A stretch of DNA of 35,659 nt, taken from positions 1-35,659 of the IMG/VR virus record IMGVR_UViG_3300029267_003811, one strand, 5' to 3'. Below are positions 1 through 35,659 of this stretch, piece by piece. Within the stretch, counting starts at the first letter, position 1; each line of letters begins with the position of its first letter. The translations under genes and the position numbers were made by a program. The stretch is from a virus. The notes below the pieces were generated by a model. It worked only from the letters and a program-made list of their open reading frames with translations, did no database searches and had not been told where the DNA came from.

Positions 1-134
1 GCAACACGAGAGGCAAGCGGGACGGGACCGGGCCCCACAAGGGCAGCTACCAGCGCCGCACCAGCGGCACGGGGCGCCGGCAGGCCGCCGGCCAGAAGTG
101 CCCGAAGCGGCGCTGAGGGGTGCGCCGAGCGTGA
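1..134. repeat. Terminal direct repeat, left copy (circular closure)
   Basis: These 134 bases are identical to 35526-35659. The repeat cuts through a short gene that is complete only at the right end (35519-35641), and the left copy holds that gene's last codons, ending in TGA at 114-116. An exact overlap that interrupts a gene is what an assembler leaves when it closes a circle or meets a circularly permuted genome. It is less likely to be a true physical terminal repeat. The unique genome is therefore 35,525 bp and gene order should be read as circular. Confidence 0.95.
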
Positions 135-310
135 CGGCGGCGGACGAGTGGGCTGAGCCCGTGCGCGAGGGCGAGGGCGACGCCGCGAGGGGGCCGGAGG
201 GCTCCCCGGTGGCCGAGGGCGACATCGAGGCCTCGGTGGCCGGATTGCTCGATGCGCTCCGCCGGCTCCGCCCGCCGCCGGCAGCGGAGGAGGGAGGGAG
301 TCATGAGTGA
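131..310 (+). CDS. Small hypothetical acidic protein
   Basis: This is a 59-residue protein starting at GTG 131, with a GAGGGG ribosome site at 115-120. A GTG at 98 is an alternative, but it would overlap the preceding 40-residue gene. The product is rich in Glu, Ala and Gly, with a hydrophobic helix-like stretch (SVAGLLDALRRL) near the C-terminus. It ends in TGA 308-310 and overlaps the next gene's ATG at 303, so the two are probably translationally coupled. No family was recognised. It lies in the run of small early genes that crosses the circle junction. Confidence 0.5.
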   Translation: MTAADEWAEPVREGEGDAARGPEGSPVAEGDIEASVAGLLDALRRLRPPPAAEEGGSHE

Positions 311-722
311 GGACACCGGAGGCTATGCGGGGCTGACGCCGGACGAACGAGAGGAACTCGAACGGCTGAGGCTCCATGCGCTTTCTCCGGAGGAGGCGTG
401 GGAAAGGATTACCGGCCCTATTTCGCCAGAGCCGGGAGAGACGGTGTGGGTCCGCGTAGACACCCTCACTATTGTCGGCAATCGACTACTGAGCACGGTC
501 CGAATGCTACGGGCCGAGGTCGCCCGCCTGACCGCCGCCGAGGAGCGCGCCAAGGAGCTGCTGCGCATCGAGGCCGCGAGAACCGAGCGGCTGACTGCCA
601 CAATCCGCGACGCATGTGACTATGGCATCTCCGATGTAGGCCCGGATTCCGGTCGGATAACCGCGCGGGCCATTACCATTCTCTCGCAAGCAGCGGGGTT
701 TGAGGAGCAGGACGATGGCTAG
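303..722 (+). CDS. Hypothetical protein with a C-terminal domain duplicated in the next gene
   Basis: The product has 139 residues. The start is ATG 303, behind a GGAGGAGGGAGGG ribosome site. The N-terminus reads MSEDTGGYAGLTPDEREELE. The middle and C-terminus form a likely coiled coil (TAAEERAKELLRIEAARTER) followed by a short block, DYGISDVGPDSGRITARA. That C-terminal block is nearly identical to the C-terminus of the next protein, the result of a DNA duplication (545-744 against 1026-1225). The gene overlaps the next one by 8 bases. Function is unknown; such coiled-coil early phage proteins are often accessory or regulatory. Confidence 0.7.
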   Translation: MSEDTGGYAGLTPDEREELERLRLHALSPEEAWERITGPISPEPGETVWVRVDTLTIVGNRLLSTVRMLRAEVARLTAAEERAKELLRIEAARTERLTATIRDACDYGISDVGPDSGRITARAITILSQAAGFEEQDDG

Positions 723-744
723 GGACGACCTGAGCGCATCCCAA
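545..744 (+). repeat. Direct repeat copy A (about 200 bp)
   Basis: Bases 545-744 recur at 1026-1225, a constant offset of 481, with roughly eight mismatches in the 193 bases compared by eye. The unit spans the 3' end of one gene, the overlapping stop/start junction and the first ten codons of the next (MARDDLSASQ). It is a recent tandem-type duplication of a gene junction, not a mobile element, since no terminal inverted repeats were seen. Confidence 0.9.
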
Positions 745-1203
745 CTTCTGGCAGAGTTGCGGTCGAGCGAGTACGACTGGATGAGCGAGTATGGCCGGGA
801 TATCAGAATCGAAATCGAAGACGCTGACCCGGAGGAGACTAGATTCAATGTGATTTACGCAGATTGGGACGGGCATGAGTGGACCGTACCGATTGTGTAT
901 CTTGACGGAGAGTTCGCAATTGACATCGGGGATTGTGGAATGAACGACCTGACCCCGGCGGCCTATTGGGCTTACCTGTTCGTTAGTGGCTGTGGAGAGG
1001 TCCGGCGCCTCCGCGCCGCCGCGGCGCGCGCCAAGGAGCTGCTGCGCATCGAGGCCGAGAGAACCGAGCGGCTGACTGCCACAATCCGCGAAGCATGTGA
1101 CTATGGCATCTCCGATGTAGGCCCGGATAGCGGTCGGATAACCGCGCGGGCCATCACCATTCTCTCGCAAGCAGCGGGGGTTGAAGAGCAGGGCGATGGC
1201 TAG
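715..1203 (+). CDS. Hypothetical protein, chimera with a duplicated C-terminus
   Basis: This 162-residue protein starts at ATG 715 inside the end of the previous gene, with GAGGAGCAGG as ribosome site. The N-terminal 95 or so residues are unique, acidic and aromatic (EYDWMSEYGRDIRIEIEDADPEE is the acidic core), with modest GC content. The C-terminal 60 residues, from AARAKELLRIEAERTER onward, copy the C-terminus of the upstream protein. The protein thus looks like a new N-terminal domain joined to a duplicated tail. No family was recognised. Confidence 0.7.
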   Translation: MARDDLSASQLLAELRSSEYDWMSEYGRDIRIEIEDADPEETRFNVIYADWDGHEWTVPIVYLDGEFAIDIGDCGMNDLTPAAYWAYLFVSGCGEVRRLRAAAARAKELLRIEAERTERLTATIREACDYGISDVGPDSGRITARAITILSQAAGVEEQGDG

Positions 1204-1225
1204 GGACGACCTGAGCGCATCCCAA
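1026..1225 (+). repeat. Direct repeat copy B (about 200 bp)
   Basis: This is the second copy of 545-744, about 96% identical by eye. It supplies the C-terminus of the 715-1203 gene and the first ten codons of the 1196-1474 gene, so two consecutive genes begin with the same ten residues. Confidence 0.9.
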
Positions 1226-1474
1226 TCGGTGAAAGCCTCCTTGCAACGGGAACTCGATGAGGCCGAGACGAAAGCCTTGGATTCTCTGCGTCGCTACAAG
1301 TTTCAAATGTTCGGCTACTGGGCAGGGATATGGGTGCACCTGAACAGAGTGCTAGCCCCTTTTTGCGGAGGCCATAGACAGCCCAATCCCTTTGGTTTTC
1401 TGGTGCTGGCCGCGCGGGGAAAGCGGAGCGGAGCAGAACGACGCGCCCAGGCCGCGAAGCGGGAGGGGAAGTGA
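1196..1474 (+). CDS. Hypothetical protein sharing its first ten residues with the upstream gene
   Basis: The product has 92 residues, starting at ATG 1196 and overlapping the upstream stop. It opens with the same MARDDLSASQ as the preceding protein, then diverges into a charged helix (SVKASLQRELDEAETKALDS) and an aromatic segment (FGYWAGIWVHLNRV) that could contact a membrane. The tail is basic (RGKRSGAERRAQAAKREGK). It may be the remnant of whatever gene originally stood after the duplicated junction. Function is unknown. Confidence 0.6.
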   Translation: MARDDLSASQSVKASLQRELDEAETKALDSLRRYKFQMFGYWAGIWVHLNRVLAPFCGGHRQPNPFGFLVLAARGKRSGAERRAQAAKREGK

Positions 1475-2160
1475 TGGAGGACCTTCTGCAGCACTTTACC
1501 GCGCTGGGGACCCGAAGAGGAATCTCCTCTACGCCAAGGTATAACCTCAATGCCCCCAAGACCTACGGCGGCTGGCGCTACGCGACCGACGCCATTGTCT
1601 GTGTCCGTGTTCCGGACCCGGCATCCGAGGGGGAGCAAGGGCCTTCCGATTTTCCAGACGCCCAGGCGGCATTCTCGGAGATGGACCGCGGCCGTTGTGT
1701 GACCCCTTTGCCGCCGGCAACCGAGGCGCAGCGAGTAATACACTGCCCCGACTGCCACGAGGAGATTTGCAGCGAGTGCGACGGGATAGGGAGTCACATG
1801 TGCCCCGCATGCGGGCAGGATGTAGAGTGCGAAAGCTGCGACGGCACCGGTCGAGTGTCCGACACGGGCGCCCGTTGCCCGACGTGCGGCGGGCGCCGGG
1901 AAATCCTGGTGCGCGGCTACCAGAAAATAGACGGCTCTTGGTTCGACAGCCGATACATCCAGCGCATCCGCGAGTACTTGCCGAATCCCCTCTACTACGT
2001 GACGCCCAAGGGCATGTACTTCACGGCGGACGACGGCATCCAAGGAGTGCTAATGCCCGTCCGCCACGGCGCGGAGAAACAGGAAGAAGCCTGGGCGGCG
2101 GTGCGCGAGTTCGAGGCATGGGAGGCCGCGAAGCGGGAGGAGATGAAGGGAAATGAGTAA
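1474..2160 (+). CDS. DnaJ-type zinc-finger (CxxCxGxG) protein
   Basis: This 228-residue protein starts at ATG 1474, sharing its A with the upstream TGA, with a GGGAGGGG ribosome site at 1461-1468. Around residues 90-140 it carries a series of CxxC pairs (CPDC, CSEC, CPAC, CESC, CPTC), two of them in CxxCxGxG-like form (ECDGIG, SCDGTG). That is the pattern of the cysteine-rich zinc domain of DnaJ. There is no J domain and no HPD motif, so it is not a chaperone co-factor of the usual kind. The C-terminus is a separate domain with aromatic residues (NPLYYVTPKGMYF). A role in nucleic-acid or protein binding in early infection is inference. Confidence 0.7.
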   Translation: MEDLLQHFTALGTRRGISSTPRYNLNAPKTYGGWRYATDAIVCVRVPDPASEGEQGPSDFPDAQAAFSEMDRGRCVTPLPPATEAQRVIHCPDCHEEICSECDGIGSHMCPACGQDVECESCDGTGRVSDTGARCPTCGGRREILVRGYQKIDGSWFDSRYIQRIREYLPNPLYYVTPKGMYFTADDGIQGVLMPVRHGAEKQEEAWAAVREFEAWEAAKREEMKGNE

Positions 2161-2181
2161 ACGGGGTGCAACAAACTCATT

Positions 2182-2304
2182 ATGCACGTCACCGCTGCCC
2201 TGCCCTGCGACCCCGCCGGTGAGGACTTCCGGGGACCGGACGATTGCGGCGAGTGCCAGTGGTTCGACGTGTGCGCGCTAATTCACGAGGAGGCGAAGTC
2301 ATGA
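2182..2304 (+). CDS. Small cysteine-rich protein
   Basis: A 40-residue protein encoded from ATG 2182 to TGA 2302-2304, overlapping the next gene's start by ATGA. Its core is CGECQWFDVC, with a further Cys at residue 9, so four cysteines could bind one zinc. An alternative 42-codon reading frame from ATG 2153 covers the same DNA but has a shadow-like Ser/Thr/Pro/Arg composition. No strong ribosome site precedes ATG 2182, so the start could lie elsewhere. The cysteine pattern and the coupled stop argue that it is real. Confidence 0.5.
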   Translation: MHVTAALPCDPAGEDFRGPDDCGECQWFDVCALIHEEAKS

Positions 2305-2609
2305 ACCGCAAGGAGCAGAAGCGACTCGCGGCGCACTTCGCCGCGATGAAATCTCTTCAGGACCGCATCGCGGCTACGGATAAGGTCCTGCGGGGAATCC
2401 AGGACCGCATCCGCCGGTATCCCGGTCAGCCGCTACGCGTAAGCGTGAGCGTCGGCGGCCGGCAGTATCGGGACTACGGCACCTACGCCACCCTGCCCGC
2501 CGATCTCATCGGCCCGGCGTTCGTGCCGGTGCTGCGCGCAAAGCTCAAGGAGCTACGTCAGGAGTTGCGTGAGCTACCGGCGGTGGGGTCGCGGGAGGAG
2601 CGGCCATAG
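2301..2609 (+). CDS. Hypothetical basic protein
   Basis: This 102-residue protein starts at ATG 2301, with ribosome site GAGGAGG at 2287-2293. It starts with a basic helical segment (NRKEQKRLAAHFAAMKSLQDR) and ends with a second helix (LRAKLKELRQELRELP). Between them is a beta-like stretch (LRVSVSVGGRQYRDYGTYATL). It sits between the cysteine-rich small protein and the methyltransferase stub. No family was recognised. Confidence 0.65.
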   Translation: MNRKEQKRLAAHFAAMKSLQDRIAATDKVLRGIQDRIRRYPGQPLRVSVSVGGRQYRDYGTYATLPADLIGPAFVPVLRAKLKELRQELRELPAVGSREERP

Positions 2610-2824
2610 TGAACCGCCAGAACCCCGGCATCGGCCGGCTGGTCCTCTCGCTGTTCCCCGGGGCGGACCTTTTCTCGCGGCCGTTCGAGGCGCGCGGCTT
2701 CTGCGTGGTGCGCGGTCCGGAGAAACTGCTGGGCCAGGACGTGCGCGGCTGGCACGCGCCGGCCGGCCAGGGCGAGCTTTTCGCGGTAGACCGGAGGCCG
2801 GACGGATGGAAGGAGGGCTCCTAG
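2609..2824 (+). pseudogene. Truncated DNA cytosine-5 methyltransferase (N-terminal stub)
   Basis: The 71-residue product starts at GTG 2609 (TAGTG overlap). Residues 12-26 read VLSLFPGADLFSRPF, the SAM-binding motif I of cytosine-5 DNA methyltransferases. This is followed by ARGFCVVRGPEKLLGQDV and WHAP, the usual run-up to motifs II and III of phage enzymes. The frame then departs into GQGELFAVDRR and stops, before the catalytic PCQ motif. Full enzymes are several times longer. The stub cannot methylate DNA; it is either decay or a retained SAM-binding fold. The reading frame itself is intact and coupled to SSB downstream, which may be why it persists. Confidence 0.7.
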
Positions 2825-3196
2825 ATGGCCGCGCTGCGTTGTGAGGGATGGGGCCGGCTGGGCGCCGCGCCGGAGATCCGGCGCTCGGACAACGGCGGCC
2901 GGATCTGGGCCACCTTCTCCCTGGCCTTCAACGAGTCGTGGGAGGAGCACGGCCGGCGGGTCAAGCGCACCACCTGGCTGGACTGCGTCGCCTTCGGCGA
3001 GCTGGCCGACCGGCTGGGCCGGTGCGGCCGCGGCGAGGAAATATTCGTGCAGGGCACGGTACAGATGGACGCGTGGACGGACCCCGATGGCAGACAGCAC
3101 CGCAAGCACGAGCTCAAGGTCCTGCGCGCGGCGCGGACGCTGGCCGGAACTCAACCGGCTGGCGCGGCGCGCGGCGCGGACCCGGCGCCGGGCTGA
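2825..3196 (+). CDS. ssb: Single-stranded DNA-binding protein
   Basis: This 123-residue protein starts at ATG 2825 directly after the upstream TAG. It has the OB-fold layout of bacterial SSB: an opening strand GWGRLGAAPEIRRSDNGG, a middle strand WATFSLAFNESW, the conserved block TTWLDCVAFGELADRLG (compare WhrVvaFGklAE in the family), and QGTVQMDAWTDPDGRQ. It lacks the acidic DDDIPF-like C-terminal tip of host SSB, so it may not recruit host partners in the same way. It is first in the replication block. Its 3' end is overlapped by the next gene in another frame. Confidence 0.85.
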   Translation: MAALRCEGWGRLGAAPEIRRSDNGGRIWATFSLAFNESWEEHGRRVKRTTWLDCVAFGELADRLGRCGRGEEIFVQGTVQMDAWTDPDGRQHRKHELKVLRAARTLAGTQPAGAARGADPAPG

Positions 3197-3761
3197 CCGC
3201 GAGCGGCTCATCGCCGCGGCCTGGCCGCTGGCCCGCGAGCTGGCCGTCCTGGCGGCCTCCGCCATGGGCGCGCTCAACCGGCCGCTGGTCGATCCCGACG
3301 GCGCCGCCGCGCTCGCGCTCGCCGAGACGCTCAAGCGCTGGCGGCCGCGGCGCGGCGCGGCCTTCTCCACCTGCCTCAAGAGCCGCGTGCGCTTCCGGAC
3401 GGTCGACCAGATCCGCCGCGACACCCGTCACCGGCCATCCCTGGGGCGCGCGCGCCCGCCGGCGCGCTTCGTCTCGCTCGAGAGCCTCCGGCGCTCGCCG
3501 GAGTACCGTCTGATTGAGCCCGCCGCCCCGTCCGCCGACCCGCGGGATCAGCTCGCCGCCGAGCGCGCCGTGGCCCGGCTCTTCCGGCTGCCGCTCACCA
3601 GCCGGGAGCGCGTGGTCCTGCAGCTGCTCCTGGCGCACGGCACGCAGGACGCTGCGGCCAGGGCGTTGGGGGTGACTCCGTCCCGCATCTGGCAGGTGCT
3701 CGCCTCCGTCCGCCGGCTCGCGGCGGGAGAGAAATGTCGGCCGAAGGTCAACAGGGCGTGA
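3087..3761 (+). CDS. Sigma-70-like RNA polymerase factor or regulator
   Basis: The product has 224 residues if ATG 3087 is used, overlapping SSB by 110 bases; the only other ATG (3264) would cut off the first conserved helix. Residues from RERLIAAAWPLARELAV, through KRWRPRRGAAFSTCLKSRVRFR, match the order of sigma region 2 (a ...FDPERGVRFSTYA-like core). The C-terminal part has a region 4-like helix-turn-helix: LTSRERVVLQLLLAHGTQ, then AARALGVTPSRIWQVLASVR. It is short for a sigma factor and lacks regions 1 and 3. It could redirect host RNA polymerase to phage promoters or act as a diverged regulator. It is coupled upstream of the helicase. Confidence 0.65.
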   Translation: MADSTASTSSRSCARRGRWPELNRLARRAARTRRRADRERLIAAAWPLARELAVLAASAMGALNRPLVDPDGAAALALAETLKRWRPRRGAAFSTCLKSRVRFRTVDQIRRDTRHRPSLGRARPPARFVSLESLRRSPEYRLIEPAAPSADPRDQLAAERAVARLFRLPLTSRERVVLQLLLAHGTQDAAARALGVTPSRIWQVLASVRRLAAGEKCRPKVNRA

Positions 3762-3768
3762 CCCGGCG

Positions 3769-5184
3769 ATGCCCGCGCCCCGCGACGACCTCCCCGCCGA
3801 GCTGCCGCCGCATGACCCGGCCATGGAGCGCTCGGCCCTGGGCGCAGCGCTCATGGACCCGGAGGCCTGCGCGTCGGTCGCGAACCTCCTGCGGCCCTCG
3901 GACTTCTACGGCTCGGCCGAGCGGAGAGTCTTCAGCGCCATCCTCGATCTGCACCTGGCCGGCTCGCCGGTCGACCAGGCTCTGGTCCGCGCCGCGCTGG
4001 ATCGCGCCGAGCTGCTGCGCACCGAGGCGCGGCCCCAGGGGCTGGTCACCGCGGGACTGCTGGGCCAGTGCGTCGACGAGTGCCCGACCAGCGCGCACGC
4101 CGCCGTCTACGCCGCGCAGCTCGCAGAGCTGGGGGTCAAGCGGCGTATGGCCGCGAGCGCCGAGGCGCTCTCGCGCGCGGCCCGGGAGCCCGGCCGGCGC
4201 GCCGAGGATCTGCTCGGCGAGTTCCGCTCCGGCCTCGAGGAGCTGGAGCGCTCCGGCGGCGCCGCCGACCTGCCGCGGCTCAGCGCGGCCTACGGCGAGG
4301 TCGCCCGGCGCATCGAGGAGGGGCCTCCCAAGGACCTCTTGCACCCGCGGGGCTTCGAGCAGCTCCTGGAGCTCCTGCCCGGCCGCGGCCTCTGGCCGGG
4401 GCTATACGTCATGGGAGGCCCGCCCGGCGTCGGCAAGACCACCCTGGCCATGCAGCTCGTCGACGCTACCCTCCAGGAGCACCCCGAGGCGCCGGTGCTC
4501 TACGTGACCACCGAGATGACCGCGGCGGACCTCTTCTCCTCCTGCGTGGCCCGCGAGGCCGAGATCGACCTCCTGGACCTCCTGGGCGGGCGGCTGGACC
4601 CCGCGGAGAAGGAGCGCGCGGTGAGCGCCGCCGCCGCCATGGGCAACCGGCTGCGCCCGGTGCGGGTCAGCCGCGACCGGCGGGTCAGCCGGCTGCGCGC
4701 CCGGGCCCGCGAGATGCAGCCTCGGCTGGTGGTGGTCGACTACTTCCAGCAGATGACGCCCGAGAAGGACTTCGCCATGGCCAAGGACCGGGTGGACGCG
4801 GTGGCCGCCGAACTCATGCTCCTGCGCGACGAGCTGCCCCGGGCCCCGCTGGTGGTCCTGGCCGCGCACTCCCGGGGCGAGGGCAAGCGCCCCTACGCGC
4901 CCGGCCGCGGCCTGGCCGGCTTCAAGGAGACCGGCAACATCGAGTACTCCTCGGACCGCTGTCTGAACCTCGAATACACCGAGGAGGAATACAAGCGCTG
5001 GCGCGAGGTGCGCATGGGCCGGTCCGTGGAACTCAACCTGGTGCTGGTTAAGAACCGCATGGGGCGGCCCGGGCGGGTCGGCGTGGACTTCGTCGGGGGC
5101 ATCCAGAGGTTCGTGTTGGGCCAGGCCCGCATGTTCGGGCCGTCGCCGACGGGGGGAGGGGAGGACGGCGATGGGACGGGCTGA
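3769..5184 (+). CDS. dnaB: DnaB-type replicative helicase
   Basis: This 471-residue protein is close to the normal DnaB length. The N-terminal domain, DPAMERSALGAALMDPEAC and LLRPSDFYGSAERRVFSAI, is typical of DnaB. The RecA-like domain carries Walker A GGPPGVGKT at residues 216-224 and Walker B LVVVDYFQQM at about 320-329, with an AAHSRGEGKR segment beyond. It should unwind the phage DNA ahead of the fork as a ring hexamer. The start ATG 3769 is 7 bases after the upstream stop. The gene overlaps the next by 14 bases, consistent with co-translation of helicase and the adjacent winged-helix protein. Confidence 0.92.
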   Translation: MPAPRDDLPAELPPHDPAMERSALGAALMDPEACASVANLLRPSDFYGSAERRVFSAILDLHLAGSPVDQALVRAALDRAELLRTEARPQGLVTAGLLGQCVDECPTSAHAAVYAAQLAELGVKRRMAASAEALSRAAREPGRRAEDLLGEFRSGLEELERSGGAADLPRLSAAYGEVARRIEEGPPKDLLHPRGFEQLLELLPGRGLWPGLYVMGGPPGVGKTTLAMQLVDATLQEHPEAPVLYVTTEMTAADLFSSCVAREAEIDLLDLLGGRLDPAEKERAVSAAAAMGNRLRPVRVSRDRRVSRLRARAREMQPRLVVVDYFQQMTPEKDFAMAKDRVDAVAAELMLLRDELPRAPLVVLAAHSRGEGKRPYAPGRGLAGFKETGNIEYSSDRCLNLEYTEEEYKRWREVRMGRSVELNLVLVKNRMGRPGRVGVDFVGGIQRFVLGQARMFGPSPTGGGEDGDGTG

Positions 5185-5647
5185 GGAGATCATCGCCGAG
5201 GAGAAGGCCCGCCGCGCCGAGGAGGCCAAGGCGGCCAAGGGCAAGGGCCGGGGGGGGGCGTCCGCCGACCGCGGGGGGGCCAAGAGCAAGGGGCGCAAGC
5301 GCGGACCGGCCCGCCGCTGGCCGCTCCGGGAGTGGGTCCGGCGCGGCGCCTGGGCCCGGCTGCCGGCCGCGGCCCGGGCGGTCTATCCGGTGCTGCTGGT
5401 CTACGCGCACCCGAAGACCAGGCTCTTCTCGGCCGGGGGGCGGGGGGCGCTGGCCGCCGCCTGCGGCTGCGACGTGTCCACCGTCACCCGCGGCCTGGAG
5501 GCCCTGACCTCCACCGGCATGGTCCGCCGCTGGCAGAAGACCCGGATGGTCAACGGCTCGCCGCGCTCGGCCTTGTGGGTACAGATCCTCGAGCCGCCCG
5601 AGGAACCCGCGATCGCCGCCGAGGAACTCCCGGGCATGACCGACTAA
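5171..5647 (+). CDS. Winged-helix replication protein (possible initiator or helicase loader)
   Basis: A 158-residue product starts at ATG 5171, inside the end of the helicase gene, behind a GGGGAGGGGAGG tract. Residues 1-50 are a charged, low-complexity tail (Lys/Ala/Gly). Residues 55-130 form a helix-turn-helix of winged type: WARLPAAARAVYPVLLVYA, then LAAACGCDVSTVTRGLEAL and GMVRRWQKTR. Such proteins beside phage DnaB genes usually bind the origin or load the helicase. Palindromic repeats start 40 bases downstream and are plausible binding sites. The specific role is inference. Confidence 0.65.
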   Translation: MGRAEEIIAEEKARRAEEAKAAKGKGRGGASADRGGAKSKGRKRGPARRWPLREWVRRGAWARLPAAARAVYPVLLVYAHPKTRLFSAGGRGALAAACGCDVSTVTRGLEALTSTGMVRRWQKTRMVNGSPRSALWVQILEPPEEPAIAAEELPGMTD

Positions 5648-5668
5648 CGACCGGAAGAGGAGGGGCAG

Positions 5669-6211
5669 ATGAGGGGGTTCACGACCATGCAGGGCTGCGC
5701 GCCTAGTGTTTCCGGGGGGGTCTCTAACCTGCATAGCGCGCAGGGGTGCGCGCCAGCAGGGGGCGCGGATGGCCCGGTGCAAAGCGCGCAGGGTTGCGCG
5801 CCAGCAAAGCGCCGCAAGGCGCGCAGGGGTGCGCGCGTCTCTCTCTTAGAGAGAGAGAGTATCCGGTCGAGCCGGAGTTACTCTCCGTCTCGCCGGGGTG
5901 GGGTGTGGGTCAGGTTGGTTCTGGATCGGGGCGGGTCCTTTCTCTGTGCGGGGAGAGGTTGTTGGTGGGGAAGGTCTATACCACGGGTGGGGGGTGGTCG
6001 GGTTTCGCGGTTGGAGAATAACCCCGCGCTGGCGCTAAGTGTGCCTGTTTGCGGCGCTTGCTGTCCGAGTTCAGCGCAACACAAGACATATTATCGGACC
6101 CGGGGCGTCCCCCCCACGCCCCCCCCTCCCCCGCCGCCCGAGCCCTGGTTTTCTCCGGGCGTGCCGTTTTTGGGCGCCGAAGCCCCCCCCTCGAAGGGCC
6201 CCCGGCCATGA
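5669..6211 (+). CDS. Doubtful reading frame across the repeat region
   Basis: This is an open frame of 180 codons with a strong ribosome site (GGAAGAGGAGGGG just before ATG 5669) and a stop that overlaps the next gene as ATGA. The first 50 codons spell a repeated QGCAP motif because they run through the palindromic repeats. After about codon 60 the codons lose the strong third-position G/C bias of neighbouring genes and the product becomes a Gly/Arg/Pro-rich string. If translated, only the first part is likely to matter. A coding origin, as in lambda O, is the analogy; otherwise this is non-coding origin DNA. Confidence 0.25.
   Translation: MRGFTTMQGCAPSVSGGVSNLHSAQGCAPAGGADGPVQSAQGCAPAKRRKARRGARVSLLERESIRSSRSYSPSRRGGVWVRLVLDRGGSFLCAGRGCWWGRSIPRVGGGRVSRLENNPALALSVPVCGACCPSSAQHKTYYRTRGVPPTPPPPPPPEPWFSPGVPFLGAEAPPSKGPRP
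5685..5836. repeat. Palindromic iterons (candidate replication origin)
   Basis: Three perfect copies of GCGCGCA-N4-TGCGCGC lie at 5736-5753, 5784-5801 and 5819-5836, with spacers GGGG, GGGT and GGGG. A fourth, with a degenerate left arm, is at 5685-5702. Start-to-start spacings are 51, 48 and 35 bases. Each unit is an inverted repeat, as expected for dimeric protein binding. The position directly after the helicase and winged-helix genes fits an origin. Confidence 0.6.
5838..5856. other. CT/GA stem-loop beside the iterons
   Basis: TCTCTCTC and GAGAGAGA flank a TTA loop, giving an 8-bp perfect stem two bases after the last iteron. There is no T tract after it, so it is a weak terminator candidate. 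A cruciform or melting element within the origin is equally possible. A second small dyad, CCGG-N5-CCGG, follows at 5863-5875. Confidence 0.5.
5880..6207. other. Non-coding-like stretch: G/T-rich strand and an AT pocket
   Basis: About 5890-6010 is strongly G+T-rich on the + strand, with many runs of three to six G (possible G-quadruplexes), and 6105-6135 is a long C tract. Between them, GACATATTATCGG (6085-6097) is an AT pocket containing TATTAT, a -10-like hexamer without a good -35 at the normal distance. No conserved gene was seen here apart from the doubtful frame at 5669-6211. The stretch separates replication genes from packaging genes and may hold origin and promoter functions. Confidence 0.45.
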
Positions 6212-6840
6212 CCGCCTCGCGCCCGCGTGCGGACAAGGGCGCCGCGCACGATCTGACCGTAGCCGGTCGGGAGCGTTGCGGAGCGGCGCGGGTGAAGCAC
6301 GGAGTCTACCGCTTCTTGGAGACCGGCCTCTTCCTTCGCTGCGCGAGCTGCCCCGCGGAGATCGCCGCGGCGTGCGAGTCCCGGGACGAGTCCGCCGCGA
6401 GCTGCCCGGTGCTGGCCGCGGCGGTGGAGGGCCTGCGCGCGGCGATCCTGGCGGAGCCATGGGTAGCCGAGACCGACCGCCCGCTGGTGGCGGAATACCT
6501 GAAGACGGTGGCGGTGCTGGCGCTGATCGACCGCGCGGTGGGGCTGGACGGGGCGCTGGTGACGCGCGAGGTGGAGCGTCCCCGGCCGGACCGGGACGAC
6601 CCGACGCAGAGCTATCCGAAGAAGGTGGTAGAGCACGACGTGCACCCGCTGCTGCGCCTGCGGCCGGCGTACACGGCGAAGCTCAAGGACTTGTCCGAGG
6701 CGCTGGGCTTGAGCCCGAAGGGCCGGCACGGCCTGGGGGTGTTCCGGCCGGACGCCGCCGCTCGGGAGGTCTCCCTGGCGGACATCAGCCGCGAAGGGTC
6801 GGCGGACGACCCGGAAAAGGAGCAATCCCATGCCGAATAA
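6208..6840 (+). CDS. terS: Probable small terminase subunit
   Basis: This 210-residue protein starts at ATG 6208; a GAAGGG tract at 6193-6198 may be the ribosome site. Residues 33-60 contain cysteines (LRCASCPAEIAAACESR). A helical middle (LVAEYLKTVAVLALIDRAV) leads to VHPLLRLRPAYTAKLKDLSEALGLSPKGR. That last block resembles the C-terminal signature of P27-type small terminases (hP..kilr.....l..La.eLGLtP.aR). The small subunit recognises phage DNA and hands it to the large subunit. The position two to four genes before the large terminase supports this. The cysteine segment is not typical. Confidence 0.55.
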   Translation: MTASRPRADKGAAHDLTVAGRERCGAARVKHGVYRFLETGLFLRCASCPAEIAAACESRDESAASCPVLAAAVEGLRAAILAEPWVAETDRPLVAEYLKTVAVLALIDRAVGLDGALVTREVERPRPDRDDPTQSYPKKVVEHDVHPLLRLRPAYTAKLKDLSEALGLSPKGRHGLGVFRPDAAAREVSLADISREGSADDPEKEQSHAE

Positions 6841-7270
6841 CACCGAAAACCCCCCGGAGAAAACCTGCCGGAACTGCGCCCGGTTGAAGGTGCGCATCCG
6901 CCGGCTGGGCGCGGAGCTGGTGCGGCTGGAGCAGGCCGGGCCGGAGCTGGTGCGCTTCATGGGCGAGCTCGACCGGCTGCGCGGGCGGCTGGCGAGCGCC
7001 GGCTGTCCGGGCGAGACGCTGGCCGACCAGGTGGACATGGCGGCGGCGGCCAGCGGCCGCATGGGCTGGCTGCTCCACAGTCCCGAGGCGCCGCTGGTGC
7101 TCTCGAAGCGCCTCCCCGGGCTGACCGTGGCCGCGGCGGTGGACGTGCTCTCCGCGCTGCGGGGCATCCTGCCGGAGGTCTCGGTGCGCTTCACTCAGCG
7201 GGACGGCGAGCCGCCGTCGCCGCAGGAACCGGAGCAGAAGGAGGAGAACGATGGTGTTGAGCCCGGTTAG
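6830..7270 (+). CDS. Hypothetical coiled-coil protein
   Basis: The 146-residue product starts at ATG 6830, inside the end of the previous gene, with an AAAAGGAG ribosome site. A CRNC pair at residues 13-16 is followed by a coiled coil (LKVRIRRLGAELVRLEQAG). The middle has LVLSKRLPGLTVAAAVDVLSALR, and the C-terminal tail is acidic (PQEPEQKEENDG). It lies between the two terminase genes in the packaging block. No family was recognised; an accessory packaging role is only positional inference. Confidence 0.65.
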   Translation: MPNNTENPPEKTCRNCARLKVRIRRLGAELVRLEQAGPELVRFMGELDRLRGRLASAGCPGETLADQVDMAAAASGRMGWLLHSPEAPLVLSKRLPGLTVAAAVDVLSALRGILPEVSVRFTQRDGEPPSPQEPEQKEENDGVEPG

Positions 7271-7304
7271 TGATTGGCCTTTCAGTGCAGAAAAGGAGGG
7301 GAAG

Positions 7305-7706
7305 ATGAGCGGCGCTGAGCGCGCGATGTTGACCCTGGCTGGGTACGGCTGCAGTATTGAGATATGCTGCGCCACGTGCGCCCACGCCCAGGCCGAGGGG
7401 GAAAGGTGGAACCTGGGCGGGGATGTCCGGTGCGGCCGGATCCGTCTCCCCCTCCCGGGCGGCGAGCCCGGGTCGACGTATCACCCCCAGGTGCACCCCC
7501 TGGGGAGCTGCAAGTTCCACGAAAAGTCGAAGCTCCCGCCCGCCTATCTGACGAGGGACATGATAGACGATCTCCCTGTGGCGGATCGCGTGAAACTCTT
7601 CGCCGTCAACTCCGAAGCCGCCGCCGCGGGCTCCGCTCAGCTGCTGGCCCGGAACATCCTGGCGGCCAAAAAATCGGAAGGAGGGGATGATGCCCCGAAA
7701 GAATAG
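7305..7706 (+). CDS. Hypothetical cysteine/histidine-rich protein
   Basis: The product has 133 residues from ATG 7305, behind AAAAGGAGGGG. An upstream ATG at 7251, also behind a good GGAGGAG site, would give 151 residues, and the two cannot be separated by sequence alone. The N-terminal half has CSIEICCATCAHAQ, then RCGRI and GSCKFHEK. This C/H spacing could bind one or two zinc ions. The C-terminal half is helical (DDLPVADRVKLFAVN, AGSAQLLARNIL). It sits in the packaging block before a small basic protein and the large terminase. Function is unknown. Confidence 0.65.
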   Translation: MSGAERAMLTLAGYGCSIEICCATCAHAQAEGERWNLGGDVRCGRIRLPLPGGEPGSTYHPQVHPLGSCKFHEKSKLPPAYLTRDMIDDLPVADRVKLFAVNSEAAAAGSAQLLARNILAAKKSEGGDDAPKE

Positions 7707-7920
7707 GGCCGCGCGGCCGTCCGAATCCGACCACCTCGCGGAACTGGAGGACGCCGTCGGCCGGCTCATGCCGGCTGACGCCAAGCGCCGGGCGCGCGAG
7801 CTCGCGCGCAGCGCCGACCGCTGGCGCGAGGAGCACCTCCGCCGGCTGGCCGGGAGGAATCCGCCGGGCAGGAAGGCCGCCCCGAAACCCGAGCGGCCCC
7901 GGACCCCGGCCCGGCGATGA
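7687..7920 (+). CDS. Small basic hypothetical protein before the large terminase
   Basis: This 77-residue protein starts at ATG 7687 (or 7690), with a GGAAGGAGGGG ribosome site. It is highly charged, with an Arg/Ala-rich helix (KRRARELARSADRWREEH) and a Pro/Lys/Arg tail (GRKAAPKPERPRTPARR) that could contact DNA. It overlaps the large terminase start by four bases (ATGA). It may be a packaging accessory, but no family was recognised. Confidence 0.6.
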   Translation: MMPRKNRAARPSESDHLAELEDAVGRLMPADAKRRARELARSADRWREEHLRRLAGRNPPGRKAAPKPERPRTPARR

Positions 7921-9380
7921 TCGACATCATCCGCTACTGTCGCGACGAGCGGCTGCTGGGCTTCGATCTCTGGCCGGCGCAGGAGTGCATGCTGCGCGCG
8001 GCCTTCGGCCTGGAGATGCCGCCGGAACTCGTGCCCCTCTGGCACCAGCTGGCCGAGACCGACCGACCCTATGAGCCCCGGCGCTACTCACAGATCGTGT
8101 GGGCGGTGGGCCGGCAGAGCGGCAAGAGCCGCCTGGTCCGCGCCGCCGCCGGCTACCAGGGGCTGGTCGAGGACCCGGCGCAGCACCTGGCCGAGACCGA
8201 GTACGCGATGGTCCCGGTAGTGGCCACCAGCCAGGGCCAGGCGCGGAGGGTCTGCGTGGCCCCGCTGACCCGCGAGCTCCTGGCCTCTCCGGCGCTCGCG
8301 CGCGAGGTCGTCCGGGACGACAACCGCGCCCGCGACGGCGCCGAGTACACCTCCGTCGACCAGGTGGTCTTCCGGAACCGCACGCTGGTCCACGCCGTTC
8401 CGTGTAACTCCCGGGCGGCCCGCGGCTACCCGGCGCCGGCGATCGTCTTTGAGGAGATCGCCCACTACGCCCGCGAGACCGGCTCGACCCGCGCCGACGT
8501 GGAGGTCATGCGCGCGGTGATGCCGTCGCTTCGCGTCTTCCGCAACCTGGGGAAGAGCCGGGTCTGGATGATCTCCAGCCCCCAGGCCCGCGACGGCGCG
8601 TTCCACGAGGCCTACGCCCGGCGCGAGGAGCGCCGCGAGTGGCAGCTCACCATGCGCGCGCCCACCTGGGCCATCGACCCCGCCTGGGACCCGGCCCAGT
8701 GGGCCTCCGAGCGCGAGGCTGACCCGCTGGGCTTCGCCATCGAGTACGGCGCCGAGTTCGCCGAGATGATCGAGGGCCTGTTCTTCCGCGAGGACGTGGA
8801 CGCCGCGCTGGCGCGGCGCGGGCCGCTGCCTCCCGAGGCCTCGCGCGTCTATTGGGGGCGCATCGACCCGGCTTTCGTCCGCGACAGGTTCGGCGTGGGC
8901 GTGGGCCACCGAGAGGGCGAGCACTGCCGGGTGGATCTCCTGGAGGCGGTGGCGCCGCCGGCCGGCGGCGCGGTGGACCTGGCCGGGGTGCTGCGCCTGG
9001 TGGAGCGGCTGCACCGCGAGTACCGGCCGCGGAAGTGGCGCACCGACCAGTACGCCGGCGAGCCCATCGCCCAGCTCCTGCGCGCCAAGGGCATCCCGGT
9101 GGAGGTCCAGCCCTGGGGCGCCGGCTACAAGAAGACCATCTACTCGACGTTCGTCTCGCTGGTCAAGCGCCGGCGCTTCGAGGCGCCTTGGAGCGCGTTG
9201 GCCGACCGCGAGCTCATCCGGCTGCAGCAGCGGGTCTCAAAAAGCGGACAGGTGACCATCGGCCACCCGGCCGGCTCCGGCGAGAGCGACGACCTGGCCG
9301 ACGTGTGCGCGGGGCTGGCCCACGACTGCATGACCGAGCGCCAGCGCCGCCGGCGCGACTGGGGCGCCCAGCCGTTGTGA
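7917..9380 (+). CDS. terL: Terminase large subunit
   Basis: A 487-residue packaging motor and nuclease. The ATPase half has a Walker A-like VGRQSGKS (residues 64-71) and Walker B AIVFEE with E179/E180 as catalytic candidates, followed by a motif III-like WMISSPQ. The nuclease half has an RNase H-like strand GRIDPAF with D317, and a late acidic pair in GESDDLADV (D458, D459). These are the expected metal ligands. It pumps DNA into the prohead through the portal and cuts it. The start ATG 7917 overlaps the previous gene. Confidence 0.92.
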   Translation: MIDIIRYCRDERLLGFDLWPAQECMLRAAFGLEMPPELVPLWHQLAETDRPYEPRRYSQIVWAVGRQSGKSRLVRAAAGYQGLVEDPAQHLAETEYAMVPVVATSQGQARRVCVAPLTRELLASPALAREVVRDDNRARDGAEYTSVDQVVFRNRTLVHAVPCNSRAARGYPAPAIVFEEIAHYARETGSTRADVEVMRAVMPSLRVFRNLGKSRVWMISSPQARDGAFHEAYARREERREWQLTMRAPTWAIDPAWDPAQWASEREADPLGFAIEYGAEFAEMIEGLFFREDVDAALARRGPLPPEASRVYWGRIDPAFVRDRFGVGVGHREGEHCRVDLLEAVAPPAGGAVDLAGVLRLVERLHREYRPRKWRTDQYAGEPIAQLLRAKGIPVEVQPWGAGYKKTIYSTFVSLVKRRRFEAPWSALADRELIRLQQRVSKSGQVTIGHPAGSGESDDLADVCAGLAHDCMTERQRRRRDWGAQPL

Positions 9381-9485
9381 CGATAATTCCGGATTTTGTC
9401 AATTTCGGCTTCCCCGCTCCCGATAAAATAACTGGAAGCCAGTGCTCTTGACGCGCGCTTTGCGGGCGGCGCGGCGGGGTGCGGT
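9381..9485 (+). promoter_or_regulatory. AT-richer gap between terminase and portal, weak promoter candidate
   Basis: This 105-base gap is the only sizeable one in the packaging-head run. TTGTCA (9396-9401) could be a -35, and the AT-rich GATAAAAT (9422-9429) a -10, but the distance (about 20-22 bases) is longer than the usual 17. It may be a weak promoter for the head genes. No hairpin was seen. Confidence 0.25.
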
Positions 9486-11033
9486 GTGTCTCTCTCCGAC
9501 GAGCAGGTCCGGAATTTCGTCCGCCAGCGCATCCTCTCCTCCTCTGCGCGGCGCACCCTCGCGCGCACTTGGCTCGACTACTACCAGGGCGACCAAGCCC
9601 AGCACGTCCCCAAGAACCCCGACGAGTCCGAGGACCACTTCCGGAAGCGGCCCAAGGTCACCGTCAACCTGACCCGCCGGATTATCGACGCCAAGAGCTG
9701 CCTGTACGACCAGGGCGCCGAGCGCGACTCGGCCGACCCGGTGGTCCGGCAGCTGTGGGCCGACGTGGACATCGACGAGCGGCTGCGCGAGGCCGACCCG
9801 ATGGTCCGGCTCTGCGGCGACCTGGTGGTCTTCCCCGACTACGTGCTGCCTTCCCGGGGCATCTGGCCGTCGCTCAAGCGATGGCTCTTCGGCCTTCCCG
9901 ACGCCGGCCGCTTCATGTGGCACGTCTACACGCCGGACCGGGTGGAGGTGGACGTCGACCCGGACTTCCCGGACGTCCCGCGGCTGCTGGCGGTCTTCTG
10001 GCCGGCGCTCGACGCGAAGGGCGTCCAGGTGATCCGCTCGCAGGTCTGGAGCGCCGAAAAGGTATGGAGCTTCTCGGCGGACCGGCAGGAACGGGTCGAG
10101 CCGCATCCCTTCCGGAGAATCCCCTTCGCGGTGCTCCGCGGCGAGAGGAACTGGACCGCGGACTTTTGGGGGCGCGGCGAGGCCGCCAACATCGTGCCGC
10201 AGAACCAGGAGATCAACCGGCTGTGTTCCTCCCTGGAATGGCTGGTGCTCTGTCAGAGCCACGGCCAGTGGGTGATCAAGAACGCGCCGGAGAACTGGAA
10301 GCCCAAGCTCGGCACCGACCAGGTGCTGTTGATTTACGACGAGGACGAGACCATCAAGAGCGACGTGCAGCTCATCGCCCCCTCGGCGGACCCCGAGGGC
10401 ATGCGCGCCTCCATCGACTGGCTGGCGGACAAGCTGGCCGAGTCCGCGGACGTGCCTTCCGGCGCCTACCGGCTGGACGTCAACCGCCAGAGCGGCGCCT
10501 CGCTCATCGAGAAGCGCTTCTCCACCGACCGCTATCGCCGCCGCCGCCGGCCCCAAGCCCGGGCCTGGGAGCGCGAGCTGGCCGCGCTGGCCCGCATCGT
10601 ATGGGCCGGCCGCACCGGCCAGCCCCTGCCGGCCGACGTCCCGGAGATCCGGGTCAACTGGTCCGAGCCCGACCCGCCGCAGCAGACCGTCGACCGGGTG
10701 GCCCGCGAGGAGCACGAGCTGCGCACCGGCCAGTCCACCGTCCCGCAGCAGCTCCGTCGACACGATCCCGACCTCACCATCGAGGAGGCCGAGCGCCGCC
10801 ACCGCGCGAACCTGGCCTATAACCGCTCGACCGCCGCCGCGCTCACCGAGGGCGCGGGGAGCGGCGAGCCGGTGACCCCCGAGGCCCGCGCGCTGGCCGC
10901 CGCCGCCGTGGCCGCCGCCGCCGGCGGGCCCGAGCCGCCGCCGTCCGGCGGGGGGGGCGGCGGCGATAGCGGCGAGGCGGTGGTAATGCCGACCATCGGC
11001 AGCAACTACCTGACCAAGCGGGAGGGCACGTGA
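9486..11033 (+). CDS. Portal protein (SPP1 gp6-like)
   Basis: The 515-residue product starts at GTG 9486. The N-terminal pattern (WLDYYQGDQAQHVPKNP) and the segment VTVNLTRRIIDAKSCLYDQ match portals of the SPP1 gp6 type. PQNQEINRLCSSLEWL and the helix ASIDWLADKLAESADVPSGAY are typical of the stem/wing region. The C-terminal 80 residues are Ala/Pro/Gly-rich and end in MPTIGSNYLTKREGT. Twelve copies should form the ring at the packaging vertex. The gene overlaps the next by GTGA. Placement between terminase and head-morphogenesis protein is canonical. Confidence 0.88.
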   Translation: MSLSDEQVRNFVRQRILSSSARRTLARTWLDYYQGDQAQHVPKNPDESEDHFRKRPKVTVNLTRRIIDAKSCLYDQGAERDSADPVVRQLWADVDIDERLREADPMVRLCGDLVVFPDYVLPSRGIWPSLKRWLFGLPDAGRFMWHVYTPDRVEVDVDPDFPDVPRLLAVFWPALDAKGVQVIRSQVWSAEKVWSFSADRQERVEPHPFRRIPFAVLRGERNWTADFWGRGEAANIVPQNQEINRLCSSLEWLVLCQSHGQWVIKNAPENWKPKLGTDQVLLIYDEDETIKSDVQLIAPSADPEGMRASIDWLADKLAESADVPSGAYRLDVNRQSGASLIEKRFSTDRYRRRRRPQARAWERELAALARIVWAGRTGQPLPADVPEIRVNWSEPDPPQQTVDRVAREEHELRTGQSTVPQQLRRHDPDLTIEEAERRHRANLAYNRSTAAALTEGAGSGEPVTPEARALAAAAVAAAAGGPEPPPSGGGGGGDSGEAVVMPTIGSNYLTKREGT

Positions 11034-12001
11034 GCCGCGCCGGCGACCTCGACCGCCTGGCCGCGGCCATGACCCGCGAGGCGCGCACGCTGGCCGAGCG
11101 CGCCGGGGTGGCCGCCGCGCGCGTGGCCCGGCCGTACCTCGACCGGATGCTCGACCGGGCCCGCTCGCTCGCCCTCGGCTCGCCGTCCTCCGGCCGGCTC
11201 GTCGCGCTGCGCCGCGAGCTCCGCGAGACCGCCGGCGAGATGGCCTGGCGGCTGGCCGGCGCGGGGAACCGCGACTCCTGGGCCTTCCCCCGGGTGGTCG
11301 AGGCGCTGCGGGCCTCGCATCGCGCCGTCCGCCCGGTGCTGGCGCTGGTCGGGGTGGAGGCGCTGCCTCCCGACGTGGACGCGGTGGCCCGCGCCCTCCA
11401 GGACCTCGACGGCACCTTCCGCGCGGCGGGCCGCGAGATGGCCGACGCGGTGGCCGACGAGCTGGTGCGCATGACCACCCGCGGCGCCGACGCCCGGGAG
11501 GTCGCCCGCCGGCTCACCGCCTCCGGCCTCATCGAGCCTTTGAGCGGCATGAACCCGGTGGTCCGCGCGGCCACCATCGCCGACACCGAGGTGATGCGCG
11601 TCTATCGCCAGACGGTGGAGGACCGCGCCGCGCGCGCCCCGGCGCTCACCCACCGCCGGATGGTCGGGCCGGTCACCGCCTCCACCAGCCGGCTCTGCCG
11701 CACTTTCGTGGGCCGGGTGATGAGCATCGAGGACTGGCGGACCGCCGGATGGCGGTTCGAGGGCGAGCACGGCGGCCGGGGCATGCACCCGCGCTGCCGG
11801 CACGGGCTGCAGCCGATGCGCCCCGAGTGGCTGGGGCGGTCGGACGGCGATCGCGCGCGGACCGGCCCCTTCGCCAACCAGGTGGCCCGCGAGCACGACG
11901 CGGACTCGTCGCTGCCGGAGATCACCTGGGACGAGTTCAAGCGCCTGCCGGCCTCTGAGCGCATCGGGCGCTCCGACCGCGGCTGGCGGCTGGTGGCCTG
12001 A
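11030..12001 (+). CDS. Head morphogenesis protein (SPP1 gp7 / Mu gpF-like)
   Basis: This 323-residue protein starts at GTG 11030, overlapping the portal stop. The N-terminal two thirds are Ala/Arg-rich helices. The C-terminal third has the signature of the gp7/gpF family: RAATIADTEVMRVYRQT, then a Cys (RLCRTFVGRV), and the HPRCRHGLQPM block. Homologues are minor virion or ejection-associated proteins brought in with the portal. A low-complexity, high-GC N-terminus is normal in this genome. Confidence 0.82.
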   Translation: MSRAGDLDRLAAAMTREARTLAERAGVAAARVARPYLDRMLDRARSLALGSPSSGRLVALRRELRETAGEMAWRLAGAGNRDSWAFPRVVEALRASHRAVRPVLALVGVEALPPDVDAVARALQDLDGTFRAAGREMADAVADELVRMTTRGADAREVARRLTASGLIEPLSGMNPVVRAATIADTEVMRVYRQTVEDRAARAPALTHRRMVGPVTASTSRLCRTFVGRVMSIEDWRTAGWRFEGEHGGRGMHPRCRHGLQPMRPEWLGRSDGDRARTGPFANQVAREHDADSSLPEITWDEFKRLPASERIGRSDRGWRLVA

Positions 12002-12002
12002 G

Positions 12003-12149
12003 ATGGCCGCCGCGCTCCGTGAGTTTCTGCCCGTCCGGGATCTCCCCGGGCGGCCGGCCGGCGAGACGCCGTCCGGGGAAGGCCCGCGCCGCGTGCGGGA
12101 AGGCTCCATGACCGGGGCGGCAGCCTCGCCGCCGGGGAGAAGGAGGTAG
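12003..12149 (+). CDS. Possible 48-residue protein between head genes
   Basis: This short frame starts at ATG 12003, right after the upstream TGA, and ends in TAG 12147-12149, inside the scaffold gene's ribosome site. It is Pro/Arg/Gly-rich with no hydrophobic core. It could be translated by coupling, or the DNA may be merely spacer (it also contains the dyad-like CCGGGCGGCCGG). No family was recognised. Confidence 0.3.
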   Translation: MAAALREFLPVRDLPGRPAGETPSGEGPRRVREGSMTGAAASPPGRRR

Positions 12150-12153
12150 GTCC

Positions 12154-12717
12154 ATGCCCAGGTTCGAGAAGGTGGAGGAGGCGCAGGCGGCGCACGACGA
12201 CCTCGAGAAGCGGCTGGCCGAGATGGAGAAGGACAAGGCCAAGCTGAACGCCGAGAACGCCTCGCGCCGCAAGGCCGCCGAGGAGCTCGAGGCCGAGGTC
12301 GCGCGCTTGAAGCGCGAGGGCGAGGGCGACGCCAAGAAGGCGGTCCGCGCCGAGCTCGAGGCCGAGTGGAAGGCCGACCGCGAGAAGCTCGAGGCCGAGA
12401 AGGAGAGTGCGTTGGCTGAGAAGGAAAGCGCCATCCGGCGGCTCACCCTCGAGGGGGCCGCCGCCCGGGCGGGCTTCAAGGACCCGGCCGACGCGGTCAA
12501 GCTCCTGCCGGCCGACGTGGAGGCCGGCCAGGAGGCCGAGGCCGTGAAAGCGCTGGCCGAGAAGTACCCGGCCCTGCTGGGCACTCCCGCCGGCGGGCCG
12601 GACACCTCCCCCGGAGGCGCCGGCGGCTCGCCCGGCTTCAAGCTGGAGAACGGCAAGCCGACCACCTTCGAGGACATCGACAAGAACATGGGAGCAGTGA
12701 TCAGCGGCAGCAACTGA
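12154..12717 (+). CDS. Capsid scaffolding protein
   Basis: This 187-residue protein starts at ATG 12154, behind AGAAGGAGGTAGG. About 90 residues form a charged coiled coil (HDDLEKRLAEMEKDKAKLN onward). This is followed by LTLEGAAARAGFKDPADAVKLLPADV, a block seen in phage scaffold families, and a flexible Gly/Pro segment before FEDIDKNMGAV. Scaffolds direct prohead assembly and leave before or during packaging. Its position just before the major capsid gene and its composition support the call. Confidence 0.85.
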   Translation: MPRFEKVEEAQAAHDDLEKRLAEMEKDKAKLNAENASRRKAAEELEAEVARLKREGEGDAKKAVRAELEAEWKADREKLEAEKESALAEKESAIRRLTLEGAAARAGFKDPADAVKLLPADVEAGQEAEAVKALAEKYPALLGTPAGGPDTSPGGAGGSPGFKLENGKPTTFEDIDKNMGAVISGSN

Positions 12718-12772
12718 AGCGCGCCGGTAGAGGCGGGCGCACAGGTCAGGGGTCGCGTTGTGAGGACGAAAG

Positions 12773-13711
12773 ATGGCCTTCACCGTAGTCACTCAGAGCA
12801 ACGTGGCCAACACCGTGCTGCCGGCGCTCGCCGCCAAGGCGCTCCAGCAGCTCACCAGTCACCGCTACCTGGCGACGCTCATCGGGCGAGCCGTGGATCT
12901 CTCCCCCGAGACGCCCAGGCAGAAGGGCGACGTCATCCGGGTGATGACCCCGAGCACCTTCTCGGCCAACGACAAGGCCGAGAACGCCGAGGTCACCGTC
13001 CAGGCGGGCACCATCGGCACCTCGAACTTGACCATCGACAAGTGGAAGGAGGTGTCCATCCGCATCGGGGACAAGGCCAAGCTGTTCAGCTCCGCGGACA
13101 TGATCAGCCAGTTCGGCACCAACGCCGGCATGGCGCTGATCCGGCAGGTGAACAGCGACCTGCTGGGCGAGTACGCCTCGGCCGGCGGCACCGCCGTGGG
13201 CACCTACGGCGCGGCGCTGACCGCCGCGGTGATGCGCACGCTCTGGCAGCAGATGTCCGACGCCGAGCTGCCGTCCGAGGATCGGTTCGTGGTCATCCCG
13301 CCGGTCGCCTACGCGGACCTGTTGGCCATCGCCGAGTTCACGAAGACCAACGAGTACGGCTCGCAGGCCCCGCAGCAGCAAGGCGAGCTGGGCGACCTCT
13401 ACGGGATGAAGTGCCACTGGAATCCCGGGGTGCCCACCACCACGGTCAGCTCGGCCACGCGCTACCACGGCATCGCCTTCCAGCGGAACTGCATCGTCTG
13501 GGCGCCGGTGACCGCCGAGCTGCCCGACCCGCGGAACGGCGTCATCGCCGCTACGGCGACGCTGGCCGACTCCGACGGGCGGCCCAACGGGTTCAGCGTG
13601 CGCACCATGCTGGGCTACGACCAGAAGGAAATGTGCCACGTTCTGACCTTCGACCTGCTCTACGGGGTCCTGACCGCCCGCGCCGCGGGGGTCTTCGAGG
13701 TCAGGCGCTAG
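12773..13711 (+). CDS. Major capsid protein
   Basis: The 312-residue product starts at ATG 12773 and has the usual major-capsid length. The segments QGTIGTSNLTIDKWK-like (AGTIGTSNLTIDKW), VSIRIGDKAKLFSSADM and RFVVIPPVAYADLLAI match P22-coat-like/HK97-fold capsid families. VLTFDLLYGVLTARAAGVFEV is the standard terminal strand pattern. It should form the shell with the upstream scaffold. Two strong hairpins directly follow, consistent with a highly expressed gene whose transcript is stabilised or terminated. Confidence 0.88.
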   Translation: MAFTVVTQSNVANTVLPALAAKALQQLTSHRYLATLIGRAVDLSPETPRQKGDVIRVMTPSTFSANDKAENAEVTVQAGTIGTSNLTIDKWKEVSIRIGDKAKLFSSADMISQFGTNAGMALIRQVNSDLLGEYASAGGTAVGTYGAALTAAVMRTLWQQMSDAELPSEDRFVVIPPVAYADLLAIAEFTKTNEYGSQAPQQQGELGDLYGMKCHWNPGVPTTTVSSATRYHGIAFQRNCIVWAPVTAELPDPRNGVIAATATLADSDGRPNGFSVRTMLGYDQKEMCHVLTFDLLYGVLTARAAGVFEVRR

Positions 13712-13713
13712 CG

Positions 13714-13733
13714 CTCCGGCCGGGCGGCCGGAG
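13714..13733 (+). terminator. Hairpin 1 after the major capsid gene
   Basis: CTCCGGCC-GGGC-GGCCGGAG is a perfect 8-bp stem with a four-base loop, two bases after the capsid stop. Only GTT follows, so a classical T tract is lacking. It may be an attenuator or an mRNA-protecting stem. Confidence 0.6.
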
Positions 13734-13774
13734 GTTGCGACCCGCCGGCCTAACCCGTCCGCCGACGCCGTCGC

Positions 13775-13800
13775 GGGGGCGCCCTCCCCAGGGCGTCCCC
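13775..13800 (+). terminator. Hairpin 2 before the sugar cassette
   Basis: An 11-bp stem (GGGGGCGCCCT against AGGGCGTCCCC, with one G-U pair) and a CCCC loop lie 60 bases beyond hairpin 1. No T tract follows. Together the two stems would reduce read-through from the capsid gene into the radical SAM gene at 13825. Confidence 0.6.
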
Positions 13801-13824
13801 CGGCGGCGGAACTAGAGAGGAGCG

Positions 13825-15798
13825 TTGGAATTGTCCCCAGTCACTGATCTCACCGCGGTCCAAATGGTCAATCCCGCCGGCCGGCAGGTGGAGGTCGCCG
13901 CCGAGCGGGTAGACTACCTGCTCGGCCACGGATTCCGCTACCCGACGATCGCGGACGTGCTCGCCTCGACCTCGCCGCCTCCCCCGCCTCCCCCGTCGCC
14001 TCCGCCTTCGCCGAAGGCGGCGAAGGCAGAGAAGGCGGCGGTGGTGGGGGGGGCGCCCCCCGCGGCCGCGCCTCCGCCGCCGCGCTGCCAGATATCTCAC
14101 ACTCTGATGGAGTTCGACGTCTCGCCGCGCTGCACCCGCAAGTGCAAGTTCTGTGCCCCGGGCGTCCCAGCCGGCCGGCGCACGCTGAAAAGCGGCCTGT
14201 CCCTGGAGGCGCACAACCGGGTGGTCGACGAACTCGCCGAGCTGGGTTTCAATCGCCCGGACCGCTGGGTGGTCTACTGCGGGCACGGCGACCCGCTGCT
14301 CTGTCCCTGGCTGCGCGAGGGCCTGCGCTACACCGCCAAGCGCCTGCCGGACTGCAAAATGACCGTCTACACCAACGGCGACCGGCTCGACGAGGAGATG
14401 TGCCGCTTCTTCGAGGCCATCGACCTCCACGGTCTGTTCTGGGACAACTACGGCCGGCGCCGCAAGGTCCGCGGCAAGAAGCGCAAGGCCACCGGCACGC
14501 TGGCGGACATCCGCGAGCCGGAGCTCTACGAGGACGACGCCACCACCGCGCGCGTCCTGGCGGCCATCCGCGACTCGGAGATGGATCCGGACCGGGTCTA
14601 TCTCGTGGACCACACCGCCGGCGGCGAGCCGCAGTTCTATTCCTCGCGCTGCTCCTCGCTCTACAAGCCCGACGTCTCAAAGTGGCTGGACAAGCCCTGC
14701 GGCCTGCCCAGCTACAAGCTGATGCTCACCGATGACGGCCGGGGCGGCCCTGCCTGGATGGTCTGCTGCGAGGACCTGGGCCGCCAGTCGCTCACCCCCT
14801 ACGTGCCCCTCAAGCAGTTGCTGGCCGACTGGCAGCCGAAGATCGAGGCGCTGCTGGCCGGGCGCCGGCGCGAGGCCTGGCCCATCTGCCTCAAGTGCGA
14901 TCGGGACGAGTCCACGCCGCCGGCGCTGGGCTGCACCACCAAGCTGGTGGGCTCGCGGCTCTGGCCGCCGCCGGCGCGCCTCCCGGCCGTGCCCAAGGGC
15001 AAGCGGCGGCTGGTGATCATGCCGCTGAACGCGCCCTGGCGCGCGCTCGGCGAGCTGGTGGCCCGCGCGGTGGACGAGCTCTCCACCGTGCCCGGCGAGA
15101 CGCTGCTGCTCTGGAACGACCCCCAGCCGGCCCCGGAGAGCCTCCGCGGCCCCGGCCGCGTGGTGTGGGAGTCGCCCAGCTACGGATGGAAGGGCATCGC
15201 CGTCGGCCTGGGCCGGGCCTACCGCTACGCGCTGGAGAAGGGCTTCGACTGGACAATCAAGCTTGACACCGACACCGCCATCCTGGCCCGCGGATGGGAC
15301 GCGGCGCTCTGCCACGAGTGCCCCGCCGACGCCCAGATCGGCACCTACATGGACGAGTCGCTTACCGGCTCGATGGACGCCGGCGCCCAGGACGTCTTCG
15401 GCCTGTTCCTGCGCGAGCACGGCCATTACTGCCGCTGGGCGCGCGGGATGATCCGTCGCAACCGCCGCGGCTGGGACCACCTCCAGGGCGGCCTGTACGT
15501 CTTCGGCCGGCAGGCCATGGAGAAGATCGACCGCGTGGTCGGCCTCGAGGCCGACGACCAGGAGGTGCTCTCCGAGGACGACCGCATCGGCGAGGACGTG
15601 TATTTCGACTCCAAGGCCAAGCTCTCCGGCGTCCGGCAGTCCGACTGCCGGCGGGTGCGCATCTGGTTCCGGCGCGAGGGCGCCTCGATGCGCGAGCGCT
15701 TCATTCGCTATCACCGGGACGCCCGCGGCGTGGTCGCGGTGCACCCGGTCAAGGACGCCGCGCTCCTGGAGCGGCTGCTGGAGGAGGCCCTCGGGTGA
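13825..15798 (+). CDS. Radical SAM-glycosyltransferase fusion with a small N-terminal phage domain
   Basis: This 657-residue protein starts at TTG 13825 (a second TTG is at 13831), with AGAGAGGAG as ribosome site. Residues 1-50 (VQMVNPAGRQVEVAAERVDYLLGHGFR) resemble a small domain found in phage head-tail clusters. Residues 51-88 are a Pro/Ala linker. A radical SAM domain follows, with C103-x3-C107-x2-C110 for the [4Fe-4S] cluster. A SPASM-like cysteine set is present at C292, C314/C315, C355 and C358. From about residue 390 a GT-A glycosyltransferase fold follows, with DTD at 481-483 (metal and sugar nucleotide) and a downstream DDRIGEDVYF. The reaction is unknown. It leads the sugar cassette and overlaps the next gene by GTGA. 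Confidence 0.75.
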   Translation: MELSPVTDLTAVQMVNPAGRQVEVAAERVDYLLGHGFRYPTIADVLASTSPPPPPPPSPPPSPKAAKAEKAAVVGGAPPAAAPPPPRCQISHTLMEFDVSPRCTRKCKFCAPGVPAGRRTLKSGLSLEAHNRVVDELAELGFNRPDRWVVYCGHGDPLLCPWLREGLRYTAKRLPDCKMTVYTNGDRLDEEMCRFFEAIDLHGLFWDNYGRRRKVRGKKRKATGTLADIREPELYEDDATTARVLAAIRDSEMDPDRVYLVDHTAGGEPQFYSSRCSSLYKPDVSKWLDKPCGLPSYKLMLTDDGRGGPAWMVCCEDLGRQSLTPYVPLKQLLADWQPKIEALLAGRRREAWPICLKCDRDESTPPALGCTTKLVGSRLWPPPARLPAVPKGKRRLVIMPLNAPWRALGELVARAVDELSTVPGETLLLWNDPQPAPESLRGPGRVVWESPSYGWKGIAVGLGRAYRYALEKGFDWTIKLDTDTAILARGWDAALCHECPADAQIGTYMDESLTGSMDAGAQDVFGLFLREHGHYCRWARGMIRRNRRGWDHLQGGLYVFGRQAMEKIDRVVGLEADDQEVLSEDDRIGEDVYFDSKAKLSGVRQSDCRRVRIWFRREGASMRERFIRYHRDARGVVAVHPVKDAALLERLLEEALG

Positions 15799-16403
15799 GG
15801 TACGCGCTGGTCGGCAACGGCCCCAGCGCCGCCGGGTGCGGCGCGGAGATCGACGCGCATGACCGCGTGGTCCGCTTCAACGCTTTCCCGATCTCCCAGG
15901 CCGCCGATGCCGGCCGGCGTCTGGACGTCTGGGTGTGGTTCGGATGGCTGGACTATCTCGCTCGCATGGGCGGCGCGCCGCGGGGCGAATACCAGGTGTG
16001 GATGCCGCTGCCGCTTTCCTGCTGCGGCTCCGGCGGCGTGGGCGACGCCGCGCGGATAATCGAGCAGGCCCGCGGCCGGCGCATCCGCTGGGTCTCCGAG
16101 GCCTGGCGTCGCGGCGAGGTGAGCTTCCTGGGCGGCCGTGATCCTTCCAGCGGCTTCACCGCCGTGGATATGGCGATCCGTCTGGGCGGCGCCACCGAGA
16201 TAACGCTCTACGGCTTCGACGCGGTGGCCCCGGACCGCCCCGGCTTCCACGACGCCCGCGGTCCGTTCCCTTTCATCGGCACCGCCCACCCCTGGCGCGC
16301 CGAGAAGCGGGCCTATGCCGACCTCGCCGCGCGCGGCCTGTGGATGGGCGAGCGCTGGCCGGTGCGGGTCCGCTGGCCCTCGCGGCCGGAGATCGAGTCG
16401 TGA
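15795..16403 (+). CDS. GT29 sialyltransferase-like glycosyltransferase
   Basis: This 202-residue protein starts at GTG 15795. The N-terminal block YALVGNGPSAAGCGAEID and HDRVVRFNAF matches the L-motif of family GT29 (VGNs....G.eID.hd.V.R.N). Residues 117-142, PSSGFTAVDMAIRLGG through LYGFD, match the S-motif (PstG......a...d.v.vyGF). A histidine in GFHDARG (about 153) could be the late catalytic His. GT29 enzymes use CMP-sialic acid as donor, and the next gene is a CMP-sugar synthetase. There is no membrane anchor, so it acts in the cytoplasm. The acceptor is unknown. Confidence 0.72.
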   Translation: MRYALVGNGPSAAGCGAEIDAHDRVVRFNAFPISQAADAGRRLDVWVWFGWLDYLARMGGAPRGEYQVWMPLPLSCCGSGGVGDAARIIEQARGRRIRWVSEAWRRGEVSFLGGRDPSSGFTAVDMAIRLGGATEITLYGFDAVAPDRPGFHDARGPFPFIGTAHPWRAEKRAYADLAARGLWMGERWPVRVRWPSRPEIES

Positions 16404-17134
16404 GCGTCAACGTCGCGGTGGTCACCGCCCGTCACCACTCGCCGGGCCGGCCGGAGAAGAACCTCTTCGAGCTCCGCGGCCGACCGCTGCTGGCTTACCC
16501 GGTGCTGGCCGCGCAGGGCTCGGCCCGGGTTGACCGGGTGTACTGCTCGACCGACGGCGAGGCCATCGCCGCCGCCGCGGCCGAGATGGGCTGCGAGATC
16601 GTCTGGCGGCCCGAGGGTGTGGCCGGCGACGTGCCCCACAAGGTGGTCATCCGCCACGCCGTCGAGGAGATCGCCGGCCGCCTGGGCGGCCTGTCCGCGC
16701 TGGGCTCGGTGGTGGTGCTGCTGGGCAACACGGTGATGGTCGACGCCGCGCTGATCAGCGCGGCGCTGGCCATGCTGGAGCGCGAGAGGGATATCGACGG
16801 CGTGCTCTCGGCCTGGCGCGCCCAGGACGATCACCCGCTCCGCGCGCTGGAGGAGGGTCCCGACGGCCTCGTGCGCCCCTACGGCGGCGGGCCGCGGGAC
16901 GTGGACTCCAACCGGCAGAGCTACCCGCCGGCGCTTTTCTACGACCAGGGGGTGTGGGCCTTCCGCGCCGGCTGCGCGCTGCGCGAGGACGGCCCGTCGC
17001 CCTGGACCTGGATGGGCCGGCGCTGCCGGGCCATCGTCCGCGAGTGGGTCACTGGCCGCGACGTGCACGAAGAGCTCGATGTGGCCGCCGCCGAGTGGTG
17101 GCTGGACCGGGAGGGCATCCCTTGCCGCAGATGA
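16400..17134 (+). CDS. CMP-sugar (NeuA-like) cytidylyltransferase
   Basis: The 244-residue product starts at GTG 16400 (GTGA overlap). VTARHHSPGRPEKNLFELRG is a variant of the NeuA nucleotide-binding loop (ARGGSKGIPRKNL), keeping the Arg and the KNL. RPLLAYPVLAA, DRVYCSTDGEAIAAAAAEMG and the late VHEELDVAAAEWWLD complete the family pattern. NeuA couples CTP to sialic or related nonulosonic acids to give the CMP-sugar. The usual LQPTSPLR block is replaced by LLGNTVMVD, so substrate choice may differ. No genes that synthesise the sugar acid itself are present, so it would have to come from the host. Confidence 0.75.
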   Translation: MSVNVAVVTARHHSPGRPEKNLFELRGRPLLAYPVLAAQGSARVDRVYCSTDGEAIAAAAAEMGCEIVWRPEGVAGDVPHKVVIRHAVEEIAGRLGGLSALGSVVVLLGNTVMVDAALISAALAMLERERDIDGVLSAWRAQDDHPLRALEEGPDGLVRPYGGGPRDVDSNRQSYPPALFYDQGVWAFRAGCALREDGPSPWTWMGRRCRAIVREWVTGRDVHEELDVAAAEWWLDREGIPCRR

Positions 17135-17742
17135 CCGAGGAGCGCGACTTCATCGCCGCGCGCCTGGCCGGGCGGGCCGGGCGCTTCCTGGACGTCGGAG
17201 CTTACGACGGGGTCACCGACTCCCTGACCCGGGTGCTCTTCGAGGCCGGCTGGTCCGGCGTGCTGGTCGAGCCCGACCCGCGGAGCTTCCTGGCCCTCTT
17301 CGCCAACTACGGCCCGGATATCCCCGGCGCCGAGCGCGTCGAGCTGGTGGCTGCCGCGGTGCTGCCCGACGCCGGGCTCGCGCGCTTCTGGATTTGCGAG
17401 GACCAGAGGGAGACCTCCACCGCCGCCGAGCGCTTCCGCGACTCCTTCGCCCGCACCCACGGCGCGAACTATCGCCGCGCCCACTGGCTCCACGGTCTCA
17501 CCCCCGAGGCGCTGCTGGCCGCCTTCCCCGGCGAGTTCCGCTTCCTCAACGTGGACGCCGAGGGGTTCTCCTGCGAGCTCTTCGCGCGGCTGCTGTCCGC
17601 CGGGGTGAGCGGCCTGGAGCTGGCCTGCGTCGAGCGCGACCACCAGCGCCAGGGCCTGGCCCGGGACGCGGCCGCCGCCGCCGGCCTGAAGCCGGTGCTG
17701 GAGACCGAGGTCAACCTGCTCTTCGGCCGGGAGGACGGCTAG
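17131..17742 (+). CDS. FkbM-family SAM methyltransferase
   Basis: This 203-residue protein starts at ATG 17131 (ATGA overlap). Motif I is FLDVGAYDGVTDSLTR at residues 17-32, followed by GWSGVLVEPDPRSFLALFAN, where the acidic residue binds SAM. FLNVDAEGFSCELFARLL is the conserved late FkbM block. Family members methylate hydroxyls, often on sugars or glycolipids. In this cassette it probably methylates a glycan, as capping of phage or surface sugars, but the substrate is inference. It is coupled at both ends. Confidence 0.78.
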   Translation: MTEERDFIAARLAGRAGRFLDVGAYDGVTDSLTRVLFEAGWSGVLVEPDPRSFLALFANYGPDIPGAERVELVAAAVLPDAGLARFWICEDQRETSTAAERFRDSFARTHGANYRRAHWLHGLTPEALLAAFPGEFRFLNVDAEGFSCELFARLLSAGVSGLELACVERDHQRQGLARDAAAAAGLKPVLETEVNLLFGREDG

Positions 17743-18674
17743 TGGGCATCGCCTGGGGCGTGGACGTGTTCAACCCTTGGGGGCGGCGGACCACCGTCAC
17801 CCGCGAGCGCCTGGCCTGGCTGCTCAAGGCGGGCTTCCGCCTGCCCGCGCTGCGCACCGTCGGCGAGGCCCCCGACGGCGCGGTGCTTCTGGACCTGGCC
17901 GACTGCGGGGTGGGCGACTGTTGCGCGGCGCTCGCGGCGGCCCGCTGGCTGTCCGATGCCCCGGACGGCCGGCCGCTGTGGGTGGCCTGCCGCGCCTCCT
18001 GCGCCTTCCTCTTCGCCGGCCTGGCCGAGCGGGTGATCACCGGCGAGCCGCCGGCCACCGGCTGGGGGCTGCGCCTGGACGCCGCCGCCGCGCTGCAGCA
18101 GGGGGCCCTGGACCACGCCGACCGCTACTCGGCGGTGGAGCTGCTCTGCGAGCTCGCCGGCGCCCACCCCGCGGTGCCCTGCTACGAGCCGCCGCCGGCG
18201 GATGTGGCGACCGCCCGCGCCGGCTCCCGCCCGCTGGTGCTGCTGCAGCCGCTCTCGTCCTGCCCGGCCAAGGACTGGCCGCTGGAGTGCTGGTGCGCGC
18301 TGGCCGCCCGGCTGGTCGACGGCTCGCCGCCGGCGGCCGTAGCCGTCACCCACTCCGGGCCCATCGACTGGCCGGACGGCTCGCTGCTCCCGGACGTCCT
18401 CGACCTCTGCGGCGCCCCGCTGGGCCGCGTCGCCGCGGTGGTCGCCGCCGCCGCGCTGACCGTCGCCCCGGACTCCGCGATCTTCCACCTCTCCGCCGCG
18501 GTGGGCGCGCCGGCGCTGGGCCTCTTCGGCCCCACCGGCGGGGCCGAGCACTGCCGGTGGTACCCGCAGGCCCGGGTGATCCAGGCCGAGCCGCCCGACG
18601 GCCTGGCGGCGCTCTCCGTCGGTCGGGTGGAGGACGTGTGCCGCGAGATGCTGGAGGAGGCCGGCGATGGGTAA
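17742..18674 (+). CDS. GT9 (heptosyltransferase)-like glycosyltransferase
   Basis: The 310-residue product starts at GTG 17742 (TAGTG overlap). The N-terminal 60 residues are unusual (VDVFNPWGRRTTVTRERLAW). Then LLDLADCGVGDCCAALAAARWL takes the place of the GD.... opening of GT9 enzymes. The C-terminal half is more typical: VLLQPLSSCPAKDWPLECW, then APDSAIFHLSAAVGAPALGLFGPT and HCRWYPQ, which is the nucleotide-sugar site of heptosyltransferases. The acceptor is unknown. It is last in the sugar cassette and runs 8 bases into the next structural gene. Confidence 0.7.
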   Translation: MGIAWGVDVFNPWGRRTTVTRERLAWLLKAGFRLPALRTVGEAPDGAVLLDLADCGVGDCCAALAAARWLSDAPDGRPLWVACRASCAFLFAGLAERVITGEPPATGWGLRLDAAAALQQGALDHADRYSAVELLCELAGAHPAVPCYEPPPADVATARAGSRPLVLLQPLSSCPAKDWPLECWCALAARLVDGSPPAAVAVTHSGPIDWPDGSLLPDVLDLCGAPLGRVAAVVAAAALTVAPDSAIFHLSAAVGAPALGLFGPTGGAEHCRWYPQARVIQAEPPDGLAALSVGRVEDVCREMLEEAGDG

Positions 18675-19302
18675 CTGGTCGACGGACCGCGACGTTTTCC
18701 TGCTCGAGCCCGGCGCGCTGGACGCGCTGTCCCGCCGCATCAACCCCCTGGCCGAGGGCGCCGACGGGGCCACCGCCGCCGACGGCGTGACCTTCACCAG
18801 CGCCGCGGTGGCCGACTGGTCCGCGGCCGGCGTCACCGCAAACCATTTCCTCGAGATCACCAGCGGCGATTACCAGGACTTCTACGGCATCAGCGCGGTG
18901 GCGAGCGCCGCGCTGACCCTGGGCCGGCAGGTCACCGCCAGCGGGAGCGCGCTCAAGTTCGCGGTGCGCACCTTCGACGACTTCCACGACGAGGCCCATC
19001 AGCACTACCAGGATTACATCATCCGCGTCGAGGACGACGAGGAGTGGGACGACGACGAGCTGCACGCCAACAGTCAGCGCCAGCTCCGCGACCTGTGCGT
19101 GGCCCGGGTGCTGGGGCGGATCTGCTGGGCGGCCTCGCGCGAGAAGGACGACATCTGGTGGGTCAAGGCCGAGCGCTGGAGCGCCCGGGAGAAGCGCCTC
19201 TTCACCTCGCTGGGCGAGCTGTGGAAGGACGTCGATAGCGACGGGGAGCGGGACGAGATCACCACCCACCGGTGGGGCTCCGTGGAGGCGGGCATCTCGT
19301 GA
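18667..19302 (+). CDS. Probable head-tail connector protein
   Basis: This 211-residue protein starts at ATG 18667. The N-terminal half is predicted beta-rich (GVTANHFLEITSGDYQDFYG), with an acidic DEEWDDDEL hinge. The C-terminal half is helical with many charged and Trp residues (LCVARVLGRICWAASREK, WWVKAERWSAREKR). It is the first structural gene after the capsid (with the sugar cassette between). In siphophages this slot holds the adaptor. The assignment rests on position and architecture, not on a recognised motif. Confidence 0.45.
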   Translation: MGNWSTDRDVFLLEPGALDALSRRINPLAEGADGATAADGVTFTSAAVADWSAAGVTANHFLEITSGDYQDFYGISAVASAALTLGRQVTASGSALKFAVRTFDDFHDEAHQHYQDYIIRVEDDEEWDDDELHANSQRQLRDLCVARVLGRICWAASREKDDIWWVKAERWSAREKRLFTSLGELWKDVDSDGERDEITTHRWGSVEAGIS

Positions 19303-19772
19303 GCGCGCTCAGCATCGAGGTCCGGGGCACCGAGGTCATCGCCGCCGACCTCACCCGGCTGGCCGAGGCCGGCGGTTCGCCGGTCGAGGCGCTCACCGAG
19401 ATGGGCGCCTGGCTGCTGGTGACCCTGTGGGACCGCATCGCCGGCCGCCCGACCTCGGCCTACGCGGAGAGCTATCGGAGGTGGCTGGTCCGCACCGGCG
19501 AGATATCCGGCAAGCTGCTGGGCGTGCTCACCGGCGCGCTCATCGGCTCCAGCGCCCCGGGCCCGGCCGGCGGCGGCGACCTCGATATGCGCCTGGGCGA
19601 GTCCGAGGCGCTGGTCGGCTTCGTCGATCCCCAGAACCGCGCCAAGGCCGCCGGCTTCAACGCGTGGTATCAGTCGAAGTTCGGCGAGCCGGCCATCGGT
19701 CTGCGCGCCGGCGACGAGGAGGCGTTGTCCGACATCTTCGACCGCAAAGTGCAGGAGGCGCTCGATGGCTAG
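19299..19772 (+). CDS. Virion morphogenesis protein (HK97 gp10 / Mu gpG-like)
   Basis: The 157-residue product starts at GTG 19299 (GTGA overlap). It opens with an amphipathic strand-helix (LSIEVRGTEVIAADLTRLA) and a long helix containing MGAWLLVTLWDRIAGRP. It then has RLGESEALVGFVDPQNRAKA and a final helix. The arrangement fits the small neck/tail-completion proteins of the gp10 or gpG type, which stand at this point in the gene order. Exact function is inference. Confidence 0.55.
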   Translation: MSALSIEVRGTEVIAADLTRLAEAGGSPVEALTEMGAWLLVTLWDRIAGRPTSAYAESYRRWLVRTGEISGKLLGVLTGALIGSSAPGPAGGGDLDMRLGESEALVGFVDPQNRAKAAGFNAWYQSKFGEPAIGLRAGDEEALSDIFDRKVQEALDG

Positions 19773-19989
19773 AGACACCAACGGCAACGGCAGGAGCTTC
19801 GGGCGGTTGACCGCAATCGTGGCGATCGTGCTAGAGGGCTTGGCCCTGCTGGCTGGGGGGTTCGCGGCTTATAGCGCTCTGTCCAGCCGGGTCACCGCCA
19901 GCGAGGTCCGGGCCACCGGCGCCGAGCGCCGGCTGACGCGCATCGAGGACAAGCTGGACCGCGTCCTGGAGCGCCTTCCGGCGAGGTGA
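19765..19989 (+). CDS. Small single-TM protein with a coiled coil (possible holin or lysis protein)
   Basis: This 74-residue protein starts at ATG 19765. A basic N-terminus (ARDTNGNGRSFGRL) precedes one hydrophobic span (TAIVAIVLEGLALLAGGFAAY, residues 16-36). A charged coiled coil follows (RVTASEVRATGAERRLTRIED). Such one-TM proteins can be holins, antiholins or tail-associated membrane proteins. Its location inside the neck genes is unusual for lysis genes. It overlaps both neighbours, so it is co-expressed with late genes. Confidence 0.55.
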   Translation: MARDTNGNGRSFGRLTAIVAIVLEGLALLAGGFAAYSALSSRVTASEVRATGAERRLTRIEDKLDRVLERLPAR

Positions 19990-20312
19990 GCATGGCCGCC
20001 TACCTCGCCGCCCGCACCCGCCTCATCGCCGGCCAGCGCGTCCCGGACGTGCCGGGCATCGAGGCCGCGCGCTGGCGCTGGCTGTCCGAGCGCCACGGCT
20101 ACTTCGAGGCAGAGGGCAAGCTCGACGGCGTGGAGGCCGCCCCGGCCGCCTACCCCAACGGTGTGAGGCTCGACACCCCCTGCATCCGCCCCTTCCAGGA
20201 CGGCCTGCCCGAGGAGCCCGACGAGCTGGCCGGGGTCACCGACGCGGAGCTGACCGCTGAGGTCCGCCGGCGCGGCCTGACCGTCTCCGGCGAGGCGGTG
20301 CCCCTTGGCTAA
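19986..20312 (+). CDS. Hypothetical neck-region protein
   Basis: This 108-residue protein starts at GTG 19986 (GTGA overlap); ATG 19992 is an alternative. It begins with a helix (AAYLAARTRLIAGQ), contains WRWLSERHGYFEAEG, and ends in TDAELTAEVRRRGLTVSGE. No family was recognised. It lies between the TM protein and the 784-residue tail protein and may be structural. Confidence 0.55.
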   Translation: MSMAAYLAARTRLIAGQRVPDVPGIEAARWRWLSERHGYFEAEGKLDGVEAAPAAYPNGVRLDTPCIRPFQDGLPEEPDELAGVTDAELTAEVRRRGLTVSGEAVPLG

Positions 20313-22659
20313 CACGTACAACGATCCCAACTTCAACATCGACACCGACTGCTCGGTGGATGATCTTACCACCATCAAGGGCTCGGCGCCGGACCTGGAT
20401 GACGTCATCTGGATTTACAATGACGCCACGCTCTCCTGGACGGATGAGGATGACGCCGTTGAGCTGCAGTGCAAGCAGATTTGCTACGGCGAGACCTCCG
20501 GCGGCGCGGCTGATGCGGGTAAGCGCTTGGGCCACCGCAGCTTCACCAAGGCCGGGGTGGAGATTGTCTTCAAGGGCGACGCCTCTGACCACACGCTCTC
20601 TGGCGAGTGTGCCAACCCGGCCAGTGCGGATGACTCCTCCAAGGACATCACTCTCTACGCCCGGGGCACCCTGGCCAATCCCATAGTGTTCCGGAACGAC
20701 AACAACGCCTACGACGCTGCCCACCAGTGGAGCCACTATCATCAGTACGGATCATTCGATCAAGACTACGTGCACGATAAGTATGCTACTGCGGCCTATG
20801 ACCTGTACTGTGCAGATAGCCGTACCAACGCGGCAGAGCAGGTGTTTGACCACCTGACGGTCACTGACTGTCAGCACATCTTTTATATGATGGACAACGG
20901 GTATAAGGACCTGCCTTTGAAGGCTAGGTTCATAACCTGTCACATGGAGAATGTTGTCTGTCACATCGTCCGTAGTTACGGCAATATTCTCAAGCTCGCT
21001 GCGACCTTTGACCTCAGCGGGTTCTACGGCGTGAACAGCGGCGGAAGCTCTCTAAACTGGTACTTCGCAGGAGGCAAACTCAACGGCGGACCGGGCAAGC
21101 TCTACTTCGGAACGTGGCTTATCTCCCTCAGCGACATTCGGCCGACTGAGGTTGTCCCTGCCGACCTCGCCGCCGCTGACGCCGGCACCGGTGAGACGCT
21201 CACTGTCACCTGGTCCAATGGGGCCAGCTACGCGGCCGGCGACCTGGTGTACATCTACAACAACGCCGGCGATGGGCTCCTGTCTGTCGGTGACGCCACC
21301 GAGGGCAGCCTGGCTGTACCTGGTCTCACTGATGACCAGAGTTACACGGTCTACGCCAAGGCGACTAGTGACGGTTCCCATTTCAGCGCGGCGAGCGATA
21401 CGGACACCGCTACGCCGACGCACAGTGGCTTTGATTTTCCCGAGGCAAGCAACGTCACCGACGATGATACCGTGGACGGCGTGGCCGGCACCCTGGACCT
21501 GCCGGCGCTCAACAAGGTGGCTCCCTCGGATACGCTCCGCGGCGTCGCTGGCACCCTGGACCTGCCGGCGCTCAACAAGGTGGCGCCCTCGGACACGCTG
21601 GAAGGTGTGGCCGGCACCCTGGACCTGCCGGCGCTCAACAAGGTGGCGCCCTCGGACACGCTGGAAGGTGTGGCCGGCACCCTGGACCTGCCGGCCATCA
21701 GCGCCGTCGACCCGCTGGACACGCTGGAGGGCGCGGCCGGCACCCTGGATATCCCGGAGCTGGCCGCCGTCCTGGACACCGATACGCTCCGCGGCGTGGC
21801 CGGCACCTTCGACGCGCCCGCTTATGCGGCCGCCTACGAGGCCGGCCGGAACACACTCATCGATACCGCCGACGTCAAGGCCGGCGAGGACATCCACCAG
21901 TTAGGTGCGCACCGCACCGGCGCGCTGGACATCACCGCGCCGGGCACCCCGGTCATCGCCTGCAGCGCCACCGGCGTCACCGTGGACGGCGACGCCGGTG
22001 CCACCAACTCGGTCTATTTCCGCCAGTACGGCCCGGCCGCCGCCCCCTGGGCGCTGCTGGGCTCGCGCGCCGGCGACGGCGAGGTGGCCTACGGCGACCT
22101 CTCCGATGGTAAGTACATGTTCATGGCGGTCAGCGCCGACGCCGCCGGTAACCTTTCGTTGCCTTCGGCCGCCCGGCCGCGCTACGTCGGCGGCGATGAG
22201 CGCTCGATTCACGAGCGGGTCTGGCTCGACGCCGCGGCGGATCTCGAGGCCGAGGGGTCCCTGTCCAAGTGGCGCCTCGACCGCAAGGAGAACCGCATCC
22301 AGGACATCCTCCGCGGCGGCGAGGCCCCCGACGGCAGCCTGCCCTACCTCTGCGCCGAGTGGGGCCGCGAGACCGGCGAGGCGGCGGTCGACGAGTACGA
22401 CGAGGCCCGCGGCCGCCTGACCGTCTACCTGTTGATCAAGGACCGCGCCGGCGAAAAGGCGGGCACCTGGGACCTGGCCCGCTACGTGGCGGTCGTCCAG
22501 CAGACCTTGGAGGGCGACCGCACCCGCGGCGGCCTGGTCCTGGAGTGGTTCTGTCGCCGGGTGGAGTGCAGCCGGGACCTGGTCCGGCCCTACCGGCTGG
22601 CGGCGGTGGAGTGCGAATACACGTTCAACCCCGAGCTTGCGGCTCGGGTGAGTGTGTGA
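20305..22659 (+). CDS. Mosaic tail protein: decoration/adhesin-like body with a tail-terminator-like end
   Basis: The 784-residue product starts at ATG-like TTG 20305 (reads TTGGCTAAC). Residues 1-280 look like a beta-rich adhesin (DITLYARGTLANPIVFRNDNN; many Asp, His, Tyr) and have lower GC. Residues 285-370 resemble an Fn3 domain (LTVTWSNGASYAAGDLVYIY ... SYTVYAKATSDG). Residues 388-512 hold six 21-residue repeats (DTLxGVAGTLDLPALNKVAPS). Residues 545-620 look like a second Fn3-like unit. Residues 640-784 (RLTVYLLIKDRAG, LAAVECEYTFNP) have the strand pattern of siphophage tail terminators, the protein expected in this slot. The fusion is inference. Confidence 0.6.
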   Translation: MANTYNDPNFNIDTDCSVDDLTTIKGSAPDLDDVIWIYNDATLSWTDEDDAVELQCKQICYGETSGGAADAGKRLGHRSFTKAGVEIVFKGDASDHTLSGECANPASADDSSKDITLYARGTLANPIVFRNDNNAYDAAHQWSHYHQYGSFDQDYVHDKYATAAYDLYCADSRTNAAEQVFDHLTVTDCQHIFYMMDNGYKDLPLKARFITCHMENVVCHIVRSYGNILKLAATFDLSGFYGVNSGGSSLNWYFAGGKLNGGPGKLYFGTWLISLSDIRPTEVVPADLAAADAGTGETLTVTWSNGASYAAGDLVYIYNNAGDGLLSVGDATEGSLAVPGLTDDQSYTVYAKATSDGSHFSAASDTDTATPTHSGFDFPEASNVTDDDTVDGVAGTLDLPALNKVAPSDTLRGVAGTLDLPALNKVAPSDTLEGVAGTLDLPALNKVAPSDTLEGVAGTLDLPAISAVDPLDTLEGAAGTLDIPELAAVLDTDTLRGVAGTFDAPAYAAAYEAGRNTLIDTADVKAGEDIHQLGAHRTGALDITAPGTPVIACSATGVTVDGDAGATNSVYFRQYGPAAAPWALLGSRAGDGEVAYGDLSDGKYMFMAVSADAAGNLSLPSAARPRYVGGDERSIHERVWLDAAADLEAEGSLSKWRLDRKENRIQDILRGGEAPDGSLPYLCAEWGRETGEAAVDEYDEARGRLTVYLLIKDRAGEKAGTWDLARYVAVVQQTLEGDRTRGGLVLEWFCRRVECSRDLVRPYRLAAVECEYTFNPELAARVSV
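21466..21840 (+). repeat. Six tandem 63-bp repeats within the tail gene
   Basis: Units begin at 21466, 21529, 21592, 21655, 21718 and 21781. Units 1-3 are nearly identical; 4-6 drift. Each encodes 21 residues with a GVAGTLDLPA core. The repeats are in frame, so copy number can change without breaking the gene. Similar GT-rich repeats occur in phage tail and fibre proteins. Confidence 0.9.
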
Positions 22660-22671
22660 GGAGGATGGGTC

Positions 22672-23070
22672 ATGGGGCATGAACAGTACGGCGGGATCAC
22701 CGCGGCGACCGCGGCGGCGGTCGCCCTCTACGGCGTGCGCTCGTACAGCGTTTCCGAGCGCATCAACGCGCTGGCCGAGCCGGCGGACAACGACCTCTGG
22801 CCGCAGGGGGCCTTGACCGGCGGCGGGAACTGCTCGTGGAACGCGAGTTGTGACCGGCCGCATCACGCGCTTAACGCCGGGGACACCGGGGCCGGCGGAT
22901 TCACCGAGCACCAGGGGGCGACCAGCAAGGCGCTGACCATCGCCAACCAGGTGATCACCGAGGTCACGCGGGCGGCGGTGGGCCGCGGCGGCCGCGGGGT
23001 GACCACGGTCAGCGGCATAGCCTACAGCTCCGACGGCTCCACCACGCCGGTGACGTTCGCCGCCGCGTAG
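22672..23070 (+). CDS. Probable tail tube protein
   Basis: This 132-residue protein starts at ATG 22672, behind TGAGGAGGATGG. It is beta-rich and Gly/Ala/Thr/Asn-rich (GALTGGGNCSWNASCDRPHHALN; TTVSGIAYSSDGSTTPVTF) without charged helices. It follows the tail-terminator-like domain and precedes chaperone and tape-measure genes. That is the usual slot for the major tail protein. A strong hairpin follows it, as for other highly expressed structural genes. It is short for a tail tube. Confidence 0.45.
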   Translation: MGHEQYGGITAATAAAVALYGVRSYSVSERINALAEPADNDLWPQGALTGGGNCSWNASCDRPHHALNAGDTGAGGFTEHQGATSKALTIANQVITEVTRAAVGRGGRGVTTVSGIAYSSDGSTTPVTFAAA

Positions 23071-23073
23071 GCG

Positions 23074-23117
23074 GTCCGAGGGGTCGGCGGACGATCCCGG
23101 GAGCGCGGCGCCCCCGG
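23074..23117 (+). terminator. Two hairpins after the probable tail tube gene
   Basis: GTCCG/CGGAC (23074-23078 and 23088-23092, 9-base loop) is followed by CCGGG-A-GCG against CGC-C-CCCGG (23097-23105 and 23109-23117, one mismatch). No T tract is present. They may limit transcription or protect the upstream mRNA. The second lies immediately before the next gene's ribosome site. Confidence 0.4.
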
Positions 23118-23133
23118 AAGAGGAGGAATGATC

Positions 23134-23520
23134 ATGCCCGAGAAGGAAAAGCCCAAGGCGCGGGTCTCCGCGCTGCTCTATCCCGACAAGGGGTTCCTGC
23201 GCGCGGCCGCGGAGTCCGGGGAGTTGGAGCGGCTCCTGGGCATTCCGGCGCAGCGCTGCCGCTGCTCGAGGTGCGCCCGCGGCGTATTCGTGCGCCTGGA
23301 CGCGCCGGGCAACGCCAGCCTGGGAGAGCGGTTCTTCGACTGGCAGCGCCCCCAGGGGCAGAGCTACTCGGTGGGCACGCTCAAGCCCTCATCGGAGATC
23401 GCCTCCATCGTCGGCGATCGCTCCGGCGGGTTCGTGGACAAGGACGGCCGTCCCCTCCCGGCCATCCCCGCGCGCATCCTGGCCGACGTGGAGTCCTACC
23501 GGCAGGCGGTGGACAAGTGA
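23134..23520 (+). CDS. Hypothetical tail-module protein with CxCSRC motif
   Basis: The 128-residue product starts at ATG 23134, with AAGAGGAGG at 23119-23126. ATG 23128 is in frame but too close to that site. Residues 1-35 contain a short basic lead and a helix (LRAAAESGELERLLG). Then come RCRCSRCARG (a possible zinc knot), FFDWQRPQGQSYSVGTL, and a final helix. It overlaps the tail chaperone gene by GTGA. No family was recognised. Confidence 0.6.
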   Translation: MPEKEKPKARVSALLYPDKGFLRAAAESGELERLLGIPAQRCRCSRCARGVFVRLDAPGNASLGERFFDWQRPQGQSYSVGTLKPSSEIASIVGDRSGGFVDKDGRPLPAIPARILADVESYRQAVDK

Positions 23521-23831
23521 GCGCCACCATCGCGGTGCGCACCTGCGGGGGGCAGGTGCTCCACGTGCCGCCCATGCGCCTGTCCTGGGCCACCGAGCAC
23601 CCGGAGATAATCAAGCTCATCGACCGGGTCCGCGCGCTCAACCTGGGGGGCACCCCGGGCATGGACACCGCCGATGAGATCGACCTCTGCCGGCGGTTCC
23701 TGGCCGCGGTGGTTCCCCTGGACCCGTCGAATCCCCAGGATTACGACGCCGACCTGGGCGACGTCATCCGGGTGTACGGCGCGCTGCGCGGCATCGAGGA
23801 CGCGGACCCTACGGCACGGCCGCCTGGTTGA
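23517..23831 (+). CDS. Tail assembly chaperone (G-like, zero frame)
   Basis: The 104-residue product starts at GTG 23517. It opens with a strand pair ending in LHVPPMRLSWATEHPEIIKLI and continues with helical segments (IDLCRRFLAAVVPLDPSNPQDYDADLGDVIRVYGALRG). This resembles the chaperones that coat the tape measure before tube assembly. It directly precedes the tape-measure gene, as in many siphophages. The frame ends in TARPPG at 23829-23831. A coherent continuation exists in the -1 frame (next entry). Confidence 0.6.
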   Translation: MSATIAVRTCGGQVLHVPPMRLSWATEHPEIIKLIDRVRALNLGGTPGMDTADEIDLCRRFLAAVVPLDPSNPQDYDADLGDVIRVYGALRGIEDADPTARPPG

Positions 23832-23986
23832 GGTGGCACGCGGCCATGGCCCGCTCGATGGGGTGCGACGCCCGCGCGCTCACCGTGCGCGACGCGCAGG
23901 ACCTGGTCTCCTACCTGGCCGCCGCCGACCGGCTCTGGCCGCGGCGGCTGGCTCCCGTCGACCTCCTGTCCTCGGAGGATGAGTGA
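23807..23986 (+). other. Likely -1 frameshift extension of the tail chaperone (GT-like)
   Basis: In the -1 frame the sequence continues YGTAAWLRWHAAMARSMG and DLVSYLAAADRLW to TGA 23984-23986, giving a 156-residue fusion if slippage occurs at the CCT codon of GACCCTACG (23805-23813). The slippery site is not canonical, so the exact position is uncertain. An internal ATG 23846 could instead make a 46-residue protein. The extension ends within four bases of the tape-measure start. Confidence 0.5.
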
Positions 23987-25494
23987 TGCCTGGGCGCGAT
24001 TACGTCATCCGCATGCGCGTGGACGGCGGCGACGTGTCCCGCCGCGAGATCGAGGAGGCCAAGAAGGGCATCATCGCCTCCGAGCGCTCCACCCGCGCAA
24101 TGACCCAGGCCAAGCGCGAGCTGGGCGTCGAGAGCAAGCGCGTCTGGGGAGGCATGACCGGCCAGGTCGCCGGCGCGCTCACCTCGCTGGTCAGCGTGGG
24201 CGCGACCATCGGTCTGGTCCGGCAGGCCTACTCCGGGTGGAAGCAGGACATGCAGGAGAACTTGCGGGTCGCGCGGCAGACCACCGTCGGCCTCACCGAC
24301 CTGCTCTTTCTGGGCGACCGGGTCCGCGACCCGAAGTTCCGCCAGACGGTGGCCGTGGCCGCCGGCAAGGCTTTGCGCGGCGAGACCGAGACCGGCATGG
24401 GCCTATATGCGTTGGAGTCCATGACCTCCACTCTCACCGTCGGCCAGCGCGCCAAGCTCGAGGCCGAGATGTTTCAACACGCCCGGATGGCGAAGTCCGT
24501 CCCCCTCCCCGATCTAGCTAAACTCTACGGCAAGGTGGCCAGCGTGGGCGGCCGGCCCGGCGAGCAATTCGACGCCAATGTCATCCAGAACATCGTCGCG
24601 CAGTTCATGGAGAAGGCCGCGATCACCAACCCCAGCGAGGTCGGGTCGGTTCTGACCCGGGCGCTGGCGATGGGGCCGATGGCCGGTCTCTCCCGCCAGC
24701 AGATGGCCGGCCTGACCGCCGAGGGCACCGCCATCACCGGCTCACCGGAGATGGGCGCCACCGGCGTGGAGGCGCTGACCCGCGTGCTCATGGGCGCCAA
24801 GGGCGAGAAGCTCGGCCTCCGCGGCAATCTCATCGAGCGCATCGGTCAGCTCCGCGACAAGGGGCTGTCCCCCGCGAAGATCGGCGAGCTGCTCGGCGAG
24901 AGCGGGATGCGGATGAGCGAGCTCCTGCCCACCTGGGACCAGCGCCGCGGCCGCATCGGCGAGTTCGTGGCGGCCACCGGCCCGGGCCGGGACATCCTCG
25001 GCGAGAAGCTCGGCATCGCTAAGGGGATGCAGCCTGAGTATGTATACGAGCAGCAACTCCGCCGGCTGGACATAGAAGAGGAACAGCTCAAGGCGGAAGA
25101 GGCAGCTCGGGACCGGAAGGCCGTTCTCGCACAGAGGGCCTTGACGAATTTCAATCGCAGGCGGGGAGCCGGATCACTCCGGCGGAGCTTGGATACGGCA
25201 ATCCTCCAGACGGCCATCTGGCTTGGGGCCGACCCGGAACGCTCTCTCGAGTCCGTCGCGGGGCCCGAGGGGTATGAGGAGGGACCTCTGGCTCCGTTCT
25301 TGGGGCAAGAGCCCCGCGGGCCTTCTACTCGGGAGCTCATGGAGGGGTACTATAAGGATGTTGCCGAGCTGGGTGTCGCGGAGGCCGGACAGCGGGAGGC
25401 CGAGATATACCACGATCTCAACGAGGCCGCGAAGAGGCTGGACAGCGCGGCCGGCCGGAGCCGCGAACAGCACCGCCTGGAAACGGGGTACTAG
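23986..25494 (+). CDS. Tape measure protein
   Basis: The 502-residue product starts at ATG 23986 (TGATG overlap). The N-terminus has charged helices (SRREIEEAKKGIIASERSTRA). A hydrophobic segment, GGMTGQVAGALTSLVSVGATIGLV, is at about residues 50-72. Long helical stretches with repeated MGxTGxxAL-type turns follow (TAITGSPEMGATGVEALTRV). It sets tail length, and at about 1.5 angstrom per residue the tail would be about 75 nm. From about base 25020 the DNA is less GC-rich and the codon choice differs, suggesting a swapped C-terminal part. Confidence 0.8.
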   Translation: MPGRDYVIRMRVDGGDVSRREIEEAKKGIIASERSTRAMTQAKRELGVESKRVWGGMTGQVAGALTSLVSVGATIGLVRQAYSGWKQDMQENLRVARQTTVGLTDLLFLGDRVRDPKFRQTVAVAAGKALRGETETGMGLYALESMTSTLTVGQRAKLEAEMFQHARMAKSVPLPDLAKLYGKVASVGGRPGEQFDANVIQNIVAQFMEKAAITNPSEVGSVLTRALAMGPMAGLSRQQMAGLTAEGTAITGSPEMGATGVEALTRVLMGAKGEKLGLRGNLIERIGQLRDKGLSPAKIGELLGESGMRMSELLPTWDQRRGRIGEFVAATGPGRDILGEKLGIAKGMQPEYVYEQQLRRLDIEEEQLKAEEAARDRKAVLAQRALTNFNRRRGAGSLRRSLDTAILQTAIWLGADPERSLESVAGPEGYEEGPLAPFLGQEPRGPSTRELMEGYYKDVAELGVAEAGQREAEIYHDLNEAAKRLDSAAGRSREQHRLETGY

Positions 25495-25496
25495 CC

Positions 25497-25871
25497 GTGG
25501 CCACGCACACCTGGAACTCGGTCACGCTCTCCCGCGCCGTGCGCGTGATCTCCGACCGGTCGGTGCGCCGCGAGCTGGTCTTCGGTTATCCCGGGCTGTC
25601 CGGCGTGGACACCGTGGACCTGGACCAGTCGGTCCGGGTCGTAGAGATGGTCGGCGAGAAGCAGGCCGCCGACGTGGACACGCTGCTGGACTGGTTCGCC
25701 ACCTGGCGCGGCAAGCTCGGCGAGGTCTCCACGCTCAGCATGTACGGCGGCGACGAGAGCGTGGAGCACTGCAAGTGCACCTTCGTGCGCACGCCGCTGT
25801 CCCCCGCCGAGACCGGCTTCGCGGCCCGCTGGCGCGCCGTCTTCACCCAGGTCCAGCCCAACGACACGTAG
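25497..25871 (+). CDS. Minor tail protein
   Basis: A 124-residue protein starts at GTG 25497, two bases after the tape-measure stop. It is beta-rich (HTWNSVTLSRAVRVISDRSVRRE) with a WFATWRGKLGEVSTLSMYGG core and two cysteines (HCKCTF). It sits between tape measure and hub, where distal-tail proteins usually lie. No specific family was recognised. Confidence 0.5.
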   Translation: MATHTWNSVTLSRAVRVISDRSVRRELVFGYPGLSGVDTVDLDQSVRVVEMVGEKQAADVDTLLDWFATWRGKLGEVSTLSMYGGDESVEHCKCTFVRTPLSPAETGFAARWRAVFTQVQPNDT

Positions 25872-25880
25872 GAGGCTGCC

Positions 25881-26435
25881 ATGACCCGCACGCTGACCGC
25901 GAAGATCCTCGCCCAGGTCCAGGGACTCTTCCAGTTCACTGAGGACCTCGACCTGGCCGTCAAGCTGGCCTACAAGCTGGAGGACGACGTCTCCCTGGCC
26001 ACCGGCACCGGCGCGGGCAAGGCCGACCAGCTCTACTTCACCGAGGGGACGCTGGCCCACGATGCCGACGTGGATATCGACCTGGCCGGCGCGCTCACCA
26101 ACATCCGGGGCGAGACCATCACCTTCGCGCGCATCAAGGCGATCATCCTCAAGAACGTCTCCGACGAGCAGGAGACCCCCACCGCCGCCAACCTGGCCCT
26201 GGGCGGCGGCGACGGCGGCGACGGCACCAACGCCTTCGCCACCTGGATATCCTCGCAGGCCGCCGACGGCTCGGAGTACCTCATCGCCCGCGCCGGCGGC
26301 GGCAACATGATCTGGGCGTCCGACGCCACCGCCTACGAGGTCACCGCCGACTCCGCGGACATCCTGCGCATCCTCAACCTCGACGGCGCCGACCAGGGCG
26401 CCTACGAGTTGCTGCTGGTCGGCGAGCAGGCGTAA
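25881..26435 (+). CDS. Tail structural protein
   Basis: The 184-residue product starts at ATG 25881, with AGGAGG as ribosome site. It is beta-rich and Gly/Asp/Ala-rich. The block DIDLAGALTNIRGETITFARIKAI is shared with a family of phage structural proteins, and the C-terminal strands (ADILRILNLDGADQGAYELLLVG) look like a jelly-roll edge. It is probably in the distal tail or baseplate, by position between tape measure and hub. Confidence 0.55.
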   Translation: MTRTLTAKILAQVQGLFQFTEDLDLAVKLAYKLEDDVSLATGTGAGKADQLYFTEGTLAHDADVDIDLAGALTNIRGETITFARIKAIILKNVSDEQETPTAANLALGGGDGGDGTNAFATWISSQAADGSEYLIARAGGGNMIWASDATAYEVTADSADILRILNLDGADQGAYELLLVGEQA

Positions 26436-26439
26436 GCGC

Positions 26440-28479
26440 ATGACCCGCGAGTGCAACCGCTCGGCCGTCCCGCTCGAGGTCTACACCGCGCCGGTGACCT
26501 CGGCCTACGGCGCCGGCGGCAACTACTCGTGGACCGCGCGGCCCGACCTGGTGGCCCTCGTCGAGCGCGTCAGCGGCTCGACGCCCTCCACCTGCCGGCT
26601 CACCAGCCGGCGCGACCCGGACTCCTCCGCGATGATCTATCCGGCGGTGCCCGGCGAGCCCGCCTACAAGGAGCGGCTGCCCTCCGGGGCGGAGGGCACC
26701 ATCCTCCAGCCCTACGGCCTGCCGGTGCACACCTTCATCAAGGTCGAGGCCACCGGGTGGGACGAGGCGATCCCGGAGCTCGTCTTCCTGGGCCGGGTCT
26801 GGGGCTACCGCTACAACCGCCAGGGCTGCCGCATGGAGGCGCTCTGCCGGGATTTCCGCGAGGACATGCGCCGCATCCGATGCAAGGCCTCGCGCTGGCG
26901 CCGGCCCATCACCGGCGACACCGTGTTCGTCCTCGACCTCGGCCCGCACTTCAACGCCGCCGGCCTGCCCGACCAGCAGACCTCCTCGGGTGGCGCGCGC
27001 GGCGTGGATTTCATCACGCCCCTCTACAACCGCGACGCGTCCGGTCAGGCCGACGTCGCCAAGGAGTACGCTTCCTTCTGGCGCGCCGGCGACGCCATGA
27101 ACTGCCTGCGCGATCTCTTCAGCGACGACGTGCACTCGGACCTTGACTCCACGGAGGACTTCCTGATCTGGCCCGAGGCCGAGGAGACCGGCATCTGGAG
27201 CTACCTCTTCACCGACCCGGTGATGGGCGATCCCATCCGGCTGGCGGACCTCGACCTCGCCGGCCGCTCGCTGTCCTGGGCCATCGACGCCATCGTCTCG
27301 GCCGCCGGCGCGGTGGACTGGACGCTGACCTACGTCACCGACGGCGGCGTGGAGAAGGCCCAGATCGAGGTCTACGAGCTCTTCGGCGCCTCCAGCGCCG
27401 GGGAGGGCGCGGACATCGACCTGGCCCTGGGCGAGCCGGGCACCAAGGTCCAGGACGCCGACGAGAACCTGGTGCACGAGGCCGATCTGGAGTGGGACTG
27501 GTCCGAGTCCTACGCCCAGGTCCGCGCGGTCGGCGGCCGCAACCTCTACGACATCACGCTCTCCACCGAGGACAGCAACCTCGCCGAGCTGGGCGCCAGC
27601 CACACCGCCGCCTGGCGGGCGCTGGCCTCGGGCACCGACGCCGAGAAGCGCGCCAAGAACTCGCTCTATCCCGACGCCTATCTGGCCTGGGGCGCGGCCG
27701 ACGGCATCACCTGGAGCGACTTCTTTTCCGGCGAGGCCTGGCGCGAGGGGCCGCGGCGCGCGCTGGCCGAGCTGGCCTCCTGGGCGCTGGCCGAGGACCA
27801 GGCCGCCGACCGCCCGGTCCGGCTGCGCATGATCGTCTGGCGCAAGATCGACGGCTCATGGGAGAAGCTCCCCGGGCAGCTCGCGGCCGTCCCGCTGCGC
27901 AACCGGGTGGGCTTCCGCCTGCCGTCGAGCGCGCGGATATCGCAGAGCTACGGCGGCGAGACCGCGGCGGCCTGGAGCTGGGACACCGGCACCAACACCG
28001 CCTATCCCATGCGCGTGACCATCTGCGTGGAGGCCGACCGCCGGCTCGCGGCGGTGGCCACCGACGCCGGGCTGGCCTGGCCGGCCGGCGAGCTCTATCT
28101 GCCGGCGGGCTCGCGCTATCGCTACGCAGCGCGCTCCAAGTGCTTCCTGCCGGCCACCGCCGGCGTCCCGGTGATGAACGGGGGTACCGACACCGAGTTC
28201 GGCGCGGGCGCGCCGGACACCGTCCGCGACGACACCGACGACCTCACCGGCCTGGCCTACCGGCGGCTGGCCCAGGTCCGGGGGCCGCGAGTGCGCGGCG
28301 CGCTGGTTCTCCCGGGCATTCGCGCGCGCATCTTCCCGGGCTGGCTGGTGGGCAGGCTCACCGGCGGCGGCGACGTCTACGCCGGGGGCATGACCGACGT
28401 CGATCTGGGCATGGCCGTGCGCTCGATGATACTGGACGCCGAGCGCCAGACCACCACCCTGCGATTCGAGGGCGCATAG
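26440..28479 (+). CDS. Tail hub / baseplate protein
   Basis: This 679-residue protein starts at ATG 26440, five bases after the previous stop. It is mixed beta/alpha. A central segment (SLSWAIDAIVSAAGAVDWTLTYV) and the C-terminal block ARIFPGWLVGRLTGGGD through MILDAERQTTTLRFEGA fit tail-tip hub proteins that link the tape measure and the receptor-binding parts. Its length and its position before the collar fibre agree. Specific enzymatic domains (such as a peptidase or lysozyme) were not seen. Confidence 0.55.
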   Translation: MTRECNRSAVPLEVYTAPVTSAYGAGGNYSWTARPDLVALVERVSGSTPSTCRLTSRRDPDSSAMIYPAVPGEPAYKERLPSGAEGTILQPYGLPVHTFIKVEATGWDEAIPELVFLGRVWGYRYNRQGCRMEALCRDFREDMRRIRCKASRWRRPITGDTVFVLDLGPHFNAAGLPDQQTSSGGARGVDFITPLYNRDASGQADVAKEYASFWRAGDAMNCLRDLFSDDVHSDLDSTEDFLIWPEAEETGIWSYLFTDPVMGDPIRLADLDLAGRSLSWAIDAIVSAAGAVDWTLTYVTDGGVEKAQIEVYELFGASSAGEGADIDLALGEPGTKVQDADENLVHEADLEWDWSESYAQVRAVGGRNLYDITLSTEDSNLAELGASHTAAWRALASGTDAEKRAKNSLYPDAYLAWGAADGITWSDFFSGEAWREGPRRALAELASWALAEDQAADRPVRLRMIVWRKIDGSWEKLPGQLAAVPLRNRVGFRLPSSARISQSYGGETAAAWSWDTGTNTAYPMRVTICVEADRRLAAVATDAGLAWPAGELYLPAGSRYRYAARSKCFLPATAGVPVMNGGTDTEFGAGAPDTVRDDTDDLTGLAYRRLAQVRGPRVRGALVLPGIRARIFPGWLVGRLTGGGDVYAGGMTDVDLGMAVRSMILDAERQTTTLRFEGA

Positions 28480-29418
28480 ATGCTGGACCCCTTCTCCGAC
28501 TCGGATATCCGGGAGCAGCTGCGCTCGCTCCAGGAGCAGCTCGACGCGCTGCAGGCCACCCTCCCCGCCGGCGGCGGCTGGGTGGATACCGACACGCACG
28601 CGACGCCCGGCGACACGGTTATCGATGTGCAGAAGGACGGGGACGATACGGCCGGGGTCAGCGCCGACTACTCCCGCAGAGACCACGCACACCAGCTACT
28701 CCGCCGGGTAGGCGTCGGGACACAAGACCCGCACAACTCCGGCGTCGAAATGATTTCCGAAGAGGATAAGCTCGGGGTGATTTGGGAGGATGAATACGAT
28801 AAGATCGAAGCGATACAGGACACCACGGGAAGCGTAGGCGACCGCTGCTCTATCCTCTACGCGAACCACCATCACCCGTTCGACGGCACGGCCTTCGCCG
28901 ACGGGACAACCATCATCTGGGCGGGCGGGGTTTTCAGCGCGGTGGGGGTTCCGGCTGGCTCAATAGTTATGACCGGCCGGGCCGCGGCGCCTACCGGCTG
29001 GCTGCTCTGCCAGGGACAGGCGGTCAGCCGCACCACCTACTCGGACCTCTTCACCGCCATCGGCACCGCCTACGGCGCCGGTGATGGCTCCACCACTTTC
29101 AACCTCCCGGACCTCCAGGCGCGGTTTCCTTTGGGCAAGAGCGGCGCCACGGCCCTGGGCGACGACGCCGACGTATCCACGCACAAGCACACCGGCGCTG
29201 GTCACGCGCACGCCATTCTCGACAACGGCATCCCTGTGAAGCCCGGCGGCGGCTCGGTGGAGGTGTCGGCGGGCAGCGGGCTCTACGTGGCCGAGGCTAA
29301 TCACGCTCACGACGCGCCATGGGGCGATCAGAATACCGAGTCTTCCGGCACCGGCGACACCTCGACGGTCAGCCATATGCCGCCCTACCAGGTGGTCAAC
29401 TTCATGATCAAGACCTGA
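28480..29418 (+). CDS. Tail fibre with phage collar domain (receptor binding)
   Basis: The 312-residue product starts at ATG 28480, directly after the hub gene's stop. Residues 1-25 form a short coiled coil (REQLRSLQEQLDALQ), a trimerisation candidate. Residues 165-222 are a textbook tail collar domain: PAGSIVMTGRAAAPTGWLLC, YSDLFTAIGTAYGAGDGSTTFNLPDL and RFPLG. The C-terminus has His-rich GHAHAILD/NHAHDAP motifs, probable metal sites in fibre tips, and ends in PPYQVVNFMIKT. The middle (about 28630-28900) is less GC-rich, a sign of exchange. Confidence 0.85.
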   Translation: MLDPFSDSDIREQLRSLQEQLDALQATLPAGGGWVDTDTHATPGDTVIDVQKDGDDTAGVSADYSRRDHAHQLLRRVGVGTQDPHNSGVEMISEEDKLGVIWEDEYDKIEAIQDTTGSVGDRCSILYANHHHPFDGTAFADGTTIIWAGGVFSAVGVPAGSIVMTGRAAAPTGWLLCQGQAVSRTTYSDLFTAIGTAYGAGDGSTTFNLPDLQARFPLGKSGATALGDDADVSTHKHTGAGHAHAILDNGIPVKPGGGSVEVSAGSGLYVAEANHAHDAPWGDQNTESSGTGDTSTVSHMPPYQVVNFMIKT

Positions 29419-29429
29419 GTTCACGAGCC

Positions 29430-29443
29430 GCCCCGAGAGGGGC
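29430..29443 (+). promoter_or_regulatory. GNRA-type hairpin before the lipoprotein gene
   Basis: GCCCC-GAGA-GGGGC is a 5-bp GC stem with a GNRA tetraloop, 3 bases before the AAGGAGGGG ribosome site. It may tune translation of the lipoprotein or terminate some fibre transcripts. Confidence 0.4.
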
Positions 29444-29455
29444 AAGGAGGGGAAC

Positions 29456-30079
29456 ATGGGGATTCGCAGCTTAGCGGGCGCACTGATCTCCCTGGCCGTG
29501 CTCATCGCGGCCGGGTGCGTGACCGAGCGGGTGCAGACCGCCGCCCGGCGCGCGGAGCTCGCCGCCAAGGACCGCGGGGAGAGGGGCGACGCGCTGCTGG
29601 CCGCGGTCGGCCGGGAGATGGAGGAGGCCAACAAGGAGCTCGGCGCCGACGCCATCCCCGCCGAGGCCGTGCCGCTGACCGTGGAGGCCGCGGCCGAGAA
29701 CGCCGCGGGCATGGTCGAGGAGCGCGAGGCCCGGACGCAGGTCCTGGCCTTCTTCAAGACGCTGCTCACCGCCGCCGGGGACAAGTGGCCATGGCTGGCC
29801 GGGGCGCTGGGCGTGGGCGGGACCATCATCGAGCTGGTGCGCCGGCTCCTGGCCAAGGGCAAGATGCTGGTCAGCGCCAGGAAGGCGGTCACCGCGGCGA
29901 TCACCCTCACCCAGGCGGTCAAGGAGAAGCTCAAGGCCGGCAAGTTCACGCTGGCGGAATTCGAGGCGCTCTATCGCCAGGGCAAGGCCGAGGGCGAGGG
30001 CTTCGTCGCCGGCAGCCGCGAGCTCTATGAGGAGTACCTCAAGCTCAAGGCCGAGTGGAAGGCCAAAGGCGCGGCCTAG
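29456..30079 (+). CDS. Lipoprotein with a second hydrophobic segment (lysis or virion-associated)
   Basis: This 207-residue protein starts at ATG 29456. A lipoprotein signal is clear: basic start, hydrophobic LAGALISLAVLIA and the lipobox AAGC with C at about 21. Residues 22-100 are acidic helices. Residues 115-133 (WPWLAGALGVGGTIIELV) are a second hydrophobic segment, followed by basic helices. A lipobox plus a second membrane segment is seen in unimolecular spanins, but those normally have the TM at the C-terminus. The position after the fibre suits lysis, but it is not proven. Confidence 0.6.
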   Translation: MGIRSLAGALISLAVLIAAGCVTERVQTAARRAELAAKDRGERGDALLAAVGREMEEANKELGADAIPAEAVPLTVEAAAENAAGMVEEREARTQVLAFFKTLLTAAGDKWPWLAGALGVGGTIIELVRRLLAKGKMLVSARKAVTAAITLTQAVKEKLKAGKFTLAEFEALYRQGKAEGEGFVAGSRELYEEYLKLKAEWKAKGAA

Positions 30080-30088
30080 AGGGGGAAA

Positions 30089-30334
30089 ATGCGCACTCGA
30101 ATAGAGGTTGCCCGCCGTTGGTCGAAAGCGCACGGCAAGGTCGGCCGGCGGCTTCTCGCCGCGCGCGATGCCGCCGGCCTCACCCAGGCGCAGGCCGCCC
30201 GGCTCCTGGGCGTCCACGCGGACACCCTGAGCAAGTGGGAGCGCGGCGAGCGCGAGCCCCGCCCCATCCTGGCCGCCGCCGCCCTGGCCGCGCTGGAGGG
30301 CGCGGTGGACGCCAAACGGTCTCGGCCGTCGTAA
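30089..30334 (+). CDS. XRE-family helix-turn-helix regulator (Cro-like)
   Basis: This 81-residue protein starts at ATG 30089, behind GAGGGGG. Residues 20-64 form an XRE helix-turn-helix: LLAARDAAGLTQAQAARLLG, then ADTLSKWERGEREPRP. It is a DNA-binding regulator. It lies rightward, next to the attP-like sequence and at the end of the late genes, away from the main repressor region. It may control late genes or excision. It is too short to carry more than the DNA-binding domain. Confidence 0.8.
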   Translation: MRTRIEVARRWSKAHGKVGRRLLAARDAAGLTQAQAARLLGVHADTLSKWERGEREPRPILAAAALAALEGAVDAKRSRPS

Positions 30335-30363
30335 GTCCTTACATACCAGGGGCGAAGCGCATA

Positions 30364-30400
30364 TTACAAAACAGCTGCTCTACCGTTGAGCTAGGGTGGC
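30364..30400 (-). other. attP: attP core: 5' half of tRNA-Thr(TGT)
   Basis: Read on the minus strand, this segment gives an acceptor-like GCCACCC, TA, D-stem GCTC, loop AACGGTA, GAGC, A, an anticodon stem GCTGT and the loop TTTGTAA with anticodon TGT. This is the first 37 bases of a tRNA-Thr. The expected ACAGC and T arm are missing, so it is not a working tRNA. The integrase gene ends 9 bases away. Phages of this type insert by recombining such a core with the host tRNA gene. Confidence 0.75.
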
Positions 30401-30408
30401 TCTAGGCA

Positions 30409-31548
30409 TCAGCGCTTGCGCGACTTGCGCTCCTTTCGGCCTTTTCGGGCCGGTTTCCGGCAGTCCCCTGTCCTCCCCGAACTCGCTACCCGTTGGGAGC
30501 GCCTGGGGGCCGTTGGGGCCGAACCTGGACGCAAAGTGGACACCGCCTCGGCCACCATTTTCCGCGTCCTGTCGGGCAACTGGCGCGCCTCTTTGGCCCA
30601 GTCGAATCCGAGCACCAGCCGCGCGTAGCGCTCGGTGGTCACCACCGAGCTGTGCCCCAGCCAAGATTTGACCCGGTACAAGTCTACACCGGCGGCCACC
30701 AGCCAGCAAGCGCAGGTGTGCCGGAGGGCGTGGGCGCCTATGCGTGGGAGCCCCATACGCGCCCGCAGCGCGGCGAGGTGGTTGCTGAGCCTTGAGAGAT
30801 AGGGCCAGGGGATATCTCGCAGCCTGGGCGACAGGACGGCCAGCAGCAGCGGCCCTGCGGGCTGGACCAGCCAGTCTCTCGCTTTCCGCTCCCTCAACTC
30901 GATGCTTCCCGCTACTACTTGCTCCGGCGCGAGCGCGCGGAGCTCGCCCAGGCGCATGCCGGTGGTCACCAGCACGTCCATGGCGTCGCGGATCGCCGGC
31001 TTGGCCGCCTCCCAGAGCGCCGCGTACTCGGCCGGGCGCAGCCATCGGGCCGGGTGCTTCGTCTCGCGCAGATTCCGGAGCCGGGTCGCGGGGTTCGCCT
31101 CCAGGTGGCCCTTGCGGACCTCGGCGGCCAGGAAGGCCCGGACCTCGGCGATCTCCTGGTTACAGGTCCGGGCGCTCACCGTGCGCGCGCGCTTCTGCCG
31201 GTAGCGCTCCAGCCAGGCGGCGGTGAGCGCCTCGGTGCTGGCGCGGCCCACCAGCTTCCCGACCGTGGCCAGCGTGCGCCGGACGTTCCGCACGTAGCCC
31301 CAGCGGTGGTCGACCTCCAGGTCGCGCAGGTACTCCTCGGCGGCCTCGGCCAGCGGCCGGGCGGGCCCGGCCACTCCGGCGCGCTGGTTGATCTTGCGCG
31401 CGGCCACGTCGGCGGCCAGGGCGAGCGCCTCACGCCGGGTCCCCACGATGCGCACCCGCCGGCGCGTGCTGCCCGCGCCGCCCTCGCGATAGTCCACGCG
31501 CCAGATCTCCCGGCCGCGGGCGTCGGTGCCTATTTTGCGGACGGCCAT
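30409..31548 (-). CDS. int: Tyrosine-family integrase
   Basis: The 379-residue product starts at ATG 31548, sharing one base with the upstream stop (TAATG). The N-terminus has a basic arm-binding region (RREALALAADVAARK) and a core-binding domain (EYLRDLEVDHRWGYVRNVRRT). The catalytic set is present: R199 in TGMRLGELR, H273-x-x-R276 in HALRH, H299 in WLGHS and nucleophile Y308 in TTERYARL. It inserts the phage into the host tRNA gene. The last 40 residues are a basic tail (CRKPARKGRKERKSRKR). Confidence 0.93.
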   Translation of the reverse strand: MAVRKIGTDARGREIWRVDYREGGAGSTRRRVRIVGTRREALALAADVAARKINQRAGVAGPARPLAEAAEEYLRDLEVDHRWGYVRNVRRTLATVGKLVGRASTEALTAAWLERYRQKRARTVSARTCNQEIAEVRAFLAAEVRKGHLEANPATRLRNLRETKHPARWLRPAEYAALWEAAKPAIRDAMDVLVTTGMRLGELRALAPEQVVAGSIELRERKARDWLVQPAGPLLLAVLSPRLRDIPWPYLSRLSNHLAALRARMGLPRIGAHALRHTCACWLVAAGVDLYRVKSWLGHSSVVTTERYARLVLGFDWAKEARQLPDRTRKMVAEAVSTLRPGSAPTAPRRSQRVASSGRTGDCRKPARKGRKERKSRKR

Positions 31549-32045
31549 TACTCGGGGGGTTGCGGGGCTTCTGCCTCTTCCGTCAGTGCTTTTATTCCCT
31601 CATCGGCGCAGCGGATATCGTATTCGGCCGCGACCCGGATAGCGGCGAGCCCGGCGAGCCTTCGCTGCGCGTTGAGCTTGAGAGTCCTTAGCCTCCAGAT
31701 GGGCTTGTGGTTAGGCTGGAGTTTCCTCTCTCGCTTTCCTCTCACAAGCCAGAACGTTTTGTCCCCGCGACATTTAGGGCAGACCACAGGAAAAGGAGTA
31801 ACGCCCGTGCCCTCGCAGGAAGGGCATGGAATGTGTTCCTGGGTTATTTCCTTCTTTTGTTTGTTCCAAACCCATACGGGTATGATCTTACGTCCGCGAC
31901 AAGAGGGGCAGCGTTCCTTCACTTCCCCGGTACCCTTGCATTTTTCGCAGGGGACCTTGGTTATTTCTATGATCTTCTTCTCCGCCTCTCCTGCCACCGC
32001 CGCCAGCGGCAGCACCAACGCCAGGATCATCAGCGCGCGTTTCAT
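31548..32045 (-). CDS. Exported DnaJ-zinc-finger-like protein (lysogeny operon)
   Basis: The 165-residue product starts at ATG 32045, behind GAAGGAGGAGAC, with ATGA overlap. A signal peptide is evident: MKRALMILALVLPLAAVAGE, with an AVA-G-like cleavage site at about 18. The mature part carries four CxxC pairs in two DnaJ-like sets (CEKCKGTG ... CPSC; CPSCEGTG ... CPKC). It lacks a J domain. The DNA is less GC-rich than its neighbours. Being exported and expressed with repressor and integrase, it could change the lysogen's envelope or exclude other phages, but that is inference. Confidence 0.65.
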   Translation of the reverse strand: MKRALMILALVLPLAAVAGEAEKKIIEITKVPCEKCKGTGEVKERCPSCRGRKIIPVWVWNKQKKEITQEHIPCPSCEGTGVTPFPVVCPKCRGDKTFWLVRGKRERKLQPNHKPIWRLRTLKLNAQRRLAGLAAIRVAAEYDIRCADEGIKALTEEAEAPQPPE

Positions 32046-32362
32046 GTCTCCTCCTTCTTCTCAATGGCCCTCACCAGCCGCACCAGCACCACCGCTCCTC
32101 GCAGGAGCGGGCGGGCGCCGAGGAAGATGATAGCTCCCCCGATCGCGATCGCCAGGGACACGGCGGCGGCCGCGGCGGGGAACTCCTCTCGCTGCGCCAT
32201 GCAGACCAGCAAGCCGATGCCGCCGGCCAGCACGGAGAACGCGCCGACGAGGTGAAGCATGCTCTCCAGGATGCTGACCGACGAGAGGAAGGAATACAGG
32301 ACCGGGTCGGTCTCGGTCTGCCACCAGGGCGGGGGCTTCGGTGGGCGCGTCCCATTCATCAT
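32042..32362 (-). CDS. Two-TM membrane protein in the lysogeny operon
   Basis: A 106-residue protein starts at ATG 32362, overlapping the repressor stop; ATG 32359 is equally possible. The ribosome site is GGAGG. After a Pro-rich N-terminus (PPKPPPWW), two hydrophobic spans are seen: LESMLHLVGAFSVLAGGIGLLV and AAAVSLAIAIGGAIIFLGA, with a charged C-terminus (EKKEET). It is holin-like in topology, but its place in the lysogeny operon suggests superinfection exclusion or a moron role. Confidence 0.6.
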   Translation of the reverse strand: MMNGTRPPKPPPWWQTETDPVLYSFLSSVSILESMLHLVGAFSVLAGGIGLLVCMAQREEFPAAAAAVSLAIAIGGAIIFLGARPLLRGAVVLVRLVRAIEKKEET

Positions 32363-32856
32363 CCATCCTCCGCCGCCCTTCCCGCGCCGTAGCCGGGCTC
32401 GCGCTCGCGGGCCCGGTCCTCGGCCGTGCGCTGCGGCCGCGGCTGGCCGTCGTTCACGCAGTAAGGCACTCCATCCTTGTATGTGTTTCGGCACCGAGGA
32501 CATATCCAGTATCCCTTCGTGTAGCGCTTCACGCAGTCGGTCAGCCGGGGTAAAGGCTCCCCTGGGTTGGGTTCGCGCGGCTGGGGATTTTCATCCGAAA
32601 GCCGCCACCCGATCCGAGGTAAGTACTCCGGGCTGCCGGCTACCGCGCGGGATATTTTCGCCAGAGTGTCCGCGCGCACCGCTCCGCCGTTCTCCAGTTT
32701 CCATATCGTTTTTTCGGTCAGGCCTGTTTCCCGGGCGAGTTGCGCCCGGCTTATGAAGCAGTTCATTTCCCGTAGCTCCTTGACCTTGGCCCCGATACGA
32801 GCCCAATTCATCGGCTTCTTGTGTTCCGGAACTTTTCCGGAGTTTTTCCTTGACAT
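32359..32856 (-). CDS. Phage repressor: XRE helix-turn-helix with a C-terminal zinc ribbon
   Basis: The 165-residue product starts at ATG 32856 (in-frame alternatives include ATG 32811). The N-terminus has a helix-turn-helix: VKELREMNCFISRAQLARE, GLTEKTIWKLENGG. The C-terminal third has GYWICPRCRNTYKDGVPYC, a zinc ribbon, not the LexA-like peptidase domain of lambda CI. No ribosome site is evident before ATG 32856, and it starts where the rightward promoter's -35 begins. A leaderless message, as for lambda cI from PRM, is possible. It is first in a coupled leftward operon and probably maintains lysogeny. Confidence 0.75.
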   Translation of the reverse strand: MSRKNSGKVPEHKKPMNWARIGAKVKELREMNCFISRAQLARETGLTEKTIWKLENGGAVRADTLAKISRAVAGSPEYLPRIGWRLSDENPQPREPNPGEPLPRLTDCVKRYTKGYWICPRCRNTYKDGVPYCVNDGQPRPQRTAEDRAREREPGYGAGRAAEDG

Positions 32857-32873
32857 TACGGTAAAATCCGGTA
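32824..32873. promoter_or_regulatory. Candidate repressor operators (CCGG-centred half-sites)
   Basis: TTCCGGAA (32824-32831), TTCCGGAG (32835-32842) and ATCCGGTA (32866-32873) are similar 8-mers. The first is a perfect palindrome. Centre distances are 11 and 31 bases, close to one and three helical turns. TTAC-G-GTAA (32856-32864) is another dyad in the same interval. The set overlaps the promoter and the repressor's first codons. Confidence 0.5.
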
Positions 32874-32877
32874 CACT
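32850..32877 (+). promoter_or_regulatory. Rightward early promoter (PR-like)
   Basis: TTGACA at 32850-32855 is a perfect -35. TACACT at 32872-32877 matches four of six positions of the -10, with 16 bases between. Transcription would start at about 32884 and enter the 32907 gene. The -35 overlaps the repressor's start codon on the other strand, and operator-like sites lie on both sides. Confidence 0.75.
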
Positions 32878-32906
32878 GTTGCTGTGGCTGCTGGAGGTGG
32901 CTGGAA

Positions 32907-33536
32907 ATGACCACAATCAATCTGGTGACCGGAGAGGGGCGGACGGCACGCGGGCGCAAGGCCCGGCCTCCAGCAGCCACTGTAGGTTCCGTCCGTCCTT
33001 CCCCGGCCGTTGCCGTTTGGGGGCTCGGCCCCCAGGGGGGGGTATTGGACGTGCCGACTCCGCCGACGGACCTGCCCGCGCGCGTGCGGGGGCGGCTCCA
33101 GCGGATAGCCTACGCCTGCGCCTTCGCCCGCGCCGGAGAGGCCGGCGGAGCCCGCCGCTGCCCGCACAAGGGCTGCCCCCTCTGGCCCCACCGCCTGGGC
33201 CGCTGGGCCGAATACCAGGGGACCAACGCGCCCGAGGGCGAGATGGTTGCCTACCTTGACGGGCTCACCGGGGGACCCCCGCCGGCGGCCCGGGTCGAGT
33301 GCGTAGCTAAGGGCGATCCGCGCCCGGTCCAAGTCCCGCTCTTCGGCGCACTTGCGAAAGCCAAAAATGACGCTTTCGGGCCTGCCGGTAGGGTGGTACC
33401 CACAGCCCCTAATTTCAGAGTTAGCTACGCGCATTGCGAGTCCTGCGGCCGGGAGTTCTCGCCGCGGCGCAAGAGCGCCAAGTACTGTTCCCGGGCCTGC
33501 GCTGACCGCGCCTACCGGAAGAGGGTACGGGCGTGA
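32907..33536 (+). CDS. Early zinc-finger protein, first gene of the rightward operon
   Basis: The 209-residue product starts at ATG 32907, behind GGAGGTGG. The C-terminus is a zinc finger: CESCGREFSPRRKSAKYCSRAC, then ADRAYRKRVRA. A middle segment, RRCPHKGCPLWPHRLGRW, adds cysteines and histidines. The N-terminal 50 residues are Pro/Ala/Arg-rich. It occupies the cro position but has no helix-turn-helix. It probably binds DNA as an early regulator. It overlaps the next frame by GTGA. Confidence 0.65.
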   Translation: MTTINLVTGEGRTARGRKARPPAATVGSVRPSPAVAVWGLGPQGGVLDVPTPPTDLPARVRGRLQRIAYACAFARAGEAGGARRCPHKGCPLWPHRLGRWAEYQGTNAPEGEMVAYLDGLTGGPPPAARVECVAKGDPRPVQVPLFGALAKAKNDAFGPAGRVVPTAPNFRVSYAHCESCGREFSPRRKSAKYCSRACADRAYRKRVRA

Positions 33537-33829
33537 GATTGGGGGGTCGGCGCCCGCCCGAGACCCCGGTTGACAACCGGGACCCTTCGGTGACTGGCTT
33601 CCAGCCGCCCCCCAAGAAATCATTCGCGGCGTCCACGCGTCTTCTCTCCCTGGCGCGCTGGCTGCCCGAAGAGCCGGAGGTGCCTCCTCCGGCCGGCCGG
33701 TCGAGGGGCGGGGGCCTCTTGCGCGCGCCAACGCGCACCCCGCCTCTCCCGCTGCCTGCCTTCAGTCTACCTTACCCGGAGGTCCCGGTCAACCGTAATC
33801 AGCCGCCCACCTTACGGAGAAAGCCATGA
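33533..33829 (+). CDS. Doubtful proline-rich 98-residue frame
   Basis: The frame opens at GTG 33533 (GTGA overlap), with an AGAGGG tract upstream, and its stop overlaps the next gene's ATG at 33826. The product is Pro/Arg-rich without clear domains. The DNA also carries a perfect dyad at 33565-33581. It could be a translated linker or simply non-coding leader between two early genes. Confidence 0.3.
   Translation: MRLGGRRPPETPVDNRDPSVTGFQPPPKKSFAASTRLLSLARWLPEEPEVPPPAGRSRGGGLLRAPTRTPPLPLPAFSLPYPEVPVNRNQPPTLRRKP
33565..33581. promoter_or_regulatory. Perfect dyad CCCGGTT-GAC-AACCGGG
   Basis: A 7-bp inverted repeat with a 3-base centre encloses a TTGACA hexamer (33570-33575). No good -10 follows at the right distance. 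An operator is the simplest reading. There is no T tract for a terminator. Confidence 0.4.
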
Positions 33830-34356
33830 GTGAGAACCCGGTCGCCGCGCTGCGCCGCCGCGCCGCGCTCAGCTTCGACGAGCGCGACGGCTTCTGCCGC
33901 CGCCTGGCCTCGGACATCGAGGAGGCCGGCGGCGTGAAGCTGGTCGCGCTGCTCATGGGGCGCGCGGCCAGCACCGTCTACGGCTGGTTCGGCAGCCGGG
34001 ACTCCGACGCGGTGTTCCTGCCGCTGGCCGGGCTGGTCAAGCTGGTGGGCGGCGGCGGCGAGACCGTCCGCGCGCTCTCCCGCCTGGCCGGCGGGGCCTT
34101 CGTGCCCCACGTCGAGGGCGCGCTCCCGGAGGGCCGGGGCCTCGACGCGCGCGAGATGCAGCTCCGCTGGGCCCAGGGGGTGCTGGCCGGGAGCGCGGCG
34201 CTGGTCGAGGAGTTCCTGGCCGCCGGCGCCGACGGCCGCTTCTCGCGCCGCGAGCGGCGCGCGCTGGCCGCGCGGGTCCAGGATCTCGAGGAGGCCGTCG
34301 GCGTGCTGCGGCTGCTGGCCGCCGGCAAGCTCGCCTGCGGGGAGGACGGGGAGTGA
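33826..34356 (+). CDS. CII-like phage regulatory protein
   Basis: The 176-residue product starts at ATG 33826, behind GGAGAAAG. Residues 30-100 (EEAGGVKLVALLMGRAASTVYGWF ... FLPLAGLVKLVGGGGETVRALSRLAGGAFVP) resemble the phage CII regulator family. These proteins help choose between lysis and lysogeny. The C-terminus is helical and charged (LEEAVGVLRLLAAG). It sits in the rightward early operon, before a small excisionase-like gene. Confidence 0.65.
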   Translation: MSENPVAALRRRAALSFDERDGFCRRLASDIEEAGGVKLVALLMGRAASTVYGWFGSRDSDAVFLPLAGLVKLVGGGGETVRALSRLAGGAFVPHVEGALPEGRGLDAREMQLRWAQGVLAGSAALVEEFLAAGADGRFSRRERRALAARVQDLEEAVGVLRLLAAGKLACGEDGE

Positions 34357-34598
34357 GGCCGGTCCCCGAGGTCGCGCGGCGGCGGTCGCTGCCCGAGTGG
34401 CTGACCACCGCCGAGGTCGCGGGCATGGCGAGGGTGAGCCTGGACACCGTGCGCAAGGAAGTATTCAAGCGGCGGCTGCGCCGGGCGCCGCGGGTGCGCG
34501 CCGGCTTCTACTGGCGCGACGTGCTCAGATGGCTCAGGGACCGCGGCCAGCTCGCGCCGGAGTGGGCCGAGCTCCTGGGGCCGGAGGGGATGGGGTGA
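34353..34598 (+). CDS. AlpA/MerR-type helix-turn-helix protein (possible excisionase)
   Basis: This 81-residue protein starts at GTG 34353 (GTGA overlap). Its core, LTTAEVAGMARVSLDTVRKEVFKRRLRRA, followed by FYWRDVLRWLRDRG, is the winged helix-turn-helix of AlpA and excisionase proteins. In phages with a tyrosine integrase such a protein often directs excision or represses the integrase promoter. It lies in the early operon, about 2.8 kb beyond the integrase's 5' end. Confidence 0.72.
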   Translation: MRPVPEVARRRSLPEWLTTAEVAGMARVSLDTVRKEVFKRRLRRAPRVRAGFYWRDVLRWLRDRGQLAPEWAELLGPEGMG

Positions 34599-34732
34599 GC
34601 CGCGGCGACGCGATCGTGCTGCTGCTCTTCACCCCGCTGGGGGTGGCCGCCGCCGCGGCCACCTGCTGGCTGGCCGACCGGGTGCTCGTCCACCGGCTGG
34701 CCGAGCAGCTCTGGGGCATGCTGCTGGACTGA
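34595..34732 (+). CDS. Small membrane protein (45 residues)
   Basis: It starts at GTG 34595, overlapping the previous stop by GTGA. A single hydrophobic span, AIVLLLFTPLGVAAAAATCWL, is followed by a short amphipathic tail (ADRVLVHRLAEQLWGML). Function is unknown; small one-TM early proteins often affect the host membrane or other phages. Confidence 0.55.
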   Translation: MSRGDAIVLLLFTPLGVAAAAATCWLADRVLVHRLAEQLWGMLLD

Positions 34733-34743
34733 GAGGAGGCTCA

Positions 34744-35031
34744 ATGGACACCGACGTCCCCGCCGCCATCGCCGCCGAGTGCGACGCGCTCCGCGAGCTG
34801 CTCCTGGCCAAAAATAGGGCCTACGGCAATTCGGCCCTGGAGCCGCTGCGGATTTTCTCGCGCGCCTCGGCCGTCGAGCAGCTCAACGTGCGTATCGATG
34901 ACAAGCTCTCGCGGCTCTCGCGGCTCGCGCGCGGCTCAGAGTTCGCCGGCGAGGACACCGAGCTCGACTTAATCGGCTACCTGGTGCTGCTGCGCGTGGC
35001 GCGGCGGCTGGCGGCGGAGGACGGGGAGTGA
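34744..35031 (+). CDS. DUF1599 / nucleotide-modification-associated protein
   Basis: The 95-residue product starts at ATG 34744, behind GAGAGGAGG. It matches the DUF1599 pattern throughout: LLLAKNRAYGNSALEPLRIF, VEQLNVRIDDKLSRLSRLA and EDTELDLIGYLVLLRVAR. The family is widespread in phages and has been linked to nucleotide modification, but the reaction is not known. Length is normal for the family. It is in the rightward early operon. Confidence 0.78.
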   Translation: MDTDVPAAIAAECDALRELLLAKNRAYGNSALEPLRIFSRASAVEQLNVRIDDKLSRLSRLARGSEFAGEDTELDLIGYLVLLRVARRLAAEDGE

Positions 35032-35261
35032 TGCCCGCCTCCGATCTTGATCTGCCAGAGCGGATAACAGATTCGGAGATTGAAGCCCGCGCAATGCGCG
35101 CCGAGCGGGACTCTATTCTCGCCCTGCTCCGCGATTCAACTGCCCGGGAGGTAGGCTTGAGGGCGGAGATTGCGGAACTGAAACGGGAGCTCGTGTCAAA
35201 GAACGGGTGGCTTGAGCGCCTGCGAGAACAAGTCAATCTGCTACGGGAGTGCGCGTCGTGA
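35031..35261 (+). CDS. Hypothetical coiled-coil protein
   Basis: This 76-residue protein starts at ATG 35031 (TGATG overlap; GTG 35028 also in frame). After a short acidic N-terminus it is one long charged helix (EIEARAMRAERDSILALLRD ... ELKRELVSKNGWLERLREQVN). No family was recognised. It is coupled to the next gene by GTGA. Confidence 0.6.
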   Translation: MPASDLDLPERITDSEIEARAMRAERDSILALLRDSTAREVGLRAEIAELKRELVSKNGWLERLREQVNLLRECAS

Positions 35262-35485
35262 GTGCAAAGGCCGCCGCGCGCGCCCGCGAAGCCGTCCGCC
35301 CCTTCGACGTCCGGACCGACTGCTGGGTGCCCCGGCGCCTCGAGACGCTGCGCGGCCGGCTGCGGCGCACCTGGCGGGCGCTGGGCGTCGAGGTGCCCGC
35401 GGACCTGGCCCGCTGGCCGCGCGAGCGGCTGGTGGCCGTGTGGATCGCGGTCTGCGAGCGGCTGTACTCCGCGGAGCAGAACTGA
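35258..35485 (+). CDS. Hypothetical basic protein
   Basis: The 75-residue product starts at GTG 35258. It is rich in Arg and Trp (RRLETLRGRLRRTWRALGVE ... ARWPRERLVAVWIAVCERL) and probably helical. It may bind nucleic acid. No family was recognised. Confidence 0.6.
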   Translation: MSAKAAARAREAVRPFDVRTDCWVPRRLETLRGRLRRTWRALGVEVPADLARWPRERLVAVWIAVCERLYSAEQN

Positions 35486-35518
35486 GCGGGGGGAAGCGAC
35501 AGGAAAGGAGCGGCATCC

Positions 35519-35641
35519 ATGGGACGCAACACGAGAGGCAAGCGGGACGGGACCGGGCCCCACAAGGGCAGCTACCAGCGCCGCACCAGCGGCACGGGGC
35601 GCCGGCAGGCCGCCGGCCAGAAGTGCCCGAAGCGGCGCTGA
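35519..35641 (+). CDS. Small basic protein at the circle junction
   Basis: This 40-residue protein starts at ATG 35519, behind AGGAAAGGAG. It is Gly/Lys/Arg-rich, with repeated GR/RR and one Cys (GQKCPKRR). Most of it is repeated at 1-116 because of the circular overlap. It links the early operon across the junction into the genes at 131 onward. The function could be nucleic-acid binding. Confidence 0.6.
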   Translation: MGRNTRGKRDGTGPHKGSYQRRTSGTGRRQAAGQKCPKRR

Positions 35642-35659
35642 GGGGTGCGCCGAGCGTGA
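35526..35659. repeat. Terminal direct repeat, right copy
   Basis: Identical to 1-134. See the left copy: it marks circular closure, so the 35519-35641 gene is the complete version and 1-116 is its second appearance. Confidence 0.95.

Follow-up and report, generated by a model that had tools for sequence, protein, structure and literature searches.

A tRNA-Thr(UGU) 5' half beside a tyrosine integrase gene: a probable phage attachment site at the anticodon loop

Introduction

Why should a phage genome hold half of a tRNA gene right behind its integrase gene, and what would follow for the host if that half were the place of integration? The window considered here, a viral IMG/VR record of 35,659 nucleotides analysed as a whole, raises this question at positions 30364-30400, which a sequence-only reading took for an attP containing the 5' half of tRNA-Thr(TGT). 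The answer preferred here, with a probability of about 0.88, is that 30364-30400 is the core of the phage attP and that the adjacent tyrosine integrase inserts the phage at the anticodon loop of the host tRNA-Thr(UGU). The half tRNA, its exact limits, its position beside the integrase gene (int) and the gene order are directly established.

Integration through a 5' half reverses the usual logic, in that transcription of a host tRNA that is essential would fall to the phage. The compact and fully readable arrangement of regulator, int and attP makes this phage a clear case for how such prophages keep the tRNA expressed, and the point of main interest is how the rebuilt tRNA would be transcribed by way of the regulator-int operon. 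The record ends in an exact direct repeat of 134 bp (1-134 and 35526-35659) and is therefore a complete circular map of 35525 bases (~35.5 kb; 71% G+C), with attP lying within it.

The tRNA half and its limits

On the minus strand, 30364-30400 reads GCCACCCTAGCTCAACGGTAGAGCAGCTGTTTTGTAA, which corresponds to positions 1-38 of tRNA-Thr(UGU): it opens with base 1 and closes with the final base of the anticodon loop, and the 3' half is wholly absent. Read as a tRNA, the sequence consists of the 5' strand of the acceptor stem (GCCACCC) followed by TA; a D stem (GCTC/GAGC) with the loop AACGGTA, followed by A26; and the 5' strand of the anticodon stem (GCTGT) with the loop TTTGTAA, which holds the anticodon TGT. 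Past the loop the DNA is unrelated, with TATGCGC where the tRNA needs ACAGC, and TATGC is unable to pair. Nowhere else in the whole window does the 37-mer match with fewer than 16 mismatches out of 37, which excludes a chance resemblance to tRNA-Thr. The sequence-only reading was thus right to the base, both in where it placed the 5' half and in having the match stop at the anticodon loop.

Natural tRNA-Thr(TGT) genes share up to 35 of the 37 bases with the phage half, and a gut phage, cr108_1, has a tRNA-Thr that agrees with it at all 30 bases of the stretch running from D arm to anticodon loop. ARAGORN and Rfam find no complete tRNA in the whole window; neither Rfam at 30364-30400 nor ARAGORN on attP alone calls a tRNA, as expected where only half of one is present. 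When the phage half was joined in silico to natural 3' halves (those of loci L003, L041, L060, and L007, the true host's not being among them), ARAGORN called tRNA-Thr(tgt) in all four hybrids.

These limits bear on whether the half tRNA could instead be what decay has left of a tRNA-Thr gene that the phage once carried or captured, with no role in integration. Complete tRNA-Thr genes that resemble it in sequence are common among phages, and no exact bacterial copy of the 37-mer was found among 84,980 species genomes, as might be expected of such a remnant. Random decay, however, would not pick limits that run from tRNA base 1 to the exact end of the anticodon loop; moreover, the base-pairing partners of the D arm are all intact and int is only 8 bp away, so that decay is an improbable origin for this sequence. 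Still less probable, to the point of being hardly credible here, is tRNA-dependent lysogeny, in which the phage interrupts the host tRNA gene on entry and makes up for the loss with a complete tRNA of its own. This mode is known among actinobacteriophages, but the core there is ~8-10 bp and the phage brings an entire tRNA of matching isotype (PMC10865867), whereas the tRNA half here measures 37 bp and neither ARAGORN nor Rfam finds a complete tRNA gene in the phage.

Integrase and the operon leading into attP

The int gene (30409-31548, minus strand) encodes a tyrosine recombinase of 379 aa that matches PF00589 (E 2.8e-14) and phrog_1 (E 2.7e-43); in the PDB it comes closest to HP1 integrase and to 5c6k, a further integrase chain, taken to be that of P2. 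Residues R199, H273 and R276 (in the motif HALR, 273-276), H299, and Y308 sit in the expected catalytic motifs. The tRNA half is on the same strand as int, and the gap between the int stop codon and tRNA base 1 is 8 bp (30401-30408).

Three further minus-strand genes precede int. The first (32359-32916) encodes a Cro/C1-type HTH regulator (HTH_26, E 2.4e-6), a candidate repressor, whose true start is probably within the listed ORF. It is followed by a gene for a putative membrane protein (32042-32362, likely start ATG near 32362), with 4-nt overlaps at both ends, and by one for a CxxCxGxG (DnaJ central-domain/zinc-finger-like) protein with a signal-like N terminus (31548-32045), which has a 1-nt overlap with the start of int. 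The minus-strand order is therefore regulator, membrane protein, CxxCxGxG protein, int, and half tRNA; the four genes overlap by 4, 4, and 1 nt, and a Shine-Dalgarno-like sequence precedes two of the starts. No terminator-like site was found on the minus strand between int and attP, and a scan that covers one promoter type (sigma-70-like) detected no promoter-like site ahead of the tRNA half on this strand. Judged from this layout, the genes from the regulator to int look like a single operon that continues directly into the half tRNA. The CxxCxGxG protein gene is placed between the regulator and int within this candidate lysogeny operon.

At 32811-32907 there is a divergent intergenic switch, with a rightward promoter-like site (TTGACA-16-TACACT) and an inverted repeat, GTTCCGGAACTTTTCCGGAGT, that is a candidate operator. 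Two further HTH proteins are encoded on the plus strand: a small one (34353-34598) with a weak match (E 4.2e-4) to phrog_66, annotated as excisionase and transcriptional regulator, and an HTH_3 (Cro/C1-like) protein (30089-30334; E 1.5e-12) on the other side of attP, its gene ending 29 bp from the core. The claim that the attachment site proves temperance was too strong, no lysogen or junction having been found in the collections searched; int, the Cro/C1-type HTH gene and the weak excisionase-family match make temperance likely, and with integrase, repressor-like regulator and attP together in one genome, the phage is probably temperate.

Integration and transcription of the rebuilt tRNA

For tyrosine integrases that enter tRNA genes, the 7-bp anticodon loop is a frequent site of strand exchange (PMC8371274). 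By this pattern Int would exchange strands across TTTGTAA, the predicted overlap region (30364-30370, minus strand), which is exactly where tRNA identity stops; tRNA identity that includes the loop and ends with it fits a shared block made up of one core arm and the overlap. Repeats around attP that might represent arm-type sites are, by our own estimate, no more frequent than chance. At the int-proximal end, integration would fuse the phage 5' half to the host 3' half into an intact tRNA-Thr; the displaced host 5' half, together with the host promoter, would come to lie at the far end. The rebuilt gene would be located 8 bp behind int, on the same strand and at the end of the minus-strand operon.

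Since the host promoter would be left at the far end, the rebuilt tRNA would need phage transcription; that the phage, not the host, would have to supply its promoter is a point beyond the sequence-only reading. The simplest sources within the phage DNA would be read-through from the regulator-to-int genes or a promoter inside int, and RNase P would trim the 5' end of the tRNA.

A dedicated promoter in the 3' end of int could drive the rebuilt tRNA independently of the regulator-int operon. Essential tRNAs require steady expression and int expression in lysogens is often low, both of which suit such a promoter; on the other hand, no sigma-70-like site was found in the int 3' end, and read-through is favored by the close packing of the operon genes and by the gap of just 8 bp before the tRNA. 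Neither of the latter points is decisive, and we regard a dedicated promoter as a serious contender whose chances fall somewhat short of even. Should transcription instead come through the operon, the essential host tRNA-Thr(UGU) would in lysogens form the final cistron of the phage operon that leads from the regulator to int, and translation would depend on the phage immunity transcript and drop when the operon is shut off. This full chain of dependence is a tentative proposal and is rather doubtful as it stands; if true, dependence of the host on its prophage would be built in.

Search for the host, the prophage, and relatives

The half tRNA is a host marker, though the host is missing from present collections. 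Its use as a 37-base probe, which the sequence-only reading had proposed, failed in the collections at hand: the exact 37-mer is found neither in the 84,980 species genomes nor in other IMG/VR contigs. A degenerate 37-mer, which required C at position 6 and C or T at position 7 and would therefore miss other acceptor stems, matched 67 loci in genome contigs, mostly Patescibacteria by record title, and the nearest of these has 2 mismatches. With up to 3 mismatches allowed, three phyla were searched: the 37-mer has one match (3 mismatches) among 341 genomes from that of the Elusimicrobia, one (3 mismatches) among 291 from that of the Fimbriimonadia, and none among 388 from that of the Verrucomicrobiales. 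In IMG/VR, a degenerate pattern from the D arm to the loop retrieved 35 loci; on visual inspection each is a complete tRNA gene, and no other 5'-half attP is among them.

Searches of IMG/VR with the int, capsid, terminase, portal, and DnaB proteins gave no viral or prophage relatives; megablast of both window halves against phages gave no match; and attL/attR prophage junctions were not found in the collections searched. Two possible clues to the host are the 71% GC content and the tRNA-Thr of a Myxococcus phage (28/30 match). Lack of the exact core in any bacterial tRNA-Thr had been named in the sequence-only reading as a result that would refute it; such is the outcome in the sequences searched, and its simplest cause is an unsampled host. 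The host is most likely absent from present collections, and the missing exact 37-mer does not by itself count against the attP reading.

Among the 67 loci matching the degenerate pattern, one alone is broken at the anticodon loop. This locus, at 1619-1655 of an Elusimicrobia MAG contig, is a tRNA-Thr(TGT) 5' half with a normal upstream region of its own, and it breaks at the same base as the phage half into foreign-looking DNA with a gene pair labelled AbiE-like by reading of the ORFs, not by family search. The corresponding rebuilt tRNA-Thr is absent from that MAG. From its structure, this half is likely the end displaced when another element of the 5' type entered the tRNA-Thr gene at the identical position.

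Other features of the phage genome

The late-gene region includes a set of sugar/modification genes (13825-18674), flanked by the major capsid gene on one side and the tail genes on the other; they encode a radical SAM protein, a cytidylyltransferase (CTP_transf_3), an FkbM-like methyltransferase (its match just under the Pfam cut-off), and a GT9 heptosyltransferase-like protein, and may possibly alter host surface glycans. A recent partial duplication is seen in the near-identical C-terminal stretch, AKELLRIEA.RTERLTATIR.ACDYGISDVGPDSGRITARAITILSQAAG, of the adjacent ORFs 252-722 and 700-1203. An ORF of 784 aa (20305-22659) contains tandem protein repeats of ~20 aa (LRGVAGTLDLPALNKVAPSDT).

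Comparison with known tRNA-gene integration systems

Phages that use the 3' half of a tRNA, such as mycobacteriophages Nibb, Validus, and others, likewise have a tyrosine integrase beside a tRNA-derived attP, but they carry the 3' end of the tRNA, so that the host promoter is kept, unlike what is predicted for the phage described here. A motif scan of the phage records of 12 distant integrase relatives found a tRNA or tmRNA 3' end near int in seven, upstream of int in Validus, Phrappuccino, Nibb, Faith5x5, and GMA1, and downstream of int on the other strand in Ssp-JY37 and Sc-Yong805-1; five show neither end, and a tRNA 5' half beside int occurs in none of the 12. On the strength of these counts, the present phage departs from its distant integrase kin in the tRNA half that it carries. 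Phages with tRNA-dependent lysogeny, e.g., Fionnbharth, also target an essential tRNA gene and have lysogens that depend on a phage tRNA sequence, but they carry a full tRNA gene and the host tRNA is not rebuilt, unlike the arrangement proposed here (PMC10865867).

The site, which is well preserved, belongs to an uncommon but already known type of tRNA-gene entry, the "5' fragment" type: the tRNA sequence in attP starts at the 5' end of the gene and stops inside it, a tyrosine integrase gene adjoins it, and the core rebuilds a tRNA in silico with natural 3' halves. Integration by the 5' half is seldom met in bacteria (PMC8371274), and the full-text literature on bacterial cases yielded little beyond Islander (PMC4383910) and an archaeal review (PMC8371274). 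Of 3919 islands in Islander, 159 (~4%) hold the 5' fragment of a tDNA and the other 3760 the 3' fragment (PMC4383910), in agreement with the sequence-only reading, which had set the 5' half apart as unusual beside the 3' half. In the 5' class of Islander, as predicted for this phage, the element supplies the 5' part of the tRNA gene and displaces the host 5' fragment; a tyrosine integrase is likewise common to both, and the anticodon-loop crossover is one Islander site class (PMC4383910). The phage differs in being known in excised form alone, so that both of its junctions are predictions.

Similar in logic are the archaeal pTN3-like elements, from another domain of life, in which attP is also a tRNA 5' half (41 bp of tRNA-Leu in pTN3) and the rebuilt tRNA loses its own promoter and is expressed from the integrase promoter (PMC5495485; PMC8371274), which we count as a likeness to the phage. 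Integration of pTN3-like elements disrupts int, whereas in the phage the core is outside int, 8 bp past the stop codon, and int would stay whole.

Follow-up and report, generated by a model that had tools for sequence, protein, structure and literature searches.

An envelope-directed gene pair, predicted from sequence, in the repressor-integrase operon of a high-GC phage and its possible role in superinfection exclusion

The minus strand of the viral record IMGVR_UViG_3300029267_003811, the whole of which (35,659 bases, GC 70.8%) was analysed and is referred to here as the window, carries in order a repressor gene (32359-32811), a gene for a 106-aa protein with two hydrophobic spans (the two-TM protein, 32042-32362), a gene for a 165-aa protein with a DnaJ-type zinc motif and a hydrophobic N-terminus (the zinc protein, 31548-32045), and a tyrosine integrase gene (30409-31548), which is the last of the coupled genes. 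The repressor has a Cro/C1-type HTH domain, recognized by Pfam as HTH_26 (28.4 bits, cut-off 22) and HTH_3 (27.9 bits, cut-off 23), and a C-terminal zinc-ribbon-like CxxC pair; an alternative ATG is found upstream at 32856, and the GC content of the gene (63.6%) is also under the genome average. The integrase was identified by PF00589 (E 2.8e-14) and phrog_1 (E 2.7e-43). An initial annotation of this DNA had placed two open reading frames at 31548-32362 in a repressor-integrase operon and had described them as coupled to both neighbours; both were located on the minus strand, and the coupling is visible at each joint. A first ATGA, at 32362-32359, combines the repressor stop codon TGA with the two-TM start, a second, at 32045-32042, combines the two-TM stop with the zinc gene start, and the TAA of the zinc gene and the ATG of the integrase gene share one base, at 31548, in a TAATG. 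GGAGG-type ribosome sites are present upstream of the two-TM and zinc genes, and none was found upstream of the integrase gene. Neither terminator-like sites on the minus strand of the operon nor a sigma-70-like promoter on that strand ahead of the repressor gene could be found. On the divergent, lytic side, a sigma-70-like promoter matching 10 of 12 consensus bases lies on the plus strand at 32850-32877, beside tandem direct repeats of TTCCGGA at 32824-32845 that are possible operators. Judging from this layout, both genes are likely to be co-expressed with the repressor and would be transcribed in the lysogen. A perfect 14-base inverted repeat (32884-32897 and 32967-32980, with a 69-base spacer) surrounds the start of the first lytic gene (32907, plus strand).

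An exact 134-base repeat at both termini (1-134 and 35526-35659) points to a genome that is probably complete and circularly permuted. Directly after the integrase stop codon, the minus strand at 30364-30400 contains the 5' half of a tRNA-Thr(TGT) gene up to the anticodon loop, which is presumed to be the attP core; since this site is intact within the record, it argues for a free phage genome and not an excised prophage with flanks. Exact copies of a 30-mer of attP were present in just two contigs of the genome collection, in each case within a tRNA-Thr(TGT) gene, and both genomes belong to one phylum, of which 39 genomes were examined. The 37-base attP with up to three mismatches was found in 0 of these 39 genomes, the 30-base part with up to three mismatches in five, and the terminase gave no match in any of them. 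Among viral contigs, the attP 30-mer had 0 matches, and no relative was confirmed with the zinc protein, the two-TM protein, the integrase, the terminase, the major capsid protein or the DnaB helicase, in scans that relied on identical 8-residue peptides or tblastn similarity and that distant relatives could escape. The terminase, capsid protein and integrase have distant matches only. Therefore, as the whole phage is nearly an orphan, the lack of relatives reflects sampling more than anything particular to these genes.

The N-terminus of the zinc protein (MKRALMILALVLPLAAVAG) is the most hydrophobic among the 33 open reading frames tested. When the protein's own residues were shuffled 20,000 times, only 0.18% of the shuffles reached this value, the assessment being a hydropathy test and not SignalP. 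By eye, a positively charged start, a hydrophobic core and an AVA-G site can be discerned, and a Sec-type signal peptide covering approximately residues 1-18 is predicted, so that the protein would be exported, as the initial annotation had proposed. The DnaJ-type motif named there also holds at the level of Pfam: PF00684 (DnaJ_CXXCXGXG) matches residues 33-96 with an E value of 9.4e-9 and 35.8 bits against a gathering cut-off of 32.7. Eight motif cysteines (33/36/46/49 and 74/77/89/92) form two similar CxxCxG modules, in which xG follows each of the four CxxC pairs and the final G is replaced by K in motifs 2 and 4 (CPSCRGRK and CPKCRGDK); zinc binding is predicted. No J domain was detected with Pfam, the NCBIfam DnaJ model covers residues 21-97 only (34.7 bits, cut-off 377.2), and the motif starts are spaced 13-28-15, compared with 17-22-14 in a bacterial DnaJ (L025). 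By score, the protein is thus a member of PF00684 and not a DnaJ. The families of anti-TRAP (PF15777) and BSD2 (PF25436), the latter a CxxCxGxG chaperone family that lacks a J domain, match below their Pfam cut-offs. The zinc protein has CxxCxGxG-type modules in common with DnaJ, BSD2 and anti-TRAP; it differs from DnaJ in its lack of a J domain and its motif spacing, and it has a predicted signal peptide. From residue 20 onward the protein is basic (30 K+R, 19 D+E), and a basic C-terminal region follows the two modules.

The zinc gene also stands apart in composition, with a GC content of 57.0% and a GC3 of 65.7%, the second lowest GC3 among 35 open reading frames, and its low GC and GC3 suggest that it is acquired cargo. 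The GC and GC3 of the two-TM gene are 67.6% and 88.8%, respectively, which are not low, and the earlier remark that one of the two genes has lower GC applies to the zinc gene. The GC minimum of the genome is elsewhere, at 20450-21350 within a large open reading frame (20305-22659), where 498-base windows fall to 54.2%; the GC of this stretch is below that of the zinc gene. Other searches with the zinc protein yielded the motif and little else. A phmmer search of the PDB returned weak zinc-motif matches only, the best (E 0.083) to anti-TRAP, and a single-sequence AlphaFold2 model had a pLDDT of 38, from which no structural inference was drawn. An HExxH peptidase motif is absent, no PADLOC anti-phage defence profile matched significantly (best E 0.026), and neither part of an Ltp-type protein was seen, as there is no cysteine before residue 33 for a lipobox and no Pfam match for the repeat domain. 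With tblastn, no match was obtained in plasmids, and two phage records were matched over the motif only (E 9e-3), in a hypothetical protein or Q-like gene of E. coli phages. It has been reported that gp45, a protein of DnaJ type, was likened to the antiterminator Q (PMC5313236). A second CxxCxGxG protein (229 aa) is encoded in the early region of the window at 1471-2160 on the plus strand; it has no signal-like N-terminus, and what it has in common with the exported-type zinc protein is the motif (47% over 36 columns).

The initial annotation had further called a CxxCxGxG domain outside the cytoplasm unusual, and this part of it did not stand. In a survey of 39 genomes from one bacterial candidate phylum, PF00684 matches were found in 37 genomes, with 78 matches listed. 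Twenty regions, which together contained 21 of these 78 matches, were examined, a non-random choice that favoured frames unlike plain DnaJ. Six of the proteins are DnaJ, as their J-domain N-terminus shows, and one looks like UvrA, these names being taken from N-terminal sequence. All of the 13 others, which come from 10 genomes, have a signal-peptide-like start, 12 according to the hydropathy number and L011 on visual inspection when read from an internal start. Several of these, for instance L014, L015 and L018, resemble the zinc protein in combining a signal-peptide-like N-terminus with four CxxCxGxG-type motifs, but the three named are approximately 275-280 aa long with C-terminal motifs, and the similarity is at the motif level only. 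Predicted export of a CxxCxGxG domain is thus common in the surveyed phylum, a statement about bacterial and not viral proteins, and therefore the argument from rarity fails: being DnaJ-like and exported is not by itself a mark of strangeness, since such proteins are ordinary in some bacteria. In the open-access literature searched, no description of an exported CxxCxGxG protein of a phage was found, nor any report combining a DnaJ-like protein, a prophage and superinfection exclusion.

The two-TM protein shows two hydropathy peaks, in accordance with the two membrane spans first proposed for it, and AlphaFold2 modelled it as a helical hairpin with helices at residues 20-56 and 63-105 (pLDDT 80). 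Visual inspection shows two basic residues ahead of the first helix and six after the second. As basic residues mark the cytoplasmic side according to the positive-inside rule, both ends are probably inside, leaving an outer loop of few residues and a basic C-terminal tail in the cytoplasm. Nothing in Pfam, PHROGs, PADLOC or NCBIfam matched above cut-off; the sole Pfam line was DUF2269 (E 0.043, far under the cut-off), and no holin match appeared in Pfam, PHROGs or NCBIfam. A tblastn search against phages gave no match, and the model had 0 matches at E <= 0.001 among the predicted viral structures of BFVD. Hydropathy thus speaks for envelope targeting of both proteins, and the predicted structure does so as well for the two-TM protein. 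Apart from matches to the zinc motif, no collection searched yielded a homologue of either protein.

Cargo genes between repressor and integrase are an arrangement of known kind. In TP901-1, the order is cI, ORF3, ORF2 and int, in which ORF3 contains a HELGH zinc motif and is ATGA-coupled to cI. ORF2/3 are described as identical to SieF7/2AB, a membrane-associated protein and a zinc-motif protein; with both genes cloned together, phages 62601 and 66901 showed reduced plating, and resistance to P087 and WRP3 was complete (PMC7693887). The similarity to the pair studied here includes two small genes in the repressor-integrase slot with equal polarity, the first of them ATGA-coupled to the repressor. 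However, in TP901-1 it is the zinc-motif ORF3 that adjoins cI, whereas in this phage the membrane protein adjoins the repressor and the zinc protein is predicted to be exported. TP901-1 ORF3 has no signal-like N-terminus, and ORF2 has one borderline hydrophobic window. In Tuc2009, whose gene order is int, Sie2009 and repressor, a membrane-directed product is likewise encoded between integrase and repressor, but Sie2009 is a single gene whose product has one N-terminal hydrophobic span, no zinc motif and a chance-level match to the pair (E 3.1). TP-J34 has the order int, ltp, an open reading frame with a metalloproteinase motif, and repressor (PMC3952083). Its superinfection-exclusion lipoprotein Ltp is an exported lysogeny-module product encoded between int and repressor, as the zinc protein would be, but Ltp is a lipid-anchored repeat protein, while the zinc protein lacks a lipobox cysteine and instead has a zinc-type domain. 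With blastp, no match of the pair to TP901-1 ORF2 or ORF3 was obtained at E <= 10, and comparison with the slot proteins of TP901-1 and Tuc2009 gave chance-level matches only (best E 2.3). The pair thus resembles a Sie pair by position and, judged by sequence, does not belong to a Sie family. Furthermore, in the study that covered TP901-1, three genes between int and repressor in Dub35A were expressed and had no effect on any phage tested (PMC7693887), and the slot position is therefore a hint of exclusion by analogy and not proof. Integrase relatives did not lend themselves to a survey of the slot, because int and the repressor gene are oppositely oriented in both records examined, Asapag and Validus; on the basis of these two phages, the repressor-integrase layout is not common to integrase relatives.

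Superinfection exclusion is a reasonable guess for the function of the pair, considering the known exclusion genes in the equivalent slot of other temperate phages, and it is the reading we tentatively adopt, with somewhat less than even confidence. As no homologue indicates a function, this reading rests on slot position and topology. The two genes would be cargo of the lysogeny operon, read together with repressor and integrase in the prophage state, and both products would be made for the host envelope: the two-TM hairpin would sit in the inner membrane, the signal-peptide protein would be exported and would fold about zinc through its two CxxCxG modules, and the two, which may interact, would together obstruct at the membrane the DNA entry or the entry proteins of another phage. 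The gene order and the start-stop overlaps, which tie both genes to the translation of repressor and integrase, are consistent with this, as are the predicted envelope targeting, the composition of the zinc gene, whose low GC and GC3 suggest acquired cargo, and the slot and polarity shared with the exclusion genes of TP901-1, Tuc2009 and TP-J34, one of these being a membrane and zinc-motif pair. Several observations point the other way. Neither protein is homologous to a family of Sie, defence or holin proteins, the few residues of the two-TM outer loop offer little surface to partners outside, no minus-strand promoter was found, and the Dub35A genes occupied the slot without conferring resistance. 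In addition, Asapag and Validus, with related integrases, do not share the layout, and the precedents come from low-GC Gram-positive hosts, whereas this high-GC phage presumably has a host of high GC. If the pair does exclude phages, a slot known here from dairy phages would extend to a high-GC phage, and the exported CxxCxGxG domain would gain a role in phage entry. A more specific version, to which we give a slim chance, is a novel two-part exclusion system in which an exported basic protein with a double zinc module and an inner-membrane hairpin protein perhaps grip the incoming DNA or its entry channel on the outer face. If true, this would be the first case, in the open-access literature searched, of a CxxCxGxG zinc domain acting outside the cytoplasm to exclude phages; the pairing of an exported CxxCxGxG protein with a membrane hairpin varies a known arrangement in a way not encountered in that literature.

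Alternatively, the pair might serve lysogenic conversion without exclusion, altering envelope physiology, for example by protecting or folding exported proteins or by handling metal or redox stress, so that the phage would gain through host fitness. The abundance of exported-type CxxCxGxG proteins in one bacterial phylum means that the gene could come from a host repertoire, and the low GC of the zinc gene and the sub-threshold BSD2 match also fit; however, no close host homologue was found, the 39 genomes yielding a single motif-length match (E 9.8e-4), and we regard conversion as rather unlikely while taking it seriously. The composition and the absence of relatives could also be read as neutral or decaying cargo without a selected function, given the mosaic composition, but both frames are intact, with ribosome sites, exact coupling and complete motif cysteines in both modules, which makes such decay improbable.

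The tight translational coupling to repressor and integrase could instead indicate a part of the lysogeny switch that senses an envelope signal and adjusts the activity of either protein. The slot proteins of TP901-1 and TP-J34 that carry metalloproteinase motifs resemble repressor-cleaving ImmA-type proteins. The zinc protein, in contrast, has no HExxH and is predicted to lie outside the cytoplasm, away from the repressor, and the two-TM protein has no recognizable sensor or effector domain; a switch function is thus decidedly unlikely. Small holins can have an N-in/C-in hairpin topology, and the size and predicted topology of the two-TM protein fit small holins in general, so that it might be a class II-like holin with the exported protein as a lysis factor, the more so as no endolysin or holin was named among 20 other open reading frames scanned against PHROGs. 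This we consider very unlikely: the pair lies in the repressor-integrase operon on the strand opposite to all late genes, there is no holin family match, the partner has no catalytic domain, and another lipobox protein with a hydrophobic segment (29456-30079, plus strand) is encoded at the end of the late module, the usual place of lysis genes. That open reading frame, with the lipobox LIAAGC and no PHROG or Pfam match, is a candidate for a lysis or spanin-type gene.

Elsewhere in the window, a run of sugar-related genes occupies 13825-18674 on the plus strand and separates the major capsid gene from the tail genes. It includes a radical SAM domain (PF04055) at the front of a 657-aa open reading frame, a sialyltransferase-like GT29, a cytidylyltransferase, a GT9 heptosyltransferase-like protein, and an FkbM-type methyltransferase that is slightly below its cut-off. 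To find a glycan-decoration cassette among the structural genes of a 35-kb phage seems more unusual than to find the envelope pair.
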